Origin: Pseudomonadota bacterium
Lineage (GTDB): Bacteria > Pseudomonadota > Gammaproteobacteria > Burkholderiales > Sulfuricellaceae
DNA: 37,529 nt
Direction: 5' to 3'
NCBI GenBank assembly: GCA_021801705.1
Contig: JAJYXP010000042.1
Span: 1 to 37,529 of the forward strand
A program made the position numbers and the translations under genes. Below, piece by piece: positions 1 through 37,529 of this stretch. The notes under the pieces are model-generated. The model saw only the letters and a list, made by a program, of their open reading frames with translations. It did not search any database and was not told the DNA's origin. Within the stretch, counting starts at the first letter, position 1. Each line of letters opens with the position of its first letter.

Positions 1-219
1 TGCCAGATTCGATCGCCACGTTACGGTTTCGCCTGGCGCGCGTCATTGCTCGGACTTTGCCACAGTGTCCCTGCTGTGGCAGCGCGTCTTTCAGCGCAAT
101 GAGTATTTAATAACACAGTAGAACTAGTAGCCTGCCGGACTTGAAGAATCGAAGCGAAACGGGTCAAGCGGGCAAGCCGCCCAGGCGGATTTGCAGCCGG
201 TTTCCTTTAAGTCCGACTA
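1..219. other. Intergenic flank left of the IS element
   Basis: No convincing complete gene is visible. A short hairpin with 7-bp arms (GCCACAG / CTGTGGC) lies at about 59-80. Reading frame 3 on the plus strand is open from the window edge to a TAA at 108-110 and ends with a CPCCG zinc-ribbon-like motif, so it could be the tail of a truncated gene, but 35 codons are too few to judge. From 126 onwards the sequence belongs to a palindromic repeat described separately. Before the IS inserted, this stretch was the sequence immediately downstream of the HDOD gene. Confidence 0.4.
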
Positions 220-223
220 CTAG
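126..223. repeat. Imperfect palindromic element with CTAGTAG ends
   Basis: The left arm begins CTAGTAG at 126 and, after a 5-base insertion, continues CGGACTT. The right arm ends AAGTCCG-A-CTACTAG at 209-223, its reverse complement apart from a small indel. The element is about 98 bp. The IS1380-type element inserted at the terminal CTAG of this palindrome. Read on the minus strand, that terminus supplies the TAG stop of the HDOD gene, with a second TAG directly behind it before insertion. It is probably a non-autonomous mobile palindrome (MITE-like); that class is inferred. Confidence 0.55.
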
Positions 224-1912
224 CCTGAATGTTGCATAAACTTCCTACTGCTGCAATTACATCGCCACGTTGCAGTTTTTTTTGATTTTCAGGCGAAAGA
301 CCCCCAACCCCCACTGGCGGGGTGAAGCATAAAGTTGTTATTGATAAAGGTGGGTGGCATCGTCTCGTGAGCCAAACGTGACGGGTCATGGAGAAGCCAG
401 CATGGAGCGCATCCTGCTGTTTGCTGGATAGAGACGCTGGCAGATCTGGGCCAGCAACGCTTTAACCGGGCAGGCACTGGGCAGGTGCAGCAGCACCCGG
501 TCTTTGTACTGTTTAACCCGCACGGCAATCTTGAACAGCGAGAGGATGACCGTCTTGGGCTGAGCGGTCGCCAGCGCGGTGCCTTTCAGGCCCAAGTGAC
601 GCAGTTGCTGGTGCAAGACATAAGCGCCCGCCGTTAGCAGCAGGCGGGCGAAGTTGGCGAGGAAAGACGAGGCCGATGTCCGGTCGGATTTCAGATCGCA
701 CTTCACTTGCTTGATCCAATTCTCCGCCTGCCCGCGTGCGCAATACTCCTGCTGGTAGAGCGCGCGGGGCGACGGCCCACGCAGCGAGGTCACCACGAAG
801 CGTTCGTTGTCCTTGTCCGGCACTCCGCCGCTGCCCGGCAGGACTTCGGCCTTGAGCACCACCCGGAAGGCTTGCGGCCATGACTTGGCCGCATACTCGA
901 ACTCACCGAACAGACGCACCGCCACAACAGCAGGCCCCAAGCCTTGAGTGGCAAGAGACCGATGCAGATCGAGGTGTCCGCGCGCATTCTTCATCAAACC
1001 CTCAGCCTTGCGCGACAGGACGGCGTTACCGGCCAGGCCGAAGATGAAATCAGCATTGCCATCGGCAATAATCAACGCCATCAACTCGGGGTTGGCGAAG
1101 TGACCATCCCCGCGCAGCATAATATGGGTCTGTGGCCAGTGCTGCCGCAACAGACCCAGTACGCGCTTCATGATCATGGCGTTCTCCGCCCCGGTCGGGC
1201 GCTTGCCAGGGCGCAGTACGGCAGTCACCAAGGCGCCGGAGTTAGCCTCGAACACCAGCAAGGGCAGGTAGCAATGGTGGCCATAATGGTGGTTGTAAAA
1301 AGAAAGCGCTTGTTGTCCATAGGTGGCATCGTCGGTATGGTCGAGATCCAGGGTGATGCTGGCCGGGGCACAACGGTAGCCGGCGATGAACTGCTCGACC
1401 AGGGCACGGGCCATCCGGTAGATGTCGCTGCGGCGTAGCGCCCCCTCCAAGCGGGAGTGAGTCGCACCACAGGCCAGCAGATTGTCGCTATCCAGCGGTG
1501 CTCGTTCCGCTGCCAGCTTGAACAGCGGGTCGCGACGCAAGGTGTTGGCATCATTGCCGTCCTCATAACCCGAGGCGATCTGAAATACGCGCTGAGTCAG
1601 CAAATCACGCAGGGGGTGTTTGATGTAGCCGGCGTGACGGGAATCGGCAATGGCTGCGGTCAGGCGATCAATCAGGCCAATACGGCGATCCACGGCGGAA
1701 AGCAGTAATGCGCCCAAGTCAGAGGATATCTCCCCGCCTGCGAAGTCGGCGCGAACCGTGTAGCCCGCAGCGGGAGGAAATCGGAGTTGTTCTGGGGTAG
1801 AATTGGCAACGGGGCGAGTACAAGTAGTCATTTTTTACGAATTTGTTTTTAGAGAACTCAAATTATATCAAATGGTTACTTTGTTATTCGCCCTTTTTAT
1901 GCAAAATTCAGG
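224..1912 (-). mobile_element. IS1380-family insertion sequence, complete
   Basis: The element is 1689 bp. Its ends are imperfect inverted repeats: the left end starts CCTGAATGTTGCATAAA at 224, and the right end, read inward on the minus strand from 1912, is CCTGAATTTTGCATAAA. They differ at one position over 17 bp. It is flanked by a direct 4-bp duplication CTAG (220-223 and 1913-1916), the duplication length usual for the IS1380 family. A single transposase ORF fills it and appears intact, so the insertion may be recent. The duplicated CTAG contains the stop codon of the neighbouring HDOD gene, so that gene was not shortened. Confidence 0.93.
386..1831 (-). CDS. IS1380-family DDE transposase
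   Basis: This 481-residue protein is the transposase of the surrounding element and catalyses cut-and-paste movement. The RNase-H-fold catalytic residues can be picked out: aspartate in LDLDHTDD (about residues 162-167), aspartate in RGDGHF (about 242), and glutamate in RGQAENWIKQ (about 370), the pattern of the IS1380 group (DDE_Tnp_1 clan). Length is normal for the family. The ORF starts at an ATG on the minus strand about 80 bp inside the right end and has no frameshift or internal stop. It is transcribed in the same direction as the HDOD gene upstream of it, so read-through from that gene could feed it. Confidence 0.93.
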   Translation of the reverse strand: MTTCTRPVANSTPEQLRFPPAAGYTVRADFAGGEISSDLGALLLSAVDRRIGLIDRLTAAIADSRHAGYIKHPLRDLLTQRVFQIASGYEDGNDANTLRRDPLFKLAAERAPLDSDNLLACGATHSRLEGALRRSDIYRMARALVEQFIAGYRCAPASITLDLDHTDDATYGQQALSFYNHHYGHHCYLPLLVFEANSGALVTAVLRPGKRPTGAENAMIMKRVLGLLRQHWPQTHIMLRGDGHFANPELMALIIADGNADFIFGLAGNAVLSRKAEGLMKNARGHLDLHRSLATQGLGPAVVAVRLFGEFEYAAKSWPQAFRVVLKAEVLPGSGGVPDKDNERFVVTSLRGPSPRALYQQEYCARGQAENWIKQVKCDLKSDRTSASSFLANFARLLLTAGAYVLHQQLRHLGLKGTALATAQPKTVILSLFKIAVRVKQYKDRVLLHLPSACPVKALLAQICQRLYPANSRMRSMLASP

Positions 1913-3376
1913 CTAGTTCTGGTTTTCAACTTCCAGCGCCCAAAGCATGGCTTCGATATGGACGGCATTCACTTTTAGCGCATCCAGCCCACATTCGGCC
2001 GCAAGCGCCGTAATTCTTTCCTGATTGGCCTGCTCGCAGGCAATGGCGAGCTCCAGAAAGGGGGCATATTTACCCTGCTCATGCAACAGCGCATTGACCA
2101 GTTCATCCGGCAGATTGAGTTGTGCCAAGGCATGTCCCATCGGCATTCTGAGCAGCACGTCCAACAGCGAGAAAAAGCCGACGATGAACAGCTTGTCCTG
2201 CTCGTCGGGTGAGCATGCCTCACGCCAGAACATTTCCGTCAAACGTCCGCGCACCAGCGCATTCTCCATCAGCGCCCAATCCCTGGCACTGACCGTTCCG
2301 GAACCGAACAAGAGCAGCGTAAGCCAGCGATAGAGTTTTTGTTGGCCAAGCACGGCGATGGCATGCTCAAGAGTCGTTATTTTTGTTACCAATCCGCCGC
2401 CAGGCGAGTTGATGTAACGCAGCAATTTATAGGTCAGCATCGGATCCAGCTTGAAGGTTTTGGCCAGCGCCTCGACGCTGGCATCCTTTTGAACCAGGTT
2501 CAGCAACTCGACTACTCTGAGTTGGCTGGCACTGATCTTGGACTGTTCCTGTTCATCTACCCGTGTCAGGAAAGAACCCTGTAAATAGTCGAACTGCAAA
2601 TTATGGCAGACATCATACGATTCGAGTGAGTCGACATTTTTCGCAACCAGTTGCACGTCAGGAAAGTGGCCGGAGAGGAAATCAACCATCTGGTTCAACT
2701 GCTGCAAGTCATTTGAGGAAACGTCGATGACCGCATAATCGGCCAACTGCAAGAAAGCCTCCATCCCGGGTACAGGCTGAAAGTCCTCCAGTCCAATCCG
2801 GAATCCCGCCACCTTCAAGGCGTTCAGGCGGACGTAAGCTTCCTCGCGCTCGATCAACTCCGACGAGGAGCGGATAACCAGCACCATCCCTTGGGCTGGC
2901 AGAATTTCCAGCATATTTTTGCCTAGCGATGCAGCGCAAAGGCCGACGAATGCCATCCGGTTCGCCAGAAGGCGGCCGATTCCCATGCTAATGATGTTTC
3001 TGATCAAAACCTCGTCATAAAGGCGAAAAACCGCACGAGTTTCAGGATGAACCTTTTTGCGCAGCATGAATTCATAGCCGGCCACATGCCCGCTACGATC
3101 AAGCACGGATTCGCGGCAAACAAAAGATTGTTCTGTTTCCGCCGGTGAGGTTTTTTCTTCGGTTAGAGGCTCTGCCGCACCGGCAGAATCGTGACCGGAA
3201 GCAATGGCATGCTGTTCATATGGAATGACCGCTTCCGTGTTTTTCGGGGGGGCAAATTCGTCAAGCAAAGCCGCATTCCGGTGTTTGACGGATGACCGAG
3301 TTCCCATCCTTGCGCAGGGCTCAGCGGCGTGATCTCCGCCCCAGCCTAATAGTTTCTTCAGGAATCTGATCAGCAT
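1913..3376 (-). CDS. EAL-like/HDOD signal transduction protein (YuxH type)
   Basis: This 487-residue cytoplasmic protein has a low-complexity N-terminal stretch (about 1-80). A degenerate EAL-like region follows (about 83-275), in which the EAL signature is replaced by GYEFMLR and the metal-binding residues of active c-di-GMP phosphodiesterases are not evident. An HDOD domain runs from about 280 to 480 (SVEALAKTFKLDPMLTYKLL onward). This is the architecture of Bacillus YuxH and Vibrio CdgJ, regulators that affect motility and c-di-GMP signalling without clear catalysis; the role here is inferred. The TAG stop lies in the CTAG duplicated by the IS1380-type insertion, so the C-terminus is native. 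The ATG at 3374-3376 has a weak GAGAG ribosome site upstream. Confidence 0.85.
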   Translation of the reverse strand: MLIRFLKKLLGWGGDHAAEPCARMGTRSSVKHRNAALLDEFAPPKNTEAVIPYEQHAIASGHDSAGAAEPLTEEKTSPAETEQSFVCRESVLDRSGHVAGYEFMLRKKVHPETRAVFRLYDEVLIRNIISMGIGRLLANRMAFVGLCAASLGKNMLEILPAQGMVLVIRSSSELIEREEAYVRLNALKVAGFRIGLEDFQPVPGMEAFLQLADYAVIDVSSNDLQQLNQMVDFLSGHFPDVQLVAKNVDSLESYDVCHNLQFDYLQGSFLTRVDEQEQSKISASQLRVVELLNLVQKDASVEALAKTFKLDPMLTYKLLRYINSPGGGLVTKITTLEHAIAVLGQQKLYRWLTLLLFGSGTVSARDWALMENALVRGRLTEMFWREACSPDEQDKLFIVGFFSLLDVLLRMPMGHALAQLNLPDELVNALLHEQGKYAPFLELAIACEQANQERITALAAECGLDALKVNAVHIEAMLWALEVENQN

Positions 3377-3569
3377 CGCTCTCTAAGGTGGCTCTGGCAG
3401 TCTGGACACACAATCCGCGGATTTTTGATGGTAAATTGCATGCGGAACCATTTACACTATAGCAGCAATCAATTCTTGACTAATTTCCGTTTTAAGGCTT
3501 AAATAGCGCGCTCAAGTTTTAGCCGGTTTTCTTTGTATCCGGCCTGAAACTGTTTTCGCTTAAAACCTT

Positions 3570-3645
3570 GGCCAAGTAGCTCAGTCGGTAGAGCAGAGGA
3601 TTGAAAATCCTTGTGTCGGTGGTTCGATTCCGCCCTTGGCCACCA
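3570..3645 (+). tRNA. tRNA-Phe (anticodon GAA)
   Basis: The cloverleaf folds completely. The acceptor stem is GGCCAAG with CTTGGCC. The D-arm stem is GCTC/GAGC. The anticodon stem is GAGGA/TCCTT around loop TTGAAAA, with GAA at 3603-3605. The T-arm is GGTGG-TTCGATT-CCGCC. The discriminator is A, and CCA (3643-3645) is encoded. Length is 76 nt including CCA. It stands alone upstream of hemA on the same strand. A weak hairpin around 3671-3688 (CCCC-AAA-GGGG then GTTT) may end its transcript. Confidence 0.97.
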
Positions 3646-3777
3646 GATTTCCGCGAATGAAGCGAGCGAAAATCCCCAAAGGGGGTTTGTCCCCTTGGCC
3701 GCCATGCCATGCGCGCTTCATTGGGCCGGTTCCTCCCCTTGTTGCCAACCTCGCGGCGAAAAGTGCACAATTGATCC

Positions 3778-5028
3778 ATGCAGTTATTCACTCTCGGCAT
3801 CAACCACCAAAGTGCGCCCCTGGCGGTGCGCGAACAGGTCGCCTTCCACGCTGAAACGCTGGAACAGGCGCTGCACGATCTCGTCGATCACCGTCAGGTG
3901 AAAGAGGCCGCCATCCTTTCCACCTGCAACCGTACCGAGATCTATTGCAATACCGACAACCCGCTGCAGACGGTGGAGTGGCTGGCGGATTACCACCACA
4001 TCAAAAAGCAGGCGATCGAGCCGCACCTTTACACCCTGCCGCAGGACGAAGCGGTCAAGCACGCTTTCCGCGTCGCCAGCGGCCTGGATTCGATGGTGCT
4101 GGGCGAAACCCAGATTCTCGGTCAGATGAAGCAGGCAGTCACCACCGCCGAGCGCGCGGGCACGCTGGGCACTCTGCTGCACAAGCTGTTCCAGCGCACT
4201 TTTTCGGTTGCCAAGGAAGTGCGCACCCAGACCGAGATCGGCGCCAACAGCGTTTCCATGGCGGCCGCCTCGGTGCGCCTGGCGGAGCGCATTTTTCCCT
4301 CCATCAGCGAGCAAAACGTGCTGTTCATCGGCGCAGGGGAGATGATAGAGCTGTGCGCCAACCATTTTGCAGCGCATCACCCCAGGCATATCACCGTCGC
4401 CAACCGCACCGTCGAGCGCGCCCAGGCGCTGGCCCACCGTCTGGGCGGCAGCGCCATCACCTTGAACGAGCTGCCGGATCACCTCGCTGCCCAGGACATT
4501 ATCATCACCTCCACCGCCAGCCCGCTGCCTATCCTGGGCAAGGGCCTGGTGGAGCGCGTCATCAAGCAGCGCAAGCACCGGCCGATGTTCATGGTGGATC
4601 TGGCCGTGCCGCGCGATATCGAAGCCGAGGTCGGCGAGCTGGACGACGTCTTTCTTTACTCCGTGGACGATCTGGCGCAGGTCATCGAGGCCGGCATCGG
4701 CAATCGCCAGTTGGCCGCCGAGGAAGCGGAGGCGATTATCGAGGTCCAGGTGAATGATTTCATGCACTGGATGGAAACGCGCAGCGTCGTGCCCACCATC
4801 CGGGCCCTGCGCGACCATGCCGAGCGGATGCGGCGAAACGAGCTGGAACACGCCCAGCGCCTGCTTGCCAGGGGCGAGGACCCGCGCGAGGTGATCGCGC
4901 AAATCAGCCGGGCGCTGACCAACAAGTTTCTGCATAGCCCCAGCCACGCCCTCACCCATGCCACCGGCGAAGACCTCGCCCAGCTTGAGGCGCTGCTGCG
5001 CCGTCTGTACAACATCCACACGGAATGA
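3778..5028 (+). CDS. hemA: Glutamyl-tRNA reductase
   Basis: The enzyme performs the first committed step of C5-pathway tetrapyrrole synthesis, NADPH-dependent reduction of glutamyl-tRNA(Glu) to glutamate-1-semialdehyde. At 416 residues it has the usual length. The catalytic cysteine is in [10 protein letters not shown] (Cys50). The NADPH-binding region contains [13 protein letters not shown] (about residues 180-195), and the C-terminal dimerisation helices follow. It is encoded directly upstream of prfA, a conserved arrangement in beta- and gammaproteobacteria. The heme product serves NorCB and the other cytochromes of the denitrification region, a metabolic rather than regulatory link. The start is an ATG with no strong Shine-Dalgarno sequence. 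Confidence 0.97.
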
Positions 5029-5032
5029 AATT

Positions 5033-5116
5033 CAGCCGCGGATTACCAAAAGTAGGCGCCTCTAGGCGACACGGATCAAATTTTCCATGCTGTTTCTATC
5101 CGTGTAATCCGTGGCT
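5033..5116. repeat. Inverted repeat between hemA and prfA
   Basis: The outer arms AGCCGCGGATTAC (5033-5045) and GTAATCCGTGGCT (5104-5116) are inverted complements with one mismatch. Inner arms GACACGGAT and ATCCGTGT continue the palindrome. It belongs to the window-wide family of inverted repeats built of short CACGGAT/ACGAAT/GCAAAGG-like units. It could fold in the hemA-prfA transcript. Confidence 0.6.
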
Positions 5117-5133
5117 TAGTCTTTAAATAAAAC

Positions 5134-6216
5134 ATGAAACCATCCATCCAATCCAAGCTCGACCGGCTCGCCGAGCGCCTGGTCGAGCTGACCCAACTGC
5201 TGAGCAGCGGCGACGCCACGGCGGACATGGAGAACTATCGCCGCATTACCCGCGAGCACGCCGAGATCACGCCGGTGGTCGAGCTTTATCACAGCTTCCA
5301 GCTCGCCGAGCAGGATCTGAAAACCGCGCAGGACATGCTGTCCGATCCGGAAATGAAGGAATTCGCCGAGGAAGAGGCGCAAAACGCCAGGGAGCGGCTG
5401 GCGCAGATCGAACTCGACCTGCAGAAGCGCCTGCTGCCGAAAGACCCCAACGACGAGCGCAATATCTTTCTCGAAGTCCGTGCCGGTACGGGCGGCGATG
5501 AATCGGCCCTGTTCGCGGGCGACCTGTTCCGCATGTACACGCGCTACGCCGAGCGTCAGCGCTGGCAGGTTGAAGTGCTGTCGGAAAGCCCCGGCGAGAT
5601 GGGCGGCTACAAGGAAGTCATAGCCAAGATCATCGGCCAGGGGGCTTATTCCAGGCTCAAGTTCGAATCGGGCGGTCACCGCGTCCAGCGCGTGCCGGCC
5701 ACCGAAACCCAGGGCCGCATCCATACCTCGGCCTGCACCGTCGCCGTCATGCCGGAAGCGGACGAGGTCGCCGAGGTCGTGCTCAACCCCGCCGACCTGA
5801 GGATCGACACCTTCCGCGCCTCCGGCGCCGGCGGCCAGCACATCAACAAGACCGACTCGGCGATCCGCATCACCCACCTGCCCACCGGCATCGTGGTGGA
5901 ATGCCAGGACGACCGCTCGCAGCACAAGAACAAGGCGCAGGCGATGTCGGTGCTGGCGGCACGCATCATGGACATACAACTACGCGAGCGCCAGTCCAAG
6001 GAAGCCGCGACACGCAAATCCCTGATCGGCAGCGGCGACCGCTCCGAGCGCATCCGCACCTACAACTTTCCGCAGGGCCGGGTTACCGACCACCGCATCA
6101 ACCTGACCCTGTACAAGATCGAGCAGATCATGGACGGCGACCTGGACGACCTGGTCGGCGCGCTGATGTCGGAGCATCAGGCGGAGATGCTGGCATCCCT
6201 GAGCGAAGGCAACTGA
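5134..6216 (+). CDS. prfA: Peptide chain release factor 1
   Basis: RF1 recognises UAA and UAG and triggers peptidyl-tRNA hydrolysis. The protein is 360 residues, the same length as the Escherichia coli protein. The stop-codon-reading tripeptide PAT is at 188-190 and the catalytic GGQ at 233-235 ([13 protein letters not shown]). The GGQ glutamine is the target of the methyltransferase PrmC, encoded downstream. In relatives prfA and prmC are usually adjacent; here a RAYT transposase unit of about 640 bp separates them. Confidence 0.98.
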
Positions 6217-6255
6217 GGCTGGCCGCCACTGCAATGGCCGCCGCCCTGAAAGCAG

Positions 6256-6287
6256 GGTAGGGTGGGCACGTCTTTGTGCCCACGCGG
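6256..6287 (+). repeat. REP sequence, left copy
   Basis: The sequence begins GGTAGGGTGGGCACG and contains the hairpin GTGGGCAC / GTGCCCAC with loop GTCTTT. Its inverted partner at 6862-6893 differs at a single position (T versus C in the loop region). It lies in the short gap between the prfA stop and the RAYT start. Confidence 0.9.
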
Positions 6288-6312
6288 ATTCGATATTTTA
6301 GAGTAAGCAACC

Positions 6313-6855
6313 ATGTCACGTTATCGCCGAGCATCGGCTGCGGGCTCAAGCTATTTCTTTACGGTGGTCGCTTACCGGCGGCAGCCGATTCTATGTGACG
6401 AAACGATTCGTGACGCATTGCGCGGCGCCATCGAAACGGTGCGTGTGGCGCGTCCTTTCGTCATTGATGCATGGGTTTTGTTGCCTGACCATTTGCATTG
6501 CGTGTGGACATTGCCTGAAGGCGATGCCGATTTTTCCGCCCGCTGGATGCTCATCAAGCGAGCGGTTTCCTTGGTCTGTAGAGAAGAATATCGTCGTGCC
6601 GACTGGGTGACGGCATCAAAACTCAAACATCGCGAATCGACCCTCTGGCAACGGCGATTCTGGGAACATCAAATTCGCGATGAAAATGATTTTGCCCGCC
6701 ATGTCGATTACGTTCACTTCAACCCGGTTAAACACGGGCACGTACAACATGCCGTTGATTGGCCTTATTCGACCTTTCACCTCTATGTGCGCGATGGAGC
6801 ATATGCGCATGATTGGGCTGGGGAGATGGAAAGTGCGGTGCTGGAATATGATTGA
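6313..6855 (+). CDS. rayT: REP-associated tyrosine transposase (RAYT)
   Basis: This 180-residue protein is a Y1 HUH-type nuclease related to the IS200/IS605 TnpA group. RAYTs cleave single-stranded REP DNA and are thought to spread or maintain REPs. The metal-binding HxH motif is in LLPDHLHCVW (about residues 56-65), and a candidate catalytic tyrosine is in ARHVDYVHFNPVKHG (about 136-150). The basic N-terminus and C-terminal WPYSTFHLYVRDG segment are also typical. The frame is intact. Its last codons overlap the start of prmC: prmC ATG at 6848 lies before the RAYT TGA at 6853-6855, so the two could be translationally coupled. Confidence 0.92.
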   Translation: MSRYRRASAAGSSYFFTVVAYRRQPILCDETIRDALRGAIETVRVARPFVIDAWVLLPDHLHCVWTLPEGDADFSARWMLIKRAVSLVCREEYRRADWVTASKLKHRESTLWQRRFWEHQIRDENDFARHVDYVHFNPVKHGHVQHAVDWPYSTFHLYVRDGAYAHDWAGEMESAVLEYD

Positions 6856-7747
6856 TGCTGCCCGCGTGGGCACAAAGGCGTGCCCACCCTACCTGGATCT
6901 GGACGACACACTGCGGCAAGGCGCCGAGGCGCTGGGTGCGACGCTGAATCTCGACCCGAGAGAAGCCCGCCTCGAAGCGCAAATCCTGCTCTGCCGCGTC
7001 CTCGGCCAAACGCGTTCCTATCTCGTCAGCCATGACCGCGATCCGCTTTCCCCGCGCCAGGCCGCCGATTTTAATGCGCTGCTCGAACGGCGGCTCAAGG
7101 GCGAACCGATCGCCTACATCCTTGGTGAACGCGAATTTCACAGCCTCCGTTTCAAGGTCACCCCGGACGTGCTTATCCCACGCCCGGAAACCGAGCTGCT
7201 GGCGGAACTGGCGCTGGCCCGCCTGCCCTCGGACCGGCCCTGCCGGGTGCTGGACTTGGGCACGGGCAGCGGCGCGCTGGCCATCACCCTGGCGCTCCAT
7301 CGCTCCCACTGCGAGGTGCTGGCAGTGGACCAATCCGCCGCCGCGCTGGAAATCGCGCGGGAAAATGCGCGCACGCTCGGGGCCGGCAAGCTCCGTTTCA
7401 TGCAAAGCGACTGGTACGGCGCGCTGGCAGAAGAGAAATTCGATCTCATCGTTTCCAACCCGCCCTATATCGCCGCCGCCGACCCGCATCTCGCGCGGGG
7501 CGATGTACGCTTCGAGCCTGATGAAGCGCTGGTATCGGGTGTAGACGGGTTGGACGCCATCCGCGTCATCGTCCGAGGCGCGCCGGCCCACCTCAACGCC
7601 GCCGGCTGGCTGCTGTTCGAACATGGCTACGACCAGGCCGCCGCCTGCCGCGAGCTGCTGAGGCAAGCCGGATTTTCGCTGGTTTCTTCAAGCAGGGATC
7701 TGTCCGGAATCGAGCGCGTCACCTGCGGCCAGATCAGCGCCGTTTAA
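6848..7747 (+). CDS. prmC: Release factor glutamine methyltransferase
   Basis: PrmC (HemK) N5-methylates the GGQ glutamine of RF1 and RF2 using S-adenosylmethionine. Motifs are complete: DLGTGSG (about 136-142) for SAM binding and NPPY (204-207) for the target glutamine. The N-terminal helical domain starts around LDDTLRQGAEALG. The ATG at 6848 gives 299 residues; an in-frame GTG at 6866 is an alternative. Residues 6-15 are encoded by a REP, and no ATG, GTG or TTG lies between that REP and the conserved domain. The native start was therefore apparently lost or replaced when the RAYT unit arrived. Longer in-frame starts inside the RAYT gene are unlikely to be used. Confidence 0.92.
   Translation: MIDAARVGTKACPPYLDLDDTLRQGAEALGATLNLDPREARLEAQILLCRVLGQTRSYLVSHDRDPLSPRQAADFNALLERRLKGEPIAYILGEREFHSLRFKVTPDVLIPRPETELLAELALARLPSDRPCRVLDLGTGSGALAITLALHRSHCEVLAVDQSAAALEIARENARTLGAGKLRFMQSDWYGALAEEKFDLIVSNPPYIAAADPHLARGDVRFEPDEALVSGVDGLDAIRVIVRGAPAHLNAAGWLLFEHGYDQAAACRELLRQAGFSLVSSSRDLSGIERVTCGQISAV
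6862..6893 (-). repeat. REP sequence, right copy, inside prmC codons
   Basis: This is the inverted partner of the left REP (31 of 32 bases identical). It is in frame with prmC and encodes residues 6-15 of the predicted product (RVGTKACPPY). The hairpin therefore also lies in the translation initiation region of prmC mRNA. Confidence 0.9.
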
Positions 7748-7769
7748 ACTTGTATTTTTTATACATCTT
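7747..7769. promoter_or_regulatory. Probable NsrR operator
   Basis: This 23-base site can be aligned to the E. coli NsrR consensus, two inverted AAGATGYAT-type half-sites 11-1-11. By eye, all but four of the aligned positions agree. The right half, ATACATCTT at 7761-7769, is a perfect half-site; the left half, AACTTGTAT, is degenerate. It begins on the last base of the prmC stop codon. nsrR itself is in this window (21948-22358). The downstream genes encode DUF2249 and NnrS-like proteins, known NO-stress associations. Binding is inferred from sequence only. Confidence 0.6.
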
Positions 7770-7805
7770 AGTAAAATAGTCGGGCATTGTTACCCGATCA
7801 ATTTC

Positions 7806-7982
7806 AACCCAGATTATCCATTAGGACGCGAGATGATGGCGAGGCGGGTTGCGAGACAGTTTCGTTGCTTGCGAGGAGTCCATGGTCGTTCCATGGACGA
7901 CGAACAAGCGGCGAAAATGGCCGCAAACCGGCCGCCAGCACTCGCGTAGGCGCAAAGCGCCGCCTAATGGATAATCTGGGTT
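7806..7982. repeat. 177-bp palindromic element with perfect 20-bp ends
   Basis: The ends at 7806-7825 and 7963-7982 are perfect 20-bp inverted repeats (AACCCAGATTATCCATTAGG and its complement). The interior is also partly self-complementary around a central GTCCATGG-TCGTT-CCATGGAC hairpin near 7880-7900. No coding potential is evident. It looks like a MITE-type palindrome or a large hairpin terminator. It separates the NsrR-like site and any promoter there from the DUF2249 gene. Confidence 0.8.
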
Positions 7983-7998
7983 TAATTCAGGAGCCGAA

Positions 7999-8259
7999 AT
8001 GTCCCATAATTGCGCCAACATCATCTCCCCCGACATGAGCTACCCCTTCGATGCCCGCGGCGTCGCCAAGCGCTTCCGCCATGCCGCCATCTTCGGCGCG
8101 CTGGATTCCCTTCATCCCGGCGAAAGCATGCGCTTCGTCAACGACCACGACCCGCTGCCCCTGCTGGCACAATTGACGGAGCGCTACGGCGACACTGTCG
8201 AAATCAGCTACGTCGCCCGCGAACCGGGCCAGATCGTGATCGATTTCTCGCGCAAATGA
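7999..8259 (+). CDS. DUF2249 domain protein
   Basis: This 86-residue cytoplasmic protein matches the DUF2249 family by its FDARG opening and LHPGESMRFVNDHDPLPLLAQL core. The family has a TusA-like small alpha/beta fold and often occurs beside hemerythrin and NO-reductase genes; its biochemical role is not settled. A good ribosome site (AGGAG) sits 5 bases before the ATG. It precedes an NnrS-like membrane protein gene by 232 bp of repeat sequence. A second DUF2249 gene is at 13633-13890, sharing the R-G, PGE, R-V-D-P pattern but otherwise divergent. Confidence 0.85.
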   Translation: MSHNCANIISPDMSYPFDARGVAKRFRHAAIFGALDSLHPGESMRFVNDHDPLPLLAQLTERYGDTVEISYVAREPGQIVIDFSRK

Positions 8260-8275
8260 ATCTATAAAAAGCAGC

Positions 8276-8465
8276 TTAGCCACGGATTAACACGGATACA
8301 CACGGATTATCAATGAGTTACATTTCTCGTCCTGCATACGATCTTTCACGGGCTTCAGCCCGTAGAAAGTCGGAGTGCTCTTGTAGTGCGCACCTTTCGG
8401 GTGAATGGCGAGTTTGCTACAACACATTGTTTTATCTGTGTTAATCTGTGTCCATCCGTGGCTAA
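8276..8465. repeat. Long-loop inverted repeat of CACGGAT units, enclosing a REP-like hairpin
   Basis: The left arm at 8276-8300 (TTAGCCACGGATTAACACGG) and right arm at about 8434-8465 (CTGTGTTAATCTGTGTCCAT, then CCGTGGCTAA) are inverted complements with a few mismatches. The loop contains one copy of the GCATACGATCTTTC hairpin family (8334-8382). The whole gap between the DUF2249 and NnrS-like genes is made of repeats; no other gene or clear promoter is seen. Confidence 0.65.
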
Positions 8466-8491
8466 TGGTGGTTTTTTAGACGAGGCCGAGC

Positions 8492-9613
8492 ATGCTGGTC
8501 GCACTGATATTGACGGCGCTGGCGAGTTTCGCCGGCGCCGTTGCCCTGTCCTGGACGCACGCCTTCCTTCCCTCGGCACACATCCATCTTGCCCTGGCGG
8601 CCGGCGTCATGCCCCTGATTCTCGGCGCGATGACCCACTTCGTCCCGGTACTGACCCGCAGCCCCACGCCGCATAAAGGAATATGGCTGATCCCGGCACT
8701 GGTCCTGGCCGCGGGTGTACTGGCATTTTTTTCCTTCGCCGTGCCCAGCGAGGCCTATTACTTTGCCGCACTGCTCGCGCTCGCCGCTACCATGGTATTC
8801 GCAGGCTGGAGCATACGGCGCGCCGCCAACCCGCTGGGCAAGCCCCATCCCAGCCTGTACTGGTACCTTGCCGCGCTGGCCTGCCTGATGCTGGCGCTGG
8901 CGGCGGTGCTCGCCATGGCGCTATGGCCGGAGCAACGCCTGGCGTTGAAGCGCTTGCACTTGCACCTCAACACACTGGGGTTCATCGGGCTGACAGCAGT
9001 CGCCACCCTCCAGGTACTGCTGCCCACCGTCGCCGGGCGCTATGACCCGCAGGCAGCATCCAGGTTGCAGTCGGACCTGAAATGGGCTTTGGGCGGCACG
9101 CTGCTGGTCGCAACCGGTGCCGCCTGGTTTAAACCCCTGGCTTGGCTGGGCGCGATGATCTGGGCCATTCCGCTAATTCATCTGGGCCGGCCCTGGTTCG
9201 CCCTCTACCGCGGAAATATATTCCGGCGCCACGGCGCTGCGCCTTCGCTCGCCGCGGCGCTGGCCGGTTTTGCCGCCGCCCTGCTGGGCGGCGTATTGCA
9301 TGGCGCGGGCTTGCTCGGCACGACAAACACCGCCCACGCCTTCATTCTCGCCTTCCTGTTTCCTTTGGTAACCGGTGCGGTCACCCAGTTGCTGCCGGTC
9401 TGGGCGCGCCCCGGGCCGCAAACCGCGTGGCACGGGCAACTCCTGCGGCAGCTCGGCTGGGGCGGCGGCATCCGTGCCGCCCTGTTCCTTGCCGGCGGCC
9501 TGCTCCTCGCCGTGGGCTGGCGCGGCGGCCTGTGGCTGGCAATCGCGGCGCTCGCCGCCTTCCTGCTGCAACTGGCGGCAGCGGCCAAAACATTGCTTGA
9601 TCGGGACGGCTGA
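8492..9613 (+). CDS. NnrS-like multi-pass membrane protein
   Basis: This 373-residue inner-membrane protein is almost entirely hydrophobic, with about ten to twelve predicted segments. Three segments carry a recurring histidine-glycine-proline pattern: HIHLALAAGVMPLILGAMTH (about 30-50), LHLHLNTLGFIGLTAVATLQ (about 157-176), and HAFILAFLFPLVTGAVTQLL (about 275-294). This resembles NnrS, a heme- and copper-containing membrane protein linked to NO tolerance, and the paralogue at 12311-13636. Family membership is by pattern, so annotation as a generic permease would also be defensible. The upstream DUF2249 gene and NsrR-like site support an NO-related role. Confidence 0.65.
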   Translation: MLVALILTALASFAGAVALSWTHAFLPSAHIHLALAAGVMPLILGAMTHFVPVLTRSPTPHKGIWLIPALVLAAGVLAFFSFAVPSEAYYFAALLALAATMVFAGWSIRRAANPLGKPHPSLYWYLAALACLMLALAAVLAMALWPEQRLALKRLHLHLNTLGFIGLTAVATLQVLLPTVAGRYDPQAASRLQSDLKWALGGTLLVATGAAWFKPLAWLGAMIWAIPLIHLGRPWFALYRGNIFRRHGAAPSLAAALAGFAAALLGGVLHGAGLLGTTNTAHAFILAFLFPLVTGAVTQLLPVWARPGPQTAWHGQLLRQLGWGGGIRAALFLAGGLLLAVGWRGGLWLAIAALAAFLLQLAAAAKTLLDRDG

Positions 9614-9618
9614 TTGGG

Positions 9619-9795
9619 GCATACGACCTTTCATCCGCAGGTAGTTTCTGCGGATAGAAAGTCGGAGTCCTTTAGGGCATACGACCTTTCATCCGCTGGC
9701 AGTTTCCCCTACACGCCCCTTCGGGTCGCATACCCTCGGCCAAATCACCCGAGGGCAGGGACAAGAGCGGATAGCAAAGTCGGAGTCCTTTAGGG
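9619..9795 (+). repeat. Tandem pair of GCATACGACCTTTC hairpin repeats
   Basis: Two copies begin 58 bp apart, at 9619 and about 9677. Each opens GCATACGACCTTTCATCCGC and closes with GCGGATAG...AAAGTCGGAGTCCTTTA. In each, the outer halves pair (CGAC-TTTC with GAAAGTCG; ATCCGC with GCGGAT). The second copy has a longer, variant loop (to 9795). A third copy lies at 8334-8382. They sit between the NnrS-like gene and the flavoprotein gene. Confidence 0.75.
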
Positions 9796-9868
9796 TAAAA
9801 TCGCGGGTTAGCCTCCCCGTGCCGGTTACGAACGGTCCGTTTAGCCTTAACCGAAGGAAGATTTAAAG

Positions 9869-11035
9869 ATGTTGCACACTGATTTGCCCTTATTCAAACT
9901 CAAGGGCAAGGAATTGCTCCCCATCATGCAGGGCGGCATGGGCGTCGGCGTCTCGGCACATGGCCTGGCCGGCGCCGTGGCCAAAGAGGGTGCGGTGGGC
10001 ACCATTGCCAGCATCGACCTGCGCCGCCATCATCCCGACCTGATGGAGCAGTCCACCCAGCCGAAATCCAGGCAGGCCATGGACCAGGCCAACCTGACCG
10101 CGCTCGACCGCGAAATCAAGCGCGCCAGGGAAATCGCGGGCGGCAACGGCGTGATCGCCGTCAACATCATGAAAGCGGTCACCGAGCACCCCCAACTGGT
10201 GCGCCAGGCCTGCCAGAGCGGCGCCGATGCGATCGTGATGGGCGCGGGCCTGCCGTTCGACCTGCCGGAAATGGCGGACGGGTTTCCCCATGTCGCGCTG
10301 ATCCCCATCCTGTCCGACGTGCGCGGCATCAACGTGGTGCTGAAAAAATGGATGCGCAAGCAAAAATTGCCCGACGCCATCGTCATCGAGCATCCGCGCT
10401 ATGCCGGCGGCCACCTCGGCGCCCCCAAACCGGAAGACATCGCCGACCCGCGTTTTGACTTCCCCGGCGTGCTGGAAGGCGTATTCAAGCTGTTCAAGGA
10501 ATTCGGCATCGAGAGCGAACGCATTCCCCTGATCCCGGCCGGCGGCGTCAACACCTATGAGAAAATACGCGGCCTGCTGTCGCTCGGCGCCGGCGCGGTT
10601 CAAATCGGCACGCCCTTCGCCGTGAGCGCGGAAGGGGATGCCCATCCCAATTTCAAGAAAGTGCTGGCCGAGGCCAAGCCCGAGGACATCGTCACCTTCA
10701 TGAGCGCCGCCGGTCTGCCCGCGCGTGCGGTACTGACGCCCTGGCTGCGGAATTATTTAAGGCGCGAGATCAAGCTGAAATCCTATGCCGATCCCCTCCG
10801 CGCCAAATGCGCCGCGGTGCTCGACTGTCTTTCGGATTGCGGCCTGCGCGACGGCGTCGCCAAGATGGGTCAGTTCTGCATCGACTCCCAGCTTGCCGCC
10901 GCGTTGCGCGGCGACATCAACAAGGGGCTATTCTTCCGCGGCTCGGAAAGCCTGCCGTTCGGCTCCGCCATCCGCCCGGTGCGGGAAATACTGGAATATT
11001 TCCTGACTGGCCGAAAATCGGTGTTTTCGGCCTGA
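9869..11035 (+). CDS. NAD(P)H-dependent flavin oxidoreductase / nitronate monooxygenase family
   Basis: This 388-residue protein is a TIM-barrel FMN enzyme of the 2-nitropropane dioxygenase (nitronate monooxygenase) family. The N-terminal PIMQGGMGVGVSAHGLAGAV, the IEHPRYAGGHLGAP segment with the family histidine (about 170-183), and the IPAGGVNTYEKIRGLLSLGA phosphate-binding stretch (about 225-245) are characteristic. The C-terminal part (LRREIKLKSYADPLRAKCAA on) is cysteine-containing and longer than in short NMOs. The true substrate cannot be read from sequence; detoxification of nitroalkane-like compounds is one option. A ribosome site (GAAGGAAG) precedes the ATG. It stands between NO-related genes. 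Confidence 0.85.
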   Translation: MLHTDLPLFKLKGKELLPIMQGGMGVGVSAHGLAGAVAKEGAVGTIASIDLRRHHPDLMEQSTQPKSRQAMDQANLTALDREIKRAREIAGGNGVIAVNIMKAVTEHPQLVRQACQSGADAIVMGAGLPFDLPEMADGFPHVALIPILSDVRGINVVLKKWMRKQKLPDAIVIEHPRYAGGHLGAPKPEDIADPRFDFPGVLEGVFKLFKEFGIESERIPLIPAGGVNTYEKIRGLLSLGAGAVQIGTPFAVSAEGDAHPNFKKVLAEAKPEDIVTFMSAAGLPARAVLTPWLRNYLRREIKLKSYADPLRAKCAAVLDCLSDCGLRDGVAKMGQFCIDSQLAAALRGDINKGLFFRGSESLPFGSAIRPVREILEYFLTGRKSVFSA

Positions 11036-11048
11036 TCAAAATCGTTTT

Positions 11049-11265
11049 ACCACAAAGGGCGCAAGGGTACGCAAAGGGATAAATCAACTTGCGTGAAACG
11101 TAATGTAGGCCAATAAGCCTGTCCTGAGCGCAGTCGAAGGGCGAAGCGCATTGCACCGGTGTTTTCATTTGGCGCAATAATGATTGCGCCTACGCGGGCT
11201 GCCATGGTTTGTTCTTCCCCGCGTCCTCTGTGTCCCTTGTTCCCTCTGGGTATCTGCGGTTCGGT
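11049..11265. repeat. Intergenic repeat cluster downstream of two convergent genes
   Basis: The left part, ACCACAAAGGGCGCAAGGGTACGC, and the right part (about 11219-11260: TCCTCTGTGTCCCTTGTTCC, CTCTGGGTATCTGCGG) are imperfect inverted arms of the GCAAAGG-type family. Between them are a CTGTCCTGAGC...GTCGAAGGG repeat and a perfect hairpin at 11171-11190 (GGCGCAAT-AATG-ATTGCGCC). The gap lies between the 3' ends of convergent genes, so some of these may act as terminators. Confidence 0.55.
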
Positions 11266-11270
11266 TTTTT

Positions 11271-12179
11271 CTATAACCCATACACTTCCCCCACTCCCGT
11301 ACCACTGATGCGATCGTAATAGCGGGCGCGGTAAAGCAGGCGGCGATGGGTCTCGTCGTCGGCAAAGCCTTCGCGGTCGTGCAGCACATTGTTGCATAGC
11401 AGGCCCATGCCCGGCTCCAGCCTGCCGCGGTAGATATAGGGCAGATCGCTGTCGAGCAGCTTCTCCAGAAACGCCACCGCCGCCAGGGTTTCGGCATCCT
11501 GCTTCCAGATGATGCTGCGGGTGCGGGCCGTGTATCTCATGTGCAGGTCGCCGCTTTCCGGGTTGACGGAAAACACCGGTCCGGCCTCGTCCGGGCGCGC
11601 CACGCCATCCTCCTCGATCCGTGCCGGGATGGTCATGGCGTCCGGCTGCATCAGGGCGCGGATAAAGCCGGGATTCTCGTCGCGCATCAGCAAATAGGCG
11701 ATTTCGTGATCCATGAGCGCATTTCCTCCGCCCGATGCCGCGCTCCCCACACAATGCAGCAGCATCCCGCGTATCTGCCGCTGCGGCGGATTATAGTAGC
11801 CATCGGTATGCCATTTGATCGGGCGGTTGGTATAAGGAATGTAAGCCTTGTGCGGCTCGGAGCTCACCACGGTGAGCGAAGTCAGGCCATCGTCATCCGC
11901 CAGCATGTTGCTGTCCAGCCGTTCCAGGCCGAAACGCCGGGCGAGGCGGAGCGCAATCTCCTTGTCCGGGTCGCTGCCGGTCTTGCCGGCGTAGATCGCC
12001 ATATTGGTCTTGCGGCAGGATTGCAAAAGCGCATCGTATTCGGCCTGGGTCGGGCTGCGCGGATCATGGACCTCGACGATCAGTTGCTCGATGCGGGTCG
12101 GATAGTTTTCCAGCTTGCGGCTGCGCCACGCCTGATAGGCGCTTTCATGGTCGAGTAAAAAAGGGCTTTGCATGTTCAT
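11271..12179 (-). CDS. TauD/TfdA-family Fe(II)/2-oxoglutarate dioxygenase
   Basis: This 302-residue cytoplasmic protein carries the iron-binding facial triad of the family: HTD in PIKWHTDGYYN (about residues 122-132) and a distal histidine in CNNVLHDREGF (about 262-272). A candidate 2-oxoglutarate arginine lies downstream. Such enzymes oxidise small substrates such as taurine or alkyl sulfates; the substrate here is unknown and nothing in the sequence fixes it. It is the last gene in the minus-strand group that starts with the hemerythrin at 14337, separated from the NnrS-like gene by about 130 bp containing a pyrimidine-rich CCCCCTCTGGGGGAG hairpin, so it may or may not share that transcript. 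Confidence 0.85.
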   Translation of the reverse strand: MNMQSPFLLDHESAYQAWRSRKLENYPTRIEQLIVEVHDPRSPTQAEYDALLQSCRKTNMAIYAGKTGSDPDKEIALRLARRFGLERLDSNMLADDDGLTSLTVVSSEPHKAYIPYTNRPIKWHTDGYYNPPQRQIRGMLLHCVGSAASGGGNALMDHEIAYLLMRDENPGFIRALMQPDAMTIPARIEEDGVARPDEAGPVFSVNPESGDLHMRYTARTRSIIWKQDAETLAAVAFLEKLLDSDLPYIYRGRLEPGMGLLCNNVLHDREGFADDETHRRLLYRARYYDRISGTGVGEVYGL

Positions 12180-12310
12180 TCCTGTTCATTAACGTGAACG
12201 TCGCGAAGCGACACCTTATCACTCTCCCCCTCTGGGGGAGAGGTAGGAGAGAGGGAACGGACGCGGCAGCGGCAGTCGCGAAGTTCATCATTGCGCGGCC
12301 GCCATGTCCG

Positions 12311-13636
12311 TTAAGTCGGCTGCGAACCAGCCTGTGGCGCTAGTTTAGCGCTCTGCCGGTAGATACGGAAGGCGGACAGCAGATTGATTTCCAGCAATAT
12401 CATGGACGCCCCGAACAGCAGCGCCGCCGGATAAATAAGCGGCGGCCAAAATGCCGACAGGAGCAGCGCCGGCACCGCCGCGAAGTGCAGCCGCATCTGC
12501 CGGCGCATGCCCTTTTCCGGCATGATCTCTTTCATGTTCGGCACCTTGGCCACCCCCATCAACTGGCCTTGCAGATGAAACCAGATCAGGAAAGGCACGA
12601 TCTTGTACAACATACCGTTCACCACCGACACCGCAAAACCGGCAATGAACAGGAACGCCAGCGCAAAGCTGTAGACCTGTAGCCGTGCCGGTTCCGGCAG
12701 CACCTGCCCGGCAGCGCCCAGCAGCAACGCCAGCGCCAGCAGCAAACATGCCATGCCGAAACGCCAGAACAGTAGCGTGACGTCCGTCACCTTGCGCCGG
12801 CGCTGCCACTGCAGGCGCAGGGTGGTGGCTGCAAACGCGCCGAAACCCGCCGCGGCAAGCACGCCCGCGGTCAGCGCCGCCCGCTCCTGCGCCGCCGCAT
12901 CTTGCATCAGGAGTGTGGCGGACCACAGCAGCAAGAGGGTAAACAATGACATGCCAAGCCAGCGTGTCAGCGGCCTGGGGTAAACGGGGGTCAACTGGAA
13001 CATCGGCACCACCTGGTAGGCAACGCTGATCACCAGCAGCCCGACCCATCCCAGCAGTCCCCACGCCAGATGAAGGTTGGCCAGCCGCACCCGGCCGGTC
13101 AGCCACCATTCCCAGCCGTAATTGCTGGCCAGCGTCAATCCGAGCGCAACGGTCACCGCCAGCGCGGCCACCGCCAAATGCATGCCAAGCACGACCGGAT
13201 TGAGGGATGGCGCCCGCTTGAGGCTAGCCCCCACCGCCACCACAAATATCAGGAAACCGGCGCCGAGCAAGGCCATGCCCAGGCGCATCGGCCACTGCGC
13301 CGCAAAAAGAAAGCCGCCCGCCAGCGACAACACGCCCGGCAGCAGAAGCAGGTACAGCGCTCGCGCCACCCCGACCGGACGTGCCACCGGTGCGCCCGCC
13401 ACCACCGGCAGCATTTGCATCATGGCGCCGACCATGGCGAAGCCGAGAAAACCCACGCTCATCAGGTGCGCCAGTGCCAGCGCCGACGGCTGCCAGCGGC
13501 TGCCGATCAGCGCCGGACCATACCAGAGCGCGAGCAAGGCCGCCAGCAGCGCGAATAGCGGCGCGCTCAGGAAGAAACGGAACGGTACTGAAATGGGCGG
13601 CGCCTGGTCGAAGGACAGGCCGGGTTCCAGGCTCAT
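12311..13636 (-). CDS. NnrS-like multi-pass membrane protein
   Basis: This 441-residue inner-membrane protein has about twelve hydrophobic segments. Repeated motifs place histidine, glycine and proline within helices: ALAHLMSVGFLGFAMVGAMM with QMLPVVAG (about 54-82), ANLHLAWGLLGWVGLLVISV with AYQVVPMF (about 186-215), and YSFALAFLFIAGFAVSVVNG followed by MLYKIVPF (about 325-355). These resemble NnrS helices and suggest heme or metal ligation in the membrane. Its start overlaps the upstream DUF2249 gene by 4 bases (ATGA-type coupling), and a hemerythrin gene precedes that, so the three form one operon. The function is inferred to be NO or O2 stress handling. Confidence 0.7.
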   Translation of the reverse strand: MSLEPGLSFDQAPPISVPFRFFLSAPLFALLAALLALWYGPALIGSRWQPSALALAHLMSVGFLGFAMVGAMMQMLPVVAGAPVARPVGVARALYLLLLPGVLSLAGGFLFAAQWPMRLGMALLGAGFLIFVVAVGASLKRAPSLNPVVLGMHLAVAALAVTVALGLTLASNYGWEWWLTGRVRLANLHLAWGLLGWVGLLVISVAYQVVPMFQLTPVYPRPLTRWLGMSLFTLLLLWSATLLMQDAAAQERAALTAGVLAAAGFGAFAATTLRLQWQRRRKVTDVTLLFWRFGMACLLLALALLLGAAGQVLPEPARLQVYSFALAFLFIAGFAVSVVNGMLYKIVPFLIWFHLQGQLMGVAKVPNMKEIMPEKGMRRQMRLHFAAVPALLLSAFWPPLIYPAALLFGASMILLEINLLSAFRIYRQSAKLAPQAGSQPT

Positions 13637-13890
13637 CGGTTTGCGGCAACAGGGGACGCCCCGGCATCCCCCTTGCGCCAGATCAGGATCTCGATACGGT
13701 CTTCGGCTTGCGCCTCGGCCAGGTAGCGGAAGCCCCGTTTATCGAGCAGCGGATACAGCAGACAGGGCTCGCGGTCGTGAACCATGCGCAGACGTTCGCC
13801 CGGTTGCAGCGCGGCTGCGGCTTCCAGGGCTTTTTCCAGCGGTTCGGGGGGTGCCAGTCCGCGGACGTCGAGCGCAAACTCTTTGTTCAT
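13633..13890 (-). CDS. DUF2249 domain protein
   Basis: This 85-residue small cytoplasmic protein has the DUF2249 signature LDVRGLAPPEPLEKAL and LQPGERLRMVHDREPCLLYP. It is the middle gene of hemerythrin-DUF2249-NnrS-like, with 6 bases separating it from the hemerythrin stop and a 4-base overlap with the next start, so translation is probably coupled. It parallels the DUF2249/NnrS-like pair at 7999-9613, which suggests DUF2249 and NnrS-like proteins act in the same process. Confidence 0.88.
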   Translation of the reverse strand: MNKEFALDVRGLAPPEPLEKALEAAAALQPGERLRMVHDREPCLLYPLLDKRGFRYLAEAQAEDRIEILIWRKGDAGASPVAANR

Positions 13891-13896
13891 CGCGGC

Positions 13897-14337
13897 CTAC
13901 GCCTCCACGGCGTGCATCCGTTTCAATACGTCCCCCAGCTCCGGGGCCAAGGCCCGGTCGGCCATAGGGTAGAGGATCTGCTCTTCCTTGATATTGTGCT
14001 GTTGCGTCATGATCAGCAGCGTCTCCGCCTGGCCCAGGTAGCCGTCCTTGTCCTGCCGTTGCAGCGCGTCTTCCATCGCGTCGAGCAGTTCGTTCATCTG
14101 CGCATGCTCCGCCCGCATCACCTGGGTCGGCCCCATGCTCATGCCGGTACGCTGCTCGAATGCGGGGAACAGCACCTCTTCCTCTATTTTGAAATGCCGG
14201 CGCATGGCACGGAGAAAAGCCTGAAAATCCGCGGCAATTGCGGCCCAATCCTTGCCTGAAGCGGCGGCTTCGGCTTGAGAAAACAATTCGTCGCAACGCT
14301 GGTGGTCGCCGGACAGATAGCTGCTGATGGTTTCCAT
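13897..14337 (-). CDS. Hemerythrin domain protein
   Basis: This 146-residue four-helix protein is expected to bind a diiron site. The ligand pattern is visible: H12, H48 with E52 (RRHFKIEEE), H78 (RAEHAQ) and H114 with E118 (QQHNIKEEQ). Bacterial hemerythrin-like proteins bind O2 or NO or help repair iron-sulfur clusters; which applies is not known here. I chose the ATG at 14335-14337 because AGGAG lies just upstream on the minus strand. An in-frame ATG 54 bases upstream would add a poorly conserved leader. It heads the operon with DUF2249 and NnrS-like genes, and an FNR-type box lies 81 bases upstream. Confidence 0.9.
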   Translation of the reverse strand: METISSYLSGDHQRCDELFSQAEAAASGKDWAAIAADFQAFLRAMRRHFKIEEEVLFPAFEQRTGMSMGPTQVMRAEHAQMNELLDAMEDALQRQDKDGYLGQAETLLIMTQQHNIKEEQILYPMADRALAPELGDVLKRMHAVEA

Positions 14338-14417
14338 GAAAATCTCCTGTTCTATTTGTGCGGCAAAGCAACTGCAGAAAGCGGTGTCCATTTTTGTTGA
14401 AGCGCGCCTCGTCTTCC

Positions 14418-14431
14418 TTGATTCAAATCAA
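14418..14431. promoter_or_regulatory. FNR/Dnr-type binding site
   Basis: The sequence TTGAT-TCAA-ATCAA exactly matches the consensus TTGAT-N4-ATCAA for FNR, Anr and Dnr/Nnr regulators. Its centre is about 88 bases upstream of the hemerythrin ATG (minus strand), which would suit a class II position if transcription starts near 14383. It is about 207 bases upstream of the norC start on the plus strand. It most plausibly serves the hemerythrin operon; effect on norC is possible. No CRP/FNR-family gene lies in this window. Confidence 0.7.
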
Positions 14432-14551
14432 GGTTTGATTCGACATCTTCCTCTAAATTGCAGTTCTGTTGCGCAGGGTGGCCAGGTTTTCCGTTGTTCC
14501 GCCCGGTCTGTCCGGCAAGAACGGTCTTTAATGCCGGACAAGCGCCGCGTT

Positions 14552-14574
14552 AAAATATGTATAATACATATATG
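14552..14574 (+). promoter_or_regulatory. norC promoter with overlapping NsrR-like palindrome
   Basis: A perfect 8-1-8 palindrome, ATATGTAT-A-ATACATAT, occupies 14555-14571. It contains a consensus -10 hexamer TATAAT at 14560-14565, about 65 bases before the norC start; no good -35 is seen. Aligned to the 23-bp NsrR consensus, roughly two thirds of positions agree, including one exact ATGTAT half-site. A repressor bound here would block the -10 directly. Assignment to NsrR is inference. Confidence 0.55.
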
Positions 14575-14631
14575 TATTCGCCGGCAAAGAAGCAAAAAGA
14601 AAGTTTCTTGGATTAATTTTAGGAGAGAGAC

Positions 14632-16469
<1,838 letters not shown>

Positions 16470-16504
16470 GATTTGAAAGGGAGGAGTTCGCCCCTCCCCT
16501 GATC

Positions 16505-16651
16505 GCTAGTGCAGTGCTTTTGAATTATTGGAACTTATTCGCTGAGCCTCGTAGGTCGGGCTTTAGCCCGACATGTCGGTCTGAAGGCCGACCTACAACA
16601 CCCGATGCCACGCGGCGATAAGCTCCAAACAGAATGAAGCATTACACTAGC
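16505..16651. repeat. 147-bp palindromic element with nested REP, downstream of norB
   Basis: The outer arms are imperfect inverted repeats of about 37 bp: the left starts GCTAGTGCAGTGCTT at 16505, and the right ends GAAGCATTACACTAGC at 16651. Inside, a 46-bp REP-like palindrome (16551-16596) opens GTAGGTCGGGCTTTAGCC and closes GGCCGACCTAC; a close copy is at 31561-31606. The 300-bp gap between norB and norQ holds nothing else recognisable. It may end or attenuate the norCB transcript before norQ. Confidence 0.7.
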
Positions 16652-16769
16652 AATTTCTTCGTCGCGCGCACCGTCGGCGCGATCAGGCAGGGATACGCCC
16701 GCGAATGAGCAAACCGGCCAGGCGGCCGCAACCTTTCCTTCTATCCTCTGCCAAACCGGGAACCCGAAC

Positions 16770-17552
16770 ATGAGCAAGGCACCATTCTACAAACCGCACA
16801 GCAACGAAGTCGAGCTGTTCGAACACGCCTACCGCAACCGGCTTCCGCTCCTGATCAAAGGGCCGACCGGTTGTGGCAAGACGCGCTTCGTGACGCACAT
16901 GGCGGCGAAGCTGGGGCGGCCGCTTTATACCGTGGCCTGTCACGACGACCTGACCGCGGCCGACCTGGTGGGGCGGCACCTGATCGGCGACGGCGTGACC
17001 TACTGGAGCGACGGTCCGCTGTCGCGCGCCGTGCGCGAGGGCGGCATCTGCTACCTGGACGAAGTGGTGGAAGCGCGCAAGGACACCACGGTGGTGCTGC
17101 ACCCGCTGTCGGACGACCGGCGCATCCTGCCGATCGAACGCACCGGGGAAATACTGCAGGCGCCGCCGGAGTTCATGCTGGTGGTGTCCTACAATCCCGG
17201 CTACCAGAATTTTTTGAAGGGGATGAAGCCGAGCACGCGCCAGCGCTTCGTGTCCCTGCGCTTCGACTTCCCGGAAAGCGCGCTGGAACAGGAGATCCTG
17301 ATCGGCGAAACCGGCGTCGACGCCATGCTGGCGAAGCGCCTGGTGAACCTCGCCAATGCCCTGCGCGCCCTCAAGGAGCACGACCTGGAAGAGGCCGCCA
17401 GCACGCGCCTGCTGGTCTATGCCGCGACCCTGATCGGCAGCGGCTTCGATCCGGTCGAGGCCTGCCGTGCGGCGATGGTGGAAACCCTGACCGACGACGT
17501 GGAAACCGCAGGCGCCTTGATGGAGATCGTCCATGCCAGCTTCGGAAGATAG
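16770..17552 (+). CDS. norQ: NorQ-type MoxR AAA+ ATPase
   Basis: NorQ works with NorD to activate NorCB, probably by helping insert the FeB iron; the pair is homologous to CbbQ/CbbO. The 260-residue protein has Walker A GPTGCGKTRF (about residues 31-40), Walker B GGICYLDEV (about 91-99), a sensor asparagine in VVSYNPGYQ, and the C-terminal CbbQ/NirQ/NorQ domain. Its ATG lies 300 bp past norB, beyond a palindromic element, so norQ may have its own promoter or depend on read-through. norD is not adjacent but about 2.2 kb downstream, behind three other genes. Confidence 0.96.
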   Translation: MSKAPFYKPHSNEVELFEHAYRNRLPLLIKGPTGCGKTRFVTHMAAKLGRPLYTVACHDDLTAADLVGRHLIGDGVTYWSDGPLSRAVREGGICYLDEVVEARKDTTVVLHPLSDDRRILPIERTGEILQAPPEFMLVVSYNPGYQNFLKGMKPSTRQRFVSLRFDFPESALEQEILIGETGVDAMLAKRLVNLANALRALKEHDLEEAASTRLLVYAATLIGSGFDPVEACRAAMVETLTDDVETAGALMEIVHASFGR

Positions 17553-17625
17553 CGCGCAAGCGGCGATGGCGGGGCAGAAATATGTCTATCCGCTGGTAGG
17601 TAGGCCGTGCAAAGATGAAAATCGT

Positions 17626-17704
17626 TAACCGCAAAGGACGCAAAGTCTCGCAAAGGAATTCATGCCTTGATTTCCCTCGCGCACCTTTGCGTCCTTTGCG
17701 GTAA
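17626..17704. repeat. Inverted repeat of GCAAAGGACG units
   Basis: The left arm starts TAACCGCAAAGGACGCAAAG at 17626 and the right arm ends CTTTGCGTCCTTTGCGGTA at 17704. They are nearly perfect inverted complements around an AT-richer loop. The element fills most of the norQ to 4Fe-4S gene gap. Related copies are at 27549-27631 and 28052-28132. Confidence 0.8.
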
Positions 17705-17722
17705 ATTGTTTGCGTTAGCGCC

Positions 17723-18757
17723 ATGCAACACGCCCAACAAAAGCGCCTATGGTTCCAGGCCGGGTTCTTCATCCTGTTCCTGCTGGCGCCGGTATTCGAC
17801 TTGTTCCGTTTCGACCTCAACGTCAAACATTTCTTTTTTCTCGGCATGCCTTGGACGCTGGGGCTGGACGATTTCCTCGCGCACCGCATCGACGCCGCCC
17901 AGGCGGCAATCAACATCATCCTGCGTGGCGGACTGCCGATCCTGGGCGTGATCGGCAGCGGCATCTGGATCTCCTGGAAATACGGCCGCCTCTACTGCGG
18001 CTGGCTGTGTCCCCATTTCTCGGTGGTGGAAACCATCAACGGCATGCTGCGCCGCGCGACAGCCAGGCAGAGCATCTGGGACAGGCATCCCCTGCCGGAA
18101 CGCAATGCCGACGGCAGCATCACCAGGGCCAACCCCTGGTACTGGCTGGTGGTGGTGCCGCTGGCGCTGGCTTTCGCCTTCACCTGGGCGGTCGCGCTGC
18201 TGACCTATTTGCTGCCGCCCGTCGAGATTTACGGCAACCTGTGGCACGGCGAATTGACCGGCAATCAAGGCCGCTTCATCGGCGTCGGCACGCTGCTGTT
18301 CTTCATCGAGTTCATGTTTGCGCGCCACCTGTTCTGCCGCTTCGGCTGTGCCGTCGGGCTGTTCCAGTCGCTGGCCTGGATGGGCAACCGCACCGCGCTG
18401 GTGATCGGATTCGACCGCAAGCGCGCCAAAACCTGTGCCGGCTGCAATGCCGCCTGCGATAACGTCTGCCCGATGCGCATCAAACCCCGCGCCATCAAGC
18501 GCCACATGTTCGCCTGCACCCAGTGCGGCCGGTGCGCCGAAGCGTGCAGCCAGGTTCAGGCCGGAACCCCCCGAGGCACGCTGCTGAAATGGGTGGATCA
18601 TGAATGCGCCCTCGACAAATCCGCGCGCGATTTCGGTCATCACGAAAGCATCCCGCCCCACTGCTTCGAGGCTAACCCCGGGCCGAAAATAAAAACAATC
18701 GCGTCTTTAGCCGTGAAAGAGCCCTACAATCGCCTCTCGTTGAAGGGGCCCTCATGA
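17723..18757 (+). CDS. Membrane 4Fe-4S protein, NapH/NosR/CcoG-like
   Basis: This 344-residue inner-membrane protein has about five hydrophobic segments and two cytoplasmic-type ferredoxin clusters: C238-x2-C241-x3-C245-x3-C249-P and C265-x2-C268-x2-C271-x3-C275. CGWLCP (C92, C96) and CRFGC (C205, C209) occur next to membrane helices, as in NapH, the NosR C-terminus and CcoG. Such proteins move electrons from the quinol pool to periplasmic or metal-maturation systems. The genomic position among nor genes suggests electron supply or metal maturation for NO handling, an inference. The last codons overlap the next gene (ATGA), so it is coupled to the hemerythrin gene. Confidence 0.8.
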   Translation: MQHAQQKRLWFQAGFFILFLLAPVFDLFRFDLNVKHFFFLGMPWTLGLDDFLAHRIDAAQAAINIILRGGLPILGVIGSGIWISWKYGRLYCGWLCPHFSVVETINGMLRRATARQSIWDRHPLPERNADGSITRANPWYWLVVVPLALAFAFTWAVALLTYLLPPVEIYGNLWHGELTGNQGRFIGVGTLLFFIEFMFARHLFCRFGCAVGLFQSLAWMGNRTALVIGFDRKRAKTCAGCNAACDNVCPMRIKPRAIKRHMFACTQCGRCAEACSQVQAGTPRGTLLKWVDHECALDKSARDFGHHESIPPHCFEANPGPKIKTIASLAVKEPYNRLSLKGPS

Positions 18758-19209
18758 AACGTCACCCCGCCTTGCTATCCCTTTCCCGCGAACATCATGG
18801 CGCACTTGTCCTGGCGCTTGCATGCCGGCGTGCGGCGAACTCGGGCAATGCAGAAAAAATCCGCGAAACCCGTGACCGTGCCGTTCGTGAATTCGACGCC
18901 GATCTGGCGCCGCATTTTCGCCGGGAGGAAACCGCGCTGCTTCCGCTGCTGCAACAAGCCGGGCAAACGGCACTGGTTCGACGCACGCTGGATGAGCACG
19001 CAAGCTTGCGTGCGCTGGCGGAGTCCTTGCGCCAGCACGATGCTGCCGTGCTGGAAGCTTTTGGCCAGGCCCTGTCCGACCACGTCCGCTTCGAGGAACA
19101 GGCGCTGTTCCCCGCCGCGGAACGGGCGGTGCCGAGCGGGCTGCTTGAAGCAGCCTTGGCGAGCCAGGATGAATTGGCTAAAACAGACAATCTATTGAGG
19201 GATAATTGA
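18754..19209 (+). CDS. Hemerythrin domain protein
   Basis: This 151-residue four-helix protein has candidate diiron ligands H14 or H15, H54 with E58 (PHFRREE), H82 (LDEHASLR) and H110 with E114 (DHVRFEEQ), the hemerythrin cation-binding pattern. It is only distantly similar to the hemerythrin at 13897-14337. Its ATG overlaps the TGA of the 4Fe-4S gene by one base step, implying coupled translation and possibly a joint function in diiron or redox handling. Confidence 0.85.
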   Translation: MKRHPALLSLSREHHGALVLALACRRAANSGNAEKIRETRDRAVREFDADLAPHFRREETALLPLLQQAGQTALVRRTLDEHASLRALAESLRQHDAAVLEAFGQALSDHVRFEEQALFPAAERAVPSGLLEAALASQDELAKTDNLLRDN

Positions 19210-19228
19210 ATTCATTAAGGAGATAAAC

Positions 19229-19717
19229 GTGTTTGCCAGATGGAAAAAAATTGCAGCAATTCTGACTACCGCCGCACTGCTGAGCGTGGGCGTGGAGATG
19301 GCTTGGGCCCACGACCATGCCCATGACGAAGGCGGCGCGGCGCAGCTCACCCTCAACAACGGCAAGAAATGGACCACCGATGACAAGCTGCGCCTGGGCA
19401 TGAACCGCATCCGCGACGCGCTGGCAGCGGAACTTCCGGCAATCCGGGCCGGCAAAATCGCAGCGGAACAGTACCGGCAACTGGCACGGAAGGTGAATGA
19501 CCAGATTGCGTTCATGGTGCAGAACTGCAAGCTGGATCGGGACGCGGATGCCATGCTCCATCTCGTACTGGCCGACATCACGGCCGGCGCGGACGCCATG
19601 ATGGGGCAGGGCGGCAGCAAGGCCCGCAAGGGAGCGGAGAAGATCGCCCGCGCCCTGGACAACTACGGCACCTATTTTTACCATCCCGGCTGGCATGGCG
19701 TGAAGCCGGCCCATTAA
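19229..19717 (+). CDS. Unrecognised exported helical protein in the nor cluster
   Basis: The 162-residue protein has a clear Sec signal peptide (basic FARWKK, hydrophobic core, probable cleavage after AWA at about 27). The mature chain begins with a histidine/aspartate-rich stretch (HDHAHDEGG) that could bind metal. The remainder is predicted mostly helical, with one cysteine (VQNCKLD) and a C-terminal tail rich in Tyr, His and Trp (YGTYFYHPGWHG). No CXXCH heme motif is present. I do not recognise the family. A ribosome site (AAGGAG) precedes the GTG at 19229. Its place between hemerythrin and norD suggests a periplasmic role in NO reduction or metal delivery. Confidence 0.75.
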   Translation: MFARWKKIAAILTTAALLSVGVEMAWAHDHAHDEGGAAQLTLNNGKKWTTDDKLRLGMNRIRDALAAELPAIRAGKIAAEQYRQLARKVNDQIAFMVQNCKLDRDADAMLHLVLADITAGADAMMGQGGSKARKGAEKIARALDNYGTYFYHPGWHGVKPAH

Positions 19718-19741
19718 TAACGAAGAACCCGGCAAGCGGAC

Positions 19742-21577
19742 ATGGAAGAAACAGTCGGCGCACTCTGGCACAAGCTGATCACCCGCGCGGCGGAGAAGCG
19801 CTATCCGCAGGAAGCGGTGACGCTAGCAGGCATCGGCAAAACCGCCGGCATCTTCTTCCGCGCGCTGGGCGGCGACAGCGGCCTCAGCGTCAAGGCAGCC
19901 AGCGCGACCGGGCACGGCGCGCGCCGCAGCCTGCTGCAACGCATTGCCGGCAGCGGCGAGAAAGCCGGGTTGAGCTGGCTGGACGAGGATGCCCTGCGCC
20001 TGCCCGCCGCACTCGACATCCTGCCGCAAAAATCCCTCAATCGCGACCTCTACCTGTGGCTGATCGCCCTGGCGGCGGTGGAAGAGCCGCGCGGCGCTTC
20101 CTGGGTGGTGCGCAGCCAGCAGGCGACCTTGACGGTGATGGAACGCTTCCCCGGCATGCGTTCGCGCTACGACCGCTTGCTGCAAGCCGTTCTGGCGCTG
20201 CGCCCCGACCCCGGCCAACTGCCCGGCGACGAAGCCGCCATGGAACTGGCAATCCGCGCGGCGCTCAGCAAGCCCGGCAGCATCGACAAGCTGCCGCGTG
20301 CCGGCCGGCCGCCCTACCCGGTGCACCTGTGGCTGCACCCGAATCCGCCGCGCCCCATGCCGGCGCAGGCTTCCGCACCTCTTGCCGGAGAGCCGCCGCA
20401 GGAAGGCGACGGAAAAAGCAGGAAAAGCAAGGACGCGCACAGCCGTCAGGCCGAGCGGGTGGACATGCCGGACAACAGGAACCCCTTCATGCTGTTCTTC
20501 CGCGCCGAAAGCATTTTCAGCTGGGCCGAGTATGTCAAGGTCGACCGTGCGACCGAGGAGGATGAAGACGACGGCGCCGACCAGGCCGCCGACGACCTCA
20601 ACCAGATCAGCGTGGCGCAGGACGGCAAGCGCGCCGCCTCGCGCCTGCGCTTCGACCTCGACCTGCCCTCTGCGGCGCAGGACGACCATCCGCTCGGCAG
20701 CGGCATCCTGCTGCCGGAATGGCATTACAGGAAACAGCTATTGCAGCCCGACCACTGCCGATTGCAGCCGATGATCGCGCGCGCGGCCCCGCCCTGCGCG
20801 CTGCCGCACCATCTCGCCGCCACCGCACGCCGCATCCGCAACCAGTTCGAGGCGTTGACGCCGGCGCGGGTATGGGTCAGGGGCCAGTTCGACGGCACCG
20901 AACCCGATCTCGACGCCTGCGTGCAGTTCACCGCCGACCGCATGACCGGCCATGCGGCGGAACGCGGCCTGTACCGCGCCCACCACTACCGCGACCGCGA
21001 TCTGGCCTGCCTGATGCTGGCCGACCTGTCGCTTTCCACCGACGCCTGGGTGAGCGACTCGGCCCGCGTCATCGACGTCATTCGCGACAGCCTGTTCCTT
21101 TTTGCCGAAGCGCTTTCCGCCACCGGCGACCGCTTCAGCCTGTATGGCTTTTCTTCCCTGAAGCGCGACAACGTGCGCTTTCATGTCCTCAAGGAATTCG
21201 GCGAGAAGTACAACGCCGCCATCCGCGGCCGCATCAATGCCATCAAGCCCGGCTACTACACCCGCATGGGCGCCGCCATCCGCCATGCGAGCAAGTTTCT
21301 GGCGAAGCAGCCGGCGACGCAGCGGATTTTGTTCCTGCTCACCGACGGCAAACCCAACGACCTCGACCAGTATGAAGGCCGCTACGGCATCGAGGATACC
21401 CGCATCGCCCTGGCCGAAGCGCGCCAGATGGGGCTGCGCCCGTTCTGCGTCACCGTAGACGAAAAGGCCGGCAGCTACCTGCCCTACTTGTTCGGCATCG
21501 GCGGTTATGTTGTAATCAGGAAACCGTCGGAACTGCCGAAACAACTGCCGCTGCTGTACGCACAACTGACGCGCTGA
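19742..21577 (+). CDS. norD: NorD VWA-domain activator of nitric oxide reductase
   Basis: The 611-residue protein has a long N-terminal helical region, an acidic middle (TEEDEDDGADQAADD, about 277-291), and a C-terminal von Willebrand factor A domain (about 415-611). The MIDAS metal site appears as DLSLST (about 425-430), with threonine in the YTRMG region and aspartate in LLTDGKPND. NorD/CbbO proteins pair with a MoxR ATPase; here the partner is norQ at 16770. In many denitrifiers norCBQD is contiguous, while here three other genes lie between norQ and norD. The stop is followed within two bases by a palindromic element. Confidence 0.93.
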   Translation: MEETVGALWHKLITRAAEKRYPQEAVTLAGIGKTAGIFFRALGGDSGLSVKAASATGHGARRSLLQRIAGSGEKAGLSWLDEDALRLPAALDILPQKSLNRDLYLWLIALAAVEEPRGASWVVRSQQATLTVMERFPGMRSRYDRLLQAVLALRPDPGQLPGDEAAMELAIRAALSKPGSIDKLPRAGRPPYPVHLWLHPNPPRPMPAQASAPLAGEPPQEGDGKSRKSKDAHSRQAERVDMPDNRNPFMLFFRAESIFSWAEYVKVDRATEEDEDDGADQAADDLNQISVAQDGKRAASRLRFDLDLPSAAQDDHPLGSGILLPEWHYRKQLLQPDHCRLQPMIARAAPPCALPHHLAATARRIRNQFEALTPARVWVRGQFDGTEPDLDACVQFTADRMTGHAAERGLYRAHHYRDRDLACLMLADLSLSTDAWVSDSARVIDVIRDSLFLFAEALSATGDRFSLYGFSSLKRDNVRFHVLKEFGEKYNAAIRGRINAIKPGYYTRMGAAIRHASKFLAKQPATQRILFLLTDGKPNDLDQYEGRYGIEDTRIALAEARQMGLRPFCVTVDEKAGSYLPYLFGIGGYVVIRKPSELPKQLPLLYAQLTR

Positions 21578-21578
21578 C

Positions 21579-21758
21579 GTAGTGCTTCGTAAATTGCGGT
21601 ACATGCATCACTGGGCGCGCCTCCCTCATCCCCAGCCCTTCTCCCGCGAGGAGAAGGGAGTTCAAAGCCCCTCGCCCTCCGGGAGAGGGGTGGGGGTGAG
21701 GGGAACCCGCTTGCAGTGCTCTGCGGCTTAAGTTCCAAACAGAATGAAACACTACTAG
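21579..21758. repeat. Palindromic element abutting norD, with nested pyrimidine/purine hairpin
   Basis: The left end begins GTAGTGCTTCGTAAATTGCGG two bases after the norD stop; the right end (about 21725-21758) is an imperfect inverted complement ending GAATGAAACACTACTAG. The right end resembles that of 16505-16651 (CCAAACAGAATGAA shared). Inside, CCCTCATCCCCAGCCC...AGAAGGG pairs with CCCCTCGCCC...GGGGTGAGGGG, a very common intergenic repeat type. It may act as a terminator. Confidence 0.6.
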
Positions 21759-21900
21759 TCAGTCACGGTGAAAAGCACGGATGAGTTGAACCGTCACACC
21801 GGCGAAAGCCGGTGTCCAGGTTGTTGATTTTTCTGGATTCCGGCTTTCGCCGGAATGACGAGATTGTCCACCGGTTTCAATATGACTGACTACTACACTA
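21752..21900. repeat. CTACTAGTCAGTCA palindrome enclosing a CCGGCGAAAGCCGG repeat pair
   Basis: The outer arms are CTACTAGTCAGTCACGGTGAAA on the left and TTTCAATATGACTGACTACT on the right, inverted with few mismatches. Inside (21793-21860) are two opposed hairpins, ACCGGCGAAAGCCGGT and TTCCGGCTTTCGCCGGAA; the same pair occurs at 37321-37390. Its left end overlaps the right end of the preceding palindrome at CTACTAG. It lies about 48 bases upstream of nsrR, so it may contain or displace that gene's promoter. Confidence 0.65.
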
Positions 21901-21947
21901 ACGTGCCCGGCTGAACCCGGCGCGACGACCAACCGGCTGGGATTTCC

Positions 21948-22358
21948 ATGCACTTAACGCGCTACACCGACTATTCCCTGAGAGTACTGATCTACCTCGG
22001 CACGCACCAGGACAAACTCGCCACCATCAGCGAAATCGCCACTTATCACAGCATCTCGCGCAACCACCTGATGAAGGTGGTGCACCAGCTCGGCACCAAC
22101 GGCTATATCGCTACCCTGCGCGGCAAGGGAGGCGGCATCAAACTGGCGCGCCCGCCGGAGAAAATCGTAGTGGGTGACGTGGTGCGCAGCATGGAAGAAA
22201 CCATGAACATCGTAGAATGCTTCGAACCCGGCGCCAGCGCCTGCGTCCTCGCCCGCGACTGCCAACTGAAAGCCGCCCTGAGCGAAGCGATGCACAGTTT
22301 TCTCGTCACCCTGGACCTTTACACCCTGGCCGACCTGGTCGGCGAACAGCAGAAATAA
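21948..22358 (+). CDS. nsrR: NO-sensing Rrf2-family repressor NsrR
   Basis: NsrR holds a [4Fe-4S] or [2Fe-2S] cluster; NO destroys or nitrosylates it and derepresses NO-detoxification and nor genes. The 136-residue protein has the opening MHLTRYTDYSLRVLIYLG with Asp8, the helix-turn-helix around ATISEIATYHSISRNHLMKV, and cluster cysteines at 91, 99 and 105 (spacing slightly different from E. coli 91, 96, 102). The wing GKGGGIKLARPP is typical. It follows norD by 370 bp of repeats. Candidate operators occur at 7747-7769 and 14552-14574 in this window. Confidence 0.92.
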   Translation: MHLTRYTDYSLRVLIYLGTHQDKLATISEIATYHSISRNHLMKVVHQLGTNGYIATLRGKGGGIKLARPPEKIVVGDVVRSMEETMNIVECFEPGASACVLARDCQLKAALSEAMHSFLVTLDLYTLADLVGEQQK

Positions 22359-22392
22359 AAAACGGATTCCCGATTGATCCTGAAAAAAGCGA

Positions 22393-22541
22393 TTAACCAC
22401 GAATTTACACGAATAGAACACGAATGTTCACGAATAATCAAAGAATTAACGAAATTCACCCGATTCACCTGTTGGGTGAGCCGATATTTGTTGTTAACTA
22501 TTTGTGTTCATTCGTGAACATTCGTGTCATTCGTGGTTAAT
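22393..22541. repeat. Inverted repeat of CACGAAT units downstream of nsrR
   Basis: The left arm TTAACCACGAATTTACACGA (from about 22393) continues with further ACACGAAT and TTCACGAAT units. The right arm (to 22541) reads ATTCGTGAACATTCGTGTCA then TTCGTGGTTAA. They are inverted with near-perfect complementarity and an approximately 10-11-base internal period. It fills the gap between nsrR and the DUF1003 gene, with no other gene visible. Confidence 0.75.
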
Positions 22542-22595
22542 TACGGTTTTTAGGTTGATTCGGCGCGTTAGACGGCATCTGACCAAGGCAACACC

Positions 22596-23297
22596 ATGAC
22601 CAATGTGCAAAACATCCCGCGCACATGTGCAGTGTGCGGAAAAAAATTTCCGGCACGGGAAATAGTGTCGGGAGCGGCAGTCCGTGACGTCATCACGGAG
22701 CAAATCCTTCGCGATCATCCGCAATGGTCTGCGGATGCGTTTATCTGCCGGCCCGATCTGGCACGATACAGCACGGATTACGTCGAATCGCTGCTCGAAT
22801 CCGAAAAGGGGGAGCTCAGCTCCCTGGAAAAAGAAGTTCTGGAGAGCCTGCGGCAGCATGAACTCCTCGCCATGAACGTCGATGTCGAGTCGGAAAAAAT
22901 ATGGACCCTGGGCGAGAGACTGGCCGACCGGCTGGCGGATTTTGCGGGCAGTTGGACTTTTCTGATTTGTTTCGGCGTGTTCATGGCAGCCTGGATAATC
23001 ATGAATTCCATGGTCCTCTACTGGCATCCGCTTGACCCGTTTCCATACATCCTGCTCAACTTGATGCTCTCCTGCCTGGCGGCCATACAGGCGCCGATCA
23101 TCATGATGAGCCAGAACCGCCAGGAAGCGAGAGACCGGTTGCGGTCACAGCACGATTACCAGGTCAACCTGAAGGCGGAACTCGAGATCCGCCATCTGAA
23201 TGAGAAGCTCGACCACCTTCTGACCCACCAGTGGGAGCGTCTGGTTCAGATTCAGCAGGTACAGATTCAGATGCTCTCTCAATTGGAGAAGCGATGA
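22596..23297 (+). CDS. DUF1003 membrane protein
   Basis: This 233-residue protein starts with a small cysteine motif (CAVCGKKF, residues 11-18) and a soluble region, followed by the DUF1003 core. The core comprises LADRLADFAGSWTFLICFGV, a first transmembrane helix, the loop HPLDPFPYILLNLMLSCLAA, a second helix, and the MSQNRQEARDR signature (about 165-175). It ends in a helical, probably coiled-coil tail. Family members are inner-membrane proteins of unknown function, sometimes linked to cyanophage or stress loci. The neighbouring slyX lies just downstream. Confidence 0.88.
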   Translation: MTNVQNIPRTCAVCGKKFPAREIVSGAAVRDVITEQILRDHPQWSADAFICRPDLARYSTDYVESLLESEKGELSSLEKEVLESLRQHELLAMNVDVESEKIWTLGERLADRLADFAGSWTFLICFGVFMAAWIIMNSMVLYWHPLDPFPYILLNLMLSCLAAIQAPIIMMSQNRQEARDRLRSQHDYQVNLKAELEIRHLNEKLDHLLTHQWERLVQIQQVQIQMLSQLEKR

Positions 23298-23365
23298 TGC
23301 CCGGCTTGTCGCGTTACTTCGTCTGAACAAACACAGCCAATGCTATCGTGGAGAAACCTGAAGTG

Positions 23366-23572
23366 ATGACCGAGGATCGTCTGGTGGATATCGAAATCAA
23401 GCTCACCCAGCAGGAAGATGCTGTCGAGGAGTTGAACAAGGCTGTCTACCGCCAGCAAAAAAAGATAGACCAGTTGGAGGCGCTTTGCGAAGGGCTCGCC
23501 AAACACATCCGGGCGCTCTCTGAAACCGTGACCGCAGGCAATGCCCCGAACGAGAAACCGCCTCATTATTAG
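23366..23572 (+). CDS. slyX: SlyX family protein
   Basis: This 68-residue protein has the SlyX pattern: a continuous coiled-coil heptad region (DRLVDIEIKLTQQEDAVEEL through LEALCEGLAKHI) and the conserved C-terminal PPHY. The molecular role of SlyX is unknown. I start it at the ATG at 23366, in line with family length; an in-frame GTG at 23348 would add six residues (VEKPEV). Ribosome site support is weak for both. Confidence 0.85.
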   Translation: MTEDRLVDIEIKLTQQEDAVEELNKAVYRQQKKIDQLEALCEGLAKHIRALSETVTAGNAPNEKPPHY

Positions 23573-23727
23573 GGGATGGCCGACAAGAAAAAAGCAAAGG
23601 GTAGCTAGGCGAATCAGCATGCCAGCATTATGTAGGCGCATTGGTGGGGCGGGCAACCGTCCGGAATGGCCAGTTCCAGACATTCACGGATCGCTGGCCA
23701 AGACTGATTAGGCGGGTGAAGGGTTAC

Positions 23728-24159
23728 TCAACCGTTTGAGTTGTGCGTCTTGGCCGAAAGGAACCGTTGCAATCTCCCAGCAAGAAGCACCTTGTCGTTG
23801 ATTTCGCATTCCCAAACAACGAATACTTTCCAGCCCATCGCGTGAAGGGCAGCTATGTTTTCAGCATCGCGCTGCCGGTTGCGCTCAATCTTCGGAATCC
23901 AGTAATCCCGGTTGGATTTTGGCTTGCGAATGCCTTCCGCACAGTCATGCCCATGCCAAAAACAACCGTGAACAAAAACGGCCAATTTACGACCAATCCA
24001 TACGAGATCAGGCTTTCCAGGCAAGTCTTTCCTGTGGATACGGTAGCCTGGAAAGCCAATTTCCCGGCAAAGCTTGCGTACTGCCAACTCGGGCGCTGTA
24101 TCTTTGCCCCGAATCTGCCGCATATTTGCTGAACGGCGGTCAGGGGCTAGCTTGTCCAT
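23728..24159 (-). CDS. vsr: Very short patch repair endonuclease Vsr
   Basis: Vsr nicks DNA at T:G mismatches that arise by deamination of 5-methylcytosine and so protects methylated sites. The 143-residue protein carries GKPDLVWIGRKLAVFVHGCF (catalytic aspartate about 51) followed by WHGHDC, the zinc/catalytic histidine-cysteine cluster, and VVWECEI near the C-terminus. The N-terminal RSANMRQIRGKDTAPEL is typical. It is the last gene of a three-gene minus-strand operon with an HNH nuclease and a C5 methyltransferase, two bases apart, which fits its role with that methyltransferase. Confidence 0.96.
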   Translation of the reverse strand: MDKLAPDRRSANMRQIRGKDTAPELAVRKLCREIGFPGYRIHRKDLPGKPDLVWIGRKLAVFVHGCFWHGHDCAEGIRKPKSNRDYWIPKIERNRQRDAENIAALHAMGWKVFVVWECEINDKVLLAGRLQRFLSAKTHNSNG

Positions 24160-24161
24160 CG

Positions 24162-24770
24162 CTACTTATTTTTGGCGGCCACTTCCTCAGCCGCCTGTTT
24201 TGGGAACTTTGCAATGAGCCATTTCAGCGCTTCAAGCTGGTCTACCGAGGTCGCCCGGCGAATTTGGATCAAAAGCTGCTTCAGGTCAGGACGAATCAGC
24301 GTGGCATTTTGCGCACCTTCGTTGCAGATTGAGCAAATGGCCCGAAGGTTGGAAGGATCGTCGCTCCCGCCTTTGCTCTTGTCGATGATGTGTCCAATGT
24401 GAAGCCGTGTTTTCCGTGTTGGATCGTAAGGATGGGGCTCCCCGGCGACAGCGCCGCACATTTGGCATGTAAAGCCATTGCGGTCAAGAACAATGGCGCG
24501 GGTTTCTTTTGAAATCGCACGTTCGAAGGCAGGCTGTGGTTTCGGAGTTTCCAGCAAATACTGGCCTGGTTTCAATTCACTGCGGTCATTGTGTGTGAGG
24601 ATCAAATATCCTTCTTCTGTGCGTAGCTCACGAATACGGCGCGCCCATTCTGACTGATTATCTGCAACGACTCGCAACTCTTCGGAATCCATGACGCGGC
24701 CAATGTTTGCCAGAAAGTGCGCGCGGAGTTTTCCGCGCGCACCACCCCTTTGAGTTTTTTCTTTTGCCAT
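24162..24770 (-). CDS. HNH endonuclease, probable type II restriction enzyme
   Basis: This 202-residue protein carries a C-terminal HNH domain: CQMC (about 108-111), HIGHIIDKSKGGSDDPSNL (about 130-148) and CSIC (about 153-156), giving a zinc-bound beta-beta-alpha-metal fold. The N-terminal 90 residues could recognise DNA. Being locked between a cytosine methyltransferase and vsr, with 2-base gaps on both sides, points to a restriction enzyme matching that methyltransferase. The recognition sequence cannot be told. The cassette is visibly more AT-rich than its neighbours, a sign of horizontal acquisition. Confidence 0.85.
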   Translation of the reverse strand: MAKEKTQRGGARGKLRAHFLANIGRVMDSEELRVVADNQSEWARRIRELRTEEGYLILTHNDRSELKPGQYLLETPKPQPAFERAISKETRAIVLDRNGFTCQMCGAVAGEPHPYDPTRKTRLHIGHIIDKSKGGSDDPSNLRAICSICNEGAQNATLIRPDLKQLLIQIRRATSVDQLEALKWLIAKFPKQAAEEVAAKNK

Positions 24771-24772
24771 TG

Positions 24773-25732
24773 CTACGCTCGTTTAAGTTTTGGTTTTGCG
24801 GCGGCATTCAGTGCTGCTTGAATTTGCGTACCAACGGCACAGGCAACGGGAGGGGGAAATGCATTGCCAATTTGACGATATGCGGCAGTTTTTTTGCCGC
24901 TGAATTGCCAGTGATCGGGAAACCCTTGGATGCGTGCGGTCATGCGAACTGTTAGGCGTGGCATACCGATAAAGTCTTTTTCTGGCGCGGCATCGGCGAT
25001 ACCCATGCCATCTACGCCAATTGAAGCCCACGCCTTTTTTGCTCTGGTTGGGCCAAGGTCAGGGCCACCATGTTTTTTACTACCACCAACCAATGTAGGG
25101 GCTATATCACATGCGCTTTCTCGCCATTGCTTTGCGCCGTGCCAGCCGTTTGTGGCCATGAGATCGAAAAGCGCCTCGCCTACCGTTGGCGGCGGGGTGA
25201 TAAGTGCTAACGGCCAATTGAAATATTCTGCGGCACTTTTCTTTAGCGCTACGAAGACCACTCGTGGGCGCAACTGAGGAACGCCAAAATCGCTTGCGTT
25301 AAGCAAGCGCCATTCAGCAACATAGCCAAGTTTTTTTAAGTCGGTGATTATTTTTGCGCGGTACTCATCAAAAACAGAATCAAGCAGCCCGCGCACATTT
25401 TCGAGCATTACGGCTTGAGGCTTGCACTCAGACACCAATCGAATTGCTTCTGGGAAGAGGTCGCGCTCATCTTCGTTGCCAAGTTGCTTTCCTGCCTTTG
25501 AAAAAGGCGGACAAGGTACGCCACCTGCCAGAAGTTCAATACCTTTCCATTTTTCGGCTGAGTAGTGGCGGAGATCGCCTTCTGTGACATTCCAATGAGT
25601 GCGATTGATTCGGAGGGTTTGGCAAGCTGCTGCTTCAAGTTCTACAAGACTAACGTGATCAAAACCTGCTTGCTCTAGGCCGAGGGCTTGACCACCTGCG
25701 CCAGCGCATATTTCTAACGATGAAAGCCCCAT
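24773..25732 (-). CDS. DNA (cytosine-5) methyltransferase
   Basis: The protein has the C5-methyltransferase motifs in order: motif I SLEICAGAGGQALGLEQAG, motif IV GGVPCPPFSKAG with the catalytic cysteine, motif VI LENVRGL, motif VIII QLRPRVVFVAL, and motifs IX/X with ARIQGFPDHW and YRQIGNAFPPPVA. A variable target-recognition region lies between VIII and IX. I place the start at the ATG at 25730-25732, because GGAGGGAG lies directly upstream, giving 319 residues; an upstream in-frame ATG at 25783 would add 17. It is the first gene of the restriction-modification-Vsr operon, so it is made before the nuclease. Confidence 0.94.
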   Translation of the reverse strand: MGLSSLEICAGAGGQALGLEQAGFDHVSLVELEAAACQTLRINRTHWNVTEGDLRHYSAEKWKGIELLAGGVPCPPFSKAGKQLGNEDERDLFPEAIRLVSECKPQAVMLENVRGLLDSVFDEYRAKIITDLKKLGYVAEWRLLNASDFGVPQLRPRVVFVALKKSAAEYFNWPLALITPPPTVGEALFDLMATNGWHGAKQWRESACDIAPTLVGGSKKHGGPDLGPTRAKKAWASIGVDGMGIADAAPEKDFIGMPRLTVRMTARIQGFPDHWQFSGKKTAAYRQIGNAFPPPVACAVGTQIQAALNAAAKPKLKRA

Positions 25733-25885
25733 TACTCCCTCCAGATGCAGTTTATGGCGGACGTGTGCCACCTGTGTATACATAACATACTCATTTTATA
25801 TTTATAAGCGCCGCATGGCTATGCGGCGGTGGTTTGACGCCAAACGCAATTAGACGGACTGGTGCGATTCGGTCTATCTTTTTGA

Positions 25886-26122
25886 TTATTCAACGTATAT
25901 TTCGATCTCTGTCCGCCTAGTAATAAGTGAAAAAGTTGAAACAGATCCCTCGCCTATTCGTTTTGCATTATGCGCCAGCTTTTTCATATCAACTATAGAA
26001 GCAAACATCATGGGGTCGGACAACTTGAACTGCATGGTCGCTTTTACTGTTGAACGGACGTTCGGAAAGCAAGCCATGACCGGCTGTTCAGGATCGATAC
26101 CGCCTCTTCCGCTTATTTCCAC
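25886..26122 (-). CDS. Possible small hypothetical ORF
   Basis: This 78-codon frame opens at a GTG and has plausible protein-like composition in its second half (SDPMMFASIVDMKKLAHNAK). I recognise no family. It lies upstream of, and on the same strand as, the restriction-modification operon in the AT-richer zone, and could be a cassette-borne control gene, a fragment of a decayed gene, or no gene at all. The ribosome site is weak. Confidence 0.3.
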   Translation of the reverse strand: MEISGRGGIDPEQPVMACFPNVRSTVKATMQFKLSDPMMFASIVDMKKLAHNAKRIGEGSVSTFSLITRRTEIEIYVE

Positions 26123-26232
26123 ACAAGCTTCCGGATACCCTGTTCTACCCCGGTTCCCTCAAACCAGCCCGGCAGGCTGCCAGTCGCCTTGTCACGGTGA
26201 GGGGGCATAGGGTATAGTGCGATTGCCGTAAA

Positions 26233-26418
26233 ATCTTGCGGGAGAGCGTGCGTTAGATCGCACCGCCGAAGGCGCAAACACCCGTAACCGCTCAGGTATC
26301 AGGAACCGCAAGGAAAAGGCAACTCTGGAGAGCGTTGGCTCGGGCCGACCACCGAAGGGGCACGCGATGGTCAATGAAAAATGTTTCCTCGCAATCTCTC
26401 AGGTACACAGGACAGAGG
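26233..26418 (+). promoter_or_regulatory. Tandem glycine riboswitch
   Basis: Two glycine aptamers lie in series before gcvT. Aptamer 1 (about 26233-26314) has GGGAGAGCG, CGCCGAAGGCGCAAACACCC and AACCGCTCAGGTATCAGGA. Aptamer 2 (about 26321-26418) has CTGGAGAGCG, CACCGAAGGGGCACGC, and ATCTCTCAGGTACACAGGAC closing with CAGAG. The short linker and the repeated GGAGAG / CCGAAGG / CTCAGGTA signatures are diagnostic. Glycine binding normally turns on glycine cleavage genes; the hairpin immediately downstream is the probable expression platform. Confidence 0.96.
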
Positions 26419-26456
26419 GGTGAAGCCGTATATCCGGCTTCACCCCTTTATTATTT
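26417..26456 (+). terminator. Terminator hairpin of the glycine riboswitch
   Basis: A perfect 12-bp stem (GGGGTGAAGCCG at 26417-26428, CGGCTTCACCCC at 26435-26446) with a 6-base loop is followed by TTTATTATTT. The 5' arm begins on the last base of the second aptamer's closing stem. Formation of the aptamer stem and terminator therefore compete at that base and in stacking, as expected for glycine-dependent antitermination. The U-tract is interrupted, so translational control is a second possibility. Confidence 0.8.
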
Positions 26457-26469
26457 CCGGGCCCATAAC

Positions 26470-27549
26470 ATGCTGAAACAAACTCCGCTCAATCAAACAC
26501 ACCGCGACATGGGTGCCCGCATGGTCGATTTCGGCGGCTGGGACATGCCGGTGAACTACGGCTCGCAAATCGAGGAGCACCACCAGGTAAGGCGCGCTGC
26601 CGGCATGTTCGACGTTTGCCACATGCTGGTGGTGGACGTCACCGGCGCCGGCATCCGCGAATTCCTGCGCTACCTGCTCGCCAACAACGTCGACAAGCTG
26701 AAGGAGCCGGGCAAGGCGCTCTATTCCTGCATGTTGAATCCTGCGGGCGGCGTGATCGACGACCTGATCGTGTATTTCATGACCGATGACTGGTTCCGCA
26801 TCGTGGTCAACGCCGGCACGGCGGAAAAGGATGTGGCGTGGATGGAGCGGCAGCGCGCCGCCCGCGCCCCGCAGTTGAGCATCAAGCCGCGGCGCGACCT
26901 GGCGATGATTGCGGTGCAGGGTCCCCAGGCGCGGGAGAAGGTGTGGCAGGCGATTCCCGGCGCGCGTGCCGCGAGCGAATCCCTCAAGCCGTTCCAGGCG
27001 GCCGGGTTTGCCCAGTATTTCATCGGCCGCACCGGCTATACCGGCGAGGATGGCTTCGAGATCATGCTGCCGCAGCAGGAAGCGGCCGCCTTGTGGAAAA
27101 CCCTGCACGGACTGGGCGTCGCGCCGATCGGCCTGGGCGCGCGCGATACGCTGCGCCTGGAGGCGGGGATGAATCTCTACGGCCAGGACATGGATGAAAA
27201 CGTCAACCCGCTCGAAGCCGGTCTGGCGTGGACGGTGGACCTGGCCAGCCCGCGCGATTTCATCGGCAAGCAGGCGCTACTGGCAAAGCCGGCAGCCATG
27301 CAGATGCTCGGTCTGGTCCTGCTCGACAAGGGCGTGCTGCGCGGCCACCAGAAAGTGGTTACCCCCCACGGCCCCGGCGAGATCACCAGCGGCAGTTTTT
27401 CTCCCACCCTGAACCAGTCCATCGCCTTCGCCCGTCTGCCGCTGGCGGTGGCGGTGGGCGATACGGTACAGGTGGAGATTCGCGATAAGCTGCTGAACGC
27501 GAAGGTGGTGAAACTGCCGTTCGCACGCAACGGCAAGGCTCTAATTTAA
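26470..27549 (+). CDS. gcvT: Glycine cleavage system T protein (aminomethyltransferase)
   Basis: GcvT moves the methylene group from the H-protein-bound aminomethyl intermediate to tetrahydrofolate, releasing ammonia. The 359-residue protein shows the family opening [20 protein letters not shown] then [17 protein letters not shown], the folate-binding region around [11 protein letters not shown], and [19 protein letters not shown]. The ATG at 26470 follows the riboswitch terminator by 24 bases; no clear Shine-Dalgarno is seen. Upstream in-frame ATGs lie within the riboswitch and are not used. Confidence 0.97.
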
Positions 27550-27631
27550 ACCGCAAAGGACGCGAAGGCTCGCAAAGGAAAAACAAATTATTTCTTTGCA
27601 TTACCTTGCGCCCTTCGCGTCCTTTGCGGTG
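27549..27631. repeat. Inverted GCAAAGGACG repeat between gcvT and gcvH
   Basis: The left arm AACCGCAAAGGACGCGAAGG and the right arm CCCTTCGCGTCCTTTGCGGT are near-perfect inverted complements around a short AT-rich loop. The element overlaps or abuts the gcvT stop and lies inside the presumed operon mRNA, where it can form a strong hairpin. Confidence 0.8.
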
Positions 27632-27658
27632 AAAAAGAATTCAACTTAGGAGAAAAAC

Positions 27659-28048
27659 ATGAGCATCCCCGCCAACCTGAAATACACCAAATCCCACGAA
27701 TGGGCTAAGCTGGAAGCGGACGGCCTGGTTGCCGTCGGCATTACCCACCATGCCCAGGAGTTGCTGGGAGACATGGTGTATGTGGAAAGCCCCGCTGTCG
27801 GCCGCCAGCTTGCCGCCGGCGAGGAATGCGCGGTGGTCGAGTCGGTCAAGGCCGCCTCCGATGTCTACGCGCCGGTGGCCGGTGTAGTGGTCGCGGTCAA
27901 CGCCGAGGTGACGGACACCCCGGAAAAAGTCAACCAGGACGCCTACGCCGCATGGATGTTCAAGATCAAGCCGGTCAATCCCGCCGACCTGGACGGGCTG
28001 CTCGACGCCGCCGCCTACCAGGCGCTGGTGGAGAGCGAAGCGCACTGA
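27659..28048 (+). CDS. gcvH: Glycine cleavage system H protein
   Basis: GcvH carries the lipoyl arm that shuttles the aminomethyl group between P, T and L proteins. The 129-residue protein has the lipoylation lysine in [17 protein letters not shown] (about residue 64) and the usual SHEWAKLE start and [16 protein letters not shown] core. AGGAG lies seven bases before the ATG. It is the second gene of the riboswitch-controlled operon. No lipoyl synthase or lpd gene is in the window. Confidence 0.98.
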
Positions 28049-28051
28049 TTT

Positions 28052-28132
28052 TCACCGCAAGGGACGCAAAGGTACGCGAGGTAATGCATCTTCTTTGCCC
28101 TTCCTTTGCGAACCTTCGCGTCCTTTGCGGTA
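28052..28132. repeat. Inverted GCAAAGG repeat between gcvH and gcvPA
   Basis: The left arm begins TCACCGCAAGGGACGCAAAG at 28052, and the right arm ends CGCGTCCTTTGCGGTA at 28132. It has the same architecture as 27549-27631 and 17626-17704 but a different loop, so it is a diverged family copy rather than a local duplication of the exact sequence. Confidence 0.75.
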
Positions 28133-28152
28133 AATTGTTTTAAAGGTAATTT

Positions 28153-29562
28153 ATGCCATTCATTCCCCACACCGAAGAAGATGTCCGCACCATGCTGGAG
28201 GCGATCGGCGCGTCCTCGGTCGAAGACCTGTTCGACGAGATTCCGGCCGCGCTGCGCGCCGACCGGCTGGAGAACGTGCCGCCGGCCCTGAACGAAATGT
28301 CGGCCGCTCGCCTGATGCAGGAACGGGCGGAACAGGACGGGCGCTACCTGAATTTCATCGGGGCGGGCGCCTACGAGCACCATATCCCGGCAGCGGTGTG
28401 GCAAATTGCCGGCCGCGGCGAATTTTACTCGGCCTACACGCCCTATCAGGCGGAGGCGAGCCAGGGCACGCTGCAACTGCTGTACGAATTCCAGACCATG
28501 ATGGCGTCGCTGACCGGCATGGACGTTTCCAACGCCAGCCTGTATGACGGCGCTTCCGCCCTGGGCGAGGCGGTGCTGATGGCGGTGCGCGCGCACAAGT
28601 CGTCGCGCCGCATCCTGGTGCCGGCCAGTGTGCATCCTTTGTGGCGGCAGGTGACCGAAGCGCTGGTAAAAAACCAGGGCATCGAGCTGGTGCCGGTGCC
28701 CTACCGTACCGGCGGCGGCGACACCGTGCCGGAAGCGTTGAAATCTTTTGAAGGCGGCGATTTCGCCGCGCTCGTGATCCAGCAGCCCAATTTTTTCGGC
28801 GTGCTGGAAGAAGTCGACGCCTTGACCGATTGGGCGCATGCCCAGGGCATGCTGGTAATCGGCGCGGTCAATCCGGTTTCCCTCGGTTTGCTCAAGGCTC
28901 CCGGCCAGTGGGGCGGCAAGGGCGCCGACATCGCCGTGGGCGAGGGCCAGCCGCTGGGCGCGCCGCTCTCCTCGGGCGGCCCGTATTTCGGCTTTCTGTG
29001 CTGCAAGCAGGCGCTGGCACGCCAGGTGCCGGGGCGCATTGTCGGCCGCACCGTGGATATGGATGGCAAGCCCGGCTTCTGTCTCACCCTGCAGGCCAGG
29101 GAGCAGCACATCCGCCGCGCCAAGGCGACATCCAACATCTGCACCAATCAGGGACTGATGGTGACGGCGGCGGTGATTCATCTCGCCCTGCTCGGCCAGG
29201 ACGGGCTGGAGCGCGTGGCGGCAGCCTGCCATGCCAACACCCGTTCGCTGGCGCAGCAGGCGGCCATGATCGCGGGAGTGGAGCGGCTGTTTTCGGAGCC
29301 GTTCTTCCACGAGGTGGTGCTCACCTTCGAGGTGCCCGTTGCCGACGTGTTGCGCGCCATGGAGGCGCAGGGCATGATAGGCGGCCTGGACCTGACGCCC
29401 TATTACCCGGAACTGGGCAATGCCCTGCTGGTGTGCGCCACGGAAACCAAAACCCCGGCAGATATCCGGAAATTCCTCGAGCACCTCGAACGGATCGTTT
29501 CCCGCCGTAGCGCCGGGCCCTCCTGCACCCGCCTTAAACCGTCTGCCACCAGCAAGTGGTAG
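28153..29562 (+). CDS. gcvPA: Glycine dehydrogenase (decarboxylating) subunit 1
   Basis: This is the N-terminal half of the split P protein, forming an alpha2-beta2 enzyme with GcvPB that decarboxylates glycine and loads the H protein. The 469-residue sequence has the family opening [35 protein letters not shown] and [18 protein letters not shown]. The chain ends in a tail ([19 protein letters not shown]) that looks like extra sequence past the usual end and may reflect a shifted stop; activity should be unaffected. The partner gcvPB lies beyond tpx. Confidence 0.96.
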
Positions 29563-29601
29563 TTTAGTAGTTTATTTAGCCCAGAAAAAGGAGACGCGAT
29601 C

Positions 29602-30105
29602 ATGGCAACCGTTACGTTGGAAGGCAGTCCTCTCGAAGTCCTCGGCCATTTCCCCCGGCCGGGCGAATCGGTGCACAGCTTCATGCTGGTGGACACCAGC
29701 ATGAATGATGTCTCGCTGAGCCAGTTCGCGGGCAAGCGCAAGGTTCTGAGCATCGTGCCCAGCATCGACACGCCGGTGTGCGCCGCGTCCACGCGCCAGT
29801 TCAACGCAGAGGCGAGCCGCTTGAGCAATACCGTGGTGCTGGTGATTTCCGCCGACCTGCCGTTTGCCCAGGCGCGCTTTTGCGGCGCGGAAGGCCTGGA
29901 CAAGGTGATCATGCTTTCCACCTTGCGCGGACGCGATTTTTCCAAGGATTACGGCGTGCTGATCAAGACCTATCCGCTCGCCGGACTGTGCGCCCGGGCG
30001 GTGATCGTGCTCGACGAGAACGACAGGGTGATATATTCGCAACTGGTGCCGGAAATTACCGAGGAACCCGATTACGACGCCGCGCTGGCTGCGCTGAAAG
30101 GATAG
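29602..30105 (+). CDS. tpx: Thiol peroxidase, atypical 2-Cys peroxiredoxin
   Basis: Tpx reduces hydrogen peroxide and lipid hydroperoxides with thioredoxin as donor. The 167-residue protein has the peroxidatic cysteine in [12 protein letters not shown] (about 61) and the resolving cysteine in [12 protein letters not shown] (about 95), with the Tpx-specific [12 protein letters not shown] context. AAGGAG lies upstream of the ATG. It is located between gcvPA and gcvPB, with 7 bases to gcvPB, so it is co-transcribed and presumably glycine-induced. Confidence 0.97.
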
Positions 30106-30112
30106 CCTGGAC

Positions 30113-31558
30113 ATGCTGATTTTCGAACTTTCCCGCCCCGGCCGCAAAAACCCGGCCCAGGTACCCTCGGTCCAGGCGGATCTGAGCGATATTCCGGCGC
30201 AGTTGCGGCGCGCCCGGCGGCCATTGTTGCCGGAAGTCTCCGAGATGGACGCGGTGCGCCATTACACCCGGTTGTCGCAGAAGAATTTTTCGATCGACAC
30301 CCACTTTTACCCGCTCGGCTCCTGCACCATGAAGTACAACCCGCGCGGCGCCCACCAGACGGCGATGCTGCCGCAATTCCTCGGGCGCCATCCGCTGGCG
30401 CCGGAGGCCACCGGCCAGGGCGTGCTCGCCTGCCTGTATGAGCTGCAGGAGATGCTCCAGGATGTGACCGGCATGGCCGGGGTTTCTCTCACCCCCATGG
30501 CCGGGGCGCAGGGCGAGTTCGCCGGTGTGGCGATGATCCGCGCCTACCACGTTTCCCGCGGCGACACGGCCCGCACCGAAATGCTGGTGCCCGACGCGGC
30601 GCACGGCACCAATCCCGCCTCGGCGGTGATGTGCGGCTACACGGTGCGGGAAATCCCCACCGACCGCGACGGCAATGTCGATCTGGCGGCGCTCAAGGCC
30701 GTCGTGGGGCCGCAGACTGCGGGCCTGATGCTGACCAACCCCTCCACGCTGGGCGTGTTTGAGCAGAACATCCAGGCCATGCAACAGATCGTGCATGAAG
30801 CCGGCGGGCTGCTCTACTACGACGGCGCCAACCTCAACGCCATCCTGGGGCGCGTCAAGCCGGGGGACATGGGTTTCGACGTGATCCACATCAATCTGCA
30901 CAAGACCTTTTCCACCCCGCACGGCGGCGGCGGGCCCGGCTCGGGACCGGTGGGCGTGAGCGAGCGCCTGCTGCCTTTTTTGCCGGTGCCCATGGTGGCG
31001 AACGAGAACGGGCGCTACCGGTTGGTGACGGAAAAAGACCTGCCGCAAAGCATAGGCCGCCTTTCCGCCTTCATGGGCAATACCGGCATTCTGCTGCGCG
31101 CCTATGCATACGCCCGCATGCTGGGCGGCGAGGGCATGCGGCGCGTGGCGGATTTCGCCACGCTCAATGCCAACTACCTGATGGCGGAACTGAAAAAGGC
31201 CGGTTTCGAGATCGCCTTTGCGCAGCGCCGTGCCAGCCACGAGTTCATCGTCACCCTCAAGGGACTGAAGGAGAAAACCGGGGTGAGCGCGATGGACGTG
31301 GCCAAGCGCCTGCTGGACAAGGGCTTCCATGCACCCACCACCTACTTCCCGATGCTGGTGCCGGAATGCCTGCTGATCGAACCGACCGAGACCGAATCGA
31401 AGCAGACCCTGGATGCCTTCGTATCCGCCTTGAAGGAAATCCTGGCCGAAGCCCATGCCAACCCGGAGCTGGTCAAGGCCGCGCCCCACACCATGCCGGT
31501 GCGCCGTCTGGACGACGTGAAAGCGGCGCGCGAACTTGATTTGGTGTGGAAACCCTAG
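30113..31558 (+). CDS. gcvPB: Glycine dehydrogenase (decarboxylating) subunit 2
   Basis: This is the C-terminal half of the split P protein, carrying the pyridoxal phosphate lysine in [19 protein letters not shown] (about residue 263). The 481-residue protein has the typical [26 protein letters not shown] and [16 protein letters not shown] signatures. It completes the operon; lpd is elsewhere. Its TAG stop lies in the sequence CCTAGTAGTAGG at the start of a REP-type palindrome, a situation also seen at the HDOD gene stop. Confidence 0.97.
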
Positions 31559-31560
31559 TA

Positions 31561-31693
31561 GTAGGTCGGGCTTCAGCCCGACATGTCGGGTTAAAACCCG
31601 ACCTACGATGGCGATATTTCATGTTGAATTTGCGTGATTTTCCTGTAGGGCCGAATTCATTCGGCCAAATGTGCGAATGAATTCGCACCTACA
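31561..31693. repeat. Two REP-type palindromes downstream of gcvPB
   Basis: The first, 31561-31606, opens GTAGGTCGGGCTTCAGCC and closes ACCCGACCTAC; it is a close copy of the 46-bp repeat nested at 16551-16596. The second, 31644-31693, opens TGTAGGGCCGAATTCATTCGG and closes GAATTCGCACCTACA, built of two hairpins. They occupy most of the gap before dgkA and probably end the gcv transcript. Confidence 0.75.
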
Positions 31694-31776
31694 AAGAACG
31701 TACGGTCGTTTTAAGTTGACTGATAACTAGCCGTCATCAAACCGTCACATAAGCACCCTAATATGGCGACCTGATT

Positions 31777-32145
31777 ATGGAAAGCCCGTACAAAGGAAAA
31801 ACGGGCCTGAGGCGCCTGTGGAATGCCTTGCACTATTCCCTGGCGGGTTTCAGAGCCGCGTACAAGAACGAGGATGCTTTCCGGCAGGAGGCCCTGCTCG
31901 CGGCGGTGCTGATCCCCTCCGCGCTGTTTTCGCCTGCGGCAGCGACGGGCAAGGCAATGATGATCGCCAGCGTGGTGCTGGTGCTGATCGTCGAATTGCT
32001 CAACTCGGCCGTGGAGGCCACGGTTGACCGGATCTCCCTGGATGACCATCTGCTGGCGAAGCGCGCCAAGGACATCGGCAGCGCCGCCGTGCTGCTGAGC
32101 CTGGTCAACCTGGCTGTGATTTGGTTGCTGGTGCTGCTGGGCTGA
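31777..32145 (+). CDS. dgkA: Diacylglycerol kinase
   Basis: DgkA phosphorylates diacylglycerol to phosphatidate in the inner membrane, recycling lipid after membrane-derived glycan synthesis. The 122-residue protein has three transmembrane segments and the family motif ELLNSAVEATVDR with catalytic glutamates, followed by AKDIGSAAV. Length matches the E. coli protein. Downstream come a glycosyltransferase and a PAP2 phosphatase, a grouping that suggests turnover of glycolipids. Confidence 0.96.
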   Translation: MESPYKGKTGLRRLWNALHYSLAGFRAAYKNEDAFRQEALLAAVLIPSALFSPAAATGKAMMIASVVLVLIVELLNSAVEATVDRISLDDHLLAKRAKDIGSAAVLLSLVNLAVIWLLVLLG

Positions 32146-32212
32146 ACGATTTGTAACAAAAACTTCAAAATTCCTTCATCAAAATTTCTTCTTGCCGCGG
32201 CAAATTGGCGGC

Positions 32213-33475
32213 ATGGAAGAAAACATTTATTACCCCCTCCGGCAGTTTCCCTCAAGCGCACGATCGCTGCGCGTGGCGGTGGTGACGGAAACCTACCCGC
32301 CGGAGATCAACGGCGTGGCCCTGACCATAGAACACATGGTCGCAGGCCTGCGCCAGCGCCAGCACCAGGTCCAGTTGATCCGGCCACGGCAGGGGCCGGA
32401 CGATGCGCCTGCGGCGGAACCCGGTCTGCAACAGTTTTTGCTGCCCGGGCTGGCCATTCCCCGCTATCAGAACCTGCAAATGGGATTGCCGTCCGGGTCT
32501 GCATTGAGGCGCATCTGGAGCGCGACACGGCCTGACGTGGTGCATATCGTCACCGAGGGGCCGCTCGGCTGGTCCGCCCTGGCCGTGGCGCGCAAGCTTG
32601 AAATCCCGGTTACCAGCGACTTCCACACCAACTTCCACAGTTACACCAAACACTATGGTATCGGTTGGCTGAAAAAGCCGATCGGCGCCTATTTGCGCAG
32701 CTTTCACAACCGGGCGCTGCTCACCCTGGTGCCGGATGAGGGCTTGCGCCGCGAACTTGAAGGACAGGGCTACCAGAATCTGAGCATAGTCGGCCGGGGC
32801 GTGGACATCGGCTTGTTCGACCCGGCGCGCCGCAGCGTGGAGTTGCGGCGCACATGGGGCGCGTCCAAGGACGAGCTGGTTGTGCTTTATGTCGGCCGCA
32901 TCGCACCCGAGAAAAACCTCGATGCGGTGGTCCAGGCCTACGACGCAATGCGTGAGAAACATCCCCAAGCGAAGCTGGTGTGGGTGGGTGACGGCCCGCA
33001 ACGGGATATTCTGCAGGCCAGAAATCCCGGCCACATCTTCGCCGGCATGCGCACCGGGGAGGATCTGGCGGCTCATTTCGCCTCGGCCGACGTGTTCCTC
33101 TTTCCAAGCCTGACCGAGACCTTCGGCAATGTAACCCTGGAGGCGATGGCCAGCGGACTGGCCGTGGTGGCCTACGATTACGCCGCTGCCGCGGAACATA
33201 TCCGCCAGGGTGAAAACGGCCTGGTGGCGGAATTCGGCAACATTTCCCGCTTTTGCGAGCAGGCGGCGAGCCTGGCGGCCCGGCCGGAACTGATTCCGCA
33301 TCTTGGAAAAAACGCGCGTCTAAGTGCAAAAAACCTGGCATGGGATCACATCTGCGACAAGTTCGAAAAATTGTTGCTGGAAATCGCAGGGGAAGGGGGG
33401 CGGCATGGACAACAAAACCGTTTCATTCCTGGGGCAAATCCAAACCTGGGATCTGGCGCTGTGCCTCCGGTTTAA
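32213..33475 (+). CDS. GT4-family glycosyltransferase
   Basis: This 420-residue GT-B enzyme has an N-terminal acceptor domain (VAVVTETYPPEINGVALTIE at about 21-40; TSDFHTNFHSYTKHYG) and a C-terminal nucleotide-sugar domain with VLYVGRIAPEKNLDAVV and the EX7E motif ETFGNVTLE. It resembles the group that includes MgtA and SqdX (mannosyl or sulfoquinovosyl transfer to diacylglycerol-type acceptors); donor and acceptor cannot be fixed. I choose ATG 32213; an upstream TTG would add seven residues. The 3' end overlaps the PAP2 gene by 71 bases. Confidence 0.88.
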   Translation: MEENIYYPLRQFPSSARSLRVAVVTETYPPEINGVALTIEHMVAGLRQRQHQVQLIRPRQGPDDAPAAEPGLQQFLLPGLAIPRYQNLQMGLPSGSALRRIWSATRPDVVHIVTEGPLGWSALAVARKLEIPVTSDFHTNFHSYTKHYGIGWLKKPIGAYLRSFHNRALLTLVPDEGLRRELEGQGYQNLSIVGRGVDIGLFDPARRSVELRRTWGASKDELVVLYVGRIAPEKNLDAVVQAYDAMREKHPQAKLVWVGDGPQRDILQARNPGHIFAGMRTGEDLAAHFASADVFLFPSLTETFGNVTLEAMASGLAVVAYDYAAAAEHIRQGENGLVAEFGNISRFCEQAASLAARPELIPHLGKNARLSAKNLAWDHICDKFEKLLLEIAGEGGRHGQQNRFIPGANPNLGSGAVPPV

Positions 33476-33938
33476 CCGCGCCAACAGCAGAAAATGGGTC
33501 GGCCTTTTTTTCGGGGCGGCAAGCCGGCTGGGGGACGGCCTGTTCTGGTACGGGCTGATGCTGTTATTGCTGTTGTGGGACAGGGAGCGGGCGGCGCTTC
33601 CCGTGCTGCACATGGGCGCTGTGGGGCTATCCTGTACTCTTTTGTATAAATGGCTCAAGGCCAAAACCCTGCGTCCCCGCCCTTACGAATTCTACCGGGG
33701 CATCGTGCTCAGCGTGCCGCCGCTCGACAAATTCAGCTTTCCCTCCGGGCATACCCTGCATGCGGTTGCATTTACCATCGTGGCGCTGGCTTATTATCCG
33801 CTTCTCGCTTTTATCCTGGTGCCGTTTACTTTGCTGGCCGCCGTTTCGCGCCTGGTTCTGGGGCTGCACTATCCCACCGATGTGCTGGCCGGGGCGCTGA
33901 TCGGCGCAACGGTCGCTTCCCTGTCATTCGGGCTGTAA
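33405..33938 (+). CDS. PAP2-family membrane phosphatase
   Basis: This 177-residue protein has about five transmembrane segments and the three acid-phosphatase motifs: KAKTLRPRP (about 83-91), SFPSGHTLHA (about 112-121) and SRLVLGLHYPTDVLAG (about 148-163). Such enzymes dephosphorylate phosphatidate, phosphatidylglycerol phosphate or undecaprenyl pyrophosphate. The ATG at 33405 follows GGGGAAGGGGGG and lies inside the glycosyltransferase gene. DgkA (adds phosphate), PAP2 (removes it) and the glycosyltransferase fit diacylglycerol recycling into glycolipid; that pathway is inference. Confidence 0.9.
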   Translation: MDNKTVSFLGQIQTWDLALCLRFNRANSRKWVGLFFGAASRLGDGLFWYGLMLLLLLWDRERAALPVLHMGAVGLSCTLLYKWLKAKTLRPRPYEFYRGIVLSVPPLDKFSFPSGHTLHAVAFTIVALAYYPLLAFILVPFTLLAAVSRLVLGLHYPTDVLAGALIGATVASLSFGL

Positions 33939-34100
33939 CCCCGGCCTTCCTGTCCAAACATGCTGTGCGTGCAACGGCACGCCTGTCATGAAGATGTAAC
34001 AATGCTCAACAACAATCCTGCCGACGAAGAGCGCTGAGGGCGTTGCCGCGAGCACTTCGGATGCGCCTTTGAGGCGACACATTGAAAACCATAATGATTA

Positions 34101-35720
34101 TTGGACAAAATCGTGACACTACAAAAACAGCTTAATTTGATGACGGTGGTAACCATTTCCGGTTTGCTTGCTGTCATCCTTTTCGTGGAGGTGAACTTGG
34201 GCCGGCTTCAACAAGAGTTCGGCGTTTACCAGTCGCAACAAAGCATGGATAAAAGCCTGATCGAAATCAAGGCGACCGCCCTTTCGATTGCCAGGGCAGA
34301 CCCGATTCTGCTGGAAACCGGGCAAAAGCTCGTGCAAACGGATACGCATATTCAGGCGCTGGGGAAACTGGTTCTGGGGCTGTCCACAGATGAAGCGGAA
34401 AGGCAAAAAATCGGCCAGATACTCAACGCATGGAACGAGTATGGCCGAGGCTTCGCCGGGGCAATTAAAATCGCCTCCGAGAGCCCGGCGGATGCCTTGC
34501 AGATCCCGGATGCCATTTACAAGTCGGAGCTCGAGCCGATGGTGGTTAACCTTGACGGGCTGGTCGCTGACAATAAAGCCAAGGAGAGTTTATCCCGGCA
34601 GCGGATCAAGGCGAACATGGAGCGTATTTTATGGGTAGTGCTGGTGCCTTTGGTGCTGGCCGGGATCGTGGTGACGGGATTCCAGATTAAATTCACGCGC
34701 GGCCTGAAAAGGCGGGTGGAAGGAATAACCGAGGTGGTTGCCCATCTGCATCAGGGAGATTTGAGCCGTCGGCTGCCGGCCGCAAATAACGACGAAATAG
34801 GCCATATGGCAAAAACCATAAACAATTTTGTCGCCCGTTTCGAAGGCATATTACGCAATGTGCATGTTTCCGCCGATCAGACCAAGCAAACGGCTCACGG
34901 CATCAGCGACATGACATCGGCTGTCACCTCCAATGCCAAGGCCCAGTCGGACAAAGTCTTCCAGGTCAGTACCGCAGTCGATGAAATGGGCGGCGCCATT
35001 GGGGAGATTGCCGCCAATGCGGCTAGGGCGGCAAGCGCGGCCAATCAAACGCTGGATTTGGTCCAGGCCGGAACCGAAACCGGACGGCAAACGATTTCCG
35101 CCCTCAGCCGCATCGATGAAACCGTCGGTTTGTCGGCGACAACGATCGGTGAACTGGATACGGCGATAAGCCGGATTGGCAGCGTGAGCAACACGATCCG
35201 GGATATTGCCGAACAAACCAATCTGCTTGCCCTGAACGCGGCCATCGAAGCCGCGCGTGCCGGCGATCAGGGGCGCGGCTTTGCGGTGGTGGCCGACGAG
35301 GTGAGAAAGCTCTCGGAACGCACTTCCGCTTCCACTGCCGATATCGCCAAGATCGTGCAGACTATCCAGGCCGGCACCAATGAGACAAAAGAGTCGATGA
35401 CCCGGGCCCGGGAAGAGGTCAACCTGGGGGTGCGCTATGGCGAGAAAATGGGCCAGGTGTTGCAGGATATCGACCGGTCGGTGAATATCGTCACCACCAT
35501 GATGCGTCAGATCGCGGTCGCGACGGAGGCGCAATCGGCGGTGGGCACGGAGATCGCGGCCAACATCGAGACGGTGGCCAACATCACCGCATCCACAGCC
35601 AATGACATCGGCCAGGCGCGCAACGCCATGATGAACCTGGCCAGCACTTCAAAAGTACTTTATGACGCAGTCAGCCAGTTCAATTTGGCCGGTAGCTCCG
35701 CACACTATGAAGCTGTTTAA
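34101..35720 (+). CDS. Methyl-accepting chemotaxis protein
   Basis: The chemoreceptor has two transmembrane helices (about 15-31 and 174-194) around a small periplasmic four-helix-type sensor (about 32-173), then a HAMP region (about 195-250). A long cytoplasmic coiled coil with the signalling tip ([40 protein letters not shown]) follows. Its ligand is not evident; the sensor region contains no PAS or Cache motif that I can see. The start is unsure: TTG at 34101, GTG at 34113 or ATG at 34140 are in frame and none has a strong ribosome site; the signal anchor fits all. No che genes lie nearby, so it is an orphan receptor. Confidence 0.92.
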
Positions 35721-35769
35721 AAATTTCAGATAGTTGCAAGAGGGGCGCGTGATTTTTTAAAACAGCTTC
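35709..35769 (+). terminator. AGCTGTTT...AAACAGCT inverted repeat at the MCP stop
   Basis: The left arm GAAGCTGTTTAAAAAT (35709-35724) contains the last codons and TAA of the chemoreceptor gene. The right arm GATTTTTTAAAACAGCTTC (to 35769) is its complement with single-base slips. The loop is about 27 bases. It probably marks transcript end; the T-run lies in the right arm, not after the stem, so it is not a textbook terminator. Confidence 0.5.
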
Positions 35770-35859
35770 TAACGAATGATGAGTTGGCGGCGTTTTTCTT
35801 TGCCTTGAGGCCTTGATCCAAGCCGATGCCAAGCCCCGATTTGGCTTGCCGGAAGCTGT

Positions 35860-35865
35860 TATAAT
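35860..35865 (+). promoter_or_regulatory. -10 element for the PfkB kinase gene
   Basis: A consensus TATAAT lies 30 bases before the ATG at 35895. The -35 region 17 bases upstream is weak (CCGATT, or TTGGCT at poor spacing). The intergenic gap 35721-35894 holds no other gene. Confidence 0.4.
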
Positions 35866-35894
35866 CCGGCGATCACATTTTACGGGATTCATCG

Positions 35895-36833
35895 ATGCAT
35901 ACGCTAATCTGCGGTTCCTTGGCTTACGACACCATCATGGTGTTCCATGACCATTTCAAGAACCATATCCTGCCCGAGCAGATCCACATCCTGAATGTGG
36001 CCTTCCTGGTGCCGGACATGCGGCGCGAATACGGCGGTTGTGCCGGGAACATTGCCTATAATCTGAAAATGATAGGCGGCGAGCCGTTGATCATGGCCAC
36101 GGTCGGGGATGATTTCCAGCCCTATCACGAGCGTCTGGAACGGCTCGGCCTGGCGCAGGACCATGTTCGCCGGGTTGCGGATACCTTCACCGCGCAGGCC
36201 TTCATTACCACGGACGTGGCCGACAACCAGATTACCGCTTTTCATCCCGGCGCCATGAGCCATGCCCATCAAAACCGTGTGGGCGATGCGCGGGATGTCG
36301 CGCTCGGCATCGTCGCGCCGGACGGACGGGAGGGCATGTTGCAGCACGCGCGCGAGTTTCACGAGGCCGGCGTCCCGTTCGTGTTCGATCCTGGTCAGGG
36401 CCTGCCGATGTTCAATGGCGAGGAGCTGTTGCAGTTCGTCGAATTGGCGGATTATGTCGCACTCAACGATTACGAGGCGCAATTGCTGCAGGAGCGCACC
36501 GGGAAAAAAATCGAGCAGTTGGCAAAACTTGTCAAGGCGCTGGTTGTCACACGAGGAGGGCAGGGTTCGGACATCTATGCCGATGGTCAACGCCACGAAA
36601 TTCCCTGCGTTAAAGTAGAAAACGTGGTTGATCCAACCGGCTGCGGCGATGCCTACCGCGCCGGTCTCCTGTATGGCATTGCGCGCGGCATGGATTGGCA
36701 GATCACCGGGCGGCTGGCTTCGCTGATGGGGGCGGTCAAGATCGCCAGCCGTGGCGGGCAGAACCACACACTCGCGCGCGAAGAGCTTCATTCGCGCTTC
36801 AAGGAACACTTTGGCATGAACTTTGGGGGTTAA
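35895..36833 (+). CDS. PfkB-family carbohydrate/nucleoside kinase
   Basis: The 312-residue protein belongs to the ribokinase/PfkB fold family, most like the bacterial adenosine-kinase-type branch. The N-terminal GGCAGNIAYNLKMIGGEP and the C-terminal anion-hole and catalytic-base motif DPTGCGDAYRAGLLYG (about 258-273) are clear; the base aspartate is in GCGD. The usual TGAGD reads TGCGD here, a mild variant. The substrate is not determined. It is followed directly, with no gap, by a lipoprotein gene. Confidence 0.88.
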   Translation: MHTLICGSLAYDTIMVFHDHFKNHILPEQIHILNVAFLVPDMRREYGGCAGNIAYNLKMIGGEPLIMATVGDDFQPYHERLERLGLAQDHVRRVADTFTAQAFITTDVADNQITAFHPGAMSHAHQNRVGDARDVALGIVAPDGREGMLQHAREFHEAGVPFVFDPGQGLPMFNGEELLQFVELADYVALNDYEAQLLQERTGKKIEQLAKLVKALVVTRGGQGSDIYADGQRHEIPCVKVENVVDPTGCGDAYRAGLLYGIARGMDWQITGRLASLMGAVKIASRGGQNHTLAREELHSRFKEHFGMNFGG

Positions 36834-37298
36834 ATGATGAACATCAAGTTTCTGAAATTGGTTGCGGCATTATCCGTGTCTGTGGTGGTTCTTGGCGGGT
36901 GCGCGTCGAGCATGTCGGGCGGCGCCTATAGCCGCACGCAGGCGCGCCAGGCGCAGGAAGTCCAGATGGGCGTGGTGGAAAGCGTGCGCCACGTCAAGAT
37001 CGAGGGCACCAAGAGCCCTGTCGGCGCGGGCGCTGGCGCGGTGATCGGCGGCATCGCCGGCAGCAATATCGGTGAGGGTAAGGGCAGCACCGTAGGCACG
37101 ATACTCGGTGCCGTGGCCGGCGGAGTGGCGGGCGCCGCAATCGAGGAAGGCGTGATGAGCAAGGATGGCCTGGAAATTACCGTCAAACTGGATAGCGGCC
37201 GCATGATCGCCGTGACCCAGGAGGCCGACGAACAGTTCAGGCTCGGCGATCGGGTGAGGGTACTGACCGGCGGCGGAGTGACGCGCGTCAGCCACTAA
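36834..37298 (+). CDS. SlyB/Pcp-like outer-membrane lipoprotein
   Basis: This 154-residue protein has a lipoprotein signal peptide with lipobox VLGGC (lipidated Cys23) and a glycine-zipper two-helix region (about 62-105, GAGAGAVIGGIAGSNIG and GAVAGGVAGAAIEEG). A short C-terminal beta-like domain (LEITVKLDSGRMIAVTQ) follows. SlyB-type lipoproteins sit in the outer membrane and help stabilise it; here function is by family only. The ATG abuts the upstream TAA; an ATG three bases downstream is equally possible. Confidence 0.9.
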   Translation: MMNIKFLKLVAALSVSVVVLGGCASSMSGGAYSRTQARQAQEVQMGVVESVRHVKIEGTKSPVGAGAGAVIGGIAGSNIGEGKGSTVGTILGAVAGGVAGAAIEEGVMSKDGLEITVKLDSGRMIAVTQEADEQFRLGDRVRVLTGGGVTRVSH

Positions 37299-37320
37299 GG
37301 GCGCTGATTAAATAACAAAT

Positions 37321-37390
37321 CGTCATTCCGGCGAAGGCCGGAATCTAGAAAATTCAAAGCACTGGACACCGGCTTTCGCCGGTGCGACGA
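37321..37390. repeat. CCGGCGAAGGCCGG / CCGGCTTTCGCCGG repeat pair
   Basis: Two short hairpins, TTCCGGCGAAGGCCGGAA and ACCGGCTTTCGCCGGT, face each other across a 30-bp AT-rich spacer. The same pair, in the other order, lies at 21793-21860. It probably ends the kinase-lipoprotein transcript. Confidence 0.75.
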
Positions 37391-37427
37391 ATAAATCGGC
37401 GGTTCCCTAATCTGACTGTGTCAATAA

Positions 37428-37529
37428 ATGTTTAAACGTGCCGATAACCAAAGCATCTTCCTTACTGAGGGTGATGTCATGGAAATCGAAGACGAACTGG
37501 AACGTTATCTTGATCGACTGGCGGGTGTG
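37428..37529 (+). CDS. Start of an unidentified gene, cut by window end
   Basis: An ATG at 37428 opens a frame without a stop to the window edge (34 codons). The visible sequence is acidic and probably helical (VMEIEDELERYLDRLAGV). An in-frame ATG at 37479 preceded by GAGGGTGA is a better-supported start. Too little is present to name it. Confidence 0.45.
   Translation, partial: MFKRADNQSIFLTEGDVMEIEDELERYLDRLAGV

Follow-up and report, generated by a model that had tools for sequence, protein, structure and literature searches.

A REP–RAYT–REP unit at the prfA–prmC junction and the candidate start codons it brings to prmC

Organization of the prfA–prmC junction

The window, as we call the whole 37,529-nucleotide stretch of DNA analysed here, comes from a Sulfuricella-group genome in which a REP–RAYT–REP unit (6256–6893) occupies the junction of prfA and prmC. 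On the forward strand, prfA (release factor 1; 5134–6216) is followed by a 39-nt spacer, the left REP (6256–6287), a RAYT with an intact frame of 180 aa (6313–6855), the right REP (6862–6893, inverted, on the reverse strand) and prmC, which as proposed here extends from 6848 to 7747 and encodes 299 aa. An earlier, sequence-only reading had suggested that a RAYT unit separates prfA from prmC, and profile searches now name all three genes. PrfA scores 535.8 bits to TIGR00019. The RAYT scores 192.9 bits to NF047646, which describes REP-associated tyrosine transposases (cut-off 80), and 20.7 bits to Pfam Y1_Tnp, under the cut-off of 23. PrmC scores 305.1 bits to its family profile TIGR03534 (cut-off 199.1), and its nearest named relatives are Sulfuricella records and MAGs. 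Inspection by eye finds DHLHCVW in the RAYTs of both the window and its sister species (G009), together with DYVHFNPVKHG in the window and DYIHFNPVKHG in G009; we take DHLHCVW and DY(V,I)HFNPVKHG to be the HUH and catalytic tyrosine motifs. The NPPY motif of PrmC (N204–Y207), presumably the functional motif of the family, is invariant in 47 aligned sequences.

The two REP arms are 32 nt each and 97% complementary, with a GTAG foot at 6257–6260 and its counterpart CTAC at 6889–6892, so that two inverted REPs flank the RAYT. The pattern GGTAGGGTGGGCAC-loop-GTGCCCAC has 24 copies in the 2.84-Mb genome, and dropping its leading G raises this to 50 exact matches; the reversed-pattern control gave 0 hits. 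One RAYT, two inverted GTAG-REPs and a genome-wide population of cognate REPs also make up the REP–RAYT unit or REPtron (TnpA-REP) in the accounts available from PMC2817692 and PMC8266576. Unlike the REPtron as presented there, the unit in the window lies between two tightly spaced operon genes and apparently gives the second of them its start with its 3′ end.

Repeats were also noticed elsewhere. Two REPs of the same genome are read in frame as C-terminal tails, one of a UvrD-type helicase whose frame is cut by the contig end (L155:37–64) and one of a DUF2069 membrane protein (L163:3080–3107). Downstream of prmC, an element of about 180 nt (7806–7985) with inverted ends CCCAGATTATCCATTAG, a sequence with 7 exact matches in the genome, is missing at this place in G009.

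Reading frame and candidate start codons of prmC

The right REP shares the prmC frame and, counted from ATG6848, encodes residues 6–15 (RVGTKACPPY), as the sequence-only reading had it. That reading had further placed the only start codons ahead of the conserved domain within the REP or the last codons of the transposase. All canonical starts do lie inside the element, because no ATG, GTG or TTG occurs between the REP and GTG7169 (residue 93 counted from codon 6893); the last transposase codons, however, are not the sole place for them. In-frame ATG or GTG codons are found at 6803, 6809, 6833, 6848 and, within the REP, 6866, plus others higher up inside the RAYT. The ATGs at 6803 and 6809 (6803–6811) are also present in G009, and the GTG at 6833–6835, which has the strongest Shine–Dalgarno-like match (−8.4), is GCA there. 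These data support the conclusion that the REP supplies N-terminal codons of prmC whichever canonical start is used; a non-canonical CTG (6893–6895) is present as an alternative directly behind it.

ATG6848 is the start that we propose. The transposase stop had been said to overlap this ATG. The two codons are in fact separate (ATG, 6848–6850; TGA, 6853–6855), and it is the RAYT and prmC ORFs that share 8 nt, ATGATTGA (6848–6855), identical in G009. If ATG6848 is the start, the stop–start overlap of a coupled gene pair is thus present as the same 8 nt in both species. The Shine–Dalgarno-like match of ATG6848 is modest and bulged (−4.6), yet better than those of hemA, prfA and the RAYT. The first base of the REP hairpin (−15.8 kcal/mol) lies 18 nt past the A of this ATG, close to the edge of an initiating ribosome. 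In the AlphaFold model of the 299-aa PrmC (mean pLDDT 92.6), residues 1–13 fall below 50 and the first long helix spans residues 18–33; on this model, the residues added by the REP should form a harmless disordered extension of PrmC.

Two other start sites deserve consideration. If prmC began at CTG6893, the REP would be extragenic and serve as an RNA hairpin or DNA site only. This codon, which takes its C from the final base of the element, aligns with the start region of prmC in relatives, where TTG is found in G020 and, by eye, ATG in G001. Such a downstream start would fit the argument that the majority of N-terminal REPs in three species may be non-codogenic, because translation may begin behind them (PMC3733652). 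At 6893, however, there is no ATG, GTG or TTG, and initiation would have to occur at the foot of the −15.8 kcal/mol hairpin with a Shine–Dalgarno-like match of just −3.7. CTG starts are rare, and we consider this reading unlikely. If prmC were instead initiated at ATG6803 or ATG6809, with no role for RAYT termination, the tail would be 13–15 residues longer. Both codons are in frame in both species, with a Shine–Dalgarno-like match of −5.6 in the window; so long an overlap would, however, probably bring initiation into competition with RAYT-translating ribosomes, and a start at the upstream stop is presumably the commoner arrangement. We rate a start at either codon as quite improbable and retain ATG6848.

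The junction in related genomes

A prmC ortholog was found in 10 of the 12 genomes of the genus comparison (G002 and G006 gave weaker matches only), and two of these 10 carry a RAYT at the prfA–prmC junction: that of the window and G009, whose PrmC and RAYT are 94% and 88% identical to those of the window. Elsewhere the junction varies. In G010, G005 and G011, 15 nt separate prfA from the prmC ATG, and PrmC begins MPATLDTNLRQ or MPATLDTSLRQ. REP-like repeats lie flush with prfA in G003 and G004, where the TAG stop of prfA is the GTAG of the repeat and the prmC ATG comes after it; these two species (loci L015 and L016) are not sisters in the prmC tree. A different gene has been inserted between prfA and prmC in G008, G001 and the family member G021, and about 600 nt lie there in G007.

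Candidate prmC starts were compared across 99 distinct loci. An ATG, GTG or TTG lies 0–3 codons ahead of the codon aligned with 6893 in 58 loci, and a start 13–25 codons ahead of the reference column is available in 78 (the 58 plus 20 more). Another 11 loci offer shorter starts only, and three have no start in the sequence available. The remaining seven include the window and G009, which have starts only at 28 (the GTG in the REP), 34 (ATG6848) and beyond, as well as L017, L032, L077 and L099, with a start at 26–31. Because these four loci lack a RAYT, a longer PrmC N-terminus is not remarkable by itself. The tail sequence is another matter: the sequence-only reading would have failed had RAYT-less relatives carried the same residues, and ACPPY occurs in the window and G009 only among the 99 loci.

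The recurrence of the arrangement in G009 also bears on the idea that it is an assembly or binning artefact, for which it can be said that the genome is a draft of 79 contigs, or that prmC is a pseudogene here. The gene is full length, with a dN/dS of 0.21 between the window and G009, and no other PrmC-like match in the genome comes close to it (E of 1e-30 or worse versus 2e-186). This reading is largely refuted, and we assign it almost no weight. Judged by its dN/dS and the invariant NPPY motif, PrmC looks functional.

Among the 84 loci in which prfA was located, a candidate prmC start overlaps or touches the prfA stop (−14 to 0) in 21, and the prfA–prmC gap exceeds 300 nt in another count of 21, RAYT-like sequence being present in two of the latter, the window and G009. 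In seven of the 21 long-gap loci (the window, G009, L011, L018, L019, L079 and L098), a start in the prmC frame overlaps the stop of the ORF ahead of it, the overlap measuring 4 or 8 nt; a 7-nt overlap at a GTG in L145 was excluded because the overlapping ORF looks spurious. Given these overlaps, prmC seems to have replaced its partner with other genes too, although the seven of 21 carry no chance estimate. In L011, L018 and L019, the gene between prfA and prmC (LADALFTKVQQRVLGVLFG...) has a stop that overlaps the prmC ATG (ATGA). In L302, a RAYT is followed by a protein that, by eye, resembles the product of this gene and that has nucleotidyltransferase Pfam matches.

Proposed insertion of the unit and probable loss of the prmC start

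The unit probably inserted into the very tight junction of prfA and prmC in an ancestor shared by the window species and G009, and in doing so removed the start codon of prmC. Most likely it landed on the prmC start, an insertion into the ATG being the simplest reading of the sequence; the TG of CTG6893 is possibly what remains of the lost ATG. In G009, the end of prfA matches the genus and the REP follows directly after its stop. Joining the G009 flanks (GGGGAATAA to TGGATCTGGAC) gives GGGGAATAATGGATCTGGAC, an overlapping TAATG after which PrmC would read MDLDTTLRQ, an outcome to be weighed against a chance of about 1 in 4 that any base ahead of TG makes an ATG, and against element borders that are assumed from the inverted repeat rather than independently fixed.

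In the window, the 3′ end of prfA and the following 39 nt (together 6205–6255) look derived: PrfA ends in LSEGN, compared with LGGE, LGGEE, LGGED, LSGEG or LSGES in other genus members, and an exact search of 166 loci with the first 29 nt of the spacer (6217–6255) returned the window's own copies only. The spacer contains ATGGCCGCCGCCCTGAAAGCA, which by eye resembles the prmC starts of G003 and G004. We considered the stretch at 6234 (ATGGCCGCC...) as a relic of the old prmC 5′ end and rejected it, since G009 lacks the stretch and its 29-nt core was confined to the window's copies in the same 166 loci. A REPIN site at a sensor-kinase locus was likewise tried for fixing the element borders; G010 and G009 hold other sequence there, so it provides no clean empty site. 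One intergenic site (L160:3020–3160) differs in sequence between the window genome, G009 and G010, at least two of the three sequences being palindromic GTAG repeats, which suggests fast repeat turnover at fixed sites.

Survey of RAYT 3′ junctions and a second case at hypF

To place the prmC junction among others, we compiled 190 RAYT loci from genus, order and class searches, including some distant or fragmentary RAYT-like matches; these are the best-scoring RAYTs from 150 order and 274 class genomes rather than a random sample. After exclusion of three duplicates and nine loci with less than 330 nt downstream, 178 junctions were examined for frames that stay open for 300 nt or more beyond the RAYT stop, a threshold that would miss shorter read-through genes. 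This yielded 27 read-through frames in 25 loci; a Pfam scan covered 25 of the 27 plus the prmC of the window, of which the G009 gene is a 94% ortholog. At three of the 178 junctions, prmC twice and hypF once, a conserved gene has no canonical start in the interval from the REP to its domain, corresponding to two independent events. Two broken-looking genes were not counted: L268, without a Pfam match and possibly, in our view, a methyltransferase N-terminus, and L290, with a HupE_UreJ match from profile position 102. L201, L222, L262, L302 and L312 have, by eye, their own ATG after the element. In a slightly larger set of 182 junctions, the right REP end was recognised in 131, and 126 of these 131 offer one or more start codons in a non-RAYT frame that stays open through the REP, a count given without a shuffled control.

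The hypF case lies in a one-contig genome of the same family (G014), in the order hypB–REP–RAYT–REP–hypF (L192:1445–2100; hypB named by eye), with the TAG stop of hypB formed by the GTAG of the REP. The hypF frame contains ATGs at distances of 23, 17 and 11 nt upstream of the end of the RAYT stop. In this frame the REP reads ...GHASLCPPY, and six residues further on the acylphosphatase domain begins; the only canonical starts ahead of the conserved domain come from the RAYT and REP. Each of the five genus relatives with a hypF match has a candidate start 13–24 codons ahead of the VQGVGFRP motif, and the nearest one in G014 lies 29 codons ahead, inside the RAYT. Joining the flanks at this site gave, by eye, no start. 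The RAYTs of the window and G014 share 47% identity, and the frame in which the REP is read is the same at both sites, with CPPY at its end.

Selection on the RAYT and its REPs

The sequence-only reading had offered coupling to prmC as the reason why the RAYT is kept. Comparison of the window and G009 RAYTs, which differ by no indel, does not bear this out: dN is 0.056, dS 0.213 and dN/dS 0.26 (NG86; bootstrap 95% interval 0.14–0.47, with values of at least 1 in 0 of 500 replicates), and two other methods give 0.31–0.33. The range of 0.26–0.33 shows the RAYT protein to be under selection of its own; the low ratio therefore points to conservation of the protein itself, which is enough to explain retention. 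Coupling as the explanation is not supported, because for coupling it would suffice that the frame stays open and terminates in the correct position. Dependence of prmC could add to RAYT retention, without being needed for it. Both REPs are unchanged between the window and G009, whether coding or non-coding, as is ATGATTGA, and the 45 nt from 6848 to 6892 differ at one position, outside the REP. We rejected this as evidence of coding selection on the REP tail, since the non-coding left REP is equally conserved.

Discussion

The prfA–prmC pair is among the five gene pairs for which translational coupling has been demonstrated directly in E. coli (PMC7538156), which makes coupling of the RAYT to prmC plausible by analogy. 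The downstream gene is the same, and the upstream stop is likewise close by; unlike in E. coli, the upstream partner in the window would be a transposase. We infer that translation of the RAYT to TGA6853 would promote initiation at ATG6848 in the overlap or, less likely, at another in-frame start inside the RAYT. Ribosomes would then read through the right REP, which is stop-free in this orientation, adding a short disordered tail to PrmC, and the transposase would have replaced prfA as the coupling partner of prmC. Re-initiation by the same ribosome is argued against as the mechanism of coupling in PMC7538156. Taken as a whole, we consider it probable that the unit inserted, that prmC lost its start, that initiation at ATG6848 became coupled to the RAYT, and that the RAYT is kept by selection on its own protein.

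REPs within ORFs have been reported, with NH2-terminal cases outnumbering those at the end, and their GTAG ends often provide TAG stops to neighbouring genes (PMC3733652); GTAG-derived stops recur here, and a REP is probably read as N-terminal codons here too. Many of the N-terminal cases in that study were judged to be possibly misannotated starts. The present case differs from those, as far as that source describes them, in that prmC has no canonical start downstream and that the element concerned is a complete transposase unit instead of a lone REP. Palindromic elements of Rickettsia (RPE-1) likewise add residues to proteins, and N-terminal ones are reported to be expressed in vivo, as cited in PMC3733652; they are a different element, and their description there includes no start-codon donation by a transposase. 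The matches listed in our literature searches contained no earlier report of start donation or N-terminal fusion by RAYTs. N-terminal REPs are thus already published, and start donation by a whole RAYT unit would be new.

To our knowledge, the field has yet to explain what allows RAYTs to persist in genomes. Because the right REP is stop-free and the RAYT 3′ end usually carries out-of-frame starts, RAYT units might act as general start-codon donors: insertion into a tight operon would make the RAYT the obligatory translational leader of the next gene, a translational hostage that helps to fix the RAYT, and domesticated transposases would be retained in this way. We regard this generalization as doubtful. 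PMC3733652 leaves open whether N-terminal REPs of proteins are genuine or result from misannotation, and prmC and hypF, two unrelated conserved genes neither of which has a canonical start outside the element, make that question directly testable. In addition, prmC, which belongs to a pair known for translational coupling, has probably exchanged its upstream partner for a mobile element.
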